A stretch of 64,000 nt of DNA from Sinorhizobium sojae CCBAU 05684 (GTDB lineage Bacteria; Pseudomonadota; Alphaproteobacteria; Rhizobiales; Rhizobiaceae), in assembly GCF_002288525.1 (NCBI RefSeq), contig NZ_CP023067.1:1426001-1490000 (forward strand). The letters run 5' to 3'. A program made the position numbers and the translations under genes. A model generated the notes under the pieces. That model saw only the letters and a program-made list of their open reading frames with translations, had not been told where the DNA came from and did no database searches. Shown piece after piece: positions 1 to 64,000 of the stretch (its first letter is position 1; the number at the start of each line of letters is the position of its first letter).

Positions 1-591
1 CATCTCGGAGCGCATGTCCTGGCAGCTGTCGACCGGCGGAACCGGGAAGTAACCGCCCTTGACGCGCGGGCGATGGCCGAGGTTGCCCGTTTCGTAGTCG
101 GAGTCGTCGTTGGAGGGCAGCTCGGTGCAGTCGAGCTTGAAGCCGGTATTGTAGGGATCGGCCTTGTACCGGACGTCGTCGAAGACGAAGAATTCGGCTT
201 CCGGCCCGACGAAGACGGTGTCGCCGACGCCGGAGGCCTTGAGGTAGGCTTCGGCCTTTTTCGCGGTGCCGCGCGGGTCGCGGTTATAGGCTTCGCCGGA
301 AACCGGATCGAGGATGTCGCACATGATGACCATGGTGGACTGCGCGAAGAACGGATCCATATGCGCCGTTTCCGGGTCGGGCATCAGCACCATGTCGGAC
401 TCGTTGATGGCCTTCCAGCCGGCGATCGAGGAGCCGTCGAACATGACGCCGTCGGCGAACATGTCCTCGTCGACGACAACAACATCCATGGTCACATGCT
501 GCAATTTGCCTTTTGGATCGGTAAAGCGCAGGTCGACGAATTTGACGTCGTTTTCCTGGATCTGCTTCAGAACGTCACTCGCAGTCGTCAT
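1..591 (-). CDS. glnA: Glutamine synthetase type I, N-terminal part (runs off the left edge)
   Basis: The first 197 codons of the enzyme that joins ammonia to glutamate with ATP; the rest lies beyond base 1. The reading frame starts at an ATG whose complement ends at 591 and stays open to the edge. The translation shows the DGSS segment near residue 52 and the PEAEFF metal-site segment near residue 130, both typical of GlnA; the C-terminal adenylylation Tyr is not in the window. glnB lies 93 bp upstream on the same strand, the usual alphaproteobacterial glnB-glnA order, so the gene is expected to share the sigma-54 promoter upstream of glnB. Identity is secure. Confidence 0.97.
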   Translation of the reverse strand, partial: MTTASDVLKQIQENDVKFVDLRFTDPKGKLQHVTMDVVVVDEDMFADGVMFDGSSIAGWKAINESDMVLMPDPETAHMDPFFAQSTMVIMCDILDPVSGEAYNRDPRGTAKKAEAYLKASGVGDTVFVGPEAEFFVFDDVRYKADPYNTGFKLDCTELPSNDDSDYETGNLGHRPRVKGGYFPVPPVDSCQDMRSEM

Positions 592-634
592 TTTTTGTAA
601 TTCCCTGTGTGAGATAACCAAGGTTTGACAATTC

Positions 635-650
635 GGGGCCGGACGGCCCC
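635..650 (-). promoter_or_regulatory. Intercistronic hairpin between glnB and glnA
   Basis: A 7-bp perfect GGGGCCG/CGGCCCC stem with a 2-base loop sits in the gap between glnB and glnA. No T-run follows on the minus strand, so it is more likely a processing or partial attenuation hairpin that sets the glnB:glnA ratio than a full terminator. Function is inference. Confidence 0.4.
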
Positions 651-684
651 AAGGATCGAACGAGGGTATGAGTAGAATGGGTGA

Positions 685-1370
<686 letters not shown>

Positions 1371-2849
1371 ATGCGCAAGGCACTTCAGGACATATTGGTG
1401 ACGCCGGCGGAGATGACGGCGGTCGACCAAGACGCGGCCGCCTCGGGCATCGACAGTTTCTCGCTCATGCGCTCGGCGGGTATGGCGGTGTCGGCGGCGG
1501 CCCTGCGGCTCTTTCCATCTGCCACCCGTTTCGTGGTGCTTTGCGGCCCCGGCAACAATGGCGGCGACGGTTATGTGGCGGCAGCCGCACTCGCCGAGAG
1601 TGGCGCGAGCCTCGCCGTCTTCGCTCCGGGCGACGTCGGCAAGCTGAAGGGCGATGCGGCGCGGGCACGCGCGACCTATGCCGGCGAGGTTCACGCGATA
1701 GAAACCTATGAGCCGCGAACCGGAGACGTGGTAATCGATGCTCTGTTCGGAGCGGGGCTCGTCCGCGATTTGCCGAAGGCAGTTCAGGAGGCCATCAGTC
1801 GGGTCGATGACAGGTGCCTACCCGTGATCGCCGTCGATCTCCCCTCCGGCATCGATGGACGGAGCGGCGCGGTACGCGGCGCGAGTTTCACCGCCACGCA
1901 TACGGTGACCTTCATGGCCGCAAAACCTGGCCATCTGCTCCTGCCGGGGCGCACACACTGCGGCTCGCTCGAGGTGTTCGACATCGGTATCCCCGACCGT
2001 TTGGTGCGATCGCGTGCCGGCGACCTCAGGATCAATACGCCGGCGGTCTGGCAACAGCATGCGCGCGGCCTAGATCCGGCGACGCATAAATTCAAGCGCG
2101 GCCATCTCGTCGTATTTTCCGGACCGCAGACCTCCACCGGCGCCGCGCGCCTGTCGGCGATGGCCGGCCTCAACGCCGGCGCGGGGCTGGTGACGCTCGC
2201 CTCGCCGCCGGAGGCGCTAGCGGCCAACGCTGCGCATCTCACGGCCGTGATGCTCAAGGAAATAGGCAAGGCCGGCGATCTTGCCGAATGGCTGAAGGAC
2301 AGGCGCTTAGGCGCATTCGTGCTGGGCCCTGGCTTCGGCGTCGGAAAGAAGGCGAGGGAGTTTGCGCTGATGCTCTGCGGCCGGGCGCTGGTCCTCGATG
2401 CCGACGCAGTGACGGCCTTCATGGAGCGGAGGACGGAGCTTTTCGACCGGATCGCGGCGGAGGGTGGGCAGGTGGTCATGACGCCGCACGAGGGCGAGTT
2501 TGCCCGTCTCTTCCCCGAGATCGCCGCCGACACTGCGCTCTCCAAGATCGAGAAGGCGCTGGCCGCTGCCAAGCTCAGCCATGCGGTGATCCTGTACAAG
2601 GGATCGGATACGGTCGTCGCGGCACCGTCCGGCCGCGCCGTCGTCAATGCGAATGCGCCGCCCTGGCTTGCCACAGCCGGATCAGGCGACGTGCTTACCG
2701 GCATCATCGGCGCGCACCTCGCGCAAGGGATGCCGGCTTTCGAAGCGGCCGCGGCCGCCGTCTGGCGCCATGGCGAGGCGGGCATGCGCGCCGGCCGCGG
2801 CACGACGGCCGAGACGCTTGTGGAGAACATTGCACCGCTTCCCGAATAG
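1371..2849 (+). CDS. nnr: Bifunctional NAD(P)H-hydrate repair enzyme (epimerase + dehydratase)
   Basis: A 492-residue fusion that repairs hydrated NADH and NADPH. Residues 1 to about 215 form the YjeF_N epimerase domain, with the GPGNNGGDGYVAA loop near residue 60. From about 225 to the end is the ribokinase-like ADP/ATP-dependent dehydratase, with MTPHEGEFARLFP and the TAGSGDVLTGIIGA nucleotide loop. Length and domain order match the bacterial two-domain form. It is followed within 3 bp by a palindromic repeat and stands alone between glnB and gpt. Confidence 0.95.
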   Translation: MRKALQDILVTPAEMTAVDQDAAASGIDSFSLMRSAGMAVSAAALRLFPSATRFVVLCGPGNNGGDGYVAAAALAESGASLAVFAPGDVGKLKGDAARARATYAGEVHAIETYEPRTGDVVIDALFGAGLVRDLPKAVQEAISRVDDRCLPVIAVDLPSGIDGRSGAVRGASFTATHTVTFMAAKPGHLLLPGRTHCGSLEVFDIGIPDRLVRSRAGDLRINTPAVWQQHARGLDPATHKFKRGHLVVFSGPQTSTGAARLSAMAGLNAGAGLVTLASPPEALAANAAHLTAVMLKEIGKAGDLAEWLKDRRLGAFVLGPGFGVGKKAREFALMLCGRALVLDADAVTAFMERRTELFDRIAAEGGQVVMTPHEGEFARLFPEIAADTALSKIEKALAAAKLSHAVILYKGSDTVVAAPSGRAVVNANAPPWLATAGSGDVLTGIIGAHLAQGMPAFEAAAAAVWRHGEAGMRAGRGTTAETLVENIAPLPE

Positions 2850-2851
2850 CC

Positions 2852-2893
2852 AGAGCATTTTGCAGACAGGTGGAAATCACCTGACGTCGCACA
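2852..2893 (+). repeat. Palindromic intergenic repeat (AGAGCATTTTGC family), copy 1
   Basis: This begins 3 bp after the nnr stop: an AGAGCATTTTGC head followed by a CAGGTG-GAAAT-CACCTG hairpin. A diverged copy in the opposite direction lies at 22422-22459, which shows it is a dispersed repeat. It may also help end nnr transcripts. Confidence 0.6.
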
Positions 2894-2922
2894 AGTGCGG
2901 CAGAACAAAGGATAGTGCGGCG

Positions 2923-2967
2923 GCGGGAACGCGCGTCCCGCTCACGATTTTAGGTCGGATCGACCTA
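2923..2967 (+). terminator. Two adjacent hairpins downstream of nnr
   Basis: GCGGGA-N7-TCCCGC at 2923-2941 is followed by TAGGTCG-GAT-CGACCTA at 2951-2967, with short T and A runs beside the second. It lies between convergent nnr and gpt, where a bidirectional terminator is expected. Strength is not established. Confidence 0.5.
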
Positions 2968-3054
2968 CAAAACCTGATCGATTCTAAGAAAGTTTGCGCG
3001 GGATGCGGGCGGAATACCGCGCACACTTTTCCTCATCCCGCGCTGGCGTTCAGT

Positions 3055-3552
3055 TTAGCCGCGCGTGCCCTTCGCAATCGGTTCCTGGTAGGTGAAGCCC
3101 AGGTCCCAGGGGAAGTATATCCAGGTGTCCTGGCTCACCTCGGTCACGAAGGTGTCGACCAGCGGGCGCCCCTTGGGCTTGGCGTAGACGGCAGCGAAAT
3201 GCGCCTTCGGCAGCATGGCGCGTACCTCGGCCGCCGTCTTGCCGGTGTCGGTCAAGTCGTCGACGATCAGAACGCCTTCGCCGCCGTCACGGGCGATCTC
3301 CTCCGAGATTCCTTTGAGCACCCTCATCTGCCCCTGGGTGTCATAGTCGTGATAAGAGGCGATGCAGACGGTTTCGATCATGCGGATGTTGAGCTCGCGG
3401 CTGATGATCGCTGCCGGAACGAGACCGCCGCGAGTGATGCAGACCATTGCGCGCCACTCCTGCCCGTTATCGGCAAGCCGCCAGGCGAGCGCACGCGCGT
3501 CGCGGTGGAACTGATCCCAGGATACGGGAAAGGCTTTTTCGGGAAGGGACAT
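3055..3552 (-). CDS. gpt: Xanthine-guanine phosphoribosyltransferase
   Basis: A purine salvage enzyme making XMP/GMP from free bases and PRPP. The PRPP-binding motif [14 protein letters not shown] and the ITRGGLVPA loop are present. The frame stays open to 3672, but the start taken here is the ATG at 3552 (MSLPEKAF...), giving 165 residues, close to the family length. A GGAG sits about 10 bp before it, and the upstream extension has no family character. The next gene upstream on this strand begins 170 bp away. Confidence 0.93.
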
Positions 3553-3721
3553 GTGGGCGAACTCCGCAATCATGGAACAGAAACTCGTGGAGCGCCACCG
3601 GCCATCGGTCGGGAGCATCGGGCGCTTCAGTGATTTGAGCATGCAATACTGGCAACGAAGCCCGCTGTGCAAGGCCCTGCATAAGCTCTGACCGCAGGTG
3701 ATCCATGACTAGGTCCTGACC

Positions 3722-4474
3722 CTAGACGCCGCGGGTCCGGGAGATGACGTCGATCATGGCCGCCACGTCGGCTTCCGCGGCGTCGAGATGCGAAGGGTCG
3801 CGCGCCCGAATGACGATGTCGGTTGAGAAGCTCTTGCCGTCGAATTTCGGATAGGAGCCGATGCTGGTCTCCGGGTGCTTCTTTTGAACATCGGTCAAGG
3901 GAACGCCTATGTCCCCTTCGCCGAACGGCGAACGGACCGTGCGCGACAGGATGGGAGTTCCGGCTTGCAGGGTGGGCAGGAGGGTATCGAGCATCGCCTG
4001 GAACACCTGCGGAACGCCGGCCATGACATAGACATTGCCGATCCGGAATCCCGGTGCCGTGGATACGGGATTGACGATGTGCTCGGCCCCGGCGGGCATG
4101 CGCGCCATCCGCTTGCGCGACTCGGTGAACTCCATGCCGCGCCGCTCGTACATTGCGCCGAGCAATTCCATCGCCTTGGGTTCGTGGATGCATTCGACGC
4201 CGAATGCCTTTGCGATCGCGTCGGCTGTTATGTCGTCGTGGGTCGGACCTATGCCGCCCGAGGTGAAGACGTGGTCGTAACGGCCGCGAAGCGCATTGAC
4301 GGCCTCGACGATTGCCGCCTCGTCATCGGCAACGATGCGGACTTCGCGGAGATCGATGCCGAGCAGGGTCAGCATATCGGCGAGATGGCCGATATTCTTG
4401 TCCTTGGTCCGGCCGGAGAGAAGTTCGTCGCCGATGGCGAGCATGGCGGCGGTGACGATCGTGGCACTGGTCAT
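3722..4474 (-). CDS. MoaB/Mog-domain protein, CinA N-terminal-like
   Basis: A 250-residue protein with the molybdopterin-binding-like fold. AIGDELLSGRTKDKN lies near residue 13 and the FTSGGIGPTHDDIT signature near residues 70-83, both hallmarks of the CinA/MoaB family. It covers only the N-terminal CinA module; the C-terminal nicotinamide-nucleotide amidase domain is absent. Such stand-alone proteins are annotated as competence/damage-inducible or molybdopterin-binding proteins and have no firm function. It may be co-transcribed with gpt. Confidence 0.85.
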   Translation of the reverse strand: MTSATIVTAAMLAIGDELLSGRTKDKNIGHLADMLTLLGIDLREVRIVADDEAAIVEAVNALRGRYDHVFTSGGIGPTHDDITADAIAKAFGVECIHEPKAMELLGAMYERRGMEFTESRKRMARMPAGAEHIVNPVSTAPGFRIGNVYVMAGVPQVFQAMLDTLLPTLQAGTPILSRTVRSPFGEGDIGVPLTDVQKKHPETSIGSYPKFDGKSFSTDIVIRARDPSHLDAAEADVAAMIDVISRTRGV

Positions 4475-4798
4475 GGATACTCCGGCGTGGTGGGATCGCT
4501 CAACACGGCCTCTTCAGCGAAGGAAATAGCGAAGGGTCTGTCGACTGCCCCGTTCTGGAAACACATGCATTTTGATAGTTCCTGCCGGCCCAGGCAATCA
4601 AGCGCTTTGCCGCAAGGCGGGGGTCGACGGGCGCCGGAACTGCGCGACGGAAGATCTGCATCGCAATACCTGCCTGACTCCCCTGATCTTATGGATAAGC
4701 ATCTGCTGCGAAGGGCTGAGGGGGCGCTCAAAAATGGCACGACAATAGCCAATTTGTGCTAAGATCGCGCCTGGCAATACCACAGGCTAAGGAGGAGC
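4475..4798. other. Intergenic region without recognised gene
   Basis: No convincing coding frame is seen on either strand. Near 4776 there is a possible -10 (GCTAAGAT), followed by a very strong ribosome site AAGGAGGAGC before an ATG at 4799. That start leads into a RIME-like repeat after only a few codons. Confidence 0.4.
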
Positions 4799-4918
4799 AT
4801 GCAGGCCGTGCGTGACGGCCTTGCGCATCGACCCGAACATCGGACCGGATTCTCGGAAAGCACGATGCGTATTCGAAGAATACAGCGTCATTGTGCGTCC
4901 TCAAAAGCACGGCGCTGA
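4799..4918 (+). pseudogene. Short frame with strong RBS that runs into a RIME repeat (possible truncated gene)
   Basis: An ATG is preceded by AAGGAGGAGC, one of the strongest Shine-Dalgarno sites in the window, yet the frame is only 39 codons. About seven codons in, the sequence becomes a RIME-like repeat, which supplies the rest of the frame and the stop. It could be a leader peptide or a gene head cut off by repeat insertion. Low confidence that a protein is made. Confidence 0.25.
4820..4917 (-). repeat. RIME-like palindromic element, copy A
   Basis: Read on the minus strand it starts CAGCGCCGTGC, continues through the GTGCTTTCCGAGAATC block and ends near GATGCGCAA. This is the same order of blocks as the copies near 20.8, 22.6 and 23.3 kb. 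It matches what is known of the Rhizobium-specific intergenic mosaic element: about 100 bp with two hairpins. Confidence 0.7.
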
Positions 4919-4951
4919 AACTGGGGGCTGGGATTACCACGGGAGTGCAGA

Positions 4952-5194
4952 ATGGCGCGGATCGTTTATTCCATCGTTCCACACGACGGAGGCTGGGCTT
5001 ACAAGGCGGGCGATGCGTATTCGGAGCCCTTTCCCAGTCGCGAGATGGCGGTAACGGCTGCCAGGATCGCGGCTGCCGAGCAGCAGGTCGGCGGCGAGGA
5101 CGAGGAAATCAGCTTTCAGGACGAGGCGGGGAACTGGCATTTCGAGCATGCAGATGGGGGAGATCGCCCTGAGGCAACCGTCGAGGACGGCTGA
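4952..5194 (+). CDS. Small hypothetical protein (DUF2188-like)
   Basis: An 80-residue soluble acidic protein. Its first half, MARIVYSIVPHDGGWAYK followed by SEPFPSREMAVTAARI, resembles DUF2188-type proteins: a strand rich in W/Y, then a helix of the kind 'S.E.A...A'. The C-terminus is rich in Asp/Glu. The start has GGGAGTGCAG upstream. It pairs with a similarly built 72-residue protein 86 bp downstream; function unknown. Confidence 0.7.
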   Translation: MARIVYSIVPHDGGWAYKAGDAYSEPFPSREMAVTAARIAAAEQQVGGEDEEISFQDEAGNWHFEHADGGDRPEATVEDG

Positions 5195-5280
5195 ACGATG
5201 ATGCACTGAGAGGGCTTGCGGACAGGCACGCCCGGACATCTGCCGCCGATCTCACCGGCGGTGACGCGACGGAGGTTTCC

Positions 5281-5499
5281 ATGCATTACAATGTTCAGAT
5301 CTTCACCTGGAGCCCTCGACGGGGTGTGCATCAGGTGGGATCGGCAATCGCAATCGATGCGCCAAACGCCAAGGCAGCAGCGGTTTCGCTGCTCGGATTG
5401 CGGCTGGAAGACACGGGCGACTCGTCAAAACTTGCGGTCCGGGTCTGGCGGGGCGAGGACGCCGAAAAAGTCGATTGCGACTGCTTCTTCTATCATTGA
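5281..5499 (+). CDS. Small hypothetical protein
   Basis: A 72-residue protein whose ATG is preceded by GGAGG about 6 bp upstream. It has an aromatic N-terminal strand (HYNVQIFTW), an Ala-rich middle (DAPNAKAAAVSLLG) and a C-terminal CDCFFYH. Layout resembles the preceding 80-residue protein, so the two could be distant relatives or work together. No family recognised. Confidence 0.65.
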   Translation: MHYNVQIFTWSPRRGVHQVGSAIAIDAPNAKAAAVSLLGLRLEDTGDSSKLAVRVWRGEDAEKVDCDCFFYH

Positions 5500-5541
5500 G
5501 ATCGGCCGCCGAACGGGCCGGATCGCGAGCCACGGACGCGC

Positions 5542-5718
5542 TCAGCGCGGCTTGCGGATGATCATTCGGAACCAGCCCGTGCGCTGGCTGAAGTGCTCTC
5601 GTGCGCGCAATTCCGCCTGACGCGCTTCGATGGCATTGGCGAAAGCGACCTTTCTTGCATCGATGGCGTGGCGCATTTCGGCAGGATCATCGCAATCCAC
5701 CTGGACTTCGTTGGTCAC
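5542..5718 (-). CDS. Small hypothetical protein with GTG start
   Basis: A 58-residue highly charged protein, probably helical from residue 10 to 42 (Ala/Glu/Arg-rich). The GTG start is chosen because AAAGGAG lies about 8 bp before it and because the GTG overlaps the stop of the upstream gene as GTGA, a classic coupling arrangement. The downstream end is Arg/Lys-rich (MIIRKPR). Function unknown; it should be made together with the 76-residue gene before it. Confidence 0.7.
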   Translation of the reverse strand: MTNEVQVDCDDPAEMRHAIDARKVAFANAIEARQAELRAREHFSQRTGWFRMIIRKPR

Positions 5719-5945
5719 GCTGGGCTCCTTTGCTTGCTGTCGAGGCTGACGAATGAGCGTCCGGCGATGAGAAGGAGCAGCTCGTCGCGCGTGCCGGCCT
5801 GGTAGGCCTCGATCAGCATCCTTCCGTAGTGTTGCGCCGGTGCGCTGGCGCGCGACCACCGGTTTTCAAGGCATAGCTGGTCGAATACGCGCTGAATCGC
5901 GGCCAAATCCTCGCGAAACAAGGGAACGTTGCTGGACGCTCGCAT
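5715..5945 (-). CDS. Small hypothetical protein, translationally coupled to the next
   Basis: A 76-residue protein beginning MRASSNVPLFREDLAAI. An in-frame ATG 36 bp upstream is possible but the shorter form looks more natural. It is mostly helical, with the conserved-looking RVFDQLC and HYGRMLIEAY segments. Its stop overlaps the start of the 58-residue gene by 1 base beyond the TG (GTGA). Proteins of this type, with one helix-rich domain and no known fold, are common in Rhizobiales. Confidence 0.7.
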   Translation of the reverse strand: MRASSNVPLFREDLAAIQRVFDQLCLENRWSRASAPAQHYGRMLIEAYQAGTRDELLLLIAGRSFVSLDSKQRSPA

Positions 5946-6311
5946 TGGATGCACGCACTTAACCCTCAGCCATCGGTGCAAGGACGATCTCGACGCACCT
6001 TCACCATGGCAGAAACACGCAGTGATTGAGACCCTGCCAAATCAGGGGTTGTGCGGATTTTTCGCGCTGGCGTTAAGGGGCAGCGGGAAGCGGTGCCGGT
6101 CGGCGAGCACGCCACGCATCAAACCGATCGCCATCATGATGATACGGGACAAAGTCACCCGTTTCTCGGAGATCAGAATGCAATAGATGATGCGCCAACG
6201 GCCAATATCGCGCCGTCCGCGGCGAGTCTCGGCCGCTTTTGTTGCGTATTCTGGAGTGTTTTTCTCACGATCAGCATCGCTGAATGCACTTTCTTCTTCG
6301 CTCTTCTTGTT
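5946..6311. other. Intergenic region, no gene seen
   Basis: About 365 bp with short overlapping frames on the plus strand and no codon pattern or ribosome site supporting a protein. The right end carries the stress promoter listed separately. Confidence 0.4.
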
Positions 6312-6336
6312 GGAACCTATTCATCGCAAATGGGTT
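6312..6336 (+). promoter_or_regulatory. EcfG/RpoE2-type general stress promoter
   Basis: GGAAC at 6312-6316 and GTT at 6334-6336 are separated by exactly 17 bases, the spacing known for the alphaproteobacterial EcfG (RpoE2) sigma factor. It lies 33 bp before the ATG of the Gly-rich membrane protein, leaving a short leader with a GAAGGAGA ribosome site. Confidence 0.7.
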
Positions 6337-6368
6337 AAATCAGCGGCGTCAATTGAAGGAGAACGTCA

Positions 6369-6680
6369 ATGGCTGATAGAGATCCAACCGTAATCAATAC
6401 GGGCGGAAGTGGCGGCGGCGGTTGGGCCGTGGCTGCCATAGTCGTGGTTCTGGTGCTGGTCGGAGCCTTTTTCCTGTTCGGCGGTGATCTGTTCGACGGC
6501 GGCGGCGGTGGCGGCGACACCGACGTCAATGTGAATGCGCCCGATATCGAAGCTCCCGCTGGTGGCGGCGAGGCCACTCCAGCGCCTTCGGGCGGCGAGG
6601 CGGCTCCGGCACCTTCGGGCGGCGAGGTCACTCCTGCACCTTCGGGCGGAGAGGGAACGCAACCGGCTCCGGCGCAATAG
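6369..6680 (+). CDS. Small single-pass membrane protein with Gly-rich and PAPSGGE repeats
   Basis: A 103-residue protein. Residues 1-18 are polar and Gly-rich, 19-39 form one strong transmembrane helix (AVAAIVVVLVLVGAFFLFGG), and the rest is a low-complexity tail. The tail holds a GGGGGG stretch, DVNVNAP, then nine-residue tandem units of the form PAPSGGExx. The tail is likely a flexible linker on the outer side. An EcfG-type promoter directly upstream predicts induction in stationary phase and stress. No known family; the repeats are visible in the DNA as 27-bp units. Confidence 0.75.
   Translation: MADRDPTVINTGGSGGGGWAVAAIVVVLVLVGAFFLFGGDLFDGGGGGGDTDVNVNAPDIEAPAGGGEATPAPSGGEAAPAPSGGEVTPAPSGGEGTQPAPAQ
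6562..6660 (+). repeat. 27-bp in-frame tandem repeat
   Basis: About three and a half copies of a 27-bp unit (reading CCTTCGGGCGGCGAGG with a variable end) encode PAPSGGExx. The copies differ by a few bases, so the array is old enough to have drifted but could still change copy number. Confidence 0.65.
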
Positions 6681-6848
6681 GCGCCGGTAAAACGCGATAG
6701 CCACGCCTCGGAACGCGAGTTGCGCATTGCGCCTGGCGCTGTGCAACGGAGCGTGGAGGCGTGGAAGTTGCGCGCCCTCCGCCGATCCGGGACCTTGCCG
6801 CAAACATTTCCTTGACTGAATCGCCTCAGTGCTTGATCTAAGCCGCAG

Positions 6849-6934
6849 GCGGACGTGGCGAAACTGGTAGACGCAAGGGACTTAAAATCCCTCGGCCTTA
6901 GGCTGTACGGGTTCGACCCCCGTCGTCCGCACCA
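6849..6934 (+). tRNA. tRNA-Leu (anticodon TAA)
   Basis: An 86-nt class II tRNA with encoded CCA. The acceptor stem is GCGGACG/CGTCCGC, the anticodon loop CTTAAAA reads TAA, the long variable arm is present, and the T-arm GGGTTCGACCCC is intact. Confidence 0.97.
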
Positions 6935-6964
6935 GCATCACCCGTTTCTGTCTTCCCGGTTTCG

Positions 6965-7549
6965 CTACTGCGCCGCAATCTGGAACGGTTGGTCGACGGT
7001 CGCGCTTTCGCCGCTGTTGATGTCGTTGAAGCGATAGCGCAGTACGTAGTCCCCGGCCGGTGCGCTGTTGATGTCGACGGTCAGCGTGGCGTAGATTTCC
7101 TGGTTTCGCATATAGCCGGTGAAGGTGAAGTCGCCGAACGCCTTTTGGCTGGCGAGAACGTCCCCGTCCGGATTCATTATCTCAAGATCAACCGTGAAGC
7201 GTGTCTCGACCTTGCCTTCGTCGCCGGCCTTTTTCCAGGTCAGCCCCACGGGCTCCACATAGGAGACGAGTTTCTCGCCGGCCTTGAAGGTCGAATCCTG
7301 CTTCGGTTCGTACATCGCGTAGCCGACCGGTGCGGCGGCCACGAAAACGGCCTTGCCGATCGCGAAGGGAAGCGTCTGGGAAAAATCGCTGACCGCTTGG
7401 CGCAGGGTCTCCCACGCAGCCGCCGTGTCGCCGGTGTTTGCCTGGCTTTCCGCTCTCGCTGCCGCATCGGAAAGCGGTCCCGCTTCGGCATCGAAGCCGA
7501 TCGAGACTGCGGTCGCCAGGGCCGCAAGAAAGGGCAGGTGTCTTCGCAT
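6965..7549 (-). CDS. Secreted/periplasmic hypothetical protein
   Basis: A 194-residue protein that starts with a signal peptide (MRRHLPFLAALATAVSIGF, cut near AEA/GP). The start at 7549 is chosen because of this signal and the GGGGGAA before it, although the frame extends further up. The mature part has an N-terminal helix (ETLRQAVSDF) and a beta-rich C-terminal half with polyamine/FlgD-like strand patterns (GDYVLRYRFNDINSGESA). It is probably a periplasmic beta-sandwich. No family name; it converges with tRNA-Leu. Confidence 0.75.
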   Translation of the reverse strand: MRRHLPFLAALATAVSIGFDAEAGPLSDAAARAESQANTGDTAAAWETLRQAVSDFSQTLPFAIGKAVFVAAAPVGYAMYEPKQDSTFKAGEKLVSYVEPVGLTWKKAGDEGKVETRFTVDLEIMNPDGDVLASQKAFGDFTFTGYMRNQEIYATLTVDINSAPAGDYVLRYRFNDINSGESATVDQPFQIAAQ

Positions 7550-7734
7550 CGCGTTCCCCCGGACCCGCTCTGAAAAAAGCTTCGGCATTTGCGCCCGCAA
7601 GTCAAGATAAGCCAATGGGGCTAGATTACCCGCCGCCGGGGAGACGGCGGGCCTGCGGCCGTCTCAAATCGATGGTCTCGGCTGCAACAATGTGCGATAG
7701 CGACGGCAAACGGCAATCGGACGGATGATGCGAA

Positions 7735-8982
7735 ATGAAGCAGGATGTTGAAACGGCGACGGCGGCAATGCGCGAAATCTTCCCGGCGACGCCGCTGCAA
7801 CTCAATGATCACCTGAGCGCCCGCTTCGGTGCGTCCGTGTTTCTCAAGCGCGAGGACCTGTCGCCGGTTCGCTCCTACAAGATCCGCGGCGCCTTCAACT
7901 TCTTTCGAAAGGCGCTTGCGGCCGGGGCCACCGGCAAGACTTTCATCTGCGCTTCGGCGGGGAACCACGCCCAGGGCTTCGCATTCGTCTGCCGGCATTT
8001 CGGCGTGCCCGGCGTTGTGTTCATGCCGGTGACGACGCCGCAGCAGAAGATCGATAAGACCCGCATGTTCGGCGGTGAATTCATTACCATCCGGCTCTTC
8101 GGCGATATCTTTGACCAGTGCTATCAGGCGGCGCGCGACCATGTCGAGGCGATCGGCGGGATCATGGTGCCACCCTTCGACCATCGCGACATCATCGAAG
8201 GCCAGGCGACGGTTGCCGCGGAGATCGCCGAGCAGCTCCCCGCCGGCACGACCCCCGATCTCGTCGTGCTGCCCGTCGGTGGTGGCGGGCTCGCCGCGGG
8301 CGTCACCGGCTATTTCGGCGGCAGCCTGTCTGCCGACCGCTTCGTGTTTTGCGAGCCGGCGGGCGCTCCGAGCCTGAGGCGGAGTCTCGAGGCTGGCAGC
8401 GTGATCACACTCGACCAGGTGGACAACTTCGTCGATGGCGCGGCCGTCGCGCGGATCGGCGATCTCAATTTCGCTGCGCTTGGCGGGTTCCGGCCCGAGC
8501 AGGTGATGCTTCTGCCCGAAAATGCCATCTGCCTGACGATCACCGAGATGCTGAATGTCGAAGGCGTCGTGCTCGAGCCGGCGGGAGCGCTCGCCATCAC
8601 CGCATTGGAGGCGCTCGGTCGCGAGCGGCTTGAAGGCAAGACCGTCGTTGCCGTCGTCTCCGGGGGCAATTTCGACTTCGAACGCCTGCCTGACGTGAAG
8701 GAGCGGGCGATGCGGCATGCCGGGCTCAAGAAATATTTCATCCTGCGCATGGCCCAGCGACCGGGGGCGCTGCGCGATTTCCTGAATCTTCTTGGCGAGG
8801 AGGACGATATTGCCCGCTTCGAATATCTGAAGAAGTCGGCGCGCAATTTCGGCTCCGTGCTCATCGGCATCGAGACAAAACATGCCGAGAACTTCCCGAT
8901 CCTGAAGCAGCGCTTCGATGCGGCGGGGCTGCGCTACCAGGACATTTCCGAAAACGAGATCCTGTCCAACCTGATCATTTGA
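7735..8982 (+). CDS. ilvA: Threonine ammonia-lyase (threonine dehydratase)
   Basis: A 415-residue PLP enzyme converting threonine to 2-oxobutyrate, the first step of isoleucine synthesis. The PLP lysine is K49 in SYKIRGAFN, and the phosphate-binding GGGGLAAG loop is near residue 182. A short C-terminal ACT-like regulatory region (about 330-415, YFILRMAQRPGALRDFLN) is present, so isoleucine feedback is likely. Length matches the one-ACT form. It stands alone. Confidence 0.93.
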   Translation: MKQDVETATAAMREIFPATPLQLNDHLSARFGASVFLKREDLSPVRSYKIRGAFNFFRKALAAGATGKTFICASAGNHAQGFAFVCRHFGVPGVVFMPVTTPQQKIDKTRMFGGEFITIRLFGDIFDQCYQAARDHVEAIGGIMVPPFDHRDIIEGQATVAAEIAEQLPAGTTPDLVVLPVGGGGLAAGVTGYFGGSLSADRFVFCEPAGAPSLRRSLEAGSVITLDQVDNFVDGAAVARIGDLNFAALGGFRPEQVMLLPENAICLTITEMLNVEGVVLEPAGALAITALEALGRERLEGKTVVAVVSGGNFDFERLPDVKERAMRHAGLKKYFILRMAQRPGALRDFLNLLGEEDDIARFEYLKKSARNFGSVLIGIETKHAENFPILKQRFDAAGLRYQDISENEILSNLII

Positions 8983-8993
8983 TCGGCGATGCC

Positions 8994-9095
8994 ACAGCGC
9001 CGCGCGTTTCATCAGGCGTGCAGAGGTCGCTGTAGCACTGCGTGCCCCTGTCCCTGAACCGAAGTCGGTCCGACGAGACATGCAGTAGGCCAGGG
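8994..9095 (+). repeat. Composite RIME-like element, copy B
   Basis: The first half (CAGCGCCGCGCGT ... GGTCGCTG) is the RIME head. The second half (TGCGTGCCCCTGTCCC ... GACATGCAG) is a diverged copy of the CATGCAG-bounded palindrome seen intact at 23068-23114. It looks like a mosaic of two repeat families between ilvA and the HlyU-like gene. Confidence 0.6.
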
Positions 9096-9148
9096 AGGCG
9101 GGTCAAGTTTACTTTGACAGGGCCGGCCGTCGCGGCTAACCATAGGGC

Positions 9149-9469
9149 ATGGCATCGTTTTTCTCGAAACTTTTCGGTCGTTCGCGGGGCTCCGAAACTG
9201 AGGCTGAACCGGCCGCAGGTAAGACGGAGAACTATGCGGATTGCCTGATCCGCGCGACACCGATTCGCGAGGGAGCGCAGTTCCGGCTCGCTGGCAGCAT
9301 TGAAAAGGCGATGCCCGACGGCGCCACGAAGACGCGCAATTTTATCCGCGCAGACCTTTTCTCGTCCGAGCAGGACGCCATCGATTCGGCTCTCAGGAAG
9401 GGCCGGCAGATCGTCGACGAGCAGCGCGCCGCCCTTTTTGCCGACGAAGCCCAGACCCGCTCGGTTTAG
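9149..9469 (+). CDS. HlyU family protein
   Basis: A 106-residue protein with the HlyU domain from about residue 28 (NYADCLIRATPIREGAQFR ... DAIDSALRKGRQIVDEQ). HlyU was named for a Vibrio haemolysin activator, but this domain in alphaproteobacteria is an uncharacterised small alpha/beta protein, so a regulatory role should not be assumed. The N-terminal MASFFSKLFGRSR could contact the membrane. It lies between two RIME-like repeats. Confidence 0.8.
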   Translation: MASFFSKLFGRSRGSETEAEPAAGKTENYADCLIRATPIREGAQFRLAGSIEKAMPDGATKTRNFIRADLFSSEQDAIDSALRKGRQIVDEQRAALFADEAQTRSV

Positions 9470-9571
9470 CGCACTGGCCCGAAATCGGAACCGATTTTCG
9501 GAAAGCTCGACGCGCAGATTCAAAGAGTTACAACGACCTTTGCGCGTCTGAAAAGACGAATCCGATCGCAC
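9468..9571 (-). repeat. RIME-like palindromic element, copy C
   Basis: On the minus strand it carries CTTTTCAGACGCGCAAAGG, the CTCTTTGAATCTGCG block, then CTTTCCGAAAATCGG and its palindromic partner. Block order and spacing equal the copies at 20.8, 22.6 and 23.3 kb. It fills the gap between convergent hlyU-like and cpdB. Confidence 0.7.
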
Positions 9572-9641
9572 CTCTTGCCAAGAGAGATTGAGGGGGCGTG
9601 GCGCCGATTTCGATCGGGCGCCACGCACCATGATACAACGC

Positions 9642-11621
9642 TTAAAGCCGGATGCGGAAACGGGCGAAGCCTTCGGATCCGTCGCCGGCGTCTTCGATCG
9701 CGATGGCCTTCACATCGGCCAGGAACTGCCGTGCCTTGGGCCCGCTGTCGAAGACGACGCTGGTGTTCTCCATCGGCGCGAATTTCCAATTGGCATCGGC
9801 CGACGGATTGATCGTTTCCTGCTCGATGATGTAGCGCACGATGACGTCACGATTGGTATCGGGCGCGACGAAGACGACCTTGTCGGCCGCGATCTCCGGA
9901 AAATTGCCGCCGCCGCCGGCGCGATAGTTGTTGGTCGCCACGACGAACTTTTGTGCGGGATCGATCGGCTTGCCGTCGAATTCGAGGTTGCGGATGCGGC
10001 GGGTTTCCGGGTTCACGACGGTACCGTCCTTGTCGAACATCGCCGGCTGCGACAAGTCGATCTCGTAGGTGACGCCGTCGATCACGTCGAAATTATAGGA
10101 CGGGAAATCGCCATCGATCAGGTTTGCATCCGTCGATCCGGGCGCGATCTGGTCGAAGATGCCGGCGGACATTTCCAGCCAGTTGCGCACCTGCTCACCG
10201 GTGATGACGACGGCCTGCACCGTATTCGGGTAGAGGTAGAGATCGGCGACATTCTTGATGGCGATGTCGCCGGCCGGCACGTCCGTATAGTACTCGGCGC
10301 CGCCGCGTCCGCCGGCCTTGAACGGTGCTGCCGCCGAAAGAACCGGCAGATCCCGGTATCCGGTGTCTTTCAGCATCTCGCGGATGTACCAGGTCTGCGC
10401 CTGGCTGACGATCTGCACCGAAGGGTCGTCGGCGACGAGGGCGAAATAGGAATAAAGTGGTGCCGAAGTCTTGCCGACAGGCGTGCGGACATAGGCGAGC
10501 GTCGCCTCGTGGTCCTTCTCGGCGGCAGCCAGCACCTCCGGCTTGTCGCCGACTTCCGCGATCACCTTCTTCTCCTCACGCCTGAAGATCGGCCGCGCCT
10601 CGCTGGTCGAATTCACCACGCGCCATTGGCCGCCGTCGCGCTCGAGGAGCAGGTCGATCAGGCCGAGATGCGAGCCCCAGAAGCCGCCCATCACGCCGGG
10701 CTTTCCGGAAATCAGCCCTTTCGCATTGTCGATACCCGCCACGCCTTCAAATTTCGGGCCGGGGAAATCGAGATGGCTATGGCCGGTTACGATGGCATCG
10801 ATGCCGTCGATCGCAGCCAGCGGAATGGAGGCGTTCTCGAGGTTTTCGGCATAGGCCTGCTGTCCGATGCCGGAGTGGGAAAGCGCGACCACGAGATCGG
10901 CGCCTTCCTCCCGCATCTGCGGCACCCAGGCCTCCGCGGCCGTGACGATATCGCGGGCATTCGCCTTGCCCTCGAGATTCTTGGCGTCCCAGGTCATGAT
11001 CTGTGGCGGCACGAAGCCGATCAGGCCGATGCGGATCGAGTGTTCCTGGCCGCTACCGTCCCTGACTTTGCGGTCGAGGATCACATAGGGCTTGAGGAAG
11101 AGCGCATCCTCGCGCGGGTTTGCGGCAAGCGTGCCCTTCGTCAGGTTGGCGCAGACGAGCGGGAAGTTCGCGCCGTTCGTCACGTTGAACAGGAAGTCGA
11201 GCCCGTAATTGAACTCGTGATTGCCGAGCGTGCCGCAATCGTAGCCGAGCACGTTCATGGCGGCGATGATCGGATGCATGTCGCCTTCCTTCATTCCGCG
11301 CTGATAGGCGATATAGTCGCCCATCGGATTTCCCTGCAGGAAATCGCCATTGTCGACGAGGATGGAGTTCGTCGCCTCGGCGCGGATCGCGTCGATGATC
11401 GAGGCGGTGCGCGCAAGCCCCATCGTGTCGTTCGGCTTGTCGGCATAATAATCGTAGGGGAAGACATGCACGTGGAGATCCGTCGTTTCCATGATGCGCA
11501 GATGCGCCTGATTCGCGGCCGCGCGGGCAGAGAAGGGGTGCAGCACGGCAAGTGCGGACGTAGCGGCCAAGCCGCCAAGCAGGGCGCGGCGCGATATGGG
11601 ATGCAAAGCGGTGGATGGCAT
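9642..11621 (-). CDS. cpdB: 2',3'-cyclic-nucleotide 2'-phosphodiesterase/3'-nucleotidase
   Basis: A 659-residue periplasmic enzyme that releases phosphate and nucleosides from cyclic nucleotides. The N-terminus has a twin-arginine signal (SRRALLGGLAATSALAVL). The metallophosphatase domain follows (TTDLHVHVFPYDYY, VDNGDFLQGNPMGDY, LGNHEFNYGLDFL, VTGHSHLDFPG). The C-terminal 5'-nucleotidase domain has NNYRAGGGGNFP. The start at 11621 is chosen for its upstream GGAGA and because it puts the Tat signal at the end. The length fits CpdB. Confidence 0.95.
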   Translation of the reverse strand: MPSTALHPISRRALLGGLAATSALAVLHPFSARAAANQAHLRIMETTDLHVHVFPYDYYADKPNDTMGLARTASIIDAIRAEATNSILVDNGDFLQGNPMGDYIAYQRGMKEGDMHPIIAAMNVLGYDCGTLGNHEFNYGLDFLFNVTNGANFPLVCANLTKGTLAANPREDALFLKPYVILDRKVRDGSGQEHSIRIGLIGFVPPQIMTWDAKNLEGKANARDIVTAAEAWVPQMREEGADLVVALSHSGIGQQAYAENLENASIPLAAIDGIDAIVTGHSHLDFPGPKFEGVAGIDNAKGLISGKPGVMGGFWGSHLGLIDLLLERDGGQWRVVNSTSEARPIFRREEKKVIAEVGDKPEVLAAAEKDHEATLAYVRTPVGKTSAPLYSYFALVADDPSVQIVSQAQTWYIREMLKDTGYRDLPVLSAAAPFKAGGRGGAEYYTDVPAGDIAIKNVADLYLYPNTVQAVVITGEQVRNWLEMSAGIFDQIAPGSTDANLIDGDFPSYNFDVIDGVTYEIDLSQPAMFDKDGTVVNPETRRIRNLEFDGKPIDPAQKFVVATNNYRAGGGGNFPEIAADKVVFVAPDTNRDVIVRYIIEQETINPSADANWKFAPMENTSVVFDSGPKARQFLADVKAIAIEDAGDGSEGFARFRIRL

Positions 11622-11733
11622 GGGCGGATCTCCGTAGTTTTTCAACGCGGGCGGCGCTCGCTGCGGCTGTCCCCGCGCAGGCCGTGATGTTACTGCAACT
11701 TCGCCGCGTGACTATGACGAATTGCGGCCATAA

Positions 11734-11908
11734 TACCAACCTGCACCGATATTGACCGAAAGCGCCCGGCCCTTCGGGTGGGCCGTCTGTCGGTCGCCGG
11801 CCGAGTCGCAATCCTCGACCGATGCATGAGCATCGCTCTGCGGTGTGCTCCTCACCGGACACCCGCGGCCGGTCCCACGCAATCGGTCAATATCGGTGCA
11901 GGTTGGTA
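11734..11908. mobile_element. MITE-like element with 26-bp perfect terminal inverted repeats
   Basis: TACCAACCTGCACCGATATT... at 11734-11759 is repeated without mismatch in inverted orientation at 11883-11908. The two arms enclose 123 bp with no usable coding frame, only small hairpins such as GATGC-ATGA-GCATC. The outside is flanked on both sides by TAA, which could be a 3-bp target duplication. It fits a non-autonomous element; the parent transposon is not in the window. Confidence 0.6.
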
Positions 11909-12025
11909 TAAGCCAAAGCAGCAAAATCTTGGGGGTCGCCGGCCTCTGCGACCCGGTGGGTAAAGCTTTCTTCAAATTTTATCGTTAAGTAACCATCCGG
12001 TTGAAATCGGAAGCTACGTGCTCGC

Positions 12026-13273
12026 ATGCCAAACGCCAATCTGATGCTGTTTCTCGGTGAGGCGCTGGTTTATGTCGCGGCCATGATCGGGCTTCTGCAT
12101 CTGCGGACGCGACTGGGGCTCGGCGTCTTCGTGGCGGCGCTCGGCGTCATGCATTTCATCGAGACCTACCTCGCGGCGGTCTTCTACGTCCAGCTACCGT
12201 TCGGCGTCATTTCGCCCGGCTCGGCCGTGTTCTTTTCCGGCAAGCTCATGGTGATCCTCCTTCTTTATGTGAAGGAGGACGCTGCGACCGTGCGCCAGCC
12301 GATCTACGGACTGCTTGCCGGCAATTTCTTGATAGTCGCGCTAAGCCTGCTGCTGAGGCAGCATGACACCGTGGCGATCGTGCAGAATCGCGTCGCCGAC
12401 ATCGCCTTCATCGACGAAATGGGATGGCTGATGGTCTGGGGTACGACGCTTCTCTATTTCGACGCGATCATCATCATCCTGCTGTACGAGAGGCTGGGGC
12501 GCTGGTTCCGCCGATTTGTGACCATCCGGTTCATGATCTGCGGGGCGGCCGTGCTGACCTTCGATCAGGTAGGCTTTTATACGGCACTTCATTACATCAA
12601 CGGTGCCCCCTTCGACGTCTTCTGGGGCGGCTGGATGGCGAAGATGCTGGCTGCGCCCTTCTATGCGCTGGCGATCGGCTTCTATCTCAACGCCTCGCGC
12701 CACACATTCCTGGCGATTTCCGATCGCCCCCTGGGCGATGTCTTCAACGATCTGACCTTCCGCGAACGCTATGAGGATCTCTTGTCCCGGTCCGGTCACG
12801 ACGCGCTGACGGGGGCGCTCGACCGCGGGCGCTTCGAGAGTGAAGGCCAGCAGGTCATGCGCGAGGCTGCGGCCAAGGATGCGCCGGTCAGCCTGCTGCT
12901 CATTGACGTCGATCGCTTCAAGAGTGTCAACGACGCGCTCGGCCATGTTGAGGGCGATCGGGTGCTGAAGAAGCTCGTTGAGACGGTAAGGGACCAACTG
13001 CGGCCGGTGGACCGCCTATTCCGCTACGGCGGTGAGGAATTCGTCGTTCTTTGCCCCGGTCTAGCCTATGCGGATGCGCACGCACGTGCCGAAGACATAA
13101 GGCTTGCGGTCTCCAAGAGAGTGACGACAAGCACCGGCCTGCCGGTGACGATCAGCATCGGCGTTTCAGCGACGCTTGCGGACGGCACCGACGTTCGCGC
13201 GCTGCTGTCGGAGGCGGATGTTCGCCTTTATGCGGCCAAAAGCGCTGGCCGCAATCGCGTCGTCGGCCGCTGA
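12026..13273 (+). CDS. Membrane-bound diguanylate cyclase (GGDEF)
   Basis: A 415-residue protein. Residues 1 to about 215 form six or seven hydrophobic helices, a membrane sensor of unknown ligand. From about 250 to the end lies a GGDEF domain. The active motif is GGEEF (RYGGEEFVVL), and an RxxD inhibitory site (RPVD) stands five residues before it. It should therefore make cyclic di-GMP and be product-inhibited. LIDVDRFKSVND and HVEGDRVLKKL are intact. No EAL domain. Confidence 0.92.
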   Translation: MPNANLMLFLGEALVYVAAMIGLLHLRTRLGLGVFVAALGVMHFIETYLAAVFYVQLPFGVISPGSAVFFSGKLMVILLLYVKEDAATVRQPIYGLLAGNFLIVALSLLLRQHDTVAIVQNRVADIAFIDEMGWLMVWGTTLLYFDAIIIILLYERLGRWFRRFVTIRFMICGAAVLTFDQVGFYTALHYINGAPFDVFWGGWMAKMLAAPFYALAIGFYLNASRHTFLAISDRPLGDVFNDLTFRERYEDLLSRSGHDALTGALDRGRFESEGQQVMREAAAKDAPVSLLLIDVDRFKSVNDALGHVEGDRVLKKLVETVRDQLRPVDRLFRYGGEEFVVLCPGLAYADAHARAEDIRLAVSKRVTTSTGLPVTISIGVSATLADGTDVRALLSEADVRLYAAKSAGRNRVVGR

Positions 13274-13280
13274 ACGGCCT

Positions 13281-13742
13281 TCAAATTCCGACATTCGGGC
13301 GATCGATGATCTCGCGAAGAGAGAAGCTTGAATTGATCTTCACCACATGCGGCAGCGCCGACAACCAGTCGCGGTGGATGCGTTCGTAGTCTTCGAGGTC
13401 CTTCGCCGCCACCCGCAGGATGTAGTCGTATTCCCCGGACATCAGATAGCACACGAGCACATTGGGACAGAGCTTCACGGCCGCCTCGAACTCGGCGAGC
13501 GTCTTGGCGAACTGGCCCGATAGCGAAATATGCACGATGGCCATGATCTTGTAGTCGAGCGCCTTGTGGGCAACGCGGGCGTGGTAGCCGGCGATCGTGC
13601 CGGATTTCTCGAGCAGGTCGACCCGCCGGGAGCAGGCGGACGGCGACAGGCCGACCTTCGCGGCGAGGTCGGCATTGGAGATCCGGCCGTTCTGTTGAAG
13701 CACCCGCAGGATCGAACGATCGATGGCATCGAGGTCGCTCAT
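13281..13742 (-). CDS. Lrp/AsnC family regulator, likely of alanine dehydrogenase
   Basis: A 153-residue protein with the AsnC helix-turn-helix at 1-60 (DAIDRSILRVLQQNGRISNADLAAKVGLS) and a RAM/AsnC ligand domain after it. It is transcribed away from ald, with 155 bp between the two starts. In rhizobia and other bacteria such a pair is AldR-ald, where the regulator activates ald in response to alanine. That role is inferred from position. Confidence 0.9.
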   Translation of the reverse strand: MSDLDAIDRSILRVLQQNGRISNADLAAKVGLSPSACSRRVDLLEKSGTIAGYHARVAHKALDYKIMAIVHISLSGQFAKTLAEFEAAVKLCPNVLVCYLMSGEYDYILRVAAKDLEDYERIHRDWLSALPHVVKINSSFSLREIIDRPNVGI

Positions 13743-13897
13743 TGGTGGTTTCCTTCAAAAATAGAGCACGCTGCGCAATAATGCACGAATCTCATGCGGG
13801 ACCAGACCCCTCTTTGCAAGGACATTCGCGGCCTCATCTGTTTTGCTGGCTTCTCAGCAATGCGGCGAAGGCCAACAAATAAGAGAGGAACGCCAGG
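13743..13897. promoter_or_regulatory. Divergent control region of the Lrp-type regulator and ald
   Basis: The 155-bp gap must hold both promoters and the Lrp-type operators. AT-rich candidate half sites lie around 13757-13790 (ATAGAGCACG ... AATAATGCACGAATC). A ribosome site GAGAGGAACGCC precedes ald. Exact operators were not resolved. Confidence 0.45.
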
Positions 13898-15016
13898 ATG
13901 CGTGTCGGTTGCCCGAAGGAAATCAAGAATCATGAATACCGCGTCGGCCTGACGCCCGGATCGGTGAGGGAATATGTCGCCCATGGTCATGAGGTCATCG
14001 TGGAGACCAAAGCCGGGGCGGGGATCGGGGCGGACGACGACGCCTACCGTGCGGCCGGCGCGCGGATCGTGCCGACGGCCAAGGACGTGTTCGAGAAGTC
14101 GGACATGGTCGTCAAGGTCAAGGAGCCGCAACCGTCCGAATGGACGCAGTTGCGCGAAGGCCAGATCCTCTACACTTACCTGCACCTGGCACCCGATCCC
14201 GAACAGACGAGGGGACTTCTGAGTTCAGGCGTCACCGCAATCGCTTACGAGACGGTCACGGATGAGCGCGGCGGCCTGCCGCTGCTTGCGCCGATGTCGG
14301 AAGTCGCCGGCAGGCTTTCGATCCAGGCTGGGGCCACCTCCCTGCAAAAGGCAAATGGCGGCCGAGGTGTCCTGCTCGGCGGTGTGCCCGGCGTGCTTCC
14401 GGCCAAGGTCACGATCATCGGCGGCGGCGTTGTCGGCCTGCATGCGGCGAAGATGGCGGTCGGCCTCGGCGCTGACGTTTCGATCCTCGACCGGTCGATT
14501 CCCCGCCTGCGCCAGCTCGACGATATTTTCAACGGCCGTATCCACACGCGTTATTCGACGATCGATGCGCTCGAGGAGGAGGTGTTCTCCGCCGACCTCG
14601 TGATCGGTGCCGTGCTCATACCGGGCGCCGCCGCTCCCAAGCTCGTCACGCGGGAAATGCTCTCGGGCATGAAGAAGGGCGCCGTTGTCGTCGACGTTGC
14701 CATCGACCAGGGCGGCTGCTTCGAGACTTCGCATGCGACCACGCATTCCGAACCTACCTATGAGGTCGATGGAATCGTGCATTATTGCGTTGCCAATATG
14801 CCGGGGGCCGTGCCGATCACATCGGCTCAAGCGCTCAACAATGCGACGCTGCACTACGGGCTCCAACTCGCCGACCGTGGTCTGAAGGCCGTCACCGAAG
14901 ATCGACACCTGCGGGCGGGTCTCAACGTGCATCGCGGCCGCGTGACGAACGCCGCCGTGGCCGAAGCGCTCGGCTACGACGCCTTCGCTCCGGAGGCGGT
15001 GCTGAACGTCGCCTGA
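13898..15016 (+). CDS. ald: Alanine dehydrogenase
   Basis: A 372-residue NAD enzyme interconverting alanine and pyruvate plus ammonia, important for alanine use and, in bacteroids, alanine export. The N-terminal [17 protein letters not shown] and the glycine-rich [10 protein letters not shown] loop are present. The catalytic Lys and His regions (VKVKEPQ, YLHLAPD) are intact. Length is standard. It is divergent from its presumed regulator and followed by a strong stem. Confidence 0.96.
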
Positions 15017-15063
15017 CGGCGGGTTCGATCGAACCGCGGGCCTCTCGGGTGCCGTAAACCTGC

Positions 15064-15101
15064 GACAGCGCTGTGCGTCCTATCGGGCGCACGGCGCTGT
15101 C
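15064..15101 (+). terminator. Strong stem-loop after ald (RIME-head type)
   Basis: GACAGCGCTGTGCG pairs with CGCACGGCGCTGTC across a 10-base loop; the 14-bp stem has one G-T pair. It is followed by GTGCTTT. The stem sequence equals the head hairpin of the RIME-like repeats, so it may be a partial RIME that serves as terminator between convergent ald and the DUF1203 gene. Confidence 0.65.
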
Positions 15102-15120
15102 GTGCTTTACATCGGGAGGT

Positions 15121-15588
15121 TCAGCGCCTTTCGACGCGGCACTGGTAACAATTGTACCTAGCGGATCGCACATGCACGAAGACGACGTCGGGCCGCGCCA
15201 GCAATTCCTCGGCGCGCTGTTCGAGCGCTTCCTGGGCGACCACCCCGCCGGTCCCATAGACGATTCGCTCATCCGCACCGTAGCCGCGAAGAAGAAATTC
15301 CCGGCTTGAAGCGAGAATCGGCGGTACAGAATCTTCGTCCGGGGCAAGGCACTTGTCGGCATGCAGAAATATCGGCCCCGTTTCAGCGTAAGGCTGGGCT
15401 GACGAAAACGGCCGATATGCGAGGATCAGATAGGCTTGGCCCGCTTCGACATTGCGAAGACAATGCCGGCACGGAACACCGTCACCGTCTGAAATGTGCC
15501 GCTCGGGCAGCTTGCCATAGGCGTCGCGGCCGCCCTGCCAGATCCGGCGTGCCTCGTCGTCAGGCATGGCGATGTAGCGCAAAGTCAT
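15121..15588 (-). CDS. DUF1203 family protein
   Basis: A 155-residue protein starting MTLRYIAMPDDEARRIW. CRHCLRNVEAGQAYLILAY near residue 40 and GPIFLHADKC near 71 are the conserved segments of DUF1203. Cysteines at CRHC and at the end (YNCYQCRVERR) could bind metal or form disulphides. Function of the family is unknown. It ends opposite the ald terminator. Confidence 0.85.
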   Translation of the reverse strand: MTLRYIAMPDDEARRIWQGGRDAYGKLPERHISDGDGVPCRHCLRNVEAGQAYLILAYRPFSSAQPYAETGPIFLHADKCLAPDEDSVPPILASSREFLLRGYGADERIVYGTGGVVAQEALEQRAEELLARPDVVFVHVRSARYNCYQCRVERR

Positions 15589-15668
15589 CGAGTATTCTCC
15601 TCATCAAATTATCGAGGACAATGCGCCTTGGTGACCAGTGGCGACACCCGAAACTTGCTGTGCTCTTC

Positions 15669-16241
15669 TTACAGCTTCTTCGCAATTGCGAGCAGTTCTT
15701 CGTCCGTCAGCGGTTCGATCGTAGCCTCTCCCGTCGCAACGGGCGAGAAGCCGAACTGCTGATAGAGCTGCAGCGCACGCGGGTGGTCGAGGCTGTTGGT
15801 CGAGACCTTGACCTTGGACGGGTCCATGGCCCAGGCGGCAAGCAGGGTCTGCAGCAGGAACCATTTCCCCAGCCCAAGCCCGAGCGCATGCTCCATGAGC
15901 CCGAAATGGGTGATCTCCACGACGTCGTCATCCCGCTGCTGCAGTTCGAAATAGCCGGCCGGTGCGCCGTTGACGTAGAGAACGCTCAGCGACGTTCGCT
16001 TGTCGTGCAGCAGGGCCGCCAGTTCCGCGTCGCCCATGCGCAGGCGGTCCGTCCAGTGCCAACGCTTGCCGACGCGCAGATAAAGAAAGCGATAATAGGC
16101 AAGCGGGATATCGAGAACCCGGAGGATCGCCGTATGGATGTTCACAGGCATCGGCAGGCTCTGCTTCGGCGGCGACGTCATTTCGAGCTTGGTGACTTGT
16201 GCCGTGATTGCGGCAGATTTCGATCCTTGCATGACCTTCAC
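15669..16241 (-). CDS. GNAT family N-acetyltransferase
   Basis: A 190-residue protein with the GNAT fold from about residue 40. Acetyl-CoA motif A is seen as HALGLGLGKWFLLQTLLAAW and motif B as ALQLYQQFGFSPVA. The GTG at 16241 is preferred because it overlaps the sseA stop as GTGA; an ATG three codons later is the alternative. It is coupled to the sulfurtransferase gene. The substrate is not predictable. Confidence 0.88.
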   Translation of the reverse strand: MKVMQGSKSAAITAQVTKLEMTSPPKQSLPMPVNIHTAILRVLDIPLAYYRFLYLRVGKRWHWTDRLRMGDAELAALLHDKRTSLSVLYVNGAPAGYFELQQRDDDVVEITHFGLMEHALGLGLGKWFLLQTLLAAWAMDPSKVKVSTNSLDHPRALQLYQQFGFSPVATGEATIEPLTDEELLAIAKKL

Positions 16242-17098
16242 TCTCTACCGAATGCGACGGGCGTATCGGGGCGCCCGCCCCATTCCGACCAGGAACCATC
16301 ATAAAGCGTATTGTTCGTATGTCCCAATGATTGGAGCGCAAGTGTGATGATGGCGGCGGTAACGCCGGATCCGCAGGTGGTGACGACCGGCTTCGCCATG
16401 TCGATACCGGCATCCGCAAATATCGCGTGCAGCGATTCGAGGTCCTTCAGCTTGCCGTTCTCGGAGAAGACGCCGGAGGGCAGGTTCTTGGCGCCGGGCA
16501 TATGGCCCGACCGCATGCCCGCCCGCGGCTCCGGCTCCTCGCCGGTAAATCGCCCGGCACTGCGTGCATCGGCAACCTGCGCCAGGCGGTTTTCGACGAT
16601 GTCCTTCATGCGCTCGAAGGCGGTGACAGCCGTCGCGTTCAAGGCCGGGTGGAAGCTGCGTGGCGCGGGGCTTGGAACCTCGCTTGTCGTCGGACGGCCT
16701 TCCGCCTTCCAGCCGTCCATGCCGCCGTCCAGAACATAGACGTTTTTCGCGCCCATGATCCGGAACATCCACCAGACCCTCGGCGCCGTGAAGATGCCGG
16801 GGCCGTCATAGACGACGATCGTGTCGTCTTCGCCAATGCCCATGGCGCCGACGGCCTCGGCAAAGGCTTGCTGCGAGGGGAGGGTGTGGGGCAGCCCGCT
16901 CGTTTGGTCGGCGATCGCATCCTGGTCGAAAAAGACGGCGCCGGGTATATGGGCCGCCGCATATTCCGCCTTCGGGTCGCGGTTCTGCGCCGGCAGGTAC
17001 CAGGCGGCATCGACGATCCTGACCTTCGGATCGCCGAGGCGCTGCTCCAGCCAGTCGGCGGAGACAACGAAGGTGCTCTTGTTGTTCTTGTCGTTCAT
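16238..17098 (-). CDS. sseA: 3-mercaptopyruvate sulfurtransferase
   Basis: A 286-residue two-domain rhodanese. Residues 8-130 are the inactive domain; 160-280 the catalytic one, with the active cysteine in TTCGSGVTA, where CG(S/T)GVTA marks MST rather than thiosulfate sulfurtransferases. The start at 17098 is chosen for TGGAGTGA before it. The stop overlaps the GNAT start. The upstream neighbours AlaX and cysteine synthase on the same strand put it in a cysteine-handling context. Confidence 0.93.
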   Translation of the reverse strand: MNDKNNKSTFVVSADWLEQRLGDPKVRIVDAAWYLPAQNRDPKAEYAAAHIPGAVFFDQDAIADQTSGLPHTLPSQQAFAEAVGAMGIGEDDTIVVYDGPGIFTAPRVWWMFRIMGAKNVYVLDGGMDGWKAEGRPTTSEVPSPAPRSFHPALNATAVTAFERMKDIVENRLAQVADARSAGRFTGEEPEPRAGMRSGHMPGAKNLPSGVFSENGKLKDLESLHAIFADAGIDMAKPVVTTCGSGVTAAIITLALQSLGHTNNTLYDGSWSEWGGRPDTPVAFGRE

Positions 17099-17126
17099 CT
17101 CGTCACTCCACACGTGCGGCGCCTGG

Positions 17127-17157
17127 TGCCTCAAAAAATGTGCAGCAGTTTGAGGCA
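17127..17157 (-). promoter_or_regulatory. Perfect 9-bp stem upstream of sseA
   Basis: TGCCTCAAA-N13-TTTGAGGCA lies between the AlaX gene and sseA. No T-run follows on the minus strand. It may be a partial attenuator, an mRNA processing site or part of a dispersed palindrome. Confidence 0.45.
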
Positions 17158-17206
17158 GCGACATGCACGAAAATCAAAGGCCCGCAGCGCGTAACACGAA
17201 TGCGCT

Positions 17207-17956
17207 TCAGACGGCAGATTGATCGTCCGGCGTTCCGAATCGTATGCGAAACCGCCGGTTTTCCTTACCCTTCTTTTCGATCTTTGCGATGTGGATCGCG
17301 CCGACCTCCTGGGTCTCCGACACATGGGTGCCGCCGCAGGGCTGGCTGTCGATGGCGGAGTTCTCTCCGATGCAGACGAGGCTCACGCGCCCGAGCCCGA
17401 CGGGAGGTCGGACATTCTTCGATTTGACGATGGCCGGGTTGGCGGCGAGTTCCTCATCGGTGATCCATTGCACGTAGACGGGGTGATTCTCGTCGACGAG
17501 TTTCATCAGCGCCGCGGTCACTTGGTTCTTGTCGATCGGTTCGCTCATGTCGAAATCGACGCGGCTTTCCTCCTCGCTGACGGCCGCGCCGGTGATCGGG
17601 TAGGGGCATACGACGGAAAGCAGGTGGCAGGCCGTGTGCATGCGCATCAGCCTATAGCGACGCGGCCAGTCGATGTGCAGGACGAGCTTTTCGCCGATGG
17701 CGGGGCGCGGCCGCCCGGCCCCGGGCAGGTGCACGATGGTGTCCTTGGTGGCGCCATGCCGTGTGTCGACGATGGGAATGCGGCTTCCGTCCCCGCGCTC
17801 GAAAAAACCCGTGTCGCCGGGTTGGCCGCCGGAGGTTGCGTAGAAGCAGGTTTGGTCCAGTTCGATTCCGCCATCCTCCAGGATACCCGTGACATGCGCT
17901 TCGCAGGTCGAGAGATAGAAATCGTCACGGAAGAGGGCGGTCACGCTTCTGGTCAT
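17207..17956 (-). CDS. Alanyl-tRNA editing protein (AlaX type)
   Basis: A 249-residue free-standing homologue of the AlaRS editing domain, which removes serine (or glycine) wrongly attached to tRNA-Ala. The zinc-binding set is complete: HTACH near residue 107 and CGGTH near 209. GGQPGDTG near 43 is the conserved N-terminal loop. The gene begins 3 bp after the cysteine synthase stop, so the two are surely co-transcribed. Confidence 0.93.
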   Translation of the reverse strand: MTRSVTALFRDDFYLSTCEAHVTGILEDGGIELDQTCFYATSGGQPGDTGFFERGDGSRIPIVDTRHGATKDTIVHLPGAGRPRPAIGEKLVLHIDWPRRYRLMRMHTACHLLSVVCPYPITGAAVSEEESRVDFDMSEPIDKNQVTAALMKLVDENHPVYVQWITDEELAANPAIVKSKNVRPPVGLGRVSLVCIGENSAIDSQPCGGTHVSETQEVGAIHIAKIEKKGKENRRFRIRFGTPDDQSAV

Positions 17957-17959
17957 CGA

Positions 17960-19000
17960 TCACTCGACTGCTTCATAGGGCACTGCGATGCTCGAAGGCC
18001 GCGCAAGCCAATCGGGCACCGGCAGGCCCTTCGAGGTGAGAAAGTCGGGGTTGAAGAGCTTCGACTGATAGCGGTTACCATAATCGCACAGGATCGTCAC
18101 GATCGTGTGCCCGGGACCGAGCTCCCGCGCCAGCCGCACGGCACCGGCAATATTGATACCGGTGGAACCGCCGACGCAGATGCCTTCCTTCTCGATCAGG
18201 TCGAAGACGTAGGGCACGGCTTCCGAATCGGGGATCTGGTAGGCGAAATCCGGCGTGAAACCCTCGAGATTGGCGGTGATGCGGCCCTGGCCTATGCCCT
18301 CTGTGATCGAGCTGCCGCTCGCCTTCAGCTCGCCATGCGCATAATAGTTGTAGAGCGCGGCGCCTTCCGGATCGGCAATGCCGATCTTGACGTTGGGATT
18401 GCGGGCGCGCAGCCCCTCGGCCACGCCGGCGATCGTGCCGCCGGAGCCGACGGCGCAGATGAAACCGTCAACTTTGCCATCGGTGTCGCGCCAGATCTCC
18501 GGCGCGGTCGTGTCGACATGGGCCTGCCGGTTGACGACATTGTCGAACTGGTTCGCCCAGATGGCACCGTTCGGCTCGGTCTTGGCGAGTTCTTCCGCCA
18601 GCCGCCCGGAGATCTTCACGTAATTATTGGGGTTCTTGTAGGGCACTGCCGGGACTTCCACCAGTTCGGCGCCCATCAGGCGGAGCGCATCCTTCTTTTC
18701 CTGGCTCTGCGTCTCGGGGATGACGATGACCGTGCGATAGCCCAAGGCGCTTCCGACCACGGCAAGGCCGATGCCCGTATTGCCGGCCGTTCCCTCGACG
18801 ATCACGCCGCCCGGTCGGAGCGTGCCGGCCTTTTCGGCGGCGCGGACGATCCAGAGCGCTGCCCGGTCCTTCACCGACTGCCCGGGGTTGAGAAACTCCG
18901 CCTTGCCGAGAATGTTGCAGCCGGTGGCTTCGGAAACGGCCTTGAGCCGGATCAGCGGCGTATTGCCGATTGCTTCGAGCACGGACGGAAGAACACGCAT
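17960..19000 (-). CDS. cysK: Cysteine synthase A-type PLP enzyme
   Basis: A 346-residue O-acetylserine sulfhydrylase family member. PLP lysine K44 is in NPGQSVKDRAA; the substrate loop reads EGTAGNTGIGLA and the PLP phosphate site VGSGGTIAG. The start at 19000 is chosen because GCGAGG precedes it and the family N-terminus (VLEAIGNTPLIRL) begins there; the frame extends 60 codons further without family character. It is about 30 residues longer than E. coli CysK at the C-terminus. A cystathionine beta-synthase activity cannot be excluded. Confidence 0.9.
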   Translation of the reverse strand: MRVLPSVLEAIGNTPLIRLKAVSEATGCNILGKAEFLNPGQSVKDRAALWIVRAAEKAGTLRPGGVIVEGTAGNTGIGLAVVGSALGYRTVIVIPETQSQEKKDALRLMGAELVEVPAVPYKNPNNYVKISGRLAEELAKTEPNGAIWANQFDNVVNRQAHVDTTAPEIWRDTDGKVDGFICAVGSGGTIAGVAEGLRARNPNVKIGIADPEGAALYNYYAHGELKASGSSITEGIGQGRITANLEGFTPDFAYQIPDSEAVPYVFDLIEKEGICVGGSTGINIAGAVRLARELGPGHTIVTILCDYGNRYQSKLFNPDFLTSKGLPVPDWLARPSSIAVPYEAVE

Positions 19001-19123
19001 CTTAAAAACCTCGCGCTGAACGGAACGAATGCCGAGCCCAAGCCAAGCACTAACCTCGGTTGACGGCAAGCCGATAAACATTTCGTGCGGGACCACGCTC
19101 GCCGAAATGTTGGCGTCTTTTCG

Positions 19124-19178
19124 GCCTAGGCTGTTGAATAAACAAGAAATAGCGTTTCGCAGCTTTCTTGTCCTAGGC
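19124..19178. ncRNA. Structured region upstream of the cysteine synthase gene (candidate)
   Basis: GCCTAGG ... CCTAGGC encloses ACAAGAAA ... TTTCTTGT with an 11-base bulge on one side. Both stems are perfect (7 and 8 bp) and are followed on the plus strand by AAAAAT. It lies 124-178 bp before the minus-strand cysteine synthase start and 125 bp before the plus-strand SDR start. It could be a leader RNA structure, a terminator or a protein site. No known riboswitch consensus was matched. Confidence 0.35.
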
Positions 19179-19258
19179 AAAAATCGTCTCCGCGGTCAAA
19201 TGATGGGCGGGAAGCGGAGGTGCAGCGGCCGTCGCAGCGGTCGGCCTGGTTGAACGTC

Positions 19259-19284
19259 GGGCTTTGCGGGAGAGGCAAAGTCCC
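19259..19284 (+). promoter_or_regulatory. Hairpin just before the SDR ribosome site
   Basis: GGGCTTTGC pairs with GCAAAGTCCC (one bulged base) around a 6-base loop, ending about 10 bp before the GAGGAGG ribosome site of the SDR gene. It may influence translation or transcript stability. Confidence 0.35.
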
Positions 19285-19302
19285 AACGGATGTGAGGAGG
19301 AG

Positions 19303-20151
19303 ATGACGACTGCTTTTACCGCCCGCCCGGAAGACGGCCTGGCCTGGATCACCGGTGCGAGCTCGGGAATCGGGCGCGCCCTGGCCTTGCAACTCGTCGA
19401 GGAAGGCTATGCCGTCGTCGTCACGTCGCGCAGCCACGACAAGCTGGTGGCCTTGCAGCACGAAGCAAAAGGGCCAGGGAAAATCATCGTCCTCGACGGG
19501 GACGTCACCCATCCGGATGACATGGAGCGGGTGATCACGGCGATCGAATACGAGCATGGACAGGTGGCGCTTGCGATCCTCAATGCGGGGGTCGCAATCC
19601 CGGTGCGCGGCGACGATCTTCAGCACGACGCCTTCGACAAGAGCGTCGCCGTCAACCTCCAGGGCGTGGTCAATTGTCTTGTGCCGCTTGTCGAGCACAT
19701 GAAAGCGAGGGGACAGGGGCAGATCGCCATCGTCTCCTCCGTTGCGGGCTATGGCGGGTTGCCCATGAGCGCCGCCTACGGCGCTACCAAGGCGGCTCTC
19801 ATCCATATGGCCGAGAGCCTCAAATTCGATCTCGACCCAATCGGCATACGCCTGCAATTGATTTGTCCGGGCTTCGTCGACACGCGCGGCTCGGCTAAGG
19901 GCGATTACCCACGACCCGCACTGGTCAGCACCGAGACGGCGGCGGCTCGGATTTCGCAGGGGTTGAAGTCCGGGCGCTTCGAGATCACCTTCCCCAAACG
20001 CTTCACATATTTGGTGAAGCTGCTCACGTTTTTGCCCTATGGCGTCTATTTTCCGCTTCTCAGCTGGCTTGTACCGTGGCGGGCGCCGCGGAGCACGGCG
20101 CCCAAGCACGAGGAGTCCCCTTCGAAAGGGCAGTCGCGTCAGGCGGTGTGA
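19303..20151 (+). CDS. SDR family NAD(P)-dependent oxidoreductase
   Basis: A 282-residue classical short-chain dehydrogenase. The cofactor motif TGASSGIG is near residue 18, NAG near 90, and the catalytic Tyr/Lys pair in AAYGATKAAL near 157. The C-terminus has a hydrophobic stretch (FLPYGVYFPLLSWLVPW) that could anchor it to membrane. The ATG at 19303 has GAGGAGG at the right distance. The substrate is not predictable. Its last 13 bases overlap the convergent SMR gene. Confidence 0.9.
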   Translation: MTTAFTARPEDGLAWITGASSGIGRALALQLVEEGYAVVVTSRSHDKLVALQHEAKGPGKIIVLDGDVTHPDDMERVITAIEYEHGQVALAILNAGVAIPVRGDDLQHDAFDKSVAVNLQGVVNCLVPLVEHMKARGQGQIAIVSSVAGYGGLPMSAAYGATKAALIHMAESLKFDLDPIGIRLQLICPGFVDTRGSAKGDYPRPALVSTETAAARISQGLKSGRFEITFPKRFTYLVKLLTFLPYGVYFPLLSWLVPWRAPRSTAPKHEESPSKGQSRQAV

Positions 20152-20465
20152 AGCACCAGCACCGCACCGAAGACCAGGCAGAGGCCGATCCATCCGACCG
20201 GCTTCAATCTCTGACCGAAGAGAAGGCGTCCTGAGATCGCCGTTCCGAATATGCCGGTGGCGCCCAGCACGGCATAGGCGATCGCCAGCTCCATGCCTTT
20301 GACGGCCTCCGCGAGCAGCGCGAAGGCGGCGAGCACGAGGACAATCGAAATCGCCCCCCAGCCGCGGTGGCTGAAGCCGTTGGACTTCGTGGAGGCGAGA
20401 TTGGCGGCCACGTCGAAAATGCCGGCCAGCACGGCGAAGGCAAAGGAGAAACTGGACATGCTCAT
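20139..20465 (-). CDS. SMR family transporter, second subunit of a pair
   Basis: A 108-residue four-helix small multidrug resistance protein (FAFAVLAGIFDVAANLAS ... AIAYAVLGATGIFG). It overlaps the first SMR gene by 4 bp (ATGA), so the two are translated together and probably form a paired heterodimer like MdtIJ or EbrAB. The usual Glu of helix 1 is replaced here by Asp (GIFDVAAN), an unusual substitution at the proton and substrate site. Confidence 0.88.
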   Translation of the reverse strand: MSMSSFSFAFAVLAGIFDVAANLASTKSNGFSHRGWGAISIVLVLAAFALLAEAVKGMELAIAYAVLGATGIFGTAISGRLLFGQRLKPVGWIGLCLVFGAVLVLHTA

Positions 20466-20797
20466 CGCTCGCCTTCCTCGTCCTGCACCTTGCCGGCATT
20501 GACGAGAAGGATGCCGGCAACGGCCATGGAGAGGCCGAGCATCTCGCGACCGGTCAGCACGTGATCGAAGACAAGCACGGAGACGAGCGTGATCAGGGCG
20601 ACGCCCGAGCCTTCCCAGATCGCGTAGGCGACGCCGACGGGAATCGTCTTCACCGCCCTTGCGAGAAACACGTAGGAGAGCGCGATCGAGCCATACATGA
20701 CCGCGTGGCCGACATAGGCGCCGGCGGCCTTCAGCGCGGTAAGGCCGGCGATTTCGGTGGCAATGGCAAGAACCAGGAAAAACCATGCGAGACGCAT
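20462..20797 (-). CDS. SMR family transporter, first subunit of a pair
   Basis: A 111-residue four-helix SMR protein with the membrane Glu in helix 1 (IATEIAGLTALK) and the AYAIWEGSGV motif of helix 3. The start at 20797 is chosen for the upstream AGAGG and because the family N-terminus begins there. It is coupled by ATGA overlap to the second SMR gene. In pairs of this kind one subunit keeps the Glu and the other often diverges. The likely role is export of cationic compounds or guanidinium/polyamines. Confidence 0.9.
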   Translation of the reverse strand: MRLAWFFLVLAIATEIAGLTALKAAGAYVGHAVMYGSIALSYVFLARAVKTIPVGVAYAIWEGSGVALITLVSVLVFDHVLTGREMLGLSMAVAGILLVNAGKVQDEEGER

Positions 20798-20816
20798 GCG
20801 GAACCTCTGAGAGACC

Positions 20817-20920
20817 TGCAGCGCCGAGCGTCCTTCGGGACGCGCAAAGGACGCTCTAAATCTTTGAATCCACGCATTGTGCTTTCCGAAAATCGGGTCC
20901 GATTTTCGCACCGATGCGCA
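20817..20920 (+). repeat. RIME-like palindromic element, copy D
   Basis: GCGTCC-TTCG-GGACGC head hairpin, CTTTGAATC block, then CCGAAAATCGG-GTCCGATTTTCG hairpin, ending GATGCGCAAA. It lies just upstream of the SMR pair start, between it and tRNA-Asn. Confidence 0.75.
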
Positions 20921-20971
20921 AACAAACGAAAAGAGCCATTCGGGCCTTCGCCGCGAATGGCTCTTCGAAAC

Positions 20972-21046
20972 TGGCTCCCCGGGCCGGATTCGAACCGGCG
21001 ACCTATCGATTAACAGTCGAGTGCTCTACCGCTGAGCTACCAGGGA
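20972..21046 (-). tRNA. tRNA-Asn (anticodon GTT)
   Basis: A 75-nt tRNA with encoded CCA. The acceptor stem is TCCCTGG with its partner, the anticodon loop CTGTTAA reads GTT, and the T-arm GGTTCGAATCC is intact. Confidence 0.96.
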
Positions 21047-21185
21047 TCATCTGCGCCGCAGAAGTGAGGCTGCTAATACAAATGCTTTTTCGATTTGCCA
21101 AGCGATTTTTCAAAAAAAATCGAGAGCGCCGCTTGCTCGGCTGTGGAGAAAGCACCAATTCTGGGAAAGTCGCAGGAAGGAAGCA

Positions 21186-21479
21186 ATGGCGCAGGGCGAG
21201 AAAAAAAGGCATTTCGGTATCGATCCGAAAACACGGGAGATGATCCTGGGAAAATGGCGCATCGGCCTGCCCGACTCGCCGGCCCTGCGGGTGACGGTGG
21301 GGCTGCTGCTCATCGCCGGCGGTATTCTCGGCTTTCTGCCGATTCTTGGCTTCTGGATGGTCCCGCTGGGGATGCTCGTGCTGTCGCACGACATACCGGT
21401 GGTGCGTCGCGCACGCCGGAGGCTCGCCGTGTGGTGGGCCCGCTGGCGCGGCAATGCCGAGAAATCATCCGGGGAGTAG
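21186..21479 (+). CDS. Small membrane protein (PGPGW-like)
   Basis: A 97-residue protein with a polar N-terminus, two close hydrophobic segments (VTVGLLLIAGGILGFLPILG and FWMVPLGMLVLS) and an Arg-rich tail (VRRARRRLAVWWARWRG). The G-x-LP-x-G-FW-x-P-x-G turn between helices resembles the PGPGW putative transmembrane family. GCAGGAAGGAAGC precedes the ATG. Function unknown. Confidence 0.7.
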   Translation: MAQGEKKRHFGIDPKTREMILGKWRIGLPDSPALRVTVGLLLIAGGILGFLPILGFWMVPLGMLVLSHDIPVVRRARRRLAVWWARWRGNAEKSSGE

Positions 21480-21492
21480 AATGCGACTTGGG

Positions 21493-22260
21493 CTAGCTCG
21501 CCTGTGAAGAAACGTCGAGTGCGTCCGGAACGACCTCGAGTGGGTGGCGACTGCGCTTCGGCCGCAGATACGGCTTTAGTACCGCGTGGACGTGTCCCTC
21601 GTTTGGTAGCGCCGCTGGATCGTTCAATACTCTGGCGAGATTTAAGAACAGCTTCCCACGCATTTGCCGCAGTCGGAAGTCGTTGGCCCTGCTGCTGAGA
21701 GCGAAAATGCGCAACGGGCTTTTTTCACCGGTCCCGTCGATGCACAGCAGTTCCTCAAAACCGCGGCGATCCGTCACGACGAAGTTGCCGGCATTGCAAT
21801 CCATCAGCACGATGTGAAGCCTGCGAAAGCGATCGAAAAGCTCTTCGATCATCGCCAGGTGCCTTGCCGTCAACCGCCCCGCCAGCGCCAGGTCGCGCAA
21901 GGTCGGGGCCAACTGTCCGTCTGCCATAGTGATCTTCTCGACCACGAGACCGAGACCGTGTTCGGTCTGAACGAAGCCCAGCACTCCGGGGATGGGGAGA
22001 TCGGCTGTATCGGCCAGGGTGAACTTTCGGGCCTGTTCAATGAACTCGTCGACCTCGCGTCGAAAAGTGCGGTAGGCGCCGAACCGCTTGAACCGATCGA
22101 AGAAGCGGAGCATCCGCGTCGATTGGCGCTCGCCGCCCTTGCCCCTGGTTCTGAGAACCTTGATCAGAATGTTCGGGTATAGGTCGTGCTCGAAAACACA
22201 CCGCTGGTGCCCGACTGCGCATTGGTGCCAGTCGGAAAGGGAGATCTTGCCGTCGAACAT
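21493..22260 (-). CDS. PhoP regulatory network protein YrbL-like
   Basis: A 255-residue protein of the YrbL/PhoP_reg family, which has a divergent kinase-like fold: AVGHQRCVFEHDLYPNILIKV near the N-terminus corresponds to the nucleotide-binding strands and VLMDCNAGNFVV (about residue 151) to the catalytic loop. In enterobacteria YrbL is PhoP-regulated but its role is unknown. It converges with the small PGPGW-like gene. Confidence 0.82.
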   Translation of the reverse strand: MFDGKISLSDWHQCAVGHQRCVFEHDLYPNILIKVLRTRGKGGERQSTRMLRFFDRFKRFGAYRTFRREVDEFIEQARKFTLADTADLPIPGVLGFVQTEHGLGLVVEKITMADGQLAPTLRDLALAGRLTARHLAMIEELFDRFRRLHIVLMDCNAGNFVVTDRRGFEELLCIDGTGEKSPLRIFALSSRANDFRLRQMRGKLFLNLARVLNDPAALPNEGHVHAVLKPYLRPKRSRHPLEVVPDALDVSSQAS

Positions 22261-22421
22261 TTCCTCCCCCTCGGAATGCGACCGTTTTGTAACGAAATAG
22301 TGTCAGTGGAGGAAAATCAAGGAAAATCCAACCTTGTGGGTGAATTTATTGAGAACGTGACTGTATGGTTGTGTTCGACCAAGCGCCCGGTGAGGAGCCA
22401 CTCGGGCACGAGAGGCTGCCG

Positions 22422-22459
22422 GTGCGTCAGATGATTTCAGCTGACCGCAAAATGCTCTA
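22422..22459 (-). repeat. Palindromic intergenic repeat (AGAGCATTTTGC family), copy 2
   Basis: On the minus strand TAGAGCATTTTGCGGTCAGC is followed by the TGAAATCATCTGAC partner. It is a diverged, inverted copy of the repeat at 2852-2893. Confidence 0.55.
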
Positions 22460-22562
22460 ACGGCTGGCGGTTGTTTCGGAAGCGGATGCTCCCTCGAAAC
22501 AGATAGAAGCCGTTTTCGCCGGAGCAGTCGCTGGTCCGGCCAAAACGGAATCGACGTTCCGC

Positions 22563-22666
22563 TACAGCGCCGCGCGTCTTTTCAGACGCGCAAAGGTCGC
22601 TGGAACTCTTTGAATCTGCGCATCGAGCTTTCCGAGGATCGGCTCCGATTTTCGGGGCGCTAGGCA
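22563..22666 (+). repeat. RIME-like palindromic element, copy E
   Basis: A well-preserved copy: CAGCGCCGCGCGTC head, TTTTCAGACGCGCAAAGG, CTCTTTGAATCTGCG, then CGAGGATCGG-CTCCGATTTTCG. It lies in the 520-bp gap between the YrbL-like gene and tRNA-Cys; the rest of that gap shows no gene. Confidence 0.75.
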
Positions 22667-22779
22667 AGTGGTCGTCGCCGCAAAGCATACACTCTGTAGG
22701 AGGACGCTCTCAGTCCACTTGTGAAAACATGGCGGCGCTCATCGGCGCCATCAAATCACGATCATCAGGGGGGAATTGT

Positions 22780-22853
22780 TGGAGGCCTCGCCCGGAATTG
22801 AACCGGGGTACAAGGATTTGCAGTCCTCTGCGTCACCACTCCGCCACGAGGCC
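22780..22853 (-). tRNA. tRNA-Cys (anticodon GCA)
   Basis: A 74-nt tRNA with encoded CCA. The acceptor stem is GGCCTCG/CGAGGCC, the anticodon loop reads GCA (GGACTGCAAATCC), and the T-arm CGGTTCAATTCCG is intact. Confidence 0.96.
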
Positions 22854-23067
22854 TCACCGACAAGAAATATCAAGTCGTGGCCAGCGTTTAGAATCATTCG
22901 AGATGAACCGCAAGAGGCAATTTCCGAAAAACGCACCCCTCGTCTCGGCGCATTCTTGAAGGACGTTGGCGAAGCCGCCGGATTGCCGATGAATAGGTGA
23001 TGCCCCACCAAAACGCGGCAAAAACAGTGAGACGGCGGCGCGAACGGGCTGTAGCATTTTGAATTGC

Positions 23068-23114
23068 TGCATGCATTTGTCCTTAAATCGAGATCGATTT
23101 CAAGGCGACATGCA
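23068..23114 (+). repeat. CATGCAG-bounded palindromic repeat
   Basis: CTGCATG ... CATGCAG encloses CCTTAAATCGA-GA-TCGATTTCAAGG, an almost perfect 47-base foldback. A diverged relative forms the right half of the composite element near 9.05 kb. It lies in the 509-bp gap between tRNA-Cys and lexA, which otherwise shows no gene. Confidence 0.6.
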
Positions 23115-23262
23115 GTACCCGGCAGTTTCCCACATCAGGGCAGCGATCGAAATCCGGACAGGGTCGGCAGCAAAGAGCGGAATGCCCCCGAACCCGCCGG
23201 TATCGCTCTGTTAATTTGCGCCGATTGTGCGAACCAAAATTCGTCCGACCGCAAAATTATCT

Positions 23263-23365
23263 CCGGCGCTGTGCGTCCCTCAGGACGCACAAAGGACACT
23301 GTTAGCTCTTTGAATCTGCGCTCGTGCTTTCCGAAAAGCGGGGCCGATCTCGGGGCGATGCGCTA
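23263..23365 (+). repeat. RIME-like palindromic element, copy F, abutting lexA
   Basis: GGCGCTGTGCGTCC head, GGACGCACAAAGGACACTG, CTCTTTGAATCTGCG, CTTTCCGAAAAGCGG and the GGGGCGATGCGC end. Its last three bases are the complement of the lexA stop codon, so the repeat directly touches the lexA coding sequence. Confidence 0.75.
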
Positions 23366-24073
23366 GTGGTACCGTCGTATCAGCCCGACGAGTTTACCCT
23401 GGATTTTCACCCGGTCCGGTCCGAATATCCGGGTCTCGTAGGCCGGGTTCGCCGCTTCGAGCGCAATCGACGCACCTTTCCGGCGGAAGCGCTTCAATGT
23501 CGCTTCCTCATCGTCGATCAGCGCCACGACGATATCGCCCGGGCTGGCCGTGCTCGCGTTGCGGATGATCACGGTGTCGCCATCGAGGATGCCGGCCTCG
23601 ATCATCGAGTCGCCCTTGATCTCCAAGGCGTAATGTTCGCCGCTGCCGATCATGTCGATCGGTACGGAAACCTCGTGCGTATTGTTCTGAATCGCTGAAA
23701 TCGGAACGCCGGCGGCGATCCGCCCCATGACGGGAACCGCAATCGATGCCGTTTCGGCCGGCGGCGGCTCGGCCTTGGGCGCGGCAGGCGTCTTGCCCAG
23801 ACTGCCCTCGATGACGCTTGGCGAAAAGCCGCGCCTTGGCTGCGCCGGAGCCGTATAAGCTTCCGGCAACTTGATAACTTCAAGCGCGCGGGCCCGATTG
23901 GGCAGCCGGCGAATGAAGCCGCGCTCCTCGAGCGCGGTGATCAATCGGTGGATGCCCGACTTCGATGCAAGATCGAGCGCGTCTTTCATTTCATCGAAGG
24001 ACGGCGGGACTCCCGATTCCTTCATTCGTTCATGAATGAAGAGAAGCAATTCCTGTTGCTTGCGGGTCAGCAT
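23363..24073 (-). CDS. lexA: SOS repressor LexA
   Basis: A 236-residue alphaproteobacterial LexA. Residues 1-65 are the winged helix ([17 protein letters not shown] ... [17 protein letters not shown]). A long Pro/Ala linker follows, then the S24 domain. The Ala-Gly self-cleavage site is in RIAAGVPI, the catalytic Ser in GDSMIEAG and the catalytic Lys in ATLKRF. It represses DNA-damage genes and is cleaved with RecA help. An SOS box lies about 50 bp upstream, so it controls itself. Confidence 0.97.
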
Positions 24074-24121
24074 GGCGCGTCACTCCAGAATCGCGAAACA
24101 AATCAAGAACAGACACTATCC

Positions 24122-24136
24122 GTTCCATTTGTGTTC
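24122..24136 (-). promoter_or_regulatory. SOS box (LexA operator) upstream of lexA
   Basis: GTTC-CATTTGT-GTTC matches exactly the direct-repeat GTTC-N7-GTTC operator of alphaproteobacterial LexA. It lies 49-63 bp before the lexA start, which fits autoregulation. Confidence 0.85.
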
Positions 24137-24253
24137 CGCAAGTGCCTAAAATTCCGTGAACTTTGCCAGGCTGAATATTTGGCCGACATCGCTGTGCCGG
24201 CGCCGATGAGCCATTGGGCTGTCCGGCGACGACGGCGTTCAAGTGGCGCCCGA

Positions 24254-24421
24254 TCAATAGGCGAGACGCAGACCTCCGGGGCTGAGCACGTCGAAGTCAG
24301 GCTCAGGGTAGGGGCCGTGCCATTGCGTGTAGGTCGTATTGCCCGTAGCGCCGGTCGTGGCGCATCCCGAAAGTGCCAGGAGCGCCAATGCTGCAACCGC
24401 CATCAGAGTTTTAGAGGGCAT
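24254..24421 (-). CDS. Small lipoprotein
   Basis: A 55-residue frame starting MPSKTLMAVAALALLALSGC, with a lipobox LSGC at residues 17-20, and a mature part of 36 residues (ATTGATGNTT..., WHGPYPEPDFD, ending GGLRLAY). TGGAGAA precedes the ATG. It is too short for most gene finders, but signal peptide, lipobox and ribosome site together make it convincing. Upstream neighbour of lexA on the same strand; function unknown. Confidence 0.75.
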   Translation of the reverse strand: MPSKTLMAVAALALLALSGCATTGATGNTTYTQWHGPYPEPDFDVLSPGGLRLAY

Positions 24422-24637
24422 GTTTTTCTCCACTCGCGGGAGTTGCCGAGATGCGAAACTGCAGACCTTAACTGTCCCTCAATTCGCTGGCGATGGCAAG
24501 GGAGCGTCGATGGCCGAAATCCTCATTTAGCCATCCTGGTAAACGACTTGGGGCGATGCGCCTCGGCGTAAACACCTGTTGCGTGAGCGGCCTGATCAGG
24601 GCCGTTGCGCTTCTGCGCGGCGGACAAAAGGGAAGAA

Positions 24638-24713
24638 TGGTGGAGTCGAAGGGAGTCGAACCCTCGACCTCCGCAGTGCGATTGCGGCGCTCTCCCAACT
24701 GAGCTACGACCCC
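24638..24713 (-). tRNA. tRNA-Ala (anticodon CGC)
   Basis: A 76-nt tRNA with encoded CCA. Stem CCGCA/TGCGG holds the loop ATCGCAC, reading CGC. The T-arm GGGTTCGACTCCC is intact. The acceptor stem GGGGTCG pairs with CGACTCC with one wobble. Confidence 0.93.
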
Positions 24714-24799
24714 ACGGGCCCAAACTATATAGAAGAATTCGACAGCCCGCGCCAGTCCGTTCGACTGCGTCGGCGGGCTCTGGTTCGGACGGGTTCAGG

Positions 24800-24889
24800 T
24801 GGCGGATGGGGTGGGATTCGAACCCACGGTAGGCTCTCACCTACGCCGGTTTTCAAGACCGGTGCCTTAAACCGCTCGGCCACCCATCC
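24800..24889 (-). tRNA. tRNA-Ser (anticodon TGA)
   Basis: A 90-nt class II tRNA with encoded CCA. The acceptor stem is GGATGGG/CCCATCC, the anticodon loop CTTGAAA reads TGA, the long variable arm is GTAGGTGAGAGCCTAC and the T-arm is intact. Confidence 0.96.
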
Positions 24890-25177
24890 GGGCAGCGCGT
24901 TATTGCGCGAAGTGCGGTTCGTTGCAAGATTTAAGCGAGGCGTCCGCACGAATTATTTCTTGGACCTCTGCTGCTCGGCACCCACATTCCACCGGCCTCG
25001 CGTTCACCATTCGTAAACCATAACGAGCAAAATCCGGCGCGATCTCACCTAGAATTCGTATTTTTGCCTTGATGTTGTCATCATTGCTCGATTGTCCCTT
25101 TTCGGGACGCCGAAAGATCCGCGGGGGTGACATGCGGACCGTTCTGCCACGAATTTGCGAATGACCTTGTGGGACAG

Positions 25178-26218
25178 ATGATATCTCATAGAAATGCGGC
25201 CTGCCTTGCGAGGGGATTGCGCCTCGCTGCAATTCCACTGCTTTGCGCTACGCTGGCGGCCTGCGGCTCCACGTCCAGCGTCAAGAAGAGCAAGTCGAGG
25301 AGCAAGGAATATTTCGCCGAATCCGTCTATGGCGTCAAAGCGAGCCCACGGGTCGCGACCGGGCGCAATATGCCGAAGGGCGGCGGGCGCTTCCAGGTCG
25401 GCAAGGCCTACCAGGTCAAGGGCAAGTGGTATAAGCCGAAGGAGGAGCCGGGTTACAACAAGACCGGCATGGCTTCCTGGTACGGCTCGGCCTTTCATGG
25501 CCGGTTGACCGCGAATGGCGAGGTCTACGACAAGTATCACCTTTCCGCGGCGCACCCGACCTTCCCTTTGCCGAGCTATGCTCGCGTCACCAATCTGGAG
25601 AACGGTACATCGGTCATCGTGCGTGTGAACGATCGCGGGCCCTATGAATATGGCCGGATCATCGATGTTTCCTCCAAGACCGCCGACCTGCTCGATATCA
25701 AGCGCAAGGGAAGCGCCAAGGTGCGCGTGCAATATGTCGGCCGGGCTCCGCTCGAGGGCAACGACATGCCCTATCTCATGGCGTCCTACGTCACCAAGGG
25801 CGATCGCAGTCCGGGCGTTGCGCCGGAAGGGCAGATCGCCACGGGGGTCATGGTGGCTTCGAACGAGCCGCTGCGCGACCAGGCGCGGGACCTTGGCACC
25901 CTGACGATTCCGGCGAAACCGACGCTTGGCGAAACGACGCCGATGAACGCGCTCGCGGCACCGGCTGCGGCTTCCCCGGCTTCAGCCGCGCTCGCCGAGT
26001 TCATGATTCTGCCGGAGATCGGGCCGGTCCCCTCCGAACGCCCGGAGTGGATCCCGCTTCCGGACGGCAGCATGGCCTATGCCGCCGCCTATGTCGAAGT
26101 CCGGGTCAGCGACAGGGCTTCGCCATTCGAGGCGATCATGGCCGATCCGAACCCGCTGACGCCCGAGTCCATTCTTGCCTATGCGAAGCGGCAGAACCGG
26201 GGGGCTCTGCCCGATTGA
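25178..26218 (+). CDS. rlpA: RlpA-like septal ring lipoprotein
   Basis: A 346-residue lipoprotein with lipobox LAAC (after IPLLCAT). The RlpA double-psi beta-barrel lies at about 95-185: MASWYGSAFHGRLTANGE, RVTNLENGTSVIVRVNDRGP, then IIDVSSKTADLL. RlpA proteins are lytic transglycosylases or septal wall proteins. The C-terminus is a linker-rich tail without a recognisable SPOR domain. The start at 25178 is chosen so that the signal peptide is terminal; an ATG 17 codons up is in frame. The dac gene follows at once. Confidence 0.88.
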   Translation: MISHRNAACLARGLRLAAIPLLCATLAACGSTSSVKKSKSRSKEYFAESVYGVKASPRVATGRNMPKGGGRFQVGKAYQVKGKWYKPKEEPGYNKTGMASWYGSAFHGRLTANGEVYDKYHLSAAHPTFPLPSYARVTNLENGTSVIVRVNDRGPYEYGRIIDVSSKTADLLDIKRKGSAKVRVQYVGRAPLEGNDMPYLMASYVTKGDRSPGVAPEGQIATGVMVASNEPLRDQARDLGTLTIPAKPTLGETTPMNALAAPAAASPASAALAEFMILPEIGPVPSERPEWIPLPDGSMAYAAAYVEVRVSDRASPFEAIMADPNPLTPESILAYAKRQNRGALPD

Positions 26219-26275
26219 CGCCGGTTGAATAGGGGTGGCCGCACTGCTATGCCCGTGAAGAAACCGGAGTTTCTC

Positions 26276-27430
26276 ATGCGCATGATGTGGCTGGCGATCG
26301 TGGGTGTTCTTGCGGCGGTCGTCGCAGGGGAGGCGGCGGCGCAGGCGCCTGCCTTCAACACGAAGGCGAAGCAGATCTATCTGGTTGATGCCGAGACCGG
26401 CACCGTGCTTTTTGCGCGCGGCGAGAACGAGCCCGTGCCGCCGGCATCCCTTGCCAAGCTCATGACGATGGAGCTGGTCTTCGAGGCCTTGGACAGAGGT
26501 GAACTGACGCCGCACACGACCTTCGAAGTTTCGGAACATGCCTGGCGCACGGGCGGCGCGCCTTCCGGCACCGCGACCATGTTTGCCGCGATCAAGTCGG
26601 AGGTTCCGGTTGCGGATCTCATGCAAGGTGCAATTGTCCAACTGGCGAACGACGCCTGCATTATCCTTGCCGAGGGAATGGCGGGCAGCGAGACGGCCTT
26701 TGCCGAACGGATGACGGAGCGGGCTCGCGAGCTCGGCATGCCGGTCGCGACGTTCAAGAACGCGACCGGACTCCCGGATCCCGGAAACAAGATCACCATG
26801 CGGGAACTCGTCACCCTCTCGCGGCATTTGCATGAGGCGCATCCGCGCTACTACCGCCTCTATTCCCAGCCTGATTTCGAGTGGAACGGCATCTTCCAGC
26901 GCAACAAGAACCCCCTGATCGCCGCCAATGTCGGCGTCGATGGGCTCGCGACGGGATTTGCGGAAGGTTTCGGCTTCTCGGTCGCCGCTTCGATGCAGCG
27001 CGGCGATCGCCGTGTCTATCTCGCAATGGGCGGGCTTGAGAGCGAAAAGGAGAGAATCGAAGAGAGCCGCCGCGTCCTCGAATGGGCAATGACGAACTTC
27101 GAGAAGCGGCGGATCTTTGCCGGTGGCGAAGCGATCGGAGAAGCGAGCGTCTATGGTGGGACGGCCTCCCGTGTCGCGCTTGTCGCCGGCGGGCCGGTGG
27201 ACGTGCTGCTGCCGGTCAACAATCCGGAGCGGCTGACCGCCCGCATCGTCTATAGGTGGCCGCTCAGCGCACCGGTGGCCGCAGGCCAGGAGGTCGGCGT
27301 CGTCAAGCTCTGGAACGGAGAAAGGCTCATCAAGGAAGTTCCGGTGCGCACAGCCGATGCCGTGGGGCCGGGCACGCTGACGAGCCGCGCGCTCGACGCC
27401 CTGCAGGAACTGCTGTTCTTCTGGCTGTGA
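26276..27430 (+). CDS. D-alanyl-D-alanine carboxypeptidase family protein (PBP5-type) with altered motifs
   Basis: A 384-residue protein with a signal peptide ([18 protein letters not shown], cut after AAAQA). SXXK is present as SLAK. At the place of SxN the sequence reads LAN (IVQLANDAC), and at the place of KTG it reads ATG ([11 protein letters not shown]). A PBP5 C-terminal beta domain follows (about 290-384). The start at 26276 has GGAG upstream and puts the signal first. The fold assignment is firm, but two of three catalytic motifs are changed, so carboxypeptidase activity is doubtful. Confidence 0.88.
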
Positions 27431-27510
27431 CAATTGCACGCCGTGGCGGTTTCTTCCGGCAGACCAATCGGCTAAACAGGAAGCAGGAATACGCCGATCT
27501 GGAAGAGCAT

Positions 27511-28191
27511 GTGTCGCTGACAAAGGGTTTGTTCGTAACGTTCGAAGGCGGAGAAGGGGCGGGCAAATCGACCCAGATGCGCCTGCTTGCCGATTCGCTC
27601 AGCGCACGCGGCTATGACGTGCTCACGACACGCGAGCCCGGGGGGTCCGCCGGTGCAGAGGCGGTTCGCCACGTGCTTCTTTCAGGGGCGGCGGAGCCCT
27701 TCGGCGTGCGCATGGAGGCGATCCTCTTCGCCGCCGCGCGCAGCGACCATGTCGAACAGGTTATTCGGCCGGCGCTCGAGCGGGGAACGATCGTGCTTTG
27801 CGACCGCTTCATGGATTCCTCGCGCGTCTATCAGGGGATCACCGGCAACCTGGAGTCGAGCTTCGTCGAGACGCTGGAGCGCATTGCCGTCAACGGCGTC
27901 ATTCCCGATCGCACCATCATCTTCGACCTTCCCGCCTCCGTAGGTCTCGAGCGTGCGCTCCGCCGCGCCGCCGATGAGGGGCCGGACCGCTTCGAAAAGG
28001 AGCAGATGGAGACGCATGAGAAGCGGCGTGGAGCCTTTCTCGATATTGCCGAGGCCGATCCGGAGCGCTGCCGGGTCGTGGACGCGACGCGCCCGCCGGA
28101 GGTGATCGCGGCAGACGTGCTGGACCTCGTGGCGGCGCTGCTGCCGGAGGAGGACGCGGCGCGCACATCTGCCGCGGAAGTGGCCACATGA
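27511..28191 (+). CDS. tmk: Thymidylate kinase
   Basis: A 226-residue dTMP kinase. The P-loop [11 protein letters not shown], the CDRFMDSS motif and the REPGGS dTMP site are present. The start is GTG at 27511, with GGAAGAG upstream; the frame runs further up but overlaps the dac gene. It overlaps holB by ATGA, the common tmk-holB arrangement. Confidence 0.95.
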
Positions 28192-29219
28192 CGGCAGAAC
28201 GTGCAGGGGTGCTGGACGGGGCGATTGCTCCGGCTGAAAACAGCAGGCTCTTCGGCCACGGTGAGGCCGAAGCCTTCCTCGCGCAGAGCTATAAGTCAGG
28301 CAAGGGGCATCATGCGATCCTCATCGAAGGGCCGGAGGGCATCGGCAAGGCGACACTCGCCTTCCGCTTCGCCAATCACGTGCTTTGCCATCCGGAGCCG
28401 ACCCAGGCGCCCGACAGCCTTGGCGACCCGGATCCCGGTTCGATCGTAAGCCGCCAGCTTGCCTCCGGAGCCTCCCATCACCTCCTGCACCTGACCCGTC
28501 CGGTCGATGAAAAGAGCGGAAGGGTCAAGGGTGCGATCACGGTCGACGAAGTGCGGCGCGCCGGAAAATTCTTCGGCCAGACGTCGGGCACGGGGAACTG
28601 GCGGATCGTCATCATCGACCCGGCCGACGACCTCAACCGCAATGCGGCCAACGCCATCCTGAAGATATTGGAGGAGCCGCCGCGCCGGTCGTTGTTCCTC
28701 GTCCTGACCCACGCGCCGGGAAAACTCCTGCCGACGATCCGCTCGCGCTGCCTGCCGCTGCGGCTGAAGCCGCTCGATGCAGGGGCCATGCGTCAGGCGC
28801 TTTCGCATCTCGGTTTCGATCTTGCCGGCGCGAGCGGCGAGCAGATCCTCGCCGCGGCGGGCGGCAGCGTTTCGGAGGCGCTGAAGTTGATCAATTACGG
28901 CGGCCTCGACATTGCCGCCGCCTTCGAGGACGTTCTCGCAGGGCAGGGGCCTGCGGTTCGCAAGCAGATGCACAAGCTCGCCGACATTCTCTCGGCGAAG
29001 GACAGCGAGACGATCTTCGATTTCTTCTCATCGCTGCTGACGGGCCGAGTCATGCAATCGGCCCGCGACGCAGCTTTGGCCGGCGACATCGAAAAGGCCG
29101 AACGTTTCGCACGATTTTCAAGCGAATTCGCCGAACGCCTGGCGCTGAGCGACGCCTATAATCTCGATCGCAAGCAGACGATCCTGTCGCTTCTCGACGA
29201 CCTGAAGGATGCCTTATAG
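28188..29219 (+). CDS. holB: DNA polymerase III subunit delta prime
   Basis: A 343-residue AAA+ clamp-loader subunit. [14 protein letters not shown] is the P-loop-like motif, [14 protein letters not shown] and the RSRC sensor ([11 protein letters not shown]) are intact. It is coupled to tmk by ATGA overlap and followed by metG and tatD, the usual alphaproteobacterial order. Confidence 0.95.
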
Positions 29220-29355
29220 GCAGGGGGTGAACCTCCACTTCCGCCCGGTTGCGGCGGCAGCGGCAATCGGCTTTTTCTTGGCGCGGCGGTTCCCTACCCA
29301 AGGGCGATGCGCTAATAGCAGCCTTAGTTCCCGATCCGAGACAATCGAAGCCGAT

Positions 29356-30906
29356 ATGAAAAACACCTCCCCCTTCTACATCACCACCGCGATCTCCTAT
29401 CCCAACGGTAAACCGCATATCGGCCATGCCTACGAGTTGATCGCGACGGATGCGCTTGCCCGGTTCCAGCGGCTCGACGGACGCGAAGTGTTCTTCCTGA
29501 CCGGCACGGACGAACACGGCCAGAAGATGCAGCAGACGGCGAAGAAGGAAGGGGTTTCGCCGCAGGAGCTGGCCGAACGCAACTCGGCCGAGTTCCAGAA
29601 CATGGCGCGCCTTCTCAACGCGTCCAACGACGACTTCATCCGCACGACCGAAAAGCGGCATCACGAGGCGTCGCAGGCGATCTGGACCCGAATGAGCGAG
29701 GCGGGCGACATCTACAAGGATTCCTATGCGGGCTGGTACTCGGTCCGCGACGAGGCCTACTACCAGGAGAATGAAACGGAGCTGCGCGCCGACGGCGTTC
29801 GCTATGGCCCCCAGGGAACACCCGTCGAGTGGGTGGAGGAGGAGAGCTACTTCTTCCGCCTCTCCGCCTATCAGGAAAAGCTTCTGAAACACTACGAGGA
29901 CAATCCGGACTTCATCGGCCCTGCGGAGCGGCGCAACGAAGTAATCTCCTTCGTCAAGTCGGGGCTCAAGGACCTTTCGGTGTCGCGCACCACGTTCGAC
30001 TGGGGCATTAAGGTGCCGAACGATCCGGCCCATGTGATGTATGTCTGGGTGGATGCGCTGACCAATTATCTGACCGCCACAGGCTACCTCACCGATCCCG
30101 AAGGTCCGCGGGCGAAATTCTGGCCGGCGAACATTCATGTCATCGGCAAGGACATCATCCGGTTCCACGCGGTCTACTGGCCGGCTTTTCTGATGTCGGC
30201 CGGGCTGCCGTTGCCGAAGCGGGTCTTTGCGCACGGCTTCCTGCTCAACAAGGGCGAGAAGATGTCGAAGTCGCTCGGCAACGTGGTTGATCCGTTCAAC
30301 CTCGTCGAGCATTTCGGCCTGGACCAGATCCGTTACTTCTTCCTGCGCGAGGTGTCGTTCGGTCAGGACGGCAGCTACAGCGAGGAGGGGATAGCGACGC
30401 GTATCAACTCCGACCTCGCCAACGGCATCGGCAATCTCGCCAGCCGTTCGCTCTCGATGATCGTGAAGAACTGCGATGGCCAGATACCCGCCTGTGGGCC
30501 GCTGACGGACGAGGACAAGGCCATGCTTGCGGCGGCCGACGCGCTTGGCGAGACCACGCGCGAGGAGATGGGAAAGCAGCTCATCCACCGCGCGCTCGCC
30601 GCCATCATCGCGGTCGTCTCCGAAACGGACCGCTATTTCGCGGGCCAGGAGCCCTGGGCGCTCAAGAAAACCGATCCGGAGCGCATGGCGACAGTGCTCT
30701 ACGTGACGGCGGAGGTCGTGCGCCAGATTGCCATTCTGCTGCAGCCCTTCATGCCGGGATCGGCAGGCAAGCTGCTCGATCTCGTCGCCATTCCGGCGGA
30801 AAAGCGGGATTTCGCCAGCCTCGGCGAGGCCGGGCGGCTCGTGTCCGGAACGCCGCTCGAGGCACCGAAGCCGGTCTTCCCGCGCTATGTGGCGCCGGAA
30901 GCGTAA
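29356..30906 (+). CDS. metG: Methionyl-tRNA synthetase
   Basis: A 516-residue enzyme. HIGH motif as PHIGHAY near residue 17, KMSKS as [10 protein letters not shown] near 303. It is the short form without the C-terminal tRNA-binding domain and without a clear four-Cys zinc knuckle. The start at 29356 is chosen because the family N-terminus begins with [12 protein letters not shown]; the frame stays open upstream without meaning. It lies between holB and tatD. Confidence 0.96.
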
Positions 30907-30920
30907 GCGAGAGCATATCA

Positions 30921-31700
30921 ATGCTGATCGACACGCATTGCCATCTGGACTTTCCCGATTTCGAAGCGGAACGCGACGCGATCATCGAACGCGCCCGTGA
31001 GGCCGGCGTGACCCAGATGGTGACGATCTCGACCCGCGTGAAGCGCTTCGAGACGATCCTTGCGATTGCCGAAAAATATCCGAACGTCTTCTGTTCGGTC
31101 GGCACTCATCCCCATAATGCCGACGAAGAGCTGGATATCACGGCCGAGGATCTCGTTCGCCTTTCGAAACATCCGAAAGTGGTGGCGATCGGCGAGGCCG
31201 GGCTCGATTACTTCTACGACAACGCGCCGCGCGAGGCGCAGGCGGAAGGCCTACGCCGGCACATCGAGGCAGCGCGCGAAACCGGGCTGCCGCTCGTCAT
31301 CCACAGCCGCTCGGCGGATGAAGACATGGCGGCGATCCTGACGGAGGAGGCGGGGAAGGGCACTTTCCCCTTCCTCCTGCACTGCTTTTCATCCGGTCCG
31401 GAACTGGCGCGCATCGGCATCGAACTCGGCGGCTACGTTTCCTTCTCGGGCATTCTGACCTTTCCCAAATCGCAGGAACTGCGGGATATCGCCAAGACCG
31501 TTCCGCCCGACCGGATGATCGTGGAGACGGATGCGCCCTATCTGGCGCCGAAGCCGTTCCGCGGCAAGCGCAACGAGCCGGCCTATGTCGCGCATACGGC
31601 GGACGTGCTGGCCGAGACGATCGGCGTCAGCCGGGCCGAGATCGAGGGCATCACCACCGAAAACGCGTTCCGGATATTCTCGAAGATGCCGAGGCTCTGA
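30921..31700 (+). CDS. tatD: TatD family deoxyribonuclease/hydrolase
   Basis: A 259-residue metal-dependent hydrolase. DTHCHLDF at the start, GEAGLDYFYD, VIHSRSADED, HCFSSG and VETDAPYL supply the metal ligands of the TatD family. Members cut 3' DNA ends or act on other phosphodiesters. It sits 14 bp after metG and 1 bp before the MBL gene. Confidence 0.93.
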   Translation: MLIDTHCHLDFPDFEAERDAIIERAREAGVTQMVTISTRVKRFETILAIAEKYPNVFCSVGTHPHNADEELDITAEDLVRLSKHPKVVAIGEAGLDYFYDNAPREAQAEGLRRHIEAARETGLPLVIHSRSADEDMAAILTEEAGKGTFPFLLHCFSSGPELARIGIELGGYVSFSGILTFPKSQELRDIAKTVPPDRMIVETDAPYLAPKPFRGKRNEPAYVAHTADVLAETIGVSRAEIEGITTENAFRIFSKMPRL

Positions 31701-31701
31701 C

Positions 31702-32538
31702 ATGGCGTTCCGGCGGGTCTTTACCATTCTCGGTTGCGGCTCTTCGCCGGGCGTGCCGCGCATCACCGGTGATTGGGGCGCCTGCGATGCGTCGAACCCG
31801 CGTAACCGACGCATGAGGGCTGCGCTGCTCGTCGAGCAGGTCGCGCCGGACGGCGGCAAGACCACCGTCGTCATCGACACCGGTCCGGATTTCCGCACGC
31901 AGATGATTGCAGCCGATGTGCGCCATATCGATGCGGTGCTTTACACTCACGCTCACGCGGATCACTTGCACGGAATCGATGATCTGCGCGGTTTCGTCAT
32001 CGAGAACCGGCGGCGCATACCGATCTGGGCGGATGCCCTGACGATGTCCCGGATCCGCGATGGGTTTCGCTATTGCATGGAATCGCCGCCCGGCAGCGGC
32101 TATCCACCGATCGTCGAGCCTCGGGTCATCGAAGACGATCTCCCGCCCGTGACCGTTCATGGCGCCGGTGGTCCGATCGCATTCCAGCCGCTGATGCAGT
32201 TTCACGGCAACATTCACTCGCTGGGTTTTCGCATCGGCGACTTCGCCTATTGCAGCGACGTCAGCGACTTTCCCGCGGAAACCATCGAAAAGCTTCTTGA
32301 CCTCGATCTGCTGGTCATCGACACGTTGCAGTACAAATTTCATCCGAGTCATCTGTCGCTGGTGCAATCGCTCGGCTGGATAAACCGGCTCGAGCCGAAA
32401 CGCGCCGTGCTCACGCATATGCACGTGCCGCTGGACTACGAGACGGTGCGCAACGAGACGCCGGATCATGTCGAGCCGGCCTACGACATGATGCGGCTGG
32501 AGTTCGAGGTCGTCATGCCGAGCACCGAAGAAGCGTAA
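31702..32538 (+). CDS. MBL-fold metallohydrolase (PhnP-like)
   Basis: A 278-residue protein with THAHADHLHGIDDLR as the metal motif and TILGCGSSPGVPRI at the N-terminus, typical of the PhnP/cyclic-phosphodiesterase branch. Downstream histidines are in FHPSHLS and LTHMHVPLDY. The start just after the tatD stop uses GAGG inside the tatD end. This is the last gene of the tmk-holB-metG-tatD run; a strong hairpin follows. Confidence 0.9.
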   Translation: MAFRRVFTILGCGSSPGVPRITGDWGACDASNPRNRRMRAALLVEQVAPDGGKTTVVIDTGPDFRTQMIAADVRHIDAVLYTHAHADHLHGIDDLRGFVIENRRRIPIWADALTMSRIRDGFRYCMESPPGSGYPPIVEPRVIEDDLPPVTVHGAGGPIAFQPLMQFHGNIHSLGFRIGDFAYCSDVSDFPAETIEKLLDLDLLVIDTLQYKFHPSHLSLVQSLGWINRLEPKRAVLTHMHVPLDYETVRNETPDHVEPAYDMMRLEFEVVMPSTEEA

Positions 32539-32540
32539 CG

Positions 32541-32594
32541 TCGCGAGCAAGCATCCGATTTCAAGCCATTGTTTTGAAAGGGATGCTTCGTCGC
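32541..32594 (+). terminator. Long hairpin ending the metG-tatD-MBL run
   Basis: AAGCATCC pairs with GGATGCTT, with an inner TTTCAA/TTGAAA stem and outer GCGA/TCGC pairs. It starts 3 bp after the MBL stop and ends just before the dif-like site. No long T-run, so it may be a processing or Rho-assisted terminator. Confidence 0.55.
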
Positions 32595-32599
32595 GCAGA

Positions 32600-32627
32600 G
32601 AGTTCCATAATCTATCTTATGCGATCA
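32600..32627 (+). other. Candidate dif-like XerCD recombination site
   Basis: Two 11-base arms flank a 6-base spacer: GAGTTCCATAA, TCTATC, TTATGCGATCA. On the minus strand the XerC-type arm TGATCGCATAA matches the usual ATTTCGCATAA at 8 of 11 positions, including CGCATAA. The XerD-type arm TTATGGAACTC keeps TTATG and one further base. The site stands 5 bp from an IS1202-group element, the position reported for that group next to Xer sites. Housekeeping operons point towards it from both sides. It may be the chromosome dimer resolution site. Confidence 0.55.
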
Positions 32628-32632
32628 TCTTG
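32628..32632 (+). repeat. 5-bp target repeat TCTTG, copy 1
   Basis: TCTTG directly after the XerC-type arm and directly before the IS-A left end (TGTAGC). The same five bases stand at 34420-34424 and 37537-37541. Confidence 0.7.
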
Positions 32633-34419
32633 TGTAGCGACATTTTAGAGATGCGACATATGCACCAGTTAGAGATGCGACAGTCGTCGCCTCTTGGGAT
32701 GCTGGTCAAACGTCAACGTTTGGAAGGAAGACTGGCGACGTGAAGCGTGGTTGAGACCATGAGCGTTCGGAGTCGTCATGTCTTGTTTGATCACCATGTC
32801 GCAGAAGGAATTGCATCGTCTTGAACTCATCCAACAGATTCGCGGGCGTAGCCTGACTGTCGTCGAGGCGGCCGCGTTGCTCGGTCTCAGTCGCAGTCAG
32901 GTGCACCGGCTGTTGCAGGCCTATGATCGTGCCGGCGCCGACGGTCTGGTCTCGAAGAAGCGCGGCCGGCCGAGCAACCGGCGCCACAGTGAGGACTTCC
33001 GCAACCTGGTGCTCGACCTGGTGCGTGAGCATTACGTGGATTTCGGACCAACGTTGGCCACCGAGAAGCTGCTCGAACGCCACCGGATAGCCGTCAGCAA
33101 GGAGACGCTGCGTCAGTGGATGATGGAAGCCGGCCTCTGGGTGTCGCGACGCGAACGCAAGAAGCGGGTTTTCCAGCCGCGCGGCCGGCGCGATTGTTTC
33201 GGCGAACTCATTCAGATCGATGGCTCGCATCATTGGTGGTTCGAGAACCGCGGCCCCAAATGCGCCCTGCTCGTCTATATCGACGACGCCACCGGCAAGC
33301 TGTTGCATCTGCGCTTTGCGGCTTCAGAGAACACCTTCGACTATTTTCACGCAACGAGGGCCTATCTGCAGCAATGGGGCAAGCCGATCGCCTTCTACAG
33401 CGACAAGCATGGCATCTTCCGCACGACCCATGCTTCCAAGAAGGACAGGACCAGTGGCCTGACGCAGTTCGGGCGGGCTCTTTATGAGCTCAACATCGAC
33501 ATCATCTGCGCCAATACCCCGCAGGCCAAGGGACGCGTCGAGCGCGCCAACCAGACGCTGCAGGATCGTCTGGTCAAGGAACTGCGGCTGCGCGGCATCG
33601 ACACGATTGCGGCGGCCAATGCCTATGCGCCGGAGTTCATCGCGGATTTCAATCGTCGCTTTGGCAAGGAACCGCGCAATCCGAAGGACATGCATCGGCC
33701 GTTTGCCGCGCATGAGAACCTCGATGGTGCCATGTGCCGCAAGGAGATCCGCAAGCTGTCGCAGGCCCTGACGCTGCGCTATGACAAGGTGCAATTCATC
33801 CTCGATCCGACGGATATCGCCAAGACGCTCGCCGGCAAGAAGGTCATTGTCTGCGACTATCCCGATGGCCGTCTTGAGATCACCCACGAGGGGACGTCCC
33901 TGCCCTACAGAACCTTCGACACGCTGCGCTCGGTGCACCGATCCGAGGTGGTTGAGAACAAGCGCCTCGATGACATGCTGGCGCTAGTGGCCGAGATGCA
34001 GGCCGGCCGAGAGCAACAGCGCAGCAAAAGCGGGCCGCGTCGCACCGGCCAGACGGACCATATGTTCGGCATTCCCGACGGCAGCCAAAGCAATGGCTAC
34101 CAAAAGCGCGGCACGAAGCCTGGCAGGAGGACGGATTTCACCAACGATCCTGTGGTGATCGCCCGGCGGCAGCAGTCTCTGGCAAGATTGAAGGCAGCCG
34201 AGCATCCGACGGGTTCGAGCTCTCAAAGCTGAAGTTTATTTTGCAGCTGGAGCCATCCGCCGCCGACCGGGCTGCGCAACCCTGACCAGCTCCACCCGGC
34301 CGGCGGCTTGGGTCTGCGTACTTTGTAAACATATCAACTTGAAAACGCAGTAATAATGGATAGGATGAAGTCGCATTTCTAAGTTGACTACTTTGTCTCT
34401 TCTTTAAATAGCTGTGACA
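32633..34419 (+). mobile_element. IS1202-group (ISNCY) insertion sequence, IS-A
   Basis: A 1,787-bp element bounded by TCTTG on both sides. The left end starts TGTAGCGACATTTTAGAG; the right end read inwards starts TGTCACAGC. Subterminal TTAGAGATGCGAC repeats occur twice at the left (32648 and 32670 areas) and once, inverted as GTCGCATTTCTAA, at the right near 34371, presumably transposase binding sites. It contains one intact transposase gene. Confidence 0.75.
32778..34232 (+). CDS. ISNCY/IS1202-group transposase (IS-A)
   Basis: A 484-residue DDE transposase. The N-terminal helix-turn-helix is at about 10-60 (TVVEAAALLGLSRSQVHRLL). The catalytic core has its first Asp in LIQIDGSHHWW, the second in FYSDKHGIF and the Glu in KGRVERANQTLQDR. 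The C-terminal basic domain ends RRTDFTNDPVVIARRQQ. The frame is complete, so the element may be active. It is about 40-50 percent identical by eye to the IS-B transposase next to it. Confidence 0.9.
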   Translation: MSCLITMSQKELHRLELIQQIRGRSLTVVEAAALLGLSRSQVHRLLQAYDRAGADGLVSKKRGRPSNRRHSEDFRNLVLDLVREHYVDFGPTLATEKLLERHRIAVSKETLRQWMMEAGLWVSRRERKKRVFQPRGRRDCFGELIQIDGSHHWWFENRGPKCALLVYIDDATGKLLHLRFAASENTFDYFHATRAYLQQWGKPIAFYSDKHGIFRTTHASKKDRTSGLTQFGRALYELNIDIICANTPQAKGRVERANQTLQDRLVKELRLRGIDTIAAANAYAPEFIADFNRRFGKEPRNPKDMHRPFAAHENLDGAMCRKEIRKLSQALTLRYDKVQFILDPTDIAKTLAGKKVIVCDYPDGRLEITHEGTSLPYRTFDTLRSVHRSEVVENKRLDDMLALVAEMQAGREQQRSKSGPRRTGQTDHMFGIPDGSQSNGYQKRGTKPGRRTDFTNDPVVIARRQQSLARLKAAEHPTGSSSQS

Positions 34420-34424
34420 TCTTG
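34420..34424 (+). repeat. 5-bp target repeat TCTTG, copy 2
   Basis: TCTTG between the right end of IS-A and the left end of IS-B; again followed by TGTAGC. Confidence 0.7.
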
Positions 34425-34502
34425 TGTAGCCGCAAAGTTGAAGTGTCCTGTTTCTGCAAAGTAAGAATGTCACTCTCCCCGCGTTTTCAATGACGTGGGA
34501 GA

Positions 34503-34964
34503 TTGCGGATGGGACTGATTGCGATGAGCGAACGCGATCTGCAGCGGATTGAGGTTCTGTCGAAGGTCGTCGACGGCCGGATGACGATTGTTTCGGCGGC
34601 GCATGTCCTGGGCTTGAGCACGCGTCAGGTTCGCCGGCTCTTGGAGCGGATCCGGACGGATGGTGCAGCATCGATCCGGCACAAGGCGATCGGCCGACCG
34701 TCGAACAACCGGATCAGCGACGGCGTGCGCGACTATGCCGTAGCGGTCGTGCGCGAGCGCTATGCCGATTTCGGTCCGACGCTGGCTGCCGAGAAGCTGG
34801 CCGAGCGCGACGGCCTGACGGTGTCGCGCGAGACCTTACGCAAATGGATGTCGAAGGCCGGCCTGTGGCTGTCACGCAAGCAGCGGCGCAGCTTCCATCA
34901 GCCGCGGCTGCGCCGAGAAGCCTACGGCGAGCTGGTGCAGATCGACGGTTCCGAGCATCGCTGG
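34503..34964 (+). pseudogene. IS-B transposase, 5' part (split by insertion)
   Basis: 154 codons of an IS1202-group transposase: helix-turn-helix (TIVSAAHVLGLSTRQVRRLL) and the first catalytic Asp in VQIDGSEHRW. The reading frame stops making sense exactly where the IS1111-type element begins. The other half resumes in phase at 36448. An alternative start is the ATG at 34524 (MSERDLQRIEVL). Confidence 0.85.
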
Positions 34965-34966
34965 TT

Positions 34967-35295
34967 GTCTAATCGCATTCCATCCGTCAAGCTGGTTTGA
35001 GCATCCAGCGACCTTGCCGGCTTGCGGCGCAGGCAACACGGCTAAAACTGATTGGGTAAATCTGCCCTCACCGGCCGTGTCTTCAGAGCTATCCAGTGCT
35101 GGGAGCAGGGTTGTCTCCGCGGTCGACAAATGTCGCCGCACAATGGTCTTCGCAGGTGGGATCTTCCTAATGTTCGAGGCGCAGTCTCAACGAGCTGCAG
35201 CCAGCGAAAGCGGAATGATCCTGCCCACGTCCGCAGCAGGGACGCTCAGCACCAAAAGTTAGATGGCGCGCTGAGGGACGAAGGCTGAGCGTCTC
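34967..35295. ncRNA. Candidate guide RNA (bridge RNA/seekRNA) of the IS1111-type element
   Basis: The non-coding end folds into three hairpins. GCGGTCGACA/TGTCGCCGC is at 35119-35139. A long stem at 35156-35228 (GTGGG-ATC-TTCC with GGAA-GAT-CCCAC) holds a 44-base internal loop. GACGCTCAGC/GCTGAGCGTC is at 35241-35293. The middle loop has TTCGAGG (35173-35179), equal to the bases right of the insertion point, and CCAGCGA (35201-35207), complementary to the bases left of it. That is the target-loop logic of IS110-family bridge RNAs. The transcribed strand is not settled. Confidence 0.5.
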
Positions 35296-36327
35296 CTATA
35301 CGGTGGCGCCAGCCGATGCGTTGAACACTTCTCCCGTCTTGAGCATGCTGTGCATGATGACCGCGAGCTTCCGGGCGACGGCCACAGCGGCCCGTTTGAA
35401 GCCAAGCCGCTCACGCAGCTTAAGCCCCCAACTCTTGAGACTGCTCTCGGTCCTGGGATTGGTTCTCGTCAGGAGCGCTGTTGCCGCTTCATAAAGCAGC
35501 CCCCGCAAACGATTGTCGCCTCTTCGCGAGATATGGCCGTCATAATCGACCTCGCCTGACTGGTAGCGCCGGGTTGTCAACCCAAGCCAGGCGCCAACGG
35601 AGCGCGACGTTCGGAAGTTTTCTGGATCTTCAACTGCCGTAACGTAGGATACAGCCGTGATAGCGCCGATGCCTGGGATTGTCATCAATAGCTTCGTAGC
35701 CTGGCTCTCCCGTGCGACAGTAAGCAACTGGCGATCAAGGCCGGCCACTCGATTGCGCATATCGTACCATGCCTCAAGCAGAGGCAAGATGATCTTTGCG
35801 AGCCCGTCATTGCCCTCCAAAAGCCTTCTCACATTGCCATCAAACACCCGACCCGCTCCTTTGGGGATGATAAGACCGAATGTCTTCATCAGACCGCGGA
35901 TCTGATTGCCAGGTTGTGTTGAGATGTTCAGGAGTTGTTCGCGGGCAGCCACCAACGCGCGGGCCATCATAGCGTCAAACGACTTGACGCGAACCGCTTT
36001 GTAAAAGCCTGCGTCAGCGAGTTGAGCCAAACCATCCGCATCGTTGGCATCGGTTTTGTTGAGCGTCTCGTTCAATACCTTTTGCGCGTGCCGCGCTTCT
36101 ATGCAGATCGCAGGAACCCCCTCGGTCGTCAGCACATGATAGAACCACGTCGACAACGGCCCCGTCTCGAATACGACGCGCCGGGCGTGCGGGGCGTTTT
36201 TGCGGATCATCTCTGCAAGAAGCTTGGGGTCCGAAGGACATCTCCCCCGCCAGATCCGCTTCCCGTCTTCCCGAACCGAGATCGCCGTATCTTTCAATGA
36301 AACATCAAGCCCAATATATTGGTCCAT
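35296..36327 (-). CDS. IS110/IS1111 family transposase
   Basis: A 343-residue DEDD transposase. The RuvC-like domain begins MDQYIGLDVSLKDTAISV; further acidic residues lie in VVFETGPLSTW and NKTDANDADGLA. The C-terminal Transposase_20 domain has TIPGIGAITAVSYVTAV and the serine region RRGDNRLRGLLYEAA. The start at 36327 has GGAGG upstream. It works with a guide RNA in the family as now understood. The frame is intact, so the element may still move. Confidence 0.93.
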   Translation of the reverse strand: MDQYIGLDVSLKDTAISVREDGKRIWRGRCPSDPKLLAEMIRKNAPHARRVVFETGPLSTWFYHVLTTEGVPAICIEARHAQKVLNETLNKTDANDADGLAQLADAGFYKAVRVKSFDAMMARALVAAREQLLNISTQPGNQIRGLMKTFGLIIPKGAGRVFDGNVRRLLEGNDGLAKIILPLLEAWYDMRNRVAGLDRQLLTVARESQATKLLMTIPGIGAITAVSYVTAVEDPENFRTSRSVGAWLGLTTRRYQSGEVDYDGHISRRGDNRLRGLLYEAATALLTRTNPRTESSLKSWGLKLRERLGFKRAAVAVARKLAVIMHSMLKTGEVFNASAGATV

Positions 36328-36447
36328 GGTTGCCTCCATCCGATGTTTGGGCCCGGTTCCAATCGAGAGCCCGTTTTTCCATCTTATCGGGGGCAACCAC
36401 CCTCGCCAGCCAAAACGGCAGGGCGGTCGCGCCGCGATTACTCCATG

Positions 36448-37362
36448 TTCGAGGATCGCGGTGACCCCTGTTCGCTTCTGGTGTTCATCGACGATGCGAC
36501 CGGCAAGCTGATGCAGTTGCGGTTCGTGCGCTCGGAAAGTGCGTTTACGTATTTCGAGGCGCTGGAGCTTTATCTGCAGGCGCATGGTGCTCCGGTCGCC
36601 TTTTATTCCGACAAGCATTCGGTGTTCCGGGTGGCGAAGAAGGATGCCAAGGGCGGTCAGGGCATGACCCAGTTCGGCCGCGCGCTTTCAGAGCTAAACA
36701 TTGAGATTCTTTGCGCGAACTCGAGCCAGGCGAAGGGTCGGGTCGAGCGGATGAACCGGACGCTGCAGGACCGTTTGATTAAGGATCTGCGCCTGGAGGG
36801 CATCTGCGGCATGGACGACGGCAACGCTTTCCTGCCTCGGTTCATGGAGCGCTATAACCGGCAGTTTGCCATTACCCCTGCCCGACCTGATGATCGGCAT
36901 CGGTCGCTGAACCTTGCCCCGGATCGGCTGAAGGAGATCCTGTGCAAGCGGGAGCAGCGTTATGTCGGTGCCCAGCTGACGTTCTCCTACGAGCGCCAGC
37001 GGATCATGCTGGAAGAGAACGGGGTGACGCGCGGACTGGTCGGCCGCTATGTCGAGACCTACGCCTATGCCGACGGCAGGCTGGATGTGCGCTGGAAGGG
37101 GTATTCCCTGCCCTACCGGGTGTTTGACAAGGACCAGCGGGTGACGCATGCGGCGATCACCGAGAACAAGCGGCTTTCCGATGTGCTGGCCTGTATCAAG
37201 GAGCGGCAGGATCAGTCGTCGCCGAAGGTCAAGACCAACAGCGAGAAGAATGGCTACACGCCGCGGGGTCGCAAGCCCGGCCGGCGGACGGATTCCATGA
37301 ACGATCCGGCGGTCATTGCTCGGCGGCGGCAGGCGCTCTCTAACGGCGATGCCGCAGAATGA
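36448..37362 (+). pseudogene. IS-B transposase, 3' part (split by insertion)
   Basis: 304 codons continuing the IS-B transposase: FEDRGDPCSLLVFIDDATG, second Asp in FYSDKHSVF, Glu in KGRVERMNRTLQDR, C-terminal RRTDSMNDPAVIARRRQ. Joined in phase to the 5' part it gives 458 residues, close to the intact IS-A protein. An in-frame ATG at 36319 lies inside the inserted element and is not the original start. Confidence 0.85.
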
Positions 37363-37536
37363 TCGACGGATCGGGCTGTCAAAGCTAAAGCCGATCAGTG
37401 GCTAATCCACCCGCCCCGATCTTCCCTTGCAACCCGGACCAGCCGGTCGGATCGGGGCTGGTCGTCGCGCCGTGTGGCAGCGCAACGTGACATTTCTACT
37501 TTGGGCCGGAGCGGACATTTCAACCTGGCCGCCACA

Positions 37537-37541
37537 TCTTG
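37537..37541 (+). repeat. 5-bp target repeat TCTTG, copy 3
   Basis: TCTTG after the right end of IS-B. It is again followed by TGTAGCC, as if a third, now mostly lost, IS1202-group left end stood here. Confidence 0.6.
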
Positions 37542-37563
37542 TGTAGCCGGGTGGGTTCAAGGA

Positions 37564-38640
37564 TGAAGTGCGACTTGGCAATAAAAGCAATGGCGTGGCC
37601 CTTGGAGATTTTTGCAGGTCGCGTCGCTATTTGCAGCTCACCCTTCCCGATCGCCGCCGCTTGCATCAGCTCATCGAACGCAAGATCCGGGTGGCTGAGA
37701 TCGCCCGGCAACTCGGTCGACATCGATCGACGTTCTATCGCGAGCTGAGGCGCAACACCTTTCTTGATGCCGAGTTTCCGGGATACAGCGGCTATTACGG
37801 CGGCATCGCCAACGATCAGCAAGGAGCGTCGTCGACGGCTGCGCAGGCTCACCGCCATCCGCAGCTGTGCGAGCTGGTCATCGATCGACTGAAGGCGCTT
37901 TGGTCGCCGGAGCAGATTGGCGGCCGCCTGCTCGCCGACGGCGTGAGCGCCGTCCGCGTCGGCACCGAGACGATCTATCGCTTCATCTATGGCCAGGAAG
38001 ACTATGCGCTGGCGCTCTATCGGCATCTGTCGGAAGGCCGCGGCAAGCGCCGCCGCGGCTCCCGCAAACCCGATGACGGTTTGAACCCGTTTGACTGCAG
38101 GATCGGCCAACGTCCTGATTTCACTGCCGATCGCTCGCAGTTCGGCCACTTGGGAGGGCGATCTCTCGATCTTTCGGCGCGCGCTCGGAGACGTGAAGGT
38201 CACTTCGCTCGTTGAGCGCAAGAGCCGCTACACGGTGATGATCAAGAATGGCAGCCGGCACTCTCGGCCGCTCATCGACAAGATCGTCGATGCCTTCTCA
38301 CCGCTTCCCGCCTTTGCCCGCCAGAGCTTCAGCTTCGACCGTGGTACCGAGTTTCGCGGCTTCAGGGCTTTGGAAGATGGGATCGGTGCCAGGAGCTGGT
38401 TTGGCGATCCGAATTCACCGTGGCAGAAAGGCGCGGTCGAGAACGCCAGTAAGCGCATCCGCCGCTTTGTGCCGATCGATACTGACCTATCCGCCGGCGG
38501 TCAGCAACAGCTCGTCGCCCTCGTCCACCATCTCATTTCACTGCCGAGGAACTGCCTTTCACCCGCCGAGGTGTTCATGGCGCATTTGCAAGATTGCGGG
38601 TGACCCCCCTACCCTTCGCACGTCAATGTCGCACTTGGAT
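37564..38640 (+). mobile_element. IS30 family element with broken transposase
   Basis: Approximate limits: AAGTGCGACTTGG near 37565 and its inverted partner CAATGTCGCACTT near 38625 look like terminal repeats (11 of 13 bases). Between them lies one IS30-type transposase with a frameshift. The TGTAGCCGGGTGGG just outside the left end may be the rest of an older IS1202-type element. Confidence 0.5.
37568..38603 (+). pseudogene. IS30 family transposase, frameshifted
   Basis: The first 194 codons carry the IS30 N-terminus (YLQLTLPDRRRLHQLI, RVAEIARQLGRHRSTFYREL, LWSPEQIGGRLL). Around 38150 an extra T in CACTTGGGAG shifts the frame; the second frame continues WEGDLSIF (first Asp), SFDRGTEFRGF (second Asp) and KGAVENASKRIRRF (Glu) to the stop at 38603. 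Without that base the protein would be about 345 residues. The element is therefore probably dead. Confidence 0.85.
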
Positions 38641-38787
38641 TAGATTCTCCAAGATCTGCCCTGGCACGATGCGTCTGCTGCGCACCGCCGCCTGGTTCTG
38701 GTCATGGACAGAGTTGTTATCAAGTTCCAAAAAATGTTGACATTACAATCTTAAAATTGGAAATATTGCTTACAACAGTTTATTGGA
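38641..38787. promoter_or_regulatory. AT-rich promoter region of the acid-sugar kinase gene
   Basis: Much more AT-rich than its surroundings. It contains TCCAA ... TTGGA and CAAT-CTTAAA-ATTG inverted repeats and a TTGACA. Similar AT-rich sequence with a TTGTT-TTC-AACAA palindrome lies before the ABC importer at 43.95 kb, so both may be controlled by the GntR protein encoded in the cluster. Confidence 0.4.
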
Positions 38788-39825
38788 ATGCCCTTCATGC
38801 TGGCGATTATCGCAGACGATCTGACCGGCGCCCTCGACACGGCGGCCCCGTTTGCCAGTCGGGGGCTTCACTGCGAAGTGGCCTTGCGCGCCGGCGCCAT
38901 ACCGGCGGCGCTGGCGCACAATCCGCAGGTGCTCTCGGTCGATACCGGCTCCCGTGACATGGACCCGGCAGCAGCACGGAAGGCGACCGGCGCAGTGCTG
39001 GCGCAGCTTCCCGCCGGCAGCGTGCTTTTCAAGAAGGTCGATTCACGCCTGAAGGGTCACGTCGCAGCCGAACTCGACGTCACACCGTACCGGTCGGCGC
39101 TGGTGGCACCGGCAATTCCGGACTTCGGCCGGGTGGCCGAAGCGGGGCATCTGAAAGGGTTCGGCGTCGATACTGCGATTTCAATTGCCGAAACGCTTGG
39201 CCGCCATGCCTCACTGGCAATGATCCCGGATACGCGGTCGCAAGATGAGATGAGCGAGGGACTGGCGAAGGCCCAGGAGGCCGGCGTCGACCTGCTTGTT
39301 GGCGCCCGCGGGCTTGCCGAGGCGCTTGCCCAGCAAATGACGGAAAAGACGCCGGCCCGGCTGACCGACATTCCCACGGGTCCATCGCTGTTTGTCGTCG
39401 GCTCGCGTGACCCGATCACCCTTGCCCAGATCGAGGAACTGAGGGCGGCGCATGCGCTGCGATACCTGCCGGCTCCCAATGGCGAACGTGACGATGCATT
39501 GCCAGATGGAAGCCTGATCACGCTCGTACAGGCCGTGCCAGGAAGCGAGCCGGAGACCGGTCGGAACGTATCGAAGCGCCTGGCCGCGAGCGTGTGCCCC
39601 GCCTTGACGGCCGCGGCTTCGACACTGCTACTTTCCGGCGGCGCCACAGCGGGAGCCGTGCTGGAGACAATGGCGATCACGCACTTCCGGCTGATCGGCG
39701 AATGCATGCCGGGCATGGGGCTTGCTCATGCCGACGGACATTGCATCATCACGAAGTCGGGAGGTTTCGGGACGCCGGGGACTTTGAAAGAAATCGCAGA
39801 CATAATCCGCCGGAACGCGAGGTAA
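38788..39825 (+). CDS. Four-carbon acid sugar kinase (DUF1537 family)
   Basis: A 345-residue kinase. The N-terminal domain begins with IADDLTGALDTAAPF, the substrate-site motif of the family, and has FKKVDSRLKGHVAAEL near residue 90. The C-terminal domain has the nucleotide-site GGATAGAVLE and GGFGTPGTL. DUF1537 proteins phosphorylate erythronate, threonate or related acid sugars at O-4 and work with PdxA2-type dehydrogenases. A pdxA2 lies 3 kb away in this cluster. Length is on the short side for the family (about 400). Confidence 0.88.
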   Translation: MPFMLAIIADDLTGALDTAAPFASRGLHCEVALRAGAIPAALAHNPQVLSVDTGSRDMDPAAARKATGAVLAQLPAGSVLFKKVDSRLKGHVAAELDVTPYRSALVAPAIPDFGRVAEAGHLKGFGVDTAISIAETLGRHASLAMIPDTRSQDEMSEGLAKAQEAGVDLLVGARGLAEALAQQMTEKTPARLTDIPTGPSLFVVGSRDPITLAQIEELRAAHALRYLPAPNGERDDALPDGSLITLVQAVPGSEPETGRNVSKRLAASVCPALTAAASTLLLSGGATAGAVLETMAITHFRLIGECMPGMGLAHADGHCIITKSGGFGTPGTLKEIADIIRRNAR

Positions 39826-39828
39826 CCG

Positions 39829-40530
39829 ATGGCGCTAGAAAATATCACCGTGCGCAAGAGCCTTGCTGATCTTGTGTTTGAACGCATGCATCGAGCGATC
39901 AAGTCAGGCGCCTATCAGTCAGACGAACGCCTGCCGACGGAACACGACCTTGCGGCGGAATTCGAAGTGTCCCGCCCGGTCATCCGCGAGGCTCTGCGGC
40001 GCCTGCGTGAACAGGGCCTGATCTATTCGCGCCGCGGCGCGGGCAGTTTCGTGCGGGTTCTCGGCATGAAGGAGCCCCTTGGTTTCGGACAATTGGAAAA
40101 CGTTGCCGATCTGCTCAATTGCTACGAGTTCCGGCTGACCCTCGAACCGGCGGCGGCGGCTGCGGCAGCTGCCCGCCACAACGCTGTCAGCCTTGGCGCC
40201 ATCCGCCAGGCGCTCGAACTCATGCGCGACGCCACCAACCGGCAATCTCACCGGGAAGACGCAGATTTCCAGTTTCACCTTGCCATCGCGCTTGCCGCCA
40301 AGAACAGCTATTTCTCCACCGCGATGGAGGCGCTTAAGGACCATATTGCAGTCGGGATGAAATTCCACGGCGCCTCGGTGAAGCGCGAGGCTGCGGGACT
40401 GAGCCGCGTCTTTGCCGAACACGAGGCCATCTGCGACGCAATCGCCGCGGGCGACGCGGCCGCGGCAAAGCAATTGATGTTCGACCATCTGACCGGCTCG
40501 CGCGAACGCCTTTTCCAGACAACCCAATAG
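39829..40530 (+). CDS. GntR family (FadR/FCD) transcriptional regulator
   Basis: A 233-residue regulator. Winged helix at about 10-75 (YQSDERLPTEHDLAAEFEVSRPVIREALRRL), then the all-helical FCD ligand domain. The metal-binding His pattern is visible (DFQFHLAIALA, HEAICDAI). It starts 3 bp after the kinase stop. It is the obvious candidate repressor of this catabolic cluster, sensing an acid-sugar intermediate. Confidence 0.92.
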   Translation: MALENITVRKSLADLVFERMHRAIKSGAYQSDERLPTEHDLAAEFEVSRPVIREALRRLREQGLIYSRRGAGSFVRVLGMKEPLGFGQLENVADLLNCYEFRLTLEPAAAAAAAARHNAVSLGAIRQALELMRDATNRQSHREDADFQFHLAIALAAKNSYFSTAMEALKDHIAVGMKFHGASVKREAAGLSRVFAEHEAICDAIAAGDAAAAKQLMFDHLTGSRERLFQTTQ

Positions 40531-40603
40531 GAATGCGCTTACCTCACCGCAAAACACTCCGGCCACAGGCCAGGGTGCAGGGGAGATGCGCGAAAACCAT
40601 CTT

Positions 40604-41722
40604 TCAAAACGCGGCCCTATAGATGGCGTGCACGTCTTCGACGCGCATGTCGATCGGGTTATTGTCCATCAGGCGGCGGTTGGCGTGTGCCTCGCTGGCA
40701 TAGAGCGGAAGATCAGCCTCGCTTGCCTGATGGGCCGACAGCGACATCTCGATCCCCAGATCCTTGCAGAAGCCACAGGCGGCACCCAAAAGGTCGGACT
40801 GGCGAAGCCCCGGGCCGAACCCCAGCGCCTGGGCAACCTCATCGGTCTTTTCCGCCACGACGGGCTGATTAAACGCCAGCACATGCGGGAAGATGATGGC
40901 GTTTGCCAGCCCGTGCGGCAGGCGCAGGCGCGTGCCAAGCGGATAGGCGATGGCGTGTCCGGCCGCCGTATTGACAGGCCCGAGGCAGATACCGCCGTAA
41001 AATGAAGCCAGCATCATTCCTTCGCGCGCTTCGGTATCGGCCCCGTCGCGCACGGCGCGGGCGAGATATTTGCCGACCAGACGGAACCCCATCCTCGCGT
41101 AGTCGTCGATCATCGGATGCGCACGCCGGTTGGTGAAGGCCTCGACACAATGGGCCATGGCATCGACACCCGTGGCCGCGGTGACAGCAGGAGGCACCGA
41201 GAAAGTCAGTTCCGGATCAAGCACCGCGAGATCGGCGATCATGTGCGGGCTTTCGACAGCGATCTTCGCCCCCTTGTCCGGATCGGTGATCAGCGAGCGA
41301 ATACCGGCCTCCGAGCCGGTGCCTGCCGTCGTCGCCACCTGTACGAGGCGTGTGTTGCGGCCGGCCACGCGGTTTTGGCCGGCGACGTCGGCAAGCGTCT
41401 GCTCCCGGTCCCAAAGCACCGCGACAAGTTTTGCCACGTCGAGCACGGAGCCGCCGCCAAGGCCGATGATCACGTGCGGCCTGCATTCGCGCGCCACGTT
41501 CAAAGCTGCGTCAAGTGCTGCGATATCCGGCTCGCCAGGGATCGCGTCGAACACGGTGACGCGACCGGAAAGACGCAGGCGGTCGGTGAAACCCACCGTC
41601 ACCGGGGTGGCGATGACCAGTGCGGTACCGGCATCGCCGGCAAAGGCGCCGACGTCGCCGACGGTGCCAGCACCGACGACAAGGCGGCGCGGTTGATGAA
41701 GGGTGATGGAAGTGATCGTCAT
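40604..41722 (-). CDS. Iron-containing alcohol dehydrogenase
   Basis: A 372-residue group III dehydrogenase. The NAD-binding GLGGGSVLDVAK lies near residue 90. Metal ligands are in VDAMAHCVEAF, AAGHAIAYPLG and RLPHGLANAI. Start at 41722 (MTITSITLHQP) rather than 16 codons up. It lies 7 bp after pdxA2 on the same strand. In an acid-sugar pathway it could reduce a short aldehyde or oxidise the sugar acid; the substrate is not set by sequence. Confidence 0.88.
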   Translation of the reverse strand: MTITSITLHQPRRLVVGAGTVGDVGAFAGDAGTALVIATPVTVGFTDRLRLSGRVTVFDAIPGEPDIAALDAALNVARECRPHVIIGLGGGSVLDVAKLVAVLWDREQTLADVAGQNRVAGRNTRLVQVATTAGTGSEAGIRSLITDPDKGAKIAVESPHMIADLAVLDPELTFSVPPAVTAATGVDAMAHCVEAFTNRRAHPMIDDYARMGFRLVGKYLARAVRDGADTEAREGMMLASFYGGICLGPVNTAAGHAIAYPLGTRLRLPHGLANAIIFPHVLAFNQPVVAEKTDEVAQALGFGPGLRQSDLLGAACGFCKDLGIEMSLSAHQASEADLPLYASEAHANRRLMDNNPIDMRVEDVHAIYRAAF

Positions 41723-41729
41723 AGCCTGG

Positions 41730-42686
41730 TCATCCTTGCTTGGCGGGGCCGGCCACGAGTTTGCGGGCATAGGCGATGGCGGAGTTCAGGTTACCATGGT
41801 CGGCAATGCCTTTGCCGGCGATGTCGAAGGCCGTCCCGTGATCGACGGAGGTCCGGTCGATCGGCAGTTCCACTGAGACGTTGACGGCGGTATCGAAGGC
41901 GACCAGCTTGATCGGGATGTGCCCCTGGTCATGGTACTGGGCGACAACGAGGTCGAAAGCGCCGGAATAGGCGCGGTGGAAAACCGTGTCGGCGGAGATC
42001 GGCCCGTGAGCGTCGATACCTTCGGCGCGGGCAGCCACGACGGCGGGCCCGATCTGATCGTCGTCCTCGCTGCCAAACAGGCCGTTTTCGCCGCAATGCG
42101 GATTGATCCCGGCAATGGCGATCCGGGGTGCGGCATAACCGATTCGTTTCAGATGAGCGTTGCCCGCCCTGATCGTTGCCAGCACTCTTTCGGTCGTTGC
42201 CCTGCGAATGGCTTCCTGCAGGGACACGTGGGTCGAGACATGGATGACCTTCAGCCGTTCGGAGGCAAGCAGCATATAGGCGGACTTGGCGCCGGTCAGG
42301 GCGCGTAGCATGCCGGTGTGACCATCATAGTGGTGACCGGCAAGATTGAGCGCTTCCTTGTTGATTGGGGCGGTGACGATACAGCCGATCGCACCTTGTT
42401 CTGCGTCGCGCACCGCTTTTTCGATGAAGCGAAAGGCGGCGTCGCCTGCCACCGGGCTCAACTGTCCCCAGGCAAGCGGCGCACCCTCGACGGGCAGGTC
42501 AACGACATAGCCCGCAAGATCGGTGTCGATGCCAAGCGCATTCCGGGCCGCTTCAAGCGTGGGCAGGTTGCCATAGATACGCGTCTGCCGGCGATCTTCG
42601 GCCGACATCTCCGCCAGCGCGCGCACGGCGATCTCGGGGCCAACCCCGCACGGATCGCCCATGGTTATACCGATGATATTGCTCAT
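41730..42686 (-). CDS. pdxA2: PdxA2-type 4-phospho-erythronate/threonate dehydrogenase
   Basis: A 318-residue PdxA family protein. [19 protein letters not shown] begins it, with [20 protein letters not shown] and [13 protein letters not shown] for metal and phosphate binding. PdxA2 enzymes oxidise and decarboxylate 4-phospho-D-erythronate or -threonate to dihydroxyacetone phosphate, after a DUF1537 kinase. The kinase in this cluster supports that role rather than vitamin B6 synthesis. The ATG overlaps the sialidase-like stop as ATGA. Confidence 0.88.
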
Positions 42687-43879
42687 GACATACTCCGTAT
42701 GACCGCCCTGTCCCATCCGGGAGCAAGACGAACATATTTGATGGCGCGCCGATGATAGGTATAGGCGAGATGCAAGGTGCCATCCCGGGCCTCCAGCAGC
42801 CAGGGATAGGACATTTCCTTGTTGCGGCCGTCGGTTGAATCATTCGAGAGACACGTGCCCGGTCCATCCTCGACCACGATGCGCAATGGAAAGGATTGCC
42901 CTCCGTCTTCCGAAAGGCAGAGCGACACGGGTGCACGCGGCACGCCCCAGACCGGGGCGAAGCCGCCGGCGGGATCCGCGTCGGGCCGCCCGTCGTCCTC
43001 ACCCAGTTCGTCATAGAGCGACAGGCGACGGTCGGAAGAAAGAGCTGCGTTGACCGGGTTGCAGATCATCGCGACACGGCCATCGCGAAGACGTGTCACC
43101 GCGATGGAGGAATTGTTGTTGGGCACGTCCGTCGCCTGCGGCACCGACCAACTGCGCCCTGCATCTGTGCTTTCGGTGCGGAAGACGAAATCCGCTTGGC
43201 GCCTGCGAAAAAAGGCTGCGTAGCGTTTCTCGCCAATGGAAATGGGCGACATGTGCACGCAGCCGGTTGACTGATCGATCTCCTCAAGCCGCCAGGTCGC
43301 GCCATCATCTTGCGAGACGCCGACGGCCGCCGTGTCATGGCTGCCGTTCCATTTCTGGCCGGGCCGTTGAACACATCTGAAGATCGGCAAAAGCCATGCG
43401 TCGTCACTGCGAACGATCACCGGCGCACGTACGAAACAGCCGCGCGGCAGATCGAGATAGCGCCCGTCTTCCGCCGACAACGCGAGCGGGTTGGCCGCAT
43501 CGCGGCGAACTTGCGCGATCCGGATCCTGCATTCGTCCTGATTGCCCGCCGGCTGAGACGTGTGGAAAAGCCAAAGCTTGCCGTCCGGTGCCGTGAAAAG
43601 CACGGGGTTTTGCTCGGAGTGCGACGGATCGGAACTCAGGCGCTGGGGCGGTCCCCACCCCGTTGCCGTATCTTCCAGCACCGAGGCAAAGATCGAGATA
43701 TCGGATTTGCCTTCAAGCGTGCCGCCGAACCACGCGCACACGAGCGCACCATCATCAAGCAGATGCAGGAATGCCGCATGGTTCTGCACCATCGGCGACG
43801 ATAGGAGCGCTTCTTTACGCCCAGGGGAGACGGCCTTAAGCACGCCGTCCATGTTTCGGGCTATTTCGTCGGGATGCAT
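42683..43879 (-). CDS. Sialidase-like BNR/Asp-box protein
   Basis: A 398-residue six-bladed beta-propeller. Three Asp-boxes are seen: [16 protein letters not shown] and [37 protein letters not shown] and VPNNNSSI are motifs of the BNR_2 exo-sialidase branch. There is no signal peptide, so it should act in the cytoplasm on an imported substrate. Whether the bond is sialic acid is unproven: this branch is common in soil bacteria and fungi. First gene of a coupled run with pdxA2 and the Fe-dehydrogenase. Confidence 0.85.
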
Positions 43880-44264
43880 GAAATCCTCCTCATATGCCCA
43901 CAGAAATCACGCATTTTCAAAAGTTGTCAAGTTTTTCGATGTTCATACCTGCAATCGTTGTTTTCAACAATGCAGTCAAATGCATGTTTTAATTATCTAT
44001 TTTGGACACAACATTTTTCCGATGATGTTACATTGCAAAATAATTTGACAAACTAATGCAGAAGTTGGATTGTCAACTCCAACCCCCGGTGCCAGGCCGC
44101 CGGGAAGGGAGGATTTCCCACAGGCAGCCGCAACCGCCAGGCGGCGACGAAGCCCGTGTGCGGGCGCACAGCATTGCTTGCCGCGGCGGCCGCCCCGAAC
44201 GCAGCGCGGAGACACCGTTCAGACACACGTCGAATTGAACGAAATTACCAGGGAGGAAAATACA
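43880..44264. promoter_or_regulatory. Divergent control region of the sialidase-like gene and the ABC importer
   Basis: 385 bp, the left 180 very AT-rich. A TTGTT-TTC-AACAA palindrome is at 43958-43970; TTGTCAAG, TTTGACAAAC and ATTGTCAAC words lie around it, as expected for a GntR/FCD operator set. GGGAGG serves as ribosome site for the importer gene. No coding frame is supported. Confidence 0.5.
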
Positions 44265-45764
44265 GTGAGAAAGACACTTTTAATGGCTGCCCTGATGCTG
44301 GGCTCGGCCTCGTCTTCGGCGTTGGCCGGGTCGGGCCCGATCAAGATCGTATTGCCGGAGGAGGCCGACCTTCTGGAGCCCTGCATGGCGACACGTTCGA
44401 ACATCGGCCGCATCATCATGCAGAACGTCAGCGAGACGCTGACGGAACTCGATGTGCGTGGCGACAAGGGCGTCATGCCGCGCCTCGCCGAAAAATGGGA
44501 GCAGAACAGCGATGGCAGCTGGCGTTTTCATCTTCGCCAGGGCGTCACGTTTTCAGACGGCACGGCGTTTGACGCCAAAGACGTGAAGCATAGCTTAGAC
44601 CGCATCATGAGCGACAAGAACGCCTGCGAGTCCCGGCGTTACTTTGGCGGCATGACGGTGACGGCCAACATCGTCGACGACCACACTGTCGACTTCAGCG
44701 CTGATCCTGTCCAGCCGATCCTGCCGCTGCTCTTGACGCTCGTCACCATCGTGCCGGAAGAAACACCGCTTGAATTTGTTCGCGAGCCGGTGGGCACAGG
44801 TCCCTACAAGCTGACCGACTGGACGCCTGGCCAGCAGATCGTGCTGACGAGCCGCGACGACTATTGGGGCGAGAAGCCGGAGGTGACCGAGGCGACCTAC
44901 CTTTTCCGCGCCGATCCGTCCGTTCGCGCCGCCATGGTCCAGACCGGCGAGGCTGACCTGTCGCCGTCGATCTCGCAACTTGACGCCACCAATCCTGCGA
45001 CCGACTTCTCGTATCTCGACAGTGAAACGGTCTACCTGCGCATCGATCACAATATCGAGCCGTTGAACGATATCCGCGTTCGCCGCGCACTCAACATGGC
45101 GATCGATCGCGAAGCCTTCCTTGGAACGCTCGTTCCCGAAGGCGCGGTTCTTGCCACCGCCATCGTCCCGCCGCCGACCCTCGGTTGGAACCCCAATGTG
45201 AAGGTTCCGGCCTTCGATACCGAAGGCGCCAGAAAGCTCCTGGAGGAAGCCAAGGCCGACGGCGTCAAGGTGGACACACCGATCACGATCGTCGCGCGCT
45301 CGGCAAACTTCCCGAATGTCACCGAAATCATGGAAGCCATCCAGGCGCAGCTCCAGGAAGCCGGCTTCACGATCGAGCTGAAGTTCGTCGAGGTCGCCGA
45401 GCACGAGCAGTACTACTCGAAGCCGTTCAAGGATGGCCGCGGTCCGCAGATCGTTGCCGCCATGCACGACAATTCGAAGGGAGATCCGTCCTTCTCGATG
45501 TTCTTCAAATATGCATCAGAAGGCACCCAGTCGGGCTTTTCCGATCCGAAGGTCGACGACTTGATCACCCGTGCATCCGCCGCGGTTGGCGATGAGCGTG
45601 CCAAGCTCTGGTCAGAACTGATCGCCTACGTGCATGATGAGGTCGTGGCCGACGTGCTGCTCTTCCACATGGTCGGCTTCTCGCGGGTTTCCGAACGGCT
45701 CGAATTCAAGCCCACCATGGCGACCAACTCGATGCTCCAGCTTTCGGAAATCGGCATCAAGTAA
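44265..45764 (+). CDS. ABC importer substrate-binding protein (peptide/opine/glycoside class)
   Basis: A 499-residue SBP_bac_5 family protein. The signal peptide is VRKTLLMAALMLGSASSSALA. The start is GTG at 44265 with GGGAGG before it; upstream codons have no signal. Mature motifs are DVKHSLDRIM, VGTGPYKLTDWTPGQ and VRRALNMAIDREAF. It delivers its ligand to the two permeases and the fused ATPase that follow. Family members bind peptides, opines or short glycosides. The cluster context argues for a sugar-acid-containing ligand. Confidence 0.92.
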   Translation: MRKTLLMAALMLGSASSSALAGSGPIKIVLPEEADLLEPCMATRSNIGRIIMQNVSETLTELDVRGDKGVMPRLAEKWEQNSDGSWRFHLRQGVTFSDGTAFDAKDVKHSLDRIMSDKNACESRRYFGGMTVTANIVDDHTVDFSADPVQPILPLLLTLVTIVPEETPLEFVREPVGTGPYKLTDWTPGQQIVLTSRDDYWGEKPEVTEATYLFRADPSVRAAMVQTGEADLSPSISQLDATNPATDFSYLDSETVYLRIDHNIEPLNDIRVRRALNMAIDREAFLGTLVPEGAVLATAIVPPPTLGWNPNVKVPAFDTEGARKLLEEAKADGVKVDTPITIVARSANFPNVTEIMEAIQAQLQEAGFTIELKFVEVAEHEQYYSKPFKDGRGPQIVAAMHDNSKGDPSFSMFFKYASEGTQSGFSDPKVDDLITRASAAVGDERAKLWSELIAYVHDEVVADVLLFHMVGFSRVSERLEFKPTMATNSMLQLSEIGIK

Positions 45765-45845
45765 GCTGTCCGGCGATGGGTAATCGCCCGATATCGACAC
45801 ACAAGGCGGCGGAGCAGTCCGCCGCCCTTTCAAGCGAGAACCAGC

Positions 45846-46760
45846 ATGTTGAGCTTTTTCCGGAAACGCGCCCTCGCCAGCCTGATTTCCCTCTTCGGGC
45901 TGATCGTCATGGTCTTCTTCCTCTCCCGCTTGACCGGTGACCCTGCCGCTCTCTTCCTGCCTGTCGAGGCATCAGCGGAGATGAAGGCGCAGTTTCGCGA
46001 AATCCATGGACTGAACGACCCTGTGATGACGCAGTTTATCCGCTATGCCGGGGACGTCGTCACGGGCGATTTCGGTGAATCACTGCGCAAGGCGCGTCCG
46101 GCCCTCGACGTTGTGCTCGAAGCATTTGTCTGGACCCTGTGGCTTGCCGTCATCACCATGGCGCTGGTGACCGGCGCTGCTATCGTCGTCGGCTCGCTCG
46201 CCGCCTTTCGCGCCGGCGGCTTCTTCGACAGATTTTCCTCCATCATCTCGCTCATCGGGGCGTCGGTCCCCGATTTCTGGCTGGCCATCGTCGCCATCGT
46301 CGTATTCTCGGTGAACCTCGCCTGGCTGCCGACATCGGGCACCGGCTCGCTTCTCCACTGGATCCTGCCGATTTCCGTCCTGTTTGTGCGACCCTTCGGC
46401 ATCATCGTTCAGGTCGTGCGCGGCTCGATGATCGGCGCGCTCACTTCCGCCTATGTGAAGACCGCCCGCGCCAAGGGCGTCAAATCCGGTCCGATCATCT
46501 TCGTTCATGCGCTGCGCAACGCCATGCTGCCGGTCATTACCGTGATTGGCGACCAGGCTGCGAGCCTCCTGAACGGTGCCGTGATCATCGAAACCATCTT
46601 CGGCTTTCCAGGCGTCGGCAAGCTGATGATCGATTCCATTTTACAGCGCGACTTCAATGTCGTCCTGGCTGCCATCCTCGTCACCGCCTTGGCGATCTTC
46701 CTGATGAACCTCCTGATCGACCTTGCCTATGTGCTTCTCGATCCGCGCATTCGCCATTGA
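45846..46760 (+). CDS. ABC importer permease (DppB type)
   Basis: A 304-residue inner-membrane permease with six hydrophobic segments and the EAA loop (VKTARAKGVKSGPIIFVHALRN). The N-terminal FFRKRALASLISLFGLIVMVF is typical of DppB/OppB. It sits between the binding protein and the second permease. Confidence 0.93.
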   Translation: MLSFFRKRALASLISLFGLIVMVFFLSRLTGDPAALFLPVEASAEMKAQFREIHGLNDPVMTQFIRYAGDVVTGDFGESLRKARPALDVVLEAFVWTLWLAVITMALVTGAAIVVGSLAAFRAGGFFDRFSSIISLIGASVPDFWLAIVAIVVFSVNLAWLPTSGTGSLLHWILPISVLFVRPFGIIVQVVRGSMIGALTSAYVKTARAKGVKSGPIIFVHALRNAMLPVITVIGDQAASLLNGAVIIETIFGFPGVGKLMIDSILQRDFNVVLAAILVTALAIFLMNLLIDLAYVLLDPRIRH

Positions 46761-46771
46761 GGAGGCCGCCC

Positions 46772-47695
46772 GTGACCCTGCAGATACCTGACGCTGCCCT
46801 CATTGAAGAACCACGGTTCATCGTGCGCATGGCCCGCATGCTCTGGGCCGACAAGTTTGCGCTTTGCGCCGCCCTCTTCCTTGTCACCATCCTGATCCTC
46901 GCCATCATCGGTCCGGCCTGGCTTGGCGACGCCGCCATCAAGCAGAACCTGCGCGGCCGCAACGCCGCTCCGTTTGAATGGGACCGCGGCTGGCTCTGGT
47001 GGATGGGCGCCGACGCGCTCGGCCGGCCTCTCTTTGCCCGCATCATCGTCGCGACACAAAATACGATGATGGTCGCCGCCGGAGCGGTCATCATCTCCTC
47101 GGTCATCGGCACGGTGCTTGGCCTTGTCGCCGGATTTTCTTCGCCGCGCGTCAATCAGGTCATCATGCGGCTGGCCGATGTCATCATGTCGTTCCCCTCG
47201 CTGCTGATTGCCGTCATCGTGCTTTACATCCTCGGCTCCTCAATCCTCAACCTTATGCTGGTACTGTCGATCACCCGCATTCCGGTCTATCTACGAACGA
47301 CCCGCGCCGAAGTGCTGGAAATCCGCGAGCGCATGTTCGTCCAGGCCGCCCGCGTCATGGGCGCCTCCGGCAAGCGCATTGTTTTCCGCCACATCCTGCC
47401 CGTGGTCCTGCCGACGCTGACGACACTGGCGACACTCGATTTTGCCTATGTGATGCTTGCTGAAAGCGCGCTCTCCTTCCTCGGCATCGGCATCCAGCCG
47501 CCGGAAATCACCTGGGGCCTGATGATCTCGCAGGGGCGCCAATACCTGACCAATGCTTGGTGGCTGTCCTTCTGGCCGGGTCTTGCGATCATCCTGACCA
47601 CCATGTCGCTGAACCTGTTGTCGAACTGGTTGCGCATCGCGCTCGATCCGGTCCAGCGCTGGCGGCTTGAAATGAAAGGCCGCAACAATGGCTGA
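46772..47695 (+). CDS. ABC importer permease (DppC type)
   Basis: A 307-residue permease of the DppC/OppC type: a soluble N-terminus, a first helix (FALCAALFLVTILILAIIG), a periplasmic loop with WWMGADALGRPLFARII, then five helices with EAA loop FVQAARVMGASGKRIVFRH. The GTG at 46772 follows GAGGAGG. It overlaps the ATPase gene by 8 bp. Confidence 0.93.
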   Translation: MTLQIPDAALIEEPRFIVRMARMLWADKFALCAALFLVTILILAIIGPAWLGDAAIKQNLRGRNAAPFEWDRGWLWWMGADALGRPLFARIIVATQNTMMVAAGAVIISSVIGTVLGLVAGFSSPRVNQVIMRLADVIMSFPSLLIAVIVLYILGSSILNLMLVLSITRIPVYLRTTRAEVLEIRERMFVQAARVMGASGKRIVFRHILPVVLPTLTTLATLDFAYVMLAESALSFLGIGIQPPEITWGLMISQGRQYLTNAWWLSFWPGLAIILTTMSLNLLSNWLRIALDPVQRWRLEMKGRNNG

Positions 47696-49307
47696 GCATC
47701 TCCTGGAAGTCCGCAACCTGTCGGTCGAATTCCACACCGCCATGGGCGTGGTGAAGGCTGTGCGCTCCATCTCTTATCATCTCGGCCGCGGCGAAACCCT
47801 TGCCATTCTCGGCGAAAGCGGATCGGGCAAGTCGGTCTCCTCGTCTGCGATCATGAACCTCATCGACATGCCACCCGGCCGGATCAGTTCGGGCGAGATT
47901 CTGCTTAATGGCGCCGACCTTTTGAAAATGCCCGCGCACGAGCGCCGCAAGATAAACGGCAGCCGTATTGCGATGATCTTCCAGGACCCGCTCAGCCACC
48001 TCAATCCGGTCTATACGGTCGGCTGGCAGATCCGCGAGGCTTTGACCACGCATGGGGCGGATGCGGCCAAGGCCCAGTCTGAGGCCCTGCGTCTCATCGC
48101 TCGCGTCGGCGTGCCCCACCCGGAGCGCGCGCTTGACAAATATCCGCACGAGTTTTCGGGCGGCCAGCGCCAGCGCGTGATGATCGCCATGGCGCTGGCG
48201 CTTCGGCCGGATCTTCTGATTGCCGACGAACCGACGACGGCGCTCGACGTCACCGTCCAGGCCGAAGTGCTGGCACTGTTGAAGGAGCTTCAAGAAGAAA
48301 CCGGCATGGCGGTGATGATCATCACCCACGATCTGGGTGTGGTCGCCGAGATTGCCGATCGCGTCGTCGTCATGGAAAAAGGCGAACTGGTCGAAACCGG
48401 CACGGTCCGCGAAGTGTACCACAACCCGCAGCATCCCTATACGAAAAGGCTGATCGCCGCCGCACCGGGCAAGGGCGAGATGCATGCCCCCCAAGGCTTC
48501 GGCGAACCGGTCCTGCGCGTGCGCGACGTGCGCAAGCACTACGGAGCCTTCGAGGCTTTGAAGGGTGTGTCCTTCGATCTGATGCCGGGCGAAACCATGG
48601 CCGTGGTCGGCGAAAGCGGATCGGGCAAATCCACGCTCGCCCGCATCCTCCTGCGTCTCGACGAAGCAGACAGCGGCAGCGCCTTGTGGAAGGGACGCGA
48701 CCTCTTCACGCTGTCGCCGGGCGAACTCTATAAGCTGCGCCGCGACCTGCAGATGGTCTTCCAGGACCCGACCCAGTCGCTCAATCCGCGCATGACCGTC
48801 TTTCAGCTGATCTCCGAGGCCTGGATCATCCACCCCGATATCCTGCCCAAGGCGAAATGGCGCGAGCGGGTGGCTGAACTGCTGGTCCAGGTCGGACTTG
48901 GCCCGGAACATATGGGCCGCTATCCGCATCAGTTTTCCGGCGGCCAGCGCCAGCGCATCGCGATCGCGCGCGCTCTTGCCCTCGAGCCGCAGCTGATCAT
49001 CTGCGACGAGGCCGTCTCGGCACTCGACGTCTCGGTCCAGGCGCAGGTCATCGCGCTGCTCGACAGGTTGCGCAGAGAGATGGGAATCGCCTTCATTTTC
49101 ATCGCCCACGACCTGCCGGTCGTTCGCGACTTCGCCAACCACGTCATGGTCATGCAACAGGGCAATGTCGTCGAGATGGGAACCGTCAGCGAGATCTTCG
49201 ACACACCGCGCGAAGACTATACGCGCGCGCTCCTCGCAGCTGGTCTTGATCCCGATCCCGACATTCAGGCCGCCAACCGCGCAGCCCGCCTCAGGCAGGT
49301 GTCCTGA
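47688..49307 (+). CDS. ABC importer ATPase, fused DppD-DppF
   Basis: A 539-residue protein with two complete ABC domains. First: Walker A GESGSGKSVSS, signature FSGGQRQRV, Walker B LLIADEPTTALD. Second: Walker A GESGSGKSTLA, signature FSGGQRQRI, Walker B LIICDEAVSALD. The oligopeptide-type C-terminal part (NPQHPYTKRL) follows the first domain. Together with the two permeases and the binding protein it makes one importer. Confidence 0.95.
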   Translation: MAEHLLEVRNLSVEFHTAMGVVKAVRSISYHLGRGETLAILGESGSGKSVSSSAIMNLIDMPPGRISSGEILLNGADLLKMPAHERRKINGSRIAMIFQDPLSHLNPVYTVGWQIREALTTHGADAAKAQSEALRLIARVGVPHPERALDKYPHEFSGGQRQRVMIAMALALRPDLLIADEPTTALDVTVQAEVLALLKELQEETGMAVMIITHDLGVVAEIADRVVVMEKGELVETGTVREVYHNPQHPYTKRLIAAAPGKGEMHAPQGFGEPVLRVRDVRKHYGAFEALKGVSFDLMPGETMAVVGESGSGKSTLARILLRLDEADSGSALWKGRDLFTLSPGELYKLRRDLQMVFQDPTQSLNPRMTVFQLISEAWIIHPDILPKAKWRERVAELLVQVGLGPEHMGRYPHQFSGGQRQRIAIARALALEPQLIICDEAVSALDVSVQAQVIALLDRLRREMGIAFIFIAHDLPVVRDFANHVMVMQQGNVVEMGTVSEIFDTPREDYTRALLAAGLDPDPDIQAANRAARLRQVS

Positions 49308-49334
49308 GCACCCCAATCACCAGGAGACTGACAC

Positions 49335-50216
49335 ATGCCGAAAAAAGCCTTCGTCGCGCTCGTGACCTGCTTCAACGAAGACGAGACCATCAACTACGAG
49401 GCGACACGGGCCCAGGTCCGCCGCCAGGTCGAGGCCGGCAACAACATCATGTGCGCCGGCACTAATGGCGATTTCAGCGCGCTGACCTTCGAGGAGAAGG
49501 TCCGGCTGACGGAGGAAGTGGCGGACGAGGTCGCCGGACGCGTCCAGATCATCGTCAATGCCGGCATGCCTGCCACCTTCGAGACACTGAAGCTGGCACG
49601 CGAATTCGACCGCATCGGCGTTGATGGCATTGCCGTCATCACCCCGTTCTTCATCGCCTGTACCCAGGATGGTCTGATCCGCCATTTTTCCACTGTGGCA
49701 GACGCGGTGCAAACTCCGGTCTACCTCTACGATATCCCGGCCCGCACCCAGAACCACATCGAGCCGGAAACGGCCCGCAGGCTCGCCGCCCATGGCAATA
49801 TCGCCGGTATCAAGGATTCGGGCGGTGCGAAGGATACGCTCGAAGCGTATCTCGCGGTTGCCAAGGATATGGACGGGTTCGATGTCTATTCCGGCCCAGA
49901 CCATCTGGTGCTCTGGGCGCTGGAGAATGGCGCGGCTGGCTGCATATCCGGTCTCGGCAACGCCATGCCGCATGTGCTCGCTGGCATCCTCAACGCCTTC
50001 AACGCCGGTGATATTGGGGAAGCCGAAAGGCAGCAGGCGATCTTCGCAGCCTTCCGCACCGACCTCTATGCACTCGGCTTCGCGCCGGCCATGGTCAAGC
50101 GTGCGCTGTACCTGCAGGACGCCTCTGTCGGCGCCAGCCGTCAGCCGGCGCTCCTGCCTGACCTCGATCAGGACGCCCGTATCGCCGCCATCCTGCGCCG
50201 CTATGACCTGCTTTGA
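49335..50216 (+). CDS. DapA/NanA-family aldolase (dihydrodipicolinate synthase-like)
   Basis: A 293-residue TIM-barrel class I lyase. Schiff-base Lys is in NIAGIKDSGG, the catalytic Tyr in VYLYDIPARTQ, and the substrate loop reads GTNGDFSAL instead of the GTTGE(S/A) of DapA. It is therefore neither a clear DHDPS nor a clear sialic acid lyase. In this cluster, with a sialidase-like protein and an importer, cleavage of a 2-keto-deoxy sugar acid is most likely. It is the last gene of the importer operon. Confidence 0.85.
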   Translation: MPKKAFVALVTCFNEDETINYEATRAQVRRQVEAGNNIMCAGTNGDFSALTFEEKVRLTEEVADEVAGRVQIIVNAGMPATFETLKLAREFDRIGVDGIAVITPFFIACTQDGLIRHFSTVADAVQTPVYLYDIPARTQNHIEPETARRLAAHGNIAGIKDSGGAKDTLEAYLAVAKDMDGFDVYSGPDHLVLWALENGAAGCISGLGNAMPHVLAGILNAFNAGDIGEAERQQAIFAAFRTDLYALGFAPAMVKRALYLQDASVGASRQPALLPDLDQDARIAAILRRYDLL

Positions 50217-50220
50217 CTTA

Positions 50221-50310
50221 TCACTGCCCTGCCCTGACCAACGTCTCGGCAAGATCGACGATGTCGTCCCGGGCAGCCGTCGGGTCCTCCTTGTTCCAGG
50301 CGACACCCAC
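50221..50310 (-). pseudogene. Possible C-terminal relic of a LysR-type regulator
   Basis: A 29-codon tail (GVAWNKEDPTAARDDIVDLA, then ETLVRAGQ and stop) has the look of a LysR effector-domain end. Upstream codons degenerate and hit a stop. It could be what remains of a regulator of the importer/lyase operon. Short and uncertain. Confidence 0.3.
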
Positions 50311-50351
50311 GCGACATTTTCGCCTTTGCAGCGGAGGTCACGCCGGCGCAG

Positions 50352-51860
50352 TCACTCCGGAAGACCGGCCTTGCGGTAACCATCGACGAAATGCTCGAGC
50401 GTCGCGGCGTCGCGGAACGGCTCCGTCGCGGCCCAATGGCGGATTGTGAAATGCGGGTTGGCGACGAGGAACAGCTGGACCTCCTCGCGCGCCTCCTCGA
50501 TCCGCCCCATTTGGGCAAGGCTCGCAGCCAGGAAACGGCGCGAGCTGGTCCGATAGGTCTCGTCCCTGCGCAGTGTTTCGACAGCGGCGTCGTAGTCGCC
50601 GGCCGCGTATTGCGCCTGGCCGAGCGTCAGATAGTACCAGTTTGGCGGATGGGGATTCAGCCGGAACGCCTTGCGACTATGCTCGAGGCCCTCTTCGACT
50701 CGCCCGGCCAGGACCGCGATATCGGATAATGCCGCCCAGGCGTCAGCCTCGTTCGCGTCGAGCTCGACCGCCTTGGCGAACTCCACATCCGCCTCGGCGA
50801 AGCTGCGCTCATAGGCAAGCAGGTAAGCCAGGACCCAGCGGCAGCCAGCATCGTTGGGATCGATCGCGACAGCTTTGCGCGCCAGTTCCAGAGCAGCGCT
50901 GCGGTTTGCTGCAGTTGGTCCGCCCGAGTGCACCCATCCCATCCAGTAGTTCATGGCAAGCCAGCGATAGGGTTCGGCGTATCCGGGATCGAGTGAAATC
51001 GCGCGCGTGAGCATCAGATGCGCTTCCTGCGCCGTCTGCGGCGAATCATCCATCAGCTTGCGCGCCCGCACGCAGAGCTCGTAAGCCTCGAGATTCTTTG
51101 GCCGGTTGCGCGGAGGCGGCATGCGCAGCCGGCCGAGCAACGCCTCCACGATCTTGCCGGTGACCTCATCCTGAACGGCAAAGATGTCGTCGAGGCTGCG
51201 ATCGAATCGTTCCGCCCATAGATGATCGCCATTCACCGCGTCGACCAGTTGGGCGTTGATGCGCACGCGCCCAGCGGCGCGTCTTGCGCTCCCCTCCAAG
51301 AGGAAGCGTACGCCAAGGTCCTCAGCGATCTCGCGCACATCCGTCGCCTTTCCCTTGTAGGCGAAGACCGAGTTGCGCGCGATGACGAATAGGCCGGAGT
51401 CCCTGGACAGATCGTTGATCAGGTCTTCGGTCAATCCGTCCGCGAAGGACTCCTGCTCGGGATCGTTGCTGACATTGACAAAGGGCAGCACGGCTATGGA
51501 TGGTTTGTCGGGCAGCGGCAAAGGTTTTCGCTTCGCGCCACCGAGCTGTTCGCTGGCTCCTGTGAAGCGGTAGCCGACGCGCGGAACCGTGGCGATCCAT
51601 TCACCGCCGTCGGCGGCCGGACCGAGCAGCTTCCGCAAGAGCGCGATCTGGACGGTGAGGTTGCCTTCCTCGACCGCCCTGCCCGACCATGCCGCGTCCA
51701 TCAACTCGGCCTTGCTGAGGATTTCGCCCGCCCGTCCGACGAGCGCCGCAAGCAGCTTTAGCCCCCGGTGGCCAACGGCAACGGGTTCACCGTCACGAAG
51801 AAGCGTTCCCGCACCCGGATCAAGCACGAACGGACCAAAGGCAAAACGCGATCCCTGCAT
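50352..51860 (-). CDS. Winged-helix regulator with FlgO/TolB-like and TPR domains (CadC-like)
   Basis: A 502-residue soluble regulator. An OmpR-type winged helix lies at about 5-100 (LSKAELMDAAWSGRAVEEGN, IATVPRVGYRFTG). A domain at about 120-240 begins KPSIAVLPFVNVSNDPEQES and is usual in adenylate-cyclase-like TPR proteins. At least five TPR-like repeats run to the end. No membrane helix, unlike CadC. The ATG at 51860 is preferred over a TTG 13 codons up. Its target is unknown; the divergent DUF1127/MFS genes are candidates. Confidence 0.85.
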   Translation of the reverse strand: MQGSRFAFGPFVLDPGAGTLLRDGEPVAVGHRGLKLLAALVGRAGEILSKAELMDAAWSGRAVEEGNLTVQIALLRKLLGPAADGGEWIATVPRVGYRFTGASEQLGGAKRKPLPLPDKPSIAVLPFVNVSNDPEQESFADGLTEDLINDLSRDSGLFVIARNSVFAYKGKATDVREIAEDLGVRFLLEGSARRAAGRVRINAQLVDAVNGDHLWAERFDRSLDDIFAVQDEVTGKIVEALLGRLRMPPPRNRPKNLEAYELCVRARKLMDDSPQTAQEAHLMLTRAISLDPGYAEPYRWLAMNYWMGWVHSGGPTAANRSAALELARKAVAIDPNDAGCRWVLAYLLAYERSFAEADVEFAKAVELDANEADAWAALSDIAVLAGRVEEGLEHSRKAFRLNPHPPNWYYLTLGQAQYAAGDYDAAVETLRRDETYRTSSRRFLAASLAQMGRIEEAREEVQLFLVANPHFTIRHWAATEPFRDAATLEHFVDGYRKAGLPE

Positions 51861-51997
51861 AGGCGCATCAATAGCCCGTTTGGAAGTTTTTGAGAACAAT
51901 TTGGGAGGGCTTAATTACGACGCTGTTCCGTATCCTGCAGAATTCATCCTCTTTCGGGTCGAGGGTCCCTGGACCCTCAAACCATTGGGAGGTTGCT

Positions 51998-52255
51998 ATG
52001 AACGATACTTCCGCCCTTGCAACGGCTCCGGATCAGGCTGCGCGGCTGGGAACGCCCGTGGGGCCGGCGGACGCGTCGCGTCGGCACTACAGCCTGACAA
52101 CCTTGCGAAGCATTATCGCGACCTGGGGAGCGCGGATGCGCCTGCGCTGCGAACTTGAGCAAAAGTTGAAGGACGATCCCCATTTGATCGACGATATCGG
52201 TCTGACGGGACGGCGCGTCGAGGCAGAGATCGCCAAGCCCTTCTGGCAAGCATAG
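51998..52255 (+). CDS. DUF1127 (YjiS-like) small protein
   Basis: An 85-residue protein. The C-terminal DUF1127 part has LRCELEQKLKDDPHLIDDIG followed by LTGRRVEAEIAKPFW, the arginine-containing helix pair of the family. DUF1127 proteins in alphaproteobacteria bind RNA or affect phosphate and stress physiology. GGGAGGTT precedes the ATG. It is divergent from the TPR regulator and 10 bp ahead of the MFS gene. Confidence 0.85.
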   Translation: MNDTSALATAPDQAARLGTPVGPADASRRHYSLTTLRSIIATWGARMRLRCELEQKLKDDPHLIDDIGLTGRRVEAEIAKPFWQA

Positions 52256-52265
52256 GGAGATCTGC

Positions 52266-53426
52266 ATGACTGCCGAAGGCACATTGCCGCGAGAGGATCG
52301 GATCCCCTGGGCAGCGATGGCGGGGACCACCGCCACCGTAGCGGTGTTCGCGCTGGCACAGGGGCTGACCTATCCGCTGCTCAGCTTCATCCTGGAGCGG
52401 CAGGGGACGACACCCGGCCTTATCGGCCTGTCGGCGGCGATGACGCCGCTGGGGTTCATCGTATCCGCGCCCTTCGTTCCGGCGCTCGTGCGGTGCATGG
52501 GCGGGGCGCGGCTTGCGATCCTGTGCTCGCTACTCGCCGCGCTCACCCTGATCGCGATCGCCTGGAGGCAGGACGTCTGGGCCTGGATGCCGCTGCGCTT
52601 CCTGCTCGGCTTCTTCGCCAATCCGCTTTACGTGATCAGCGAGACCTGGTTGATCTCGAACGCCCCGGCGCCGCGCCGGGGCCGCATCATGGGCCTCTAT
52701 TCATCGATCGTTTCGGGCGGCTTCGCCGTCGGCCCGCTGTCGCTCGGCCTGGTCGGCACGCAGGGTTGGCCGCCCTTCGTGATCGGCACCGTGGCCTTCC
52801 TTCTCTGCGGGCTGATCGTGCTTGCGGTCGTGCCGCGCCTGCCGAAGGTGCCGCAGGAAGGCGAGGCAACATCGGTCGGCGGTTTCTTCGCGCTGGCGCC
52901 GCTCCTATTATTCGCGGTCTTTGCCGCAGCCGCCTTCGAGCAGACCCTGCTTTCCCTATTCGCGGTCTACGGCGCCGCGCTCGGCAGCGCCGAGGAACGC
53001 ACCGCTTCGCTCATCACCTGTTTCATCGCCGGCAATGCCGTGCTGCAGATTCTGCTCGGGCGCTTGGCCGAACAGATTGGCTCGACGTGGACCATGCTAT
53101 TCTGTGCGCTGGCTTCGCTGGCTGGCTGCCTGCTGCTGCCGACGATCTTCGACTCGTGGCTCGTCTGGCCGCTCGTTTTCGCCTGGGGCGGGGTCTCGTT
53201 CGGGATCTACACCATGGCGCTGGTCCAACTTGGAGAGCGCTTTACCGGTCAAATCTTGATCGCGGGGAATGCGGCCTTCGCGCTCGTTTGGGGCATCGGC
53301 GGTATCGTGGGCTCGCCCGCGACAGGAGTGGCGATGCAACTGATCGGATATCAGGGGCTGCCATGGTCCCTTGGCCTGCTGTCGTGTGTCCTGGCGGTGT
53401 TGCTGATGGCGGAGAGACGGCTTTGA
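52266..53426 (+). CDS. MFS transporter
   Basis: A 386-residue membrane protein with about twelve hydrophobic helices. The helix 2-3 loop region reads RCMGGARLAILCSLLAALTL and helix 4 follows as FLLGFFANPLYVISETWLI. It resembles the YcaD/UMF2-like MFS branch. Co-transcribed with the DUF1127 gene (10-bp gap). Substrate unknown; an efflux role is likely. Confidence 0.88.
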   Translation: MTAEGTLPREDRIPWAAMAGTTATVAVFALAQGLTYPLLSFILERQGTTPGLIGLSAAMTPLGFIVSAPFVPALVRCMGGARLAILCSLLAALTLIAIAWRQDVWAWMPLRFLLGFFANPLYVISETWLISNAPAPRRGRIMGLYSSIVSGGFAVGPLSLGLVGTQGWPPFVIGTVAFLLCGLIVLAVVPRLPKVPQEGEATSVGGFFALAPLLLFAVFAAAAFEQTLLSLFAVYGAALGSAEERTASLITCFIAGNAVLQILLGRLAEQIGSTWTMLFCALASLAGCLLLPTIFDSWLVWPLVFAWGGVSFGIYTMALVQLGERFTGQILIAGNAAFALVWGIGGIVGSPATGVAMQLIGYQGLPWSLGLLSCVLAVLLMAERRL

Positions 53427-53561
53427 CGGAGGCACTTGCCTCCTCTCTGCGTCGATGCCGCAGTCGAGCCTAACGCTGAGCGCACCGCAAACAACGGCGG
53501 AAGGCAGCGCGCCGGCGTTCTGCCGAACCGCTCGAATCTTGGTGGCTCTGCGAACGGCACT

Positions 53562-54371
53562 TCAGCTTTCGGCGCCAAGCGCCAGTTCGAGCTCCGGTTT
53601 GGTCAAATGCGGCCAGAACGCGAGATAGGCATCTGCGTCACCAGGTCGGCGGCCCCCGCCGAGTTCCGGCGCCACCTCGGTCACGGCCTTCAGCAGGATA
53701 TCGAACGGACGCCAGCCGATGATTAGCGTGCCCGCGGTCCGCGGTCGCCTAATGACGAGCGCGGGAAAGCGCCCGATCTGACGAAAGCGCGCGTTCTTGA
53801 CGTCGTCCATGAAGTTCGTTCTAGCGTCGTCGCCGTCCATGTCGTGGCGCAGACGCTGCGGATCAACCACATCAGGACGCGCCGCGGCGCAGGCGTCGAT
53901 GATTTCGTTCAACACGGCTTCCCGGGTGATGTTGCGCCGCTCTGTCATTACGGCCTCGCGCAAGCGCCGCAGGATCAGTTCGGCGGCCATGGGCGACTGG
54001 AACTCTGCCGCCTTGACCATGAGGCATGCCGGCCACGAAGACGACGGTTGATCCTCGGTCCAGATGCCGGCGTCCAGTGGCATGCCGGACATCTGGTGCG
54101 CCTGCAGCCAGAGCGGTCCCATCTGGGCGGGCCTGTGGATGGAGTTTATCGGATCCTGGTAATCGTCCCAGCATCTCAGCATGCCGGCCATGCGATAGCG
54201 CCAGGCCAACTGCCCCGCAAAGGCGTAGCGCAGGAGGCGCCATTGCGGCTCGAACGCCCAGGACCAGCAGCATAGCGGATCCGTATAGTAAACGATTTCG
54301 ACGGCGGCTTCTGCCGCCGTCTCATCGTGTCGTGCCGCGCTGGATGCAGACCCGACAACGCGATCAGTCAC
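53562..54371 (-). CDS. DsbA-fold protein (Thioredoxin_5 type)
   Basis: A 269-residue protein of the YjbH/FrnE-like DsbA superfamily. The active-site region reads TDPLCCWSWAFEP, so the usual CxxC is CCWS, as known for this branch. No signal peptide. The GTG at 54371 overlaps the catalase stop as GTGA, which ties it to manganese catalase. A role in redox stress or as a protease adaptor (like YjbH) is possible. Confidence 0.85.
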   Translation of the reverse strand: MTDRVVGSASSAARHDETAAEAAVEIVYYTDPLCCWSWAFEPQWRLLRYAFAGQLAWRYRMAGMLRCWDDYQDPINSIHRPAQMGPLWLQAHQMSGMPLDAGIWTEDQPSSSWPACLMVKAAEFQSPMAAELILRRLREAVMTERRNITREAVLNEIIDACAAARPDVVDPQRLRHDMDGDDARTNFMDDVKNARFRQIGRFPALVIRRPRTAGTLIIGWRPFDILLKAVTEVAPELGGGRRPGDADAYLAFWPHLTKPELELALGAES

Positions 54372-55330
54372 TTGCTTCGGGGGCTTGCGAGCTCGGTCTG
54401 CGGATAGGACGACCACTGGTTTTCCCCCTTCGGCAGCCTGGACCTGATCTCTTCGCTGCGTTGCTTGCTCATTTCCTTGTCCATTCGCGCGACTTCCTTT
54501 GCGGAGCGGCTGGTGCCCTCGGGCTGGTGGTTGACCTCGCCCTGGGTGTCGACAACGTGCTTGATGGGATCCTCGATATATTCCCAGTGCTCCCCGTCGC
54601 CCCATGGTCCCTGGCCCTCGTTCCATGGCCCGCGGGCATCAATCCCGTTCGACATGTTGAAATATTCATGAGTGAAGCGAGGGTCGCCCTGAAGGACACC
54701 GGGCGGGAAGTTCGGCTGTATGGTTTCGAGTGCCGCCGAGAACATCTGGAAATGCGCGATCTCCCGCGTCATCAGGAAACGGAGCGTATTCTTGACGTGG
54801 GGGTCATCGGTGAATTGCAGCAGATATTCATAAACGATCTTCGCGCGGCTTTCGGCGGCGATATCCGAGCGCAGGTCGACTGTGAGATCGCCGTTGGCGT
54901 TTACATAGGCGCCGGTCCAAGGAACGCCCTGGCTGTTGGTCAGCGTGGGGCCGCCGCCCGACAGGGCGAGAAATTGCGGGTTCGCAAGCGCCTCGTGAAT
55001 GAAGCTTTCCTTGGACGGCTTCCCGTTGAGTTTCGTGATTGGGTTGGCTTCGGCGGCATTCTTGAGTTCACCGTTAACGCCATCGAGCAGCATCGTGATC
55101 GTCGCTCCCACGATCTCCAGATGGCTGAATTCCTCTGTGGCGATGTCCATGAGCAAGTCATATTTTTCGGGATAGGGCTGTCTGGCGGCGAAAGCCTGGA
55201 CGAAATACTGCATGGCAGCCTTTAGCTCACCATTGCCGCCACCGAACTGCTCCAGAAGAAGCGCGGCAAAGCGCGGATCCGGTTTGGACACGCGTGCGTC
55301 GAACTGAAGTTCCTTCACATGATGAAACAT
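54368..55330 (-). CDS. Manganese catalase
   Basis: A 320-residue non-haem catalase. The di-manganese ligands are visible: E36 region (GGNGELKAAMQYF), EEFSHLE near 68 and REIAHFQMF near 190, plus an ESRAKIVYEYL Glu. C-terminal GPWNEGQGPWGDGEHWEY is typical of soil-bacterial forms. An EcfG-type promoter 80-107 bp upstream predicts general stress control. It is coupled to the DsbA-fold gene. Confidence 0.94.
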   Translation of the reverse strand: MFHHVKELQFDARVSKPDPRFAALLLEQFGGGNGELKAAMQYFVQAFAARQPYPEKYDLLMDIATEEFSHLEIVGATITMLLDGVNGELKNAAEANPITKLNGKPSKESFIHEALANPQFLALSGGGPTLTNSQGVPWTGAYVNANGDLTVDLRSDIAAESRAKIVYEYLLQFTDDPHVKNTLRFLMTREIAHFQMFSAALETIQPNFPPGVLQGDPRFTHEYFNMSNGIDARGPWNEGQGPWGDGEHWEYIEDPIKHVVDTQGEVNHQPEGTSRSAKEVARMDKEMSKQRSEEIRSRLPKGENQWSSYPQTELASPRSK

Positions 55331-55742
55331 GGTGCGGTCCTCGGGATTGGTGCGTTTCCGTCTCGCCCTACAGCAAACCTGCGGATCGGCGGCGGGCTAA
55401 AAACGCTGTCCGAACCTGCCGCCGTTGGCTTTGTTCCAAGGATTTTGCCTGATGCCGTGCTTTGCCGAACGGACGGGGGCAGCGCGTGCTTGCAGCGGGA
55501 CTGGAAGGGAAGAATCCGGATACTCAGCTTCTCCGGCAGGGCCCTAGGCTCGGCTCAGGCCTCGGTCGTGAATTTCGCCTCGGGAATTGAGGCATTGCTC
55601 TGAACTGTCCTTTCCCGGCCGCCATTGGATCGGCGGCGAGAAAACGCATCGCGACCAAACGTCCCCGTGCGACGCGCTGTAGGTCCTTGTTTTTATGCAC
55701 GTCGTTGCCCCAAAACCGCTGCGCACTTTTGGGCAACCCGAG
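55331..55742. other. Intergenic region between the catalase and an SDR gene
   Basis: 412 bp, no supported gene. The right of the catalase start holds the stress promoter at 55413-55437; the rest shows no strong repeat. Confidence 0.4.
55413..55437 (-). promoter_or_regulatory. EcfG/RpoE2-type promoter of manganese catalase
   Basis: On the minus strand GGAAC (55437-55433) and GTT (55415-55413) are separated by exactly 17 bases. It lies 83 bp before the catalase start. Same architecture as the promoter at 6312-6336. Confidence 0.7.
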
Positions 55743-56495
55743 CTAATGCGCCGTGTAGGCCCCGTCCACGAGATGATAGCTTCCCGTGATGAAGGAGGCC
55801 TCGTCGGAGAGGAGGAAGCAAACGAGGGCCGCCACTTCCTCCGGTGTTCCGCGCCTCCCCATCGGCTGAAGGGCCTCCATGCGTCGCGTCTTCGCCAGTT
55901 CCGAATATTCCGACAGAAGCGGGGTTTCGATCCAGCCGGGACCGACGGCATTGATGCGGATGCCCAGTCTTGCATATTCGATTGCAGCCGCCTTGGTCAG
56001 GCCGACGACGCCGTGCTTGGCCGCGGTGTAAGCCGAAGCCGTCGGCAAAGCGACTGACCCGAGAATGGAGGCCATGTTGACGATGGCGCCTTCCCGTTGC
56101 GCCAGCATGGCCGCGATCTCGTGCTTCATGCAGTAGAAGGTGCCGTTCAGATTCACGTTCATCACCCGGTGCCATTCGTCGAGCGGGTAGTTCGCCGTCG
56201 GCCACCGCTGAGCTTCGGTGCCTGCATTATTCACCGCCAGGTGCAGGCCGCCGAGCGACATCACGAATTCGATCAGCCGCTCAACTGCAACTGCGTCTGT
56301 GACATCGACGGCGAAGTCGCGCGCCCTGCCTCCGCCCGAGTTGATTTCGGCCGCGACGCTCTTGGCCGCATCGGCATTGATGTCGGCGATGACGACCTCG
56401 GCCCCCTCGCCAGCAAGCTGCCGTGAAACGGCAGCACCTATCCCGGAGCCCGCGCCGGTCACGAGCGCCACTTTCCCCCCGAAGCGTTGTTTCAT
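55743..56495 (-). CDS. SDR family oxidoreductase (glucose dehydrogenase-like)
   Basis: A 250-residue classical SDR. TGAGSGIG near residue 14, an acidic DINADAA after strand 2 (NAD preference), NNAG near 90, Ser in MASILGSVA and YTAAKHG as the catalytic Tyr/Lys. C-terminal GSYHLVDGAYTAH. Alone on the minus strand; substrate unknown. Confidence 0.9.
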   Translation of the reverse strand: MKQRFGGKVALVTGAGSGIGAAVSRQLAGEGAEVVIADINADAAKSVAAEINSGGGRARDFAVDVTDAVAVERLIEFVMSLGGLHLAVNNAGTEAQRWPTANYPLDEWHRVMNVNLNGTFYCMKHEIAAMLAQREGAIVNMASILGSVALPTASAYTAAKHGVVGLTKAAAIEYARLGIRINAVGPGWIETPLLSEYSELAKTRRMEALQPMGRRGTPEEVAALVCFLLSDEASFITGSYHLVDGAYTAH

Positions 56496-56919
56496 CGTGC
56501 CTCCTTGTTCTTCTGCTCCCTATTGCGCGTCTCCTCAAATCGACGTCGACTTGAGGAGTTAGGACGCGCGGCGCTGTAGTCGACCAGACGTGAAGGGTCT
56601 GCGCAATGCATTTCGCCAGGCGACGGTGATGCTATTTGCTCCTGACAAATGAAATGCGAAATCGTCGTCGCCTCCAATCGCACGTGGCCGGCACCTTGTC
56701 GGACCTTCCCCCTGCTCGTCTGAGTGCGGTTCCGCCTGATCGCCTTTGGCCGAAAGCCACGACAAAGGCTTAAGATCACTATGGAATACAGCCTTTGCCT
56801 ATTTTTGATCGGCGGGTTCTGCCAGATTTGGACCCGTGCTGGATGCAAGGCTTGGCTGACACCCGCAGCGGTGTTAAACACGGATAGTAACCGAGTCTCA
56901 ATCCGCGCAGCAGGTGAAA
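56496..56919. other. Intergenic region with a palindrome
   Basis: 424 bp without supported gene. At 56531-56558 CTCCTCAAATCGACGTCGAC continues into a near-perfect 28-base palindrome with one mismatch. It is flanked by ACGCGCGGCGCTGTAG, which is RIME-head sequence. It is therefore another mosaic of the dispersed palindromes. Confidence 0.5.
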
Positions 56920-57504
56920 ATGGGGAAAGACCACTTTACACGCCGGATGCTCATGCTGGGCGGTTTGGCTTTGCTGGCATCCGGATGCAGTTCGACCGGG
57001 CGTCCGAGGGGAAGCGCCATTGCTGCCAGGTCGCGTATCGATCCCCGCTACCGTCGGCAAGAGGTAGCTTACCCGGGACCTGAGGATCCGGGAACGATCG
57101 TCGTCGATACCGAGCAGCGCTATCTCTATTACGTGCAGGGCGGTGGATCGGCGATTCGCTACGGCATTGGCGTCGGCGAAGAAGGCCGGACCATCAAGGG
57201 TCGGGCGAGAATCGGCCGAAAGGCGGAGTGGCCGTCCTGGACTCCAACCGAAAATATGATGCGTCGGAAGCCCCACCTCAGGCAATATGCCGGCGGCGTG
57301 TCGGGCGGGCTCCACAATCCGCTCGGAGCGGCTGCGCTCTACCTCTATCGGGGTGGGAAGGACACGATGTTCCGCCTGCATGGTACGAACGAACCATGGA
57401 CCATCGGTCAAGCCGTATCGAGCGGCTGCATCCGCTTGACGAACGAAGATATCGTCGATCTGTACAGCCGCGCCTCGGTGGGTACGGCGGTGATGATCGT
57501 CTGA
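56920..57504 (+). CDS. L,D-transpeptidase (YkuD) lipoprotein
   Basis: A 194-residue protein. N-terminal TRRMLMLGGLALLASGC combines a twin-Arg-like start with a lipobox LASGC. The YkuD domain follows (about 60-194), with FRLHGTNEPWTIG and the catalytic SSGCIRL. It forms 3-3 cross-links in peptidoglycan or attaches proteins to it, abundant in Rhizobiales. ATG at 56920 with CAGG upstream; a GTG two codons earlier is possible. Confidence 0.9.
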   Translation: MGKDHFTRRMLMLGGLALLASGCSSTGRPRGSAIAARSRIDPRYRRQEVAYPGPEDPGTIVVDTEQRYLYYVQGGGSAIRYGIGVGEEGRTIKGRARIGRKAEWPSWTPTENMMRRKPHLRQYAGGVSGGLHNPLGAAALYLYRGGKDTMFRLHGTNEPWTIGQAVSSGCIRLTNEDIVDLYSRASVGTAVMIV

Positions 57505-57693
57505 TGGTGTTTTTGCGCGTATTTGGTATAAATAGCTTGAGCCATGTGTGTGAGGTTCCGTTGAACAGTTCCAAACCGACAAAGCTGATGCCAACTGTGT
57601 CTTTCATGCACTAGGCCACGGCGAGAATCGCCACTATTACTTGGAGTGTTGCCTTCGATAAACCGTTCCCACTAATGAGGAAAGGACTACTTG

Positions 57694-57834
57694 ATGAGCA
57701 GAATTCTAGTGTTGACGATTACGTTGCTTTCTGTCGTCGGGCTGAGCGCCTGCGGCACGATCGGCAAAGGTAAAGGCAAGGCACCGCCGCCCGTAGCGGC
57801 CGCGCCTATAGAGCCCGCACCGATATACAAATAA
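57694..57834 (+). CDS. Very small lipoprotein
   Basis: A 46-residue frame: MSRILVLTITLLSVVGLSAC signal with lipobox LSAC, then GTIGKGKGKAPPPVAAAP and a Pro-rich end IYK. AAGGA precedes the ATG by 8 bp and a perfect terminator follows 12 bp after the stop. It is likely an abundant small outer-membrane lipoprotein. No family name. Confidence 0.75.
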   Translation: MSRILVLTITLLSVVGLSACGTIGKGKGKAPPPVAAAPIEPAPIYK

Positions 57835-57846
57835 TTACTGAAATTG

Positions 57847-57884
57847 TGCTGCGGGGAGAAGCTGAGGAGCCCCTCCCCGCAGCA
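57847..57884 (+). terminator. Strong terminator after the small lipoprotein
   Basis: TGCTGCGGGGAG pairs perfectly with CTCCCCGCAGCA (12 bp) around a 14-base loop, followed by CTCTTCT. Confidence 0.85.
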
Positions 57885-57991
57885 CTCTTCTAGGGCTGGA
57901 TCAGCGCGGCTGCCAGTCAAAGACACTGTAGATGACGGGTCGGCCCGAATCCTGGCCCGAGCATAGCCCGGGGACAAAGCGTAGAGACGTG

Positions 57992-58582
57992 ATGATACGT
58001 GTAGGAACCCGTACACTGGCAATTGTACTGCTCGCACTCGCTGCGACGGCGTGCCAGACGCAGGACAAGAAAGCCCAACCGAGCTACGTATCGAGCAGCC
58101 CAAATATCGATGGTCCCGCCAAGCTGGCCTCGGAAGTGAGAGAGCAGGGATATTTCATTGAATTCCGCTCGCGCTATGCGCTGAGCTATGGACACTCTTA
58201 TGTCGTTTTCGGCCGTATCGACAAGAACGGATCCATGATCAATCCTGAGGTTGCAGGTCTCGCTCCCGCGACCAATGATACGGCGCCCTATGTCATTGGC
58301 CATTTTCTCCCCGTGCCAGCGGAGACAGGGTGGAGCGATGGTGATCTCGAAGAAGGATACAGGTCGGCGAGCTGGCGCATCATGCTGACGGAGGCAGAAT
58401 ACAACAAGGTTGTCGCCGATATCCGCAAGCTGAAGGCCAAGGCTCGTTTCTGGCATGCCTCACTCTACAACTGTAACGCGTTTGTTGCAGAAATCGCCCG
58501 CTCCATGGGATATCAGGCGCCAAATATCTGGCTCAGACCGCAAGAATTCATTACAAAGCTCCGCCAGATGAATGGCGGCTGA
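57992..58582 (+). CDS. Lipoprotein with permuted papain-like motif
   Basis: A 196-residue lipoprotein (TLAIVLLALAATAC lipobox). It has ALSYGHSYVVFGRID (His near residue 65) followed, over 90 residues later, by FWHASLYNCNAFVAEIARSM (Cys near 169). The order His before Cys and the NCxxF pattern recall permuted NlpC/P60-like cysteine peptidases or acyltransferases. This is a motif-level guess. ATG at 57992 is chosen for the signal; an ATG 20 codons up is in frame. Confidence 0.7.
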   Translation: MIRVGTRTLAIVLLALAATACQTQDKKAQPSYVSSSPNIDGPAKLASEVREQGYFIEFRSRYALSYGHSYVVFGRIDKNGSMINPEVAGLAPATNDTAPYVIGHFLPVPAETGWSDGDLEEGYRSASWRIMLTEAEYNKVVADIRKLKAKARFWHASLYNCNAFVAEIARSMGYQAPNIWLRPQEFITKLRQMNGG

Positions 58583-58653
58583 CGCGATCTGGTTGCGGCT
58601 TCCCGCTTTGCTGGCGGTCGTATCGCGGGAAAGCCTTGGCGGGGAGTGAAAAA

Positions 58654-59241
58654 ATGTCGATAGCTGCCGTCGGAAAGACGTTATGGGTGCTGGGCATCCT
58701 GGCCTGGTATTTCATTCGCAGGCCCCATGAGCGCCGCGCCAGGCGAGTGCAGGTTGTCACCCACCGCCGGTCTCCCTCGGAAAGGATCGGGCTTGCTGCG
58801 GCCCTGCTCGGCTTGGCAATCGTACCGGGCTTCTACGTTGCGACTGGCATTCCCGAATCGGCCGATTATGCGGCGCGACCCTGGGCCGTGGCGATCGGCA
58901 TCGTCGCCTTCGTCGCCGCCATGTGGGTGTTTCGCAGAACGCACAAGGCTCTCGGCCGCAACTGGTCCATTACGCTTGAAATTCGGGACCGGCACGAACT
59001 GGTGAGCAGCGGCCCCTATGCTTTCGTCCGTCACCCGATGTACACCTCCTTTCTGCTGATGGGCATCGGCCAGGCTTTCCTGCTGCCGAACTGGCTCGGC
59101 GGACTCGCCGGCCTGGTCGGCTTCGCCGTTCTGTTTTTTCTGAGGGTGGATGAAGAAGAGCGGATGATGCTGGAAACCTTCGGGCCGCAATATCGCGCCT
59201 ATATGGAAAAGACCAAGCGGATCATTCCTTACATATATTAG
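58654..59241 (+). CDS. Isoprenylcysteine carboxyl methyltransferase-like membrane protein
   Basis: A 195-residue protein with about five hydrophobic helices. SSGPYAFVRHPMYTSFLL and the EEERMMLETFG ... YRAYMEKTKRIIP ending are the conserved parts of the ICMT/PEMT methyltransferase superfamily. Bacterial members methylate unknown lipids or small thiols. ATG at 58654 follows GGGGAG. First of three closely spaced genes. Confidence 0.85.
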   Translation: MSIAAVGKTLWVLGILAWYFIRRPHERRARRVQVVTHRRSPSERIGLAAALLGLAIVPGFYVATGIPESADYAARPWAVAIGIVAFVAAMWVFRRTHKALGRNWSITLEIRDRHELVSSGPYAFVRHPMYTSFLLMGIGQAFLLPNWLGGLAGLVGFAVLFFLRVDEEERMMLETFGPQYRAYMEKTKRIIPYIY

Positions 59242-59251
59242 AGGTTGTACG

Positions 59252-60034
59252 ATGCGAGGCCGCGCTCTCAAGCTCTCGGGGCCACGCCGCCTCGTAGGCG
59301 ACCTGATGAGATTTTCGATCGGGGTTCCAAGGGTCAGCGTTCAGAGGCAGATGAATCTCGCGCCCCTTCAGCAAGCGAGGAACTCGGTCACGAGCAGGCC
59401 CTCATGGATGGCGCTGTTTTTGAAGGGGTATGCGCTGCTTGCGATGGAGACGCCGGAATTGCGGCGCGCCTACGTGAAGCTGCCGAGGCCGCAGCTCTAT
59501 GAATATCCGGGAAGTATCGCCTCCGTTGCGCATGAGCGCGAGTACGAAGGTGAGCGGGTCGTCCTCTTGAGTCTCATCAAGAATCCCGAGCGTCGAACGA
59601 TCCGGGAGCTTGGCGCATTGCTGGAGGCGGCACGGACGCGTCCCGTTCTCGAAATCAAGGAGTTCCGGCGCGCCTTGAAGATCGCCCGCGCGCCCGCGCC
59701 GATCCGATGGCTGCTCATGTGGCTCGGGCTCAACCTCGGGCGCCAGCGGGCGCGCCATTTCGGCACATTTCAATTGTCCGTCTATTCCGGTCTCGGCGCC
59801 GAATCGCTCAACCCCCTGACGCCTCTGACGACGCTTTTCAACTATGGCCCGATCACTGAGCAGGGCCTGGTGACGGTGCGGATACACTACGATCACAGGG
59901 TCATGGATGGCGCCAATGTCGCACGAGCGCTGGCGCGGTTAGAGGAAATCCTGAATGGCGAAGTCGCGTTCGAACTGGCAAGCCTCGCCGAACGAGAGAC
60001 CGTGGACAGGGAGATTCGGGGCGCTTCGCGATGA
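59252..60034 (+). CDS. 2-oxoacid dehydrogenase acyltransferase-fold protein
   Basis: A 260-residue protein. The C-terminal VRIHYDHRVMDGANVARAL corresponds to the HxxxDG catalytic motif of E2 acyltransferases (His and Asp retained). There is no lipoyl or subunit-binding domain, so it is not a standard E2. The acyl acceptor is unknown. It overlaps the next SDR by ATGA and follows the ICMT-like gene by 10 bp. Confidence 0.8.
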   Translation: MRGRALKLSGPRRLVGDLMRFSIGVPRVSVQRQMNLAPLQQARNSVTSRPSWMALFLKGYALLAMETPELRRAYVKLPRPQLYEYPGSIASVAHEREYEGERVVLLSLIKNPERRTIRELGALLEAARTRPVLEIKEFRRALKIARAPAPIRWLLMWLGLNLGRQRARHFGTFQLSVYSGLGAESLNPLTPLTTLFNYGPITEQGLVTVRIHYDHRVMDGANVARALARLEEILNGEVAFELASLAERETVDREIRGASR

Positions 60035-60840
60035 GTGACGAGCCAAGCTTGCGGCCGGCCGTCGTCGTGGTGGGCGCTTCACGCGGCATCGGAAAGGCGA
60101 TCGCCGGGGTGGCCGCGCGCGATGGCGCAACAGTCGTTCTGGTGGCGCGATCCGAGGAGCACCTTGCGGCGGTCGCTGCCGAACTCCAGAAGGGGGACCG
60201 GGAAGCTTTCGTTTTTGCGCTGGATCTCATGGAGGAGGATGCCAGCCGCCGCCTCGAAGCATTCCTGTCCGAGAACTCCCTGTTCTGCGACGTCCTTGTC
60301 AATAGCGCGGGCTACGGTCTGCGCGGCAGTGCTGCAGTCCTGCCCGCCGATGATCAACTCGGCATCGTCGATCTCAACATTCGCGCCCTTGCGGCTCTCA
60401 CTCTCTGCTTCTTGCCGGACATGGTGGCGCGCGGCCGCGGCGGCGTCATCAACCTCGGATCGGTCGCGAGCTTCACCCCCGGCCCGTTCATGGCTCTTTA
60501 TTACGCCAGCAAGGGCTTCGTTCGCTCCTTTTCGGAGGCGCTTTACGAGGAGCTTCACCGCACCGGCGTCACGGTCACCTGCGTGGCGCCGGGGCCCGTG
60601 GCGACCGAGTTCCTGCAGCGGTCCGGCGCCAACAGGGCGGCGCTCTTCAAGGTTCTGCCCAAGCTCGATTCGGACTACGTGGCCGAATGTGCGTGGCGTG
60701 GCTTCAAAGCGCGCCGCCGCCTCGTCGTTCCCGGCCTCTCGTCCAAGCTCGCTGTCCTCATCACGAGATTGCTTCCGTCGGCATTAGTGCTGCCGCTCGT
60801 CGGCCGCCTGCAGCGCCGCAGCAAGGATATCTGCCCCTGA
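60031..60840 (+). CDS. SDR family oxidoreductase
   Basis: A 269-residue SDR of the DltE/YqjQ-like branch. GASRGIGKA near residue 15, NSAGYG near 93, Ser in LGSVASF, YYASKGFVRSF as Tyr/Lys. A hydrophobic C-terminus (LAVLITRLLPSALVLPLVG) suggests membrane binding. Last gene of the ICMT - acyltransferase - SDR operon, which hints at a lipid-modifying pathway. Confidence 0.9.
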   Translation: MSDEPSLRPAVVVVGASRGIGKAIAGVAARDGATVVLVARSEEHLAAVAAELQKGDREAFVFALDLMEEDASRRLEAFLSENSLFCDVLVNSAGYGLRGSAAVLPADDQLGIVDLNIRALAALTLCFLPDMVARGRGGVINLGSVASFTPGPFMALYYASKGFVRSFSEALYEELHRTGVTVTCVAPGPVATEFLQRSGANRAALFKVLPKLDSDYVAECAWRGFKARRRLVVPGLSSKLAVLITRLLPSALVLPLVGRLQRRSKDICP

Positions 60841-60950
60841 GATTCCGCCAAGACCTACTGGCGGGCCGCACAACGGCCCAGCGCCGGTGACAATCCCGTG
60901 CGGTTGAACCGCTGCAGCCGCGGAGAGTGTCCTGACGGTCGCGGCGCCGT

Positions 60951-62081
60951 TTACACCGGCGGCAGGTCGCCGCGCCGCCAGCCCTCCTGGGTCTCTGCCA
61001 TGAAGTCGGCATAGCGCCCCTCCTCGATAGCCTGGCGGCTGCCGGTCATGAGTTCCTGGTAATAGGCAAGGTTGTTCCAGCTGAGCAGCATGCCGCCGAG
61101 CGATTCGTTCGAGCGGATCAGATGATGCAGGTAAGCGCGGGAATAGTCGCGCGCCGCCGGGCAGGAGGACTGTTCGTCGAGCGGGCGTGTGTCTTCGGCA
61201 TGGCGTGCATTGCGCAGGTTGATGCGGCCGTAGCGCGTGAAGGCCAGCCCGTGGCGACCGGAGCGCGTCGGCATGACGCAGTCGAACATGTCGATGCCGT
61301 GCGCGACCGACTTCAGGATGTCGTCCGGGGTGCCGACGCCCATCAGATAGCGCGGCTTCGCCTCTGGCAGGACCGGGCAGGTGACGTCCAGCATGTCGAG
61401 CATGACTTCCTGCGGTTCGCCGACAGCGAGACCGCCGACGGCGTAGCCTTTGAGGTCGAGATCCTTCAGTGCCAGAGCCGAGCGCTCGCGCAATTTCGGA
61501 TTATCGCCGCCCTGCACGATGCCGAACATGGCCTTGCCCGGCTGTTCACCGAAGGCGACCTTGCAGCGTTCGGCCCAGCGCAGCGACATTTCCATGGCGC
61601 GCTCGATCTCGTCGGGTTCGGCCGGCAGTGCCACGCATTCGTCGAGTTGCATCTGAATGTCGCTGTCGAGCAGCCCCTGGATCTCGATCGAGCGCTCGGG
61701 CGACATGTGATAGAGCGCGCCGTCGACATGGCTCTTGAAGGTGACGCCTTGTTCGTTGAGCTTGCGCAGGCTGGAGAGCGACATGACCTGGAAGCCGCCG
61801 CTGTCGGTCAGGATCGGCCGCTCCCAGCGGATGAATTTATGCAAGCCGCCGAGACGCGCGACGCGTTCGGCGCCGGGGCGCAGCATCAGGTGATAGGTAT
61901 TGCCGAGGATGATGTCGGCGCCAAGGTCACGTACCTGATCGAGATACATCGCCTTGACCGTTCCGACCGTACCGACCGGCATGAAGGCCGGCGTGCGGAT
62001 CGTGCCCCGCGGCGTCAGAACCTCGCCGCGCCGGGCCTTGCCGTCGGTGGCGAGCAGCTTGAATTGAAACGTTTCGGTCAT
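60951..62081 (-). CDS. tgt: tRNA-guanine transglycosylase with incomplete zinc site
   Basis: A 376-residue enzyme inserting queuine precursor preQ1 into t[16 protein letters not shown] carries the first catalytic Asp; [12 protein letters not shown] the second region. The zinc loop, usually C-x-C-x2-C, reads [11 protein letters not shown] here: only the middle Cys remains, though the following His (LHHL) is kept. It starts directly after the queA stop (no gap) and so belongs to the queA-tgt operon. Confidence 0.95.
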
Positions 62082-63164
62082 TCAGTCTTTCCGAAAAAGC
62101 AGGCTTGCGTCGCCATAGGAATAGAAACGATAGCCCGTCGCGATCGCATGGGCGTAGGCGGCTCGCATCGTATCGAGACCGGCGAAAGCGGAAACCAGCA
62201 TGAACAGGGTCGATTTCGGCAGGTGGAAGTTGGTCATCAGCACGTCGACGGCACGAAAGCGGTAGCCGGGAGTGATGAAAATGCCGGTCGGGCCTGACCA
62301 GTGGCGGATTTCGCCCCCTTCCGTTGCCGCGCTTTCGATGAGACGCAGCGATGTCGTGCCGACGCATACGATGCGTCCGCCGCGTGCCCGAACGGCATTC
62401 AGCTTCTCGGCCGTCGCCGCGTCGACGTGGCCGATTTCCTCGTGCATCACGTGATCATCGGTGTCATCGGCTTTGACCGGCAGAAAGGTGCCTGCGCCGA
62501 CGTGCAGCGTGACGAAGTGGCGCTCGATGCCGGCCTCGTCGAGCTTGGCAAAAAGCCGGTCGGTGAAATGCAGTCCGGCCGTCGGTGCGGCCACCGCTCC
62601 CTCCTCCCGGGCAAAGATCGTCTGGTAGTCGGCGCGGTCGCGCGCATCCTCCGGACGCTTCGACGCGATATAGGGTGGCAGCGGGATGTGCCCCACGCCA
62701 AGGATCGCCTCATCAAGGGCCGGACCGGAGAGGTCGAAGCGGAGCGTGACCTCGCCGGCCTCTCCCTTCTCTTCGACCGTCGCTTCGAGTGCGCCCAGCA
62801 GACAGGTGTTCTCGCCATGACCGAACTGAATCCTGTCGCCGGATTTCAGCCGCCGCGCCGGCCGCGCAAAGGCCTTCCAGCGATCGGAAGCGACGCGCAT
62901 ATGCAGCGTCAGCGACACCGCTGTGGCGACGTCCTCGCCGCGTCTGCGGATACCCTCGAGTTGAGCCGGTATGACCTTGGTGTCGTTGAAGACCAGCGCA
63001 TCGCCGGGATTGAGGAAGGAAGTCAGATCAAGGACGCCGTGGTCGGCGAGAACCGGCTCACCCTCCGGCCGCACGACGAGCATGCGCGCGCTGTCGCGCG
63101 GGCTTGCGGGCCTCAGAGCGATCGAGGATTCCGGCAGGTCGAAGTCGAACAGGTCTACACGCAT
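62082..63164 (-). CDS. queA: S-adenosylmethionine:tRNA ribosyltransferase-isomerase
   Basis: A 360-residue queuosine synthesis enzyme. [19 protein letters not shown] start, [35 protein letters not shown]-like [12 protein letters not shown] and [15 protein letters not shown] are all family segments. ATG at 63164 is chosen over one 21 codons earlier. It immediately precedes tgt. Confidence 0.96.
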
Positions 63165-63184
63165 CGGCTGTAAAACAAAAGCAA

Positions 63185-63219
63185 ACCCGCCCCGCGGCAT
63201 TGATCCGACCGGGGCGGGT
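63185..63219 (-). terminator. Rho-independent terminator between ppiB and queA
   Basis: ACCCGCCCCG pairs perfectly with CGGGGCGGGT (10 bp) around a 15-base loop. On the minus strand it is followed by TTGCTTTTGTTTT, so it ends the cyclophilin transcript. Confidence 0.88.
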
Positions 63220-63236
63220 CTTTGCATTAGCGCAAA

Positions 63237-63746
63237 TCAGGCCTCGGCGGCAACCCGCATCGACACGATCGAATCGGGCTCGCGCACCGGCTCGCCGCGC
63301 TTGATCTTGTCGACATTCTCCATGCCTTCGATCACCTGTCCCCAGACAGAATACTGCTTGTTGAGCCAGGGAGCGTCGGTGAAGCAGATGAAGAACTGCG
63401 AATTGGCCGAGTTCGGCATCTGGCTGCGGGCCATCGAGCAGGTGCCGCGCACATGGGAGACATCTGAAAACTCTGCTTTCAAGTCCGGCTTGGAGGAGCC
63501 GCCCATGCCGGCGCGGGCCGGATTGAACTGTTCGCCGCCGGTCTTGCCGTATTGCACGTCACCGGTCTGGGCCATGAAGTCCTCGATCACCCGATGGAAA
63601 ACCACGCCATCATAGGCGCCTTCGCGCGCCAGTTCCTTGATGCGGGCGACATGGCCCGGAGCCACGTCCGGCAGGAGCTCGATCACCACCCTGCCCTTCG
63701 TGGTTTCCATGATGATCGTGTTTTCCGGATCCTTGATCTCGGCCAT
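63237..63746 (-). CDS. ppiB: Cyclophilin-type peptidyl-prolyl isomerase (cytoplasmic)
   Basis: A 169-residue cyclophilin without signal peptide. [36 protein letters not shown] and [14 protein letters not shown] are the active-site segments. It speeds proline isomerisation in folding. Start at 63746 (MAEIKDPEN). It lies 22 bp after a second cyclophilin gene. Confidence 0.95.
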   Translation of the reverse strand: MAEIKDPENTIIMETTKGRVVIELLPDVAPGHVARIKELAREGAYDGVVFHRVIEDFMAQTGDVQYGKTGGEQFNPARAGMGGSSKPDLKAEFSDVSHVRGTCSMARSQMPNSANSQFFICFTDAPWLNKQYSVWGQVIEGMENVDKIKRGEPVREPDSIVSMRVAAEA

Positions 63747-63768
63747 GGTGTTTCTCCTTCTCTTTGAT

Positions 63769-64000
63769 TTACTTGCCGACCTTGACGCTGAGCATCCGGT
63801 CGGGATCTGTAACGGCGCCATTGCTGGCTTCGTCACCCATCTTGATCTTGTCGACGTTCTCCATCCCTTCGACGACCTTGCCGACGATCGTGTACTGGCC
63901 GTTGAGGAAGTCACCGGGCGCGAACATGATGAAGAACTGCGAATTGGCGCTGTCGGGGTCCTGCGAACGGGCCATGCCGACGGTGCCGCGCTCGAAAGGC
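63769..64000 (-). CDS. ppiA: Cyclophilin-type peptidyl-prolyl isomerase, C-terminal part (runs off right edge)
   Basis: The last 76 codons: [19 protein letters not shown], a [20 protein letters not shown] stretch and the SVKVGK end. The N-terminus lies beyond base 64000. Paired with ppiB as in other rhizobia, where the first copy usually has a signal peptide and acts in the periplasm; that part is not visible here. Confidence 0.9.

Follow-up and report, generated by a model that had tools for sequence, protein, structure and literature searches.

The insertion sequence and its host gene

The window, a stretch of 64,000 nucleotides from Sinorhizobium sojae CCBAU 05684 (contig NZ_CP023067.1), harbours a complete insertion sequence of the IS1111 type lodged in an ISNCY-family transposase gene, next to an intact paralogue of that gene (Table 1). 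The ends of the element are fixed by the left end (LE) ACATGG.GTAATCGC and the right end (RE) GCGATTAGACA, which are common to its relatives, and by the empty site; AAC is common to both junctions and the empty site, nothing further is duplicated, and a target duplication is thus absent. A search of the 6.1-Mb genome with the element's own DNA returned the element as the sole match. The target occupied in the window reads CCTCGAACCAGCGA, and the version in the paralogue, empty and 1.7 kb away from the element, reads CTCGAACCACCAATG; the latter is the version that the guides of relatives fit.

The transposase matches Pfam DEDD_Tnp_IS110 and Transposase_20 as well as NCBIfam NF033542, "IS110 family RNA-guided transposase" (241 bits), and phmmer aligns it with ISCro4 and IS621. 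At 343 residues, with a DEDD (RuvC-like) and a Transposase_20 domain, it lies within the 330-350 aa that define the IS1111 type. The motifs GLDVS, FETG, TDANDAD and QSG are all present, so that the DEDD-type motifs and the SG motif are kept; that their residues are the catalytic ones rests on part of the IS621 structure paper (PMC11208158) and on the phmmer alignment to ISCro4. The perfect subterminal repeat of 7 bp is inside the 7-17 bp range of PMC11208160, yet below the 11-13 bp usual among the seekRNA elements of PMC11187229. It leaves terminal extensions of 8 and 4 bp, or 7 and 3 bp counting the next, mismatched base pair, the IS1111 pattern being 7 on the left and 3 on the right. Upstream of the transposase gene the non-coding DNA amounts to about 120 bp; downstream, the non-coding region (NCR) runs for 330 bp from the stop codon to the right end.

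Table 1. Features of the element and its surroundings (window coordinates)
Feature	Position	Strand	Basis or remark
IS1111-type insertion sequence, complete, 1483 bp	34966..36448	-	LE at 36448, RE at 34966
IS110/IS1111 DEDD transposase, 343 aa, intact	35296..36327	-	Pfam, NCBIfam, motifs, phmmer
Left subterminal inverted repeat TAATCGC	36434..36440	-	8 bp from LE tip
Right subterminal inverted repeat GCGATTA	34970..34976	-	4 bp from RE tip
Predicted bridge RNA / long seekRNA, ~142 nt	35097..35238	-	ends inferred from helix 1
Closing helix (helix 1)	35231-35238 / 35097-35103	-	structure on 45 sequences
Target arm	35159..35221	-	outer helix 35212-35221 / 35159-35167; inner stem 35195-35198 / 35181-35184
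Right target guide TCGCTGG	35201..35207	-	complementary to right target CCAGCGA, exact in the window
Left target guide CCTCGAAC	35172..35179	-	same as left target + AC
Donor-arm hairpin	35118..35140	-	between the two donor guides; helix 5, 5/9 pairs changed on both sides
Probable left donor guide AGACAAC	35110..35116	-	same as RE tip AGACA + AC
Candidate right donor guide CCAT (weak)	35143..35146	-	complementary to LE ATGG
Interrupted ISNCY-family transposase gene, 5' part	34503..34965	+	NF033594 profile 1-149, 182 bits
Interrupted ISNCY-family transposase gene, 3' part	36449..37362	+	NF033594 profile 140-367, 297 bits
Intact ISNCY paralogue	32778..34232	+	homologous site 33237, CTCGA|ACCACCAATG, empty

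Two guide words in the non-coding end

A sequence-only reading of this region had recognised, in the loop of a stem, the words TTCGAGG (35173-35179) and CCAGCGA (35201-35207), 21 bases apart and pairing with opposite strands across the insertion junction, and we find them exactly so. Read on the minus strand, which is the sense of the transposase, TCGCTGG comes first and CCTCGAAC second; against the empty target ...CCTCGA|ACCAGCGATGC... the former complements the right target, and the latter equals the left target followed by AC. The same reading gave 34967..35295 as the span of the guide RNA; a predicted guide RNA does lie there, but the element extends over 34966-36448 and the RNA takes up only about 35097-35238 of its 330-bp end.

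One could argue that two 7-base matches are a product of chance, or a by-product of conserved end sequence, and that the protein picks the site. Indeed, among 200,000 first-order random sequences with the composition of the NCR, three registers being allowed per side, a 7-base word for one side or the other turned up in 5.7% and 8.3%, so a match to a single side somewhere in the NCR is no rarity (6-8%), and TCGCTGG itself is present twice. Both words in the IS1111 order and at most 45 nt apart occurred in 0.05% of the random sequences, in line with the earlier judgement that the pair is unlikely by chance, and this figure is suggestive, short of proof. The comparison of relatives weighs more: covariation across 64 elements with its permutation tests, and pairs of almost identical RNA cores found at different sites and distinguished by their guides only, both described below, leave the chance explanation a negligible probability. 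The second copy of TCGCTGG (35005-35011) is near the right end, outside the conserved RNA, and is probably a chance occurrence.

Guides follow targets across 64 elements

Relatives were drawn from two sources, genome contigs (80 loci, the best among 415 candidates) and genomes of the same genus (23 of 33 with a match), which together gave 111 loci with the window's element counted twice. Ninety-two have a near-full-length transposase; the patterns used recognised no right end in 15 of these and no left end in another 4, and the remaining 73 came down to 64 distinct elements, the window's included, once duplicates and short flanks were dropped. Since the right-end pattern demanded a flank starting with AC or AT, the near-universal AC core is partly there by construction; the unfiltered list of loci also has AC in most rows. 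In the numbering of target positions, 0 is the base immediately to the right of the junction, and the window coordinate is 35296 minus the RNA position.

Every NCR column was compared with every flank position in the 64 elements, with no location assumed for the guides. The nine strongest signals (z 7.3 to 12.6) form two diagonals: RNA 118-122 equals target -5..-1 in 59, 59, 64, 63 and 64 of the 64 elements, and RNA 94-91 is complementary to target +2..+5 in 55, 55, 55 and 45. The tenth signal is an unrelated column (z 6.3) and the eleventh pairs RNA 90 with +6 (45/64). Taken over the 44 distinct guide pairs, guides match their own targets at 468 of 616 positions against 229 +/- 14 after shuffling (maximum 289 in 20,000 permutations), and the 12 distinct close pairs alone give 131 own-target matches against 82 +/- 8 (maximum 115); the relatives are not independent, the permutations ignore kinship, and the target scan gives z values up to 6.3 for unrelated columns. 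Chance as the source of the guide matches is rejected by this permutation over relatives, kinship being ignored. In 33 of the 44 cases a guide pair fits its own target best, ties included, and in 19 it does so as the unique best. The right side fits poorly in L032 and L072 (3/8) and in L041 and L056 (4/8), and some low match counts are due to alignment shifts, as for L078, which has a 9-base match. Mapped on the transposase tree, the columns listed each offer between 3 and 10 independent contrasts with support, none significant alone by sign test; among these columns -5, -4 and -3 agree without exception, and +5, +6 and +7 only partly, +6 and +7 poorly. The sequence-only reading had proposed that loop bases should be seen to change with each insertion site in other copies, and across the 64 distinct elements they do follow it.

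A predicted two-armed RNA of conserved structure

Forty-five of the 64 elements (the window's and 44 relatives) entered the RNA alignment, and the structure drawn on them has five helices: a closing one, two in the target arm and two in the donor arm. Changes on both sides of a pair are found in 17 of 32 pairs (8/13 in the target arm, 6/12 in the donor arm), 96.1% of cells are paired against 38-47% in slid controls, and none of 500 shuffles attains any of five structure measures. Four helices come from RNAalifold; the outer target-arm helix (helix 2), which the program missed on the 45 sequences probably because of gap placement, was added by hand. Once helix 2 is named and its pairs are counted the helix is apparent; as it was drawn up by reference to the window's fold and the alignment, its percentage paired is biased upward, its two-sided changes less so, and one of its pairs is broken in 14 of the 45 sequences. 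In the window's fold, both target guides lie inside the internal loop between helices 2 and 3.

The stem described earlier at 35156-35228 does fold (segment 35150-35234 at -36.8 kcal/mol, z -2.9, none of 200 shuffles as low), and the hairpin at 35119-35139 is helix 5, conserved among the aligned relatives. The third hairpin of that description, at 35241-35293, folds in the window too but is outside the conserved RNA; it is strong, adjoins the transposase stop codon and might serve in processing or stability. Because the NCR is little conserved from RNA position ~200 to just before the right end, and is about 100 bp shorter in many relatives, we delimit the RNA to ~142 of the 330 nucleotides, in agreement with the 145-170 nt of the long form of IS1111 seekRNAs in PMC11187229. 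Rfam covariance models gave no match up to E 1 in 34900-35320, and at gathering scores across the window they returned five tRNAs only.

The strand deserves a comment, as the earlier coordinates were written on the plus strand and both words are, of course, present on either. A plus-strand transcript is nonetheless very improbable: the published IS1111 order is that of the minus strand, with the RNA on the strand of the transposase gene (PMC11187229), and G-U pairs that keep helices on the minus strand become A-C mismatches on the plus strand.

One core, three guide versions, three sites

Among the nearest relatives (L117 and L118 left out of this comparison) the RNA core is nearly frozen outside the guides. 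Six of them (L003, L004, L005, L026, L034 and L035) carry the guide CTGGTGG and are located in ISNCY genes at CTCGA|ACCACCA. L025 has the guides of this group at the site ACTCGA|ACCACCAC, matched at 5/6 and 7/8 positions, and no ISNCY match was found at its site. The window's element has TCGCTGG and the site CCTCGA|ACCAGCGA, and three copies in Ensifer canadensis (L114-L116) combine ATCGCTGG with TTTCGA at the site CTTCGA|ACCAGCGAT. Between the window and L005 the core differs at 3 of 92 positions, every one of them inside the right guide, while 11.6% of positions differ over the remainder of the element; between the window and the Ensifer canadensis copies it again differs at 3 of 92, all in the guides, against 10.2-10.3% elsewhere. 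In both cases the sites differ from the window's in step with the guides. For the remaining nine relatives compared, 4 to 6 of the 92 core positions differ from the window's, and between 0 and 2 of these fall outside the guides. The series thus amounts to nearly one RNA core with three guide versions at three matching sites and, together with the covariation, it upholds the earlier view that this non-coding end specifies a guide RNA. A pattern search for the RNA core in 394 genomes of the family matched only this genome and one other, the latter with the guide CTGGTGG. Elsewhere in the S. sojae genome there is no exact copy of the window's target; 2 sites have one mismatch and 88 have two, the reversed pattern used as a control giving 43 matches.

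Candidate donor guides

The sequence-only reading had found no confident donor-loop match to the ends of the element, and a simple search for 6-mers in the window alone likewise gives many weak matches and is uninformative. The relatives bring out AGACAAC, which faces the donor hairpin and is probably the left donor guide: 60 of the 64 elements carry the 6-mers of their own end junction there, and where the right end has ACG in place of ACA the RNA changes too, with agreement at RE -1 in 64/64 against 39 expected. Its z of 8.3 is the top of the donor scan, in which an unrelated pair attains 7.8 with kinship ignored, and on the transposase tree it changes three times only. CCAU is a weak candidate partner for the left end, agreeing at LE +5 in 58/64 elements against 51 expected, and 4 of 8 variants do not follow. 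Should both donor guides hold, each arm would have its right guide 5' of its left guide.

A more distant set of 14 comprises the second transposase of L046, which has 39% identity with the window's, elements with 40-73% identity to this second transposase, and three more partners from head-to-head loci (see below); within the 14, L078b reverted to an element already counted, and L155, L160 and L081b are without assigned ends. Elements of this set with other ends (AGAG|AA, ACAGA|AG) have a matching donor word at NCR position 175-207 in 8 of the 14, the word being picked out after the fact from as many as six inverted repeats per element. The donor guide of L161 is off by one base, and for L157, one of the 14 examined, none was found.

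These data bear on the idea that the NCR yields only a short target-guiding seekRNA of 70-100 nt, that the protein reads the ends through the subterminal repeats and that the donor arm is no guide. ISEc11 transposition was indeed achieved with an 82-nt seekRNA (PMC11187229), and three changes on a tree is a small number. But the donor arm has pairs changed on both sides at a rate like that of the target arm, and its loop agrees with RE -1 throughout the 64 elements and recurs in more than half of the distant set; we regard the short form as the less likely, though by no means negligible, account.

A proposed bridge-like RNA in an IS1111 lineage

We consider it highly probable (roughly 95%) that the NCR of this IS1111-type element encodes a two-armed guide RNA for its target and, less surely, for its own ends. 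The reading draws on the anatomy of the element, the conserved structure, the covariation of target guides and the match between left donor guide and right end, as observed here; expression, transposase binding, the circle intermediate and strand exchange are carried over by analogy from parts of PMC11208160 and PMC11187229. On this model the NCR would yield the RNA, read together with the transposase; TCGCTGG in the target arm would pair with the right target and CCTCGAAC with the left target; the donor-arm loop would pair with the abutted ends of the element, the right end being matched by AGACAAC and the left, with less certainty, by CCAU; and the DEDD transposase would join donor circle and target at their common AC, giving insertion in one orientation.

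RNA-guided insertion of this sort is already known, bridge RNAs and seekRNAs having been published in 2024 (Durrant et al. 2024, PMC11208160; Siddiquee et al. 2024, PMC11187229; the comparisons made here draw on parts of both texts), and what is new is this element, supported by dozens of relatives. As with the IS1111 seekRNAs of ISEc11, ISKpn4, ISPst6 and ISPa11 (PMC11187229), the NCR lies downstream of the transposase gene, the inverted repeats are subterminal, the DEDD transposase has about 340 residues, the complement of the top strand is 5' of the match to the bottom strand, and relatives are reprogrammed naturally; the same paper gives IS1111 seekRNAs the guide order seen here and IS110 the reverse order. 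Split guides for both target strands in one loop, the IS1111 order and a conserved secondary structure, by which seekRNAs and bridge RNAs are recognised, are all found here. Unlike in those elements, the target is a different one, within an ISNCY transposase gene, and unlike in ISEc11, for which an 82-nt RNA is sufficient, a donor guide is visible. With the IS621 bridge RNA (PMC11208160) the window's RNA has in common two arms, split target and donor guides and a common core dinucleotide; in IS621 the RNA is in the left end with the left guide 5' of the right, whereas here it is in the right end, and the target arm, and apparently the donor arm too, has the right guide 5' of the left.

The two founding papers, in the parts drawn on, are in tension about the donor side. 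PMC11208160 predicted donor-binding bases by inspection in six elements, IS1111 members including ISPa11 among them, and based its covariation analysis on a model of the IS621 non-coding RNA, and PMC11187229 found the short RNA sufficient for ISEc11 and left the role of the long form open. No later work on IS1111 donor guides turned up in a search limited to one open-access library and judged by titles and the start of abstracts. We are somewhat inclined to the proposal that the working RNA in this IS1111 lineage is the long, two-armed form, that the donor loop of this RNA recognises the right end of its own element, that guide order is reversed relative to IS621 in both arms, so that the "long seekRNA" would be a true bridge RNA, and that retargeting may proceed by point changes confined to the guides, following diverging ISNCY transposase genes. 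What is gained is an IS1111 guide RNA that is well delimited and annotated throughout, accompanied by a series of naturally reprogrammed guides, and comparative evidence for an IS1111 donor guide, which opens the function of the long form to direct testing.

Neighbouring insertion sequences

Several relatives (L046, L060, L078, L081, L070, L095, L090, L109, L079, L098 and L100 (LE side)) stand head to head with a second, distant IS110-family transposase, the nearest match being ~90-450 bp away. The second transposase belongs to NF033542 in the four loci checked (L046, L060, L070 and L090). Several of the guides at head-to-head loci seem to have as their target the left end of a different RNA-guided IS (GCCRTCC|ACNNCATC, CCGAAT|ACYCCATC).

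On the minus strand of the window's element, CTTGAC (34986-34991) precedes the right end by 20 bp and is kept in most of the 64 elements; it fits a -35 box that would be completed only on joining of the ends in the circle, as in ISEc11 (PMC11187229). Finally, the right end does not abut AC at six loci (L007, L038, L009, L039, L063 and L051). At all of these but L063 it is followed by GGATATTCGGCTTTGCG, which with the preceding ATG looks like the left end of a further IS1111-type element, and these loci are possible end-to-end IS fusions.
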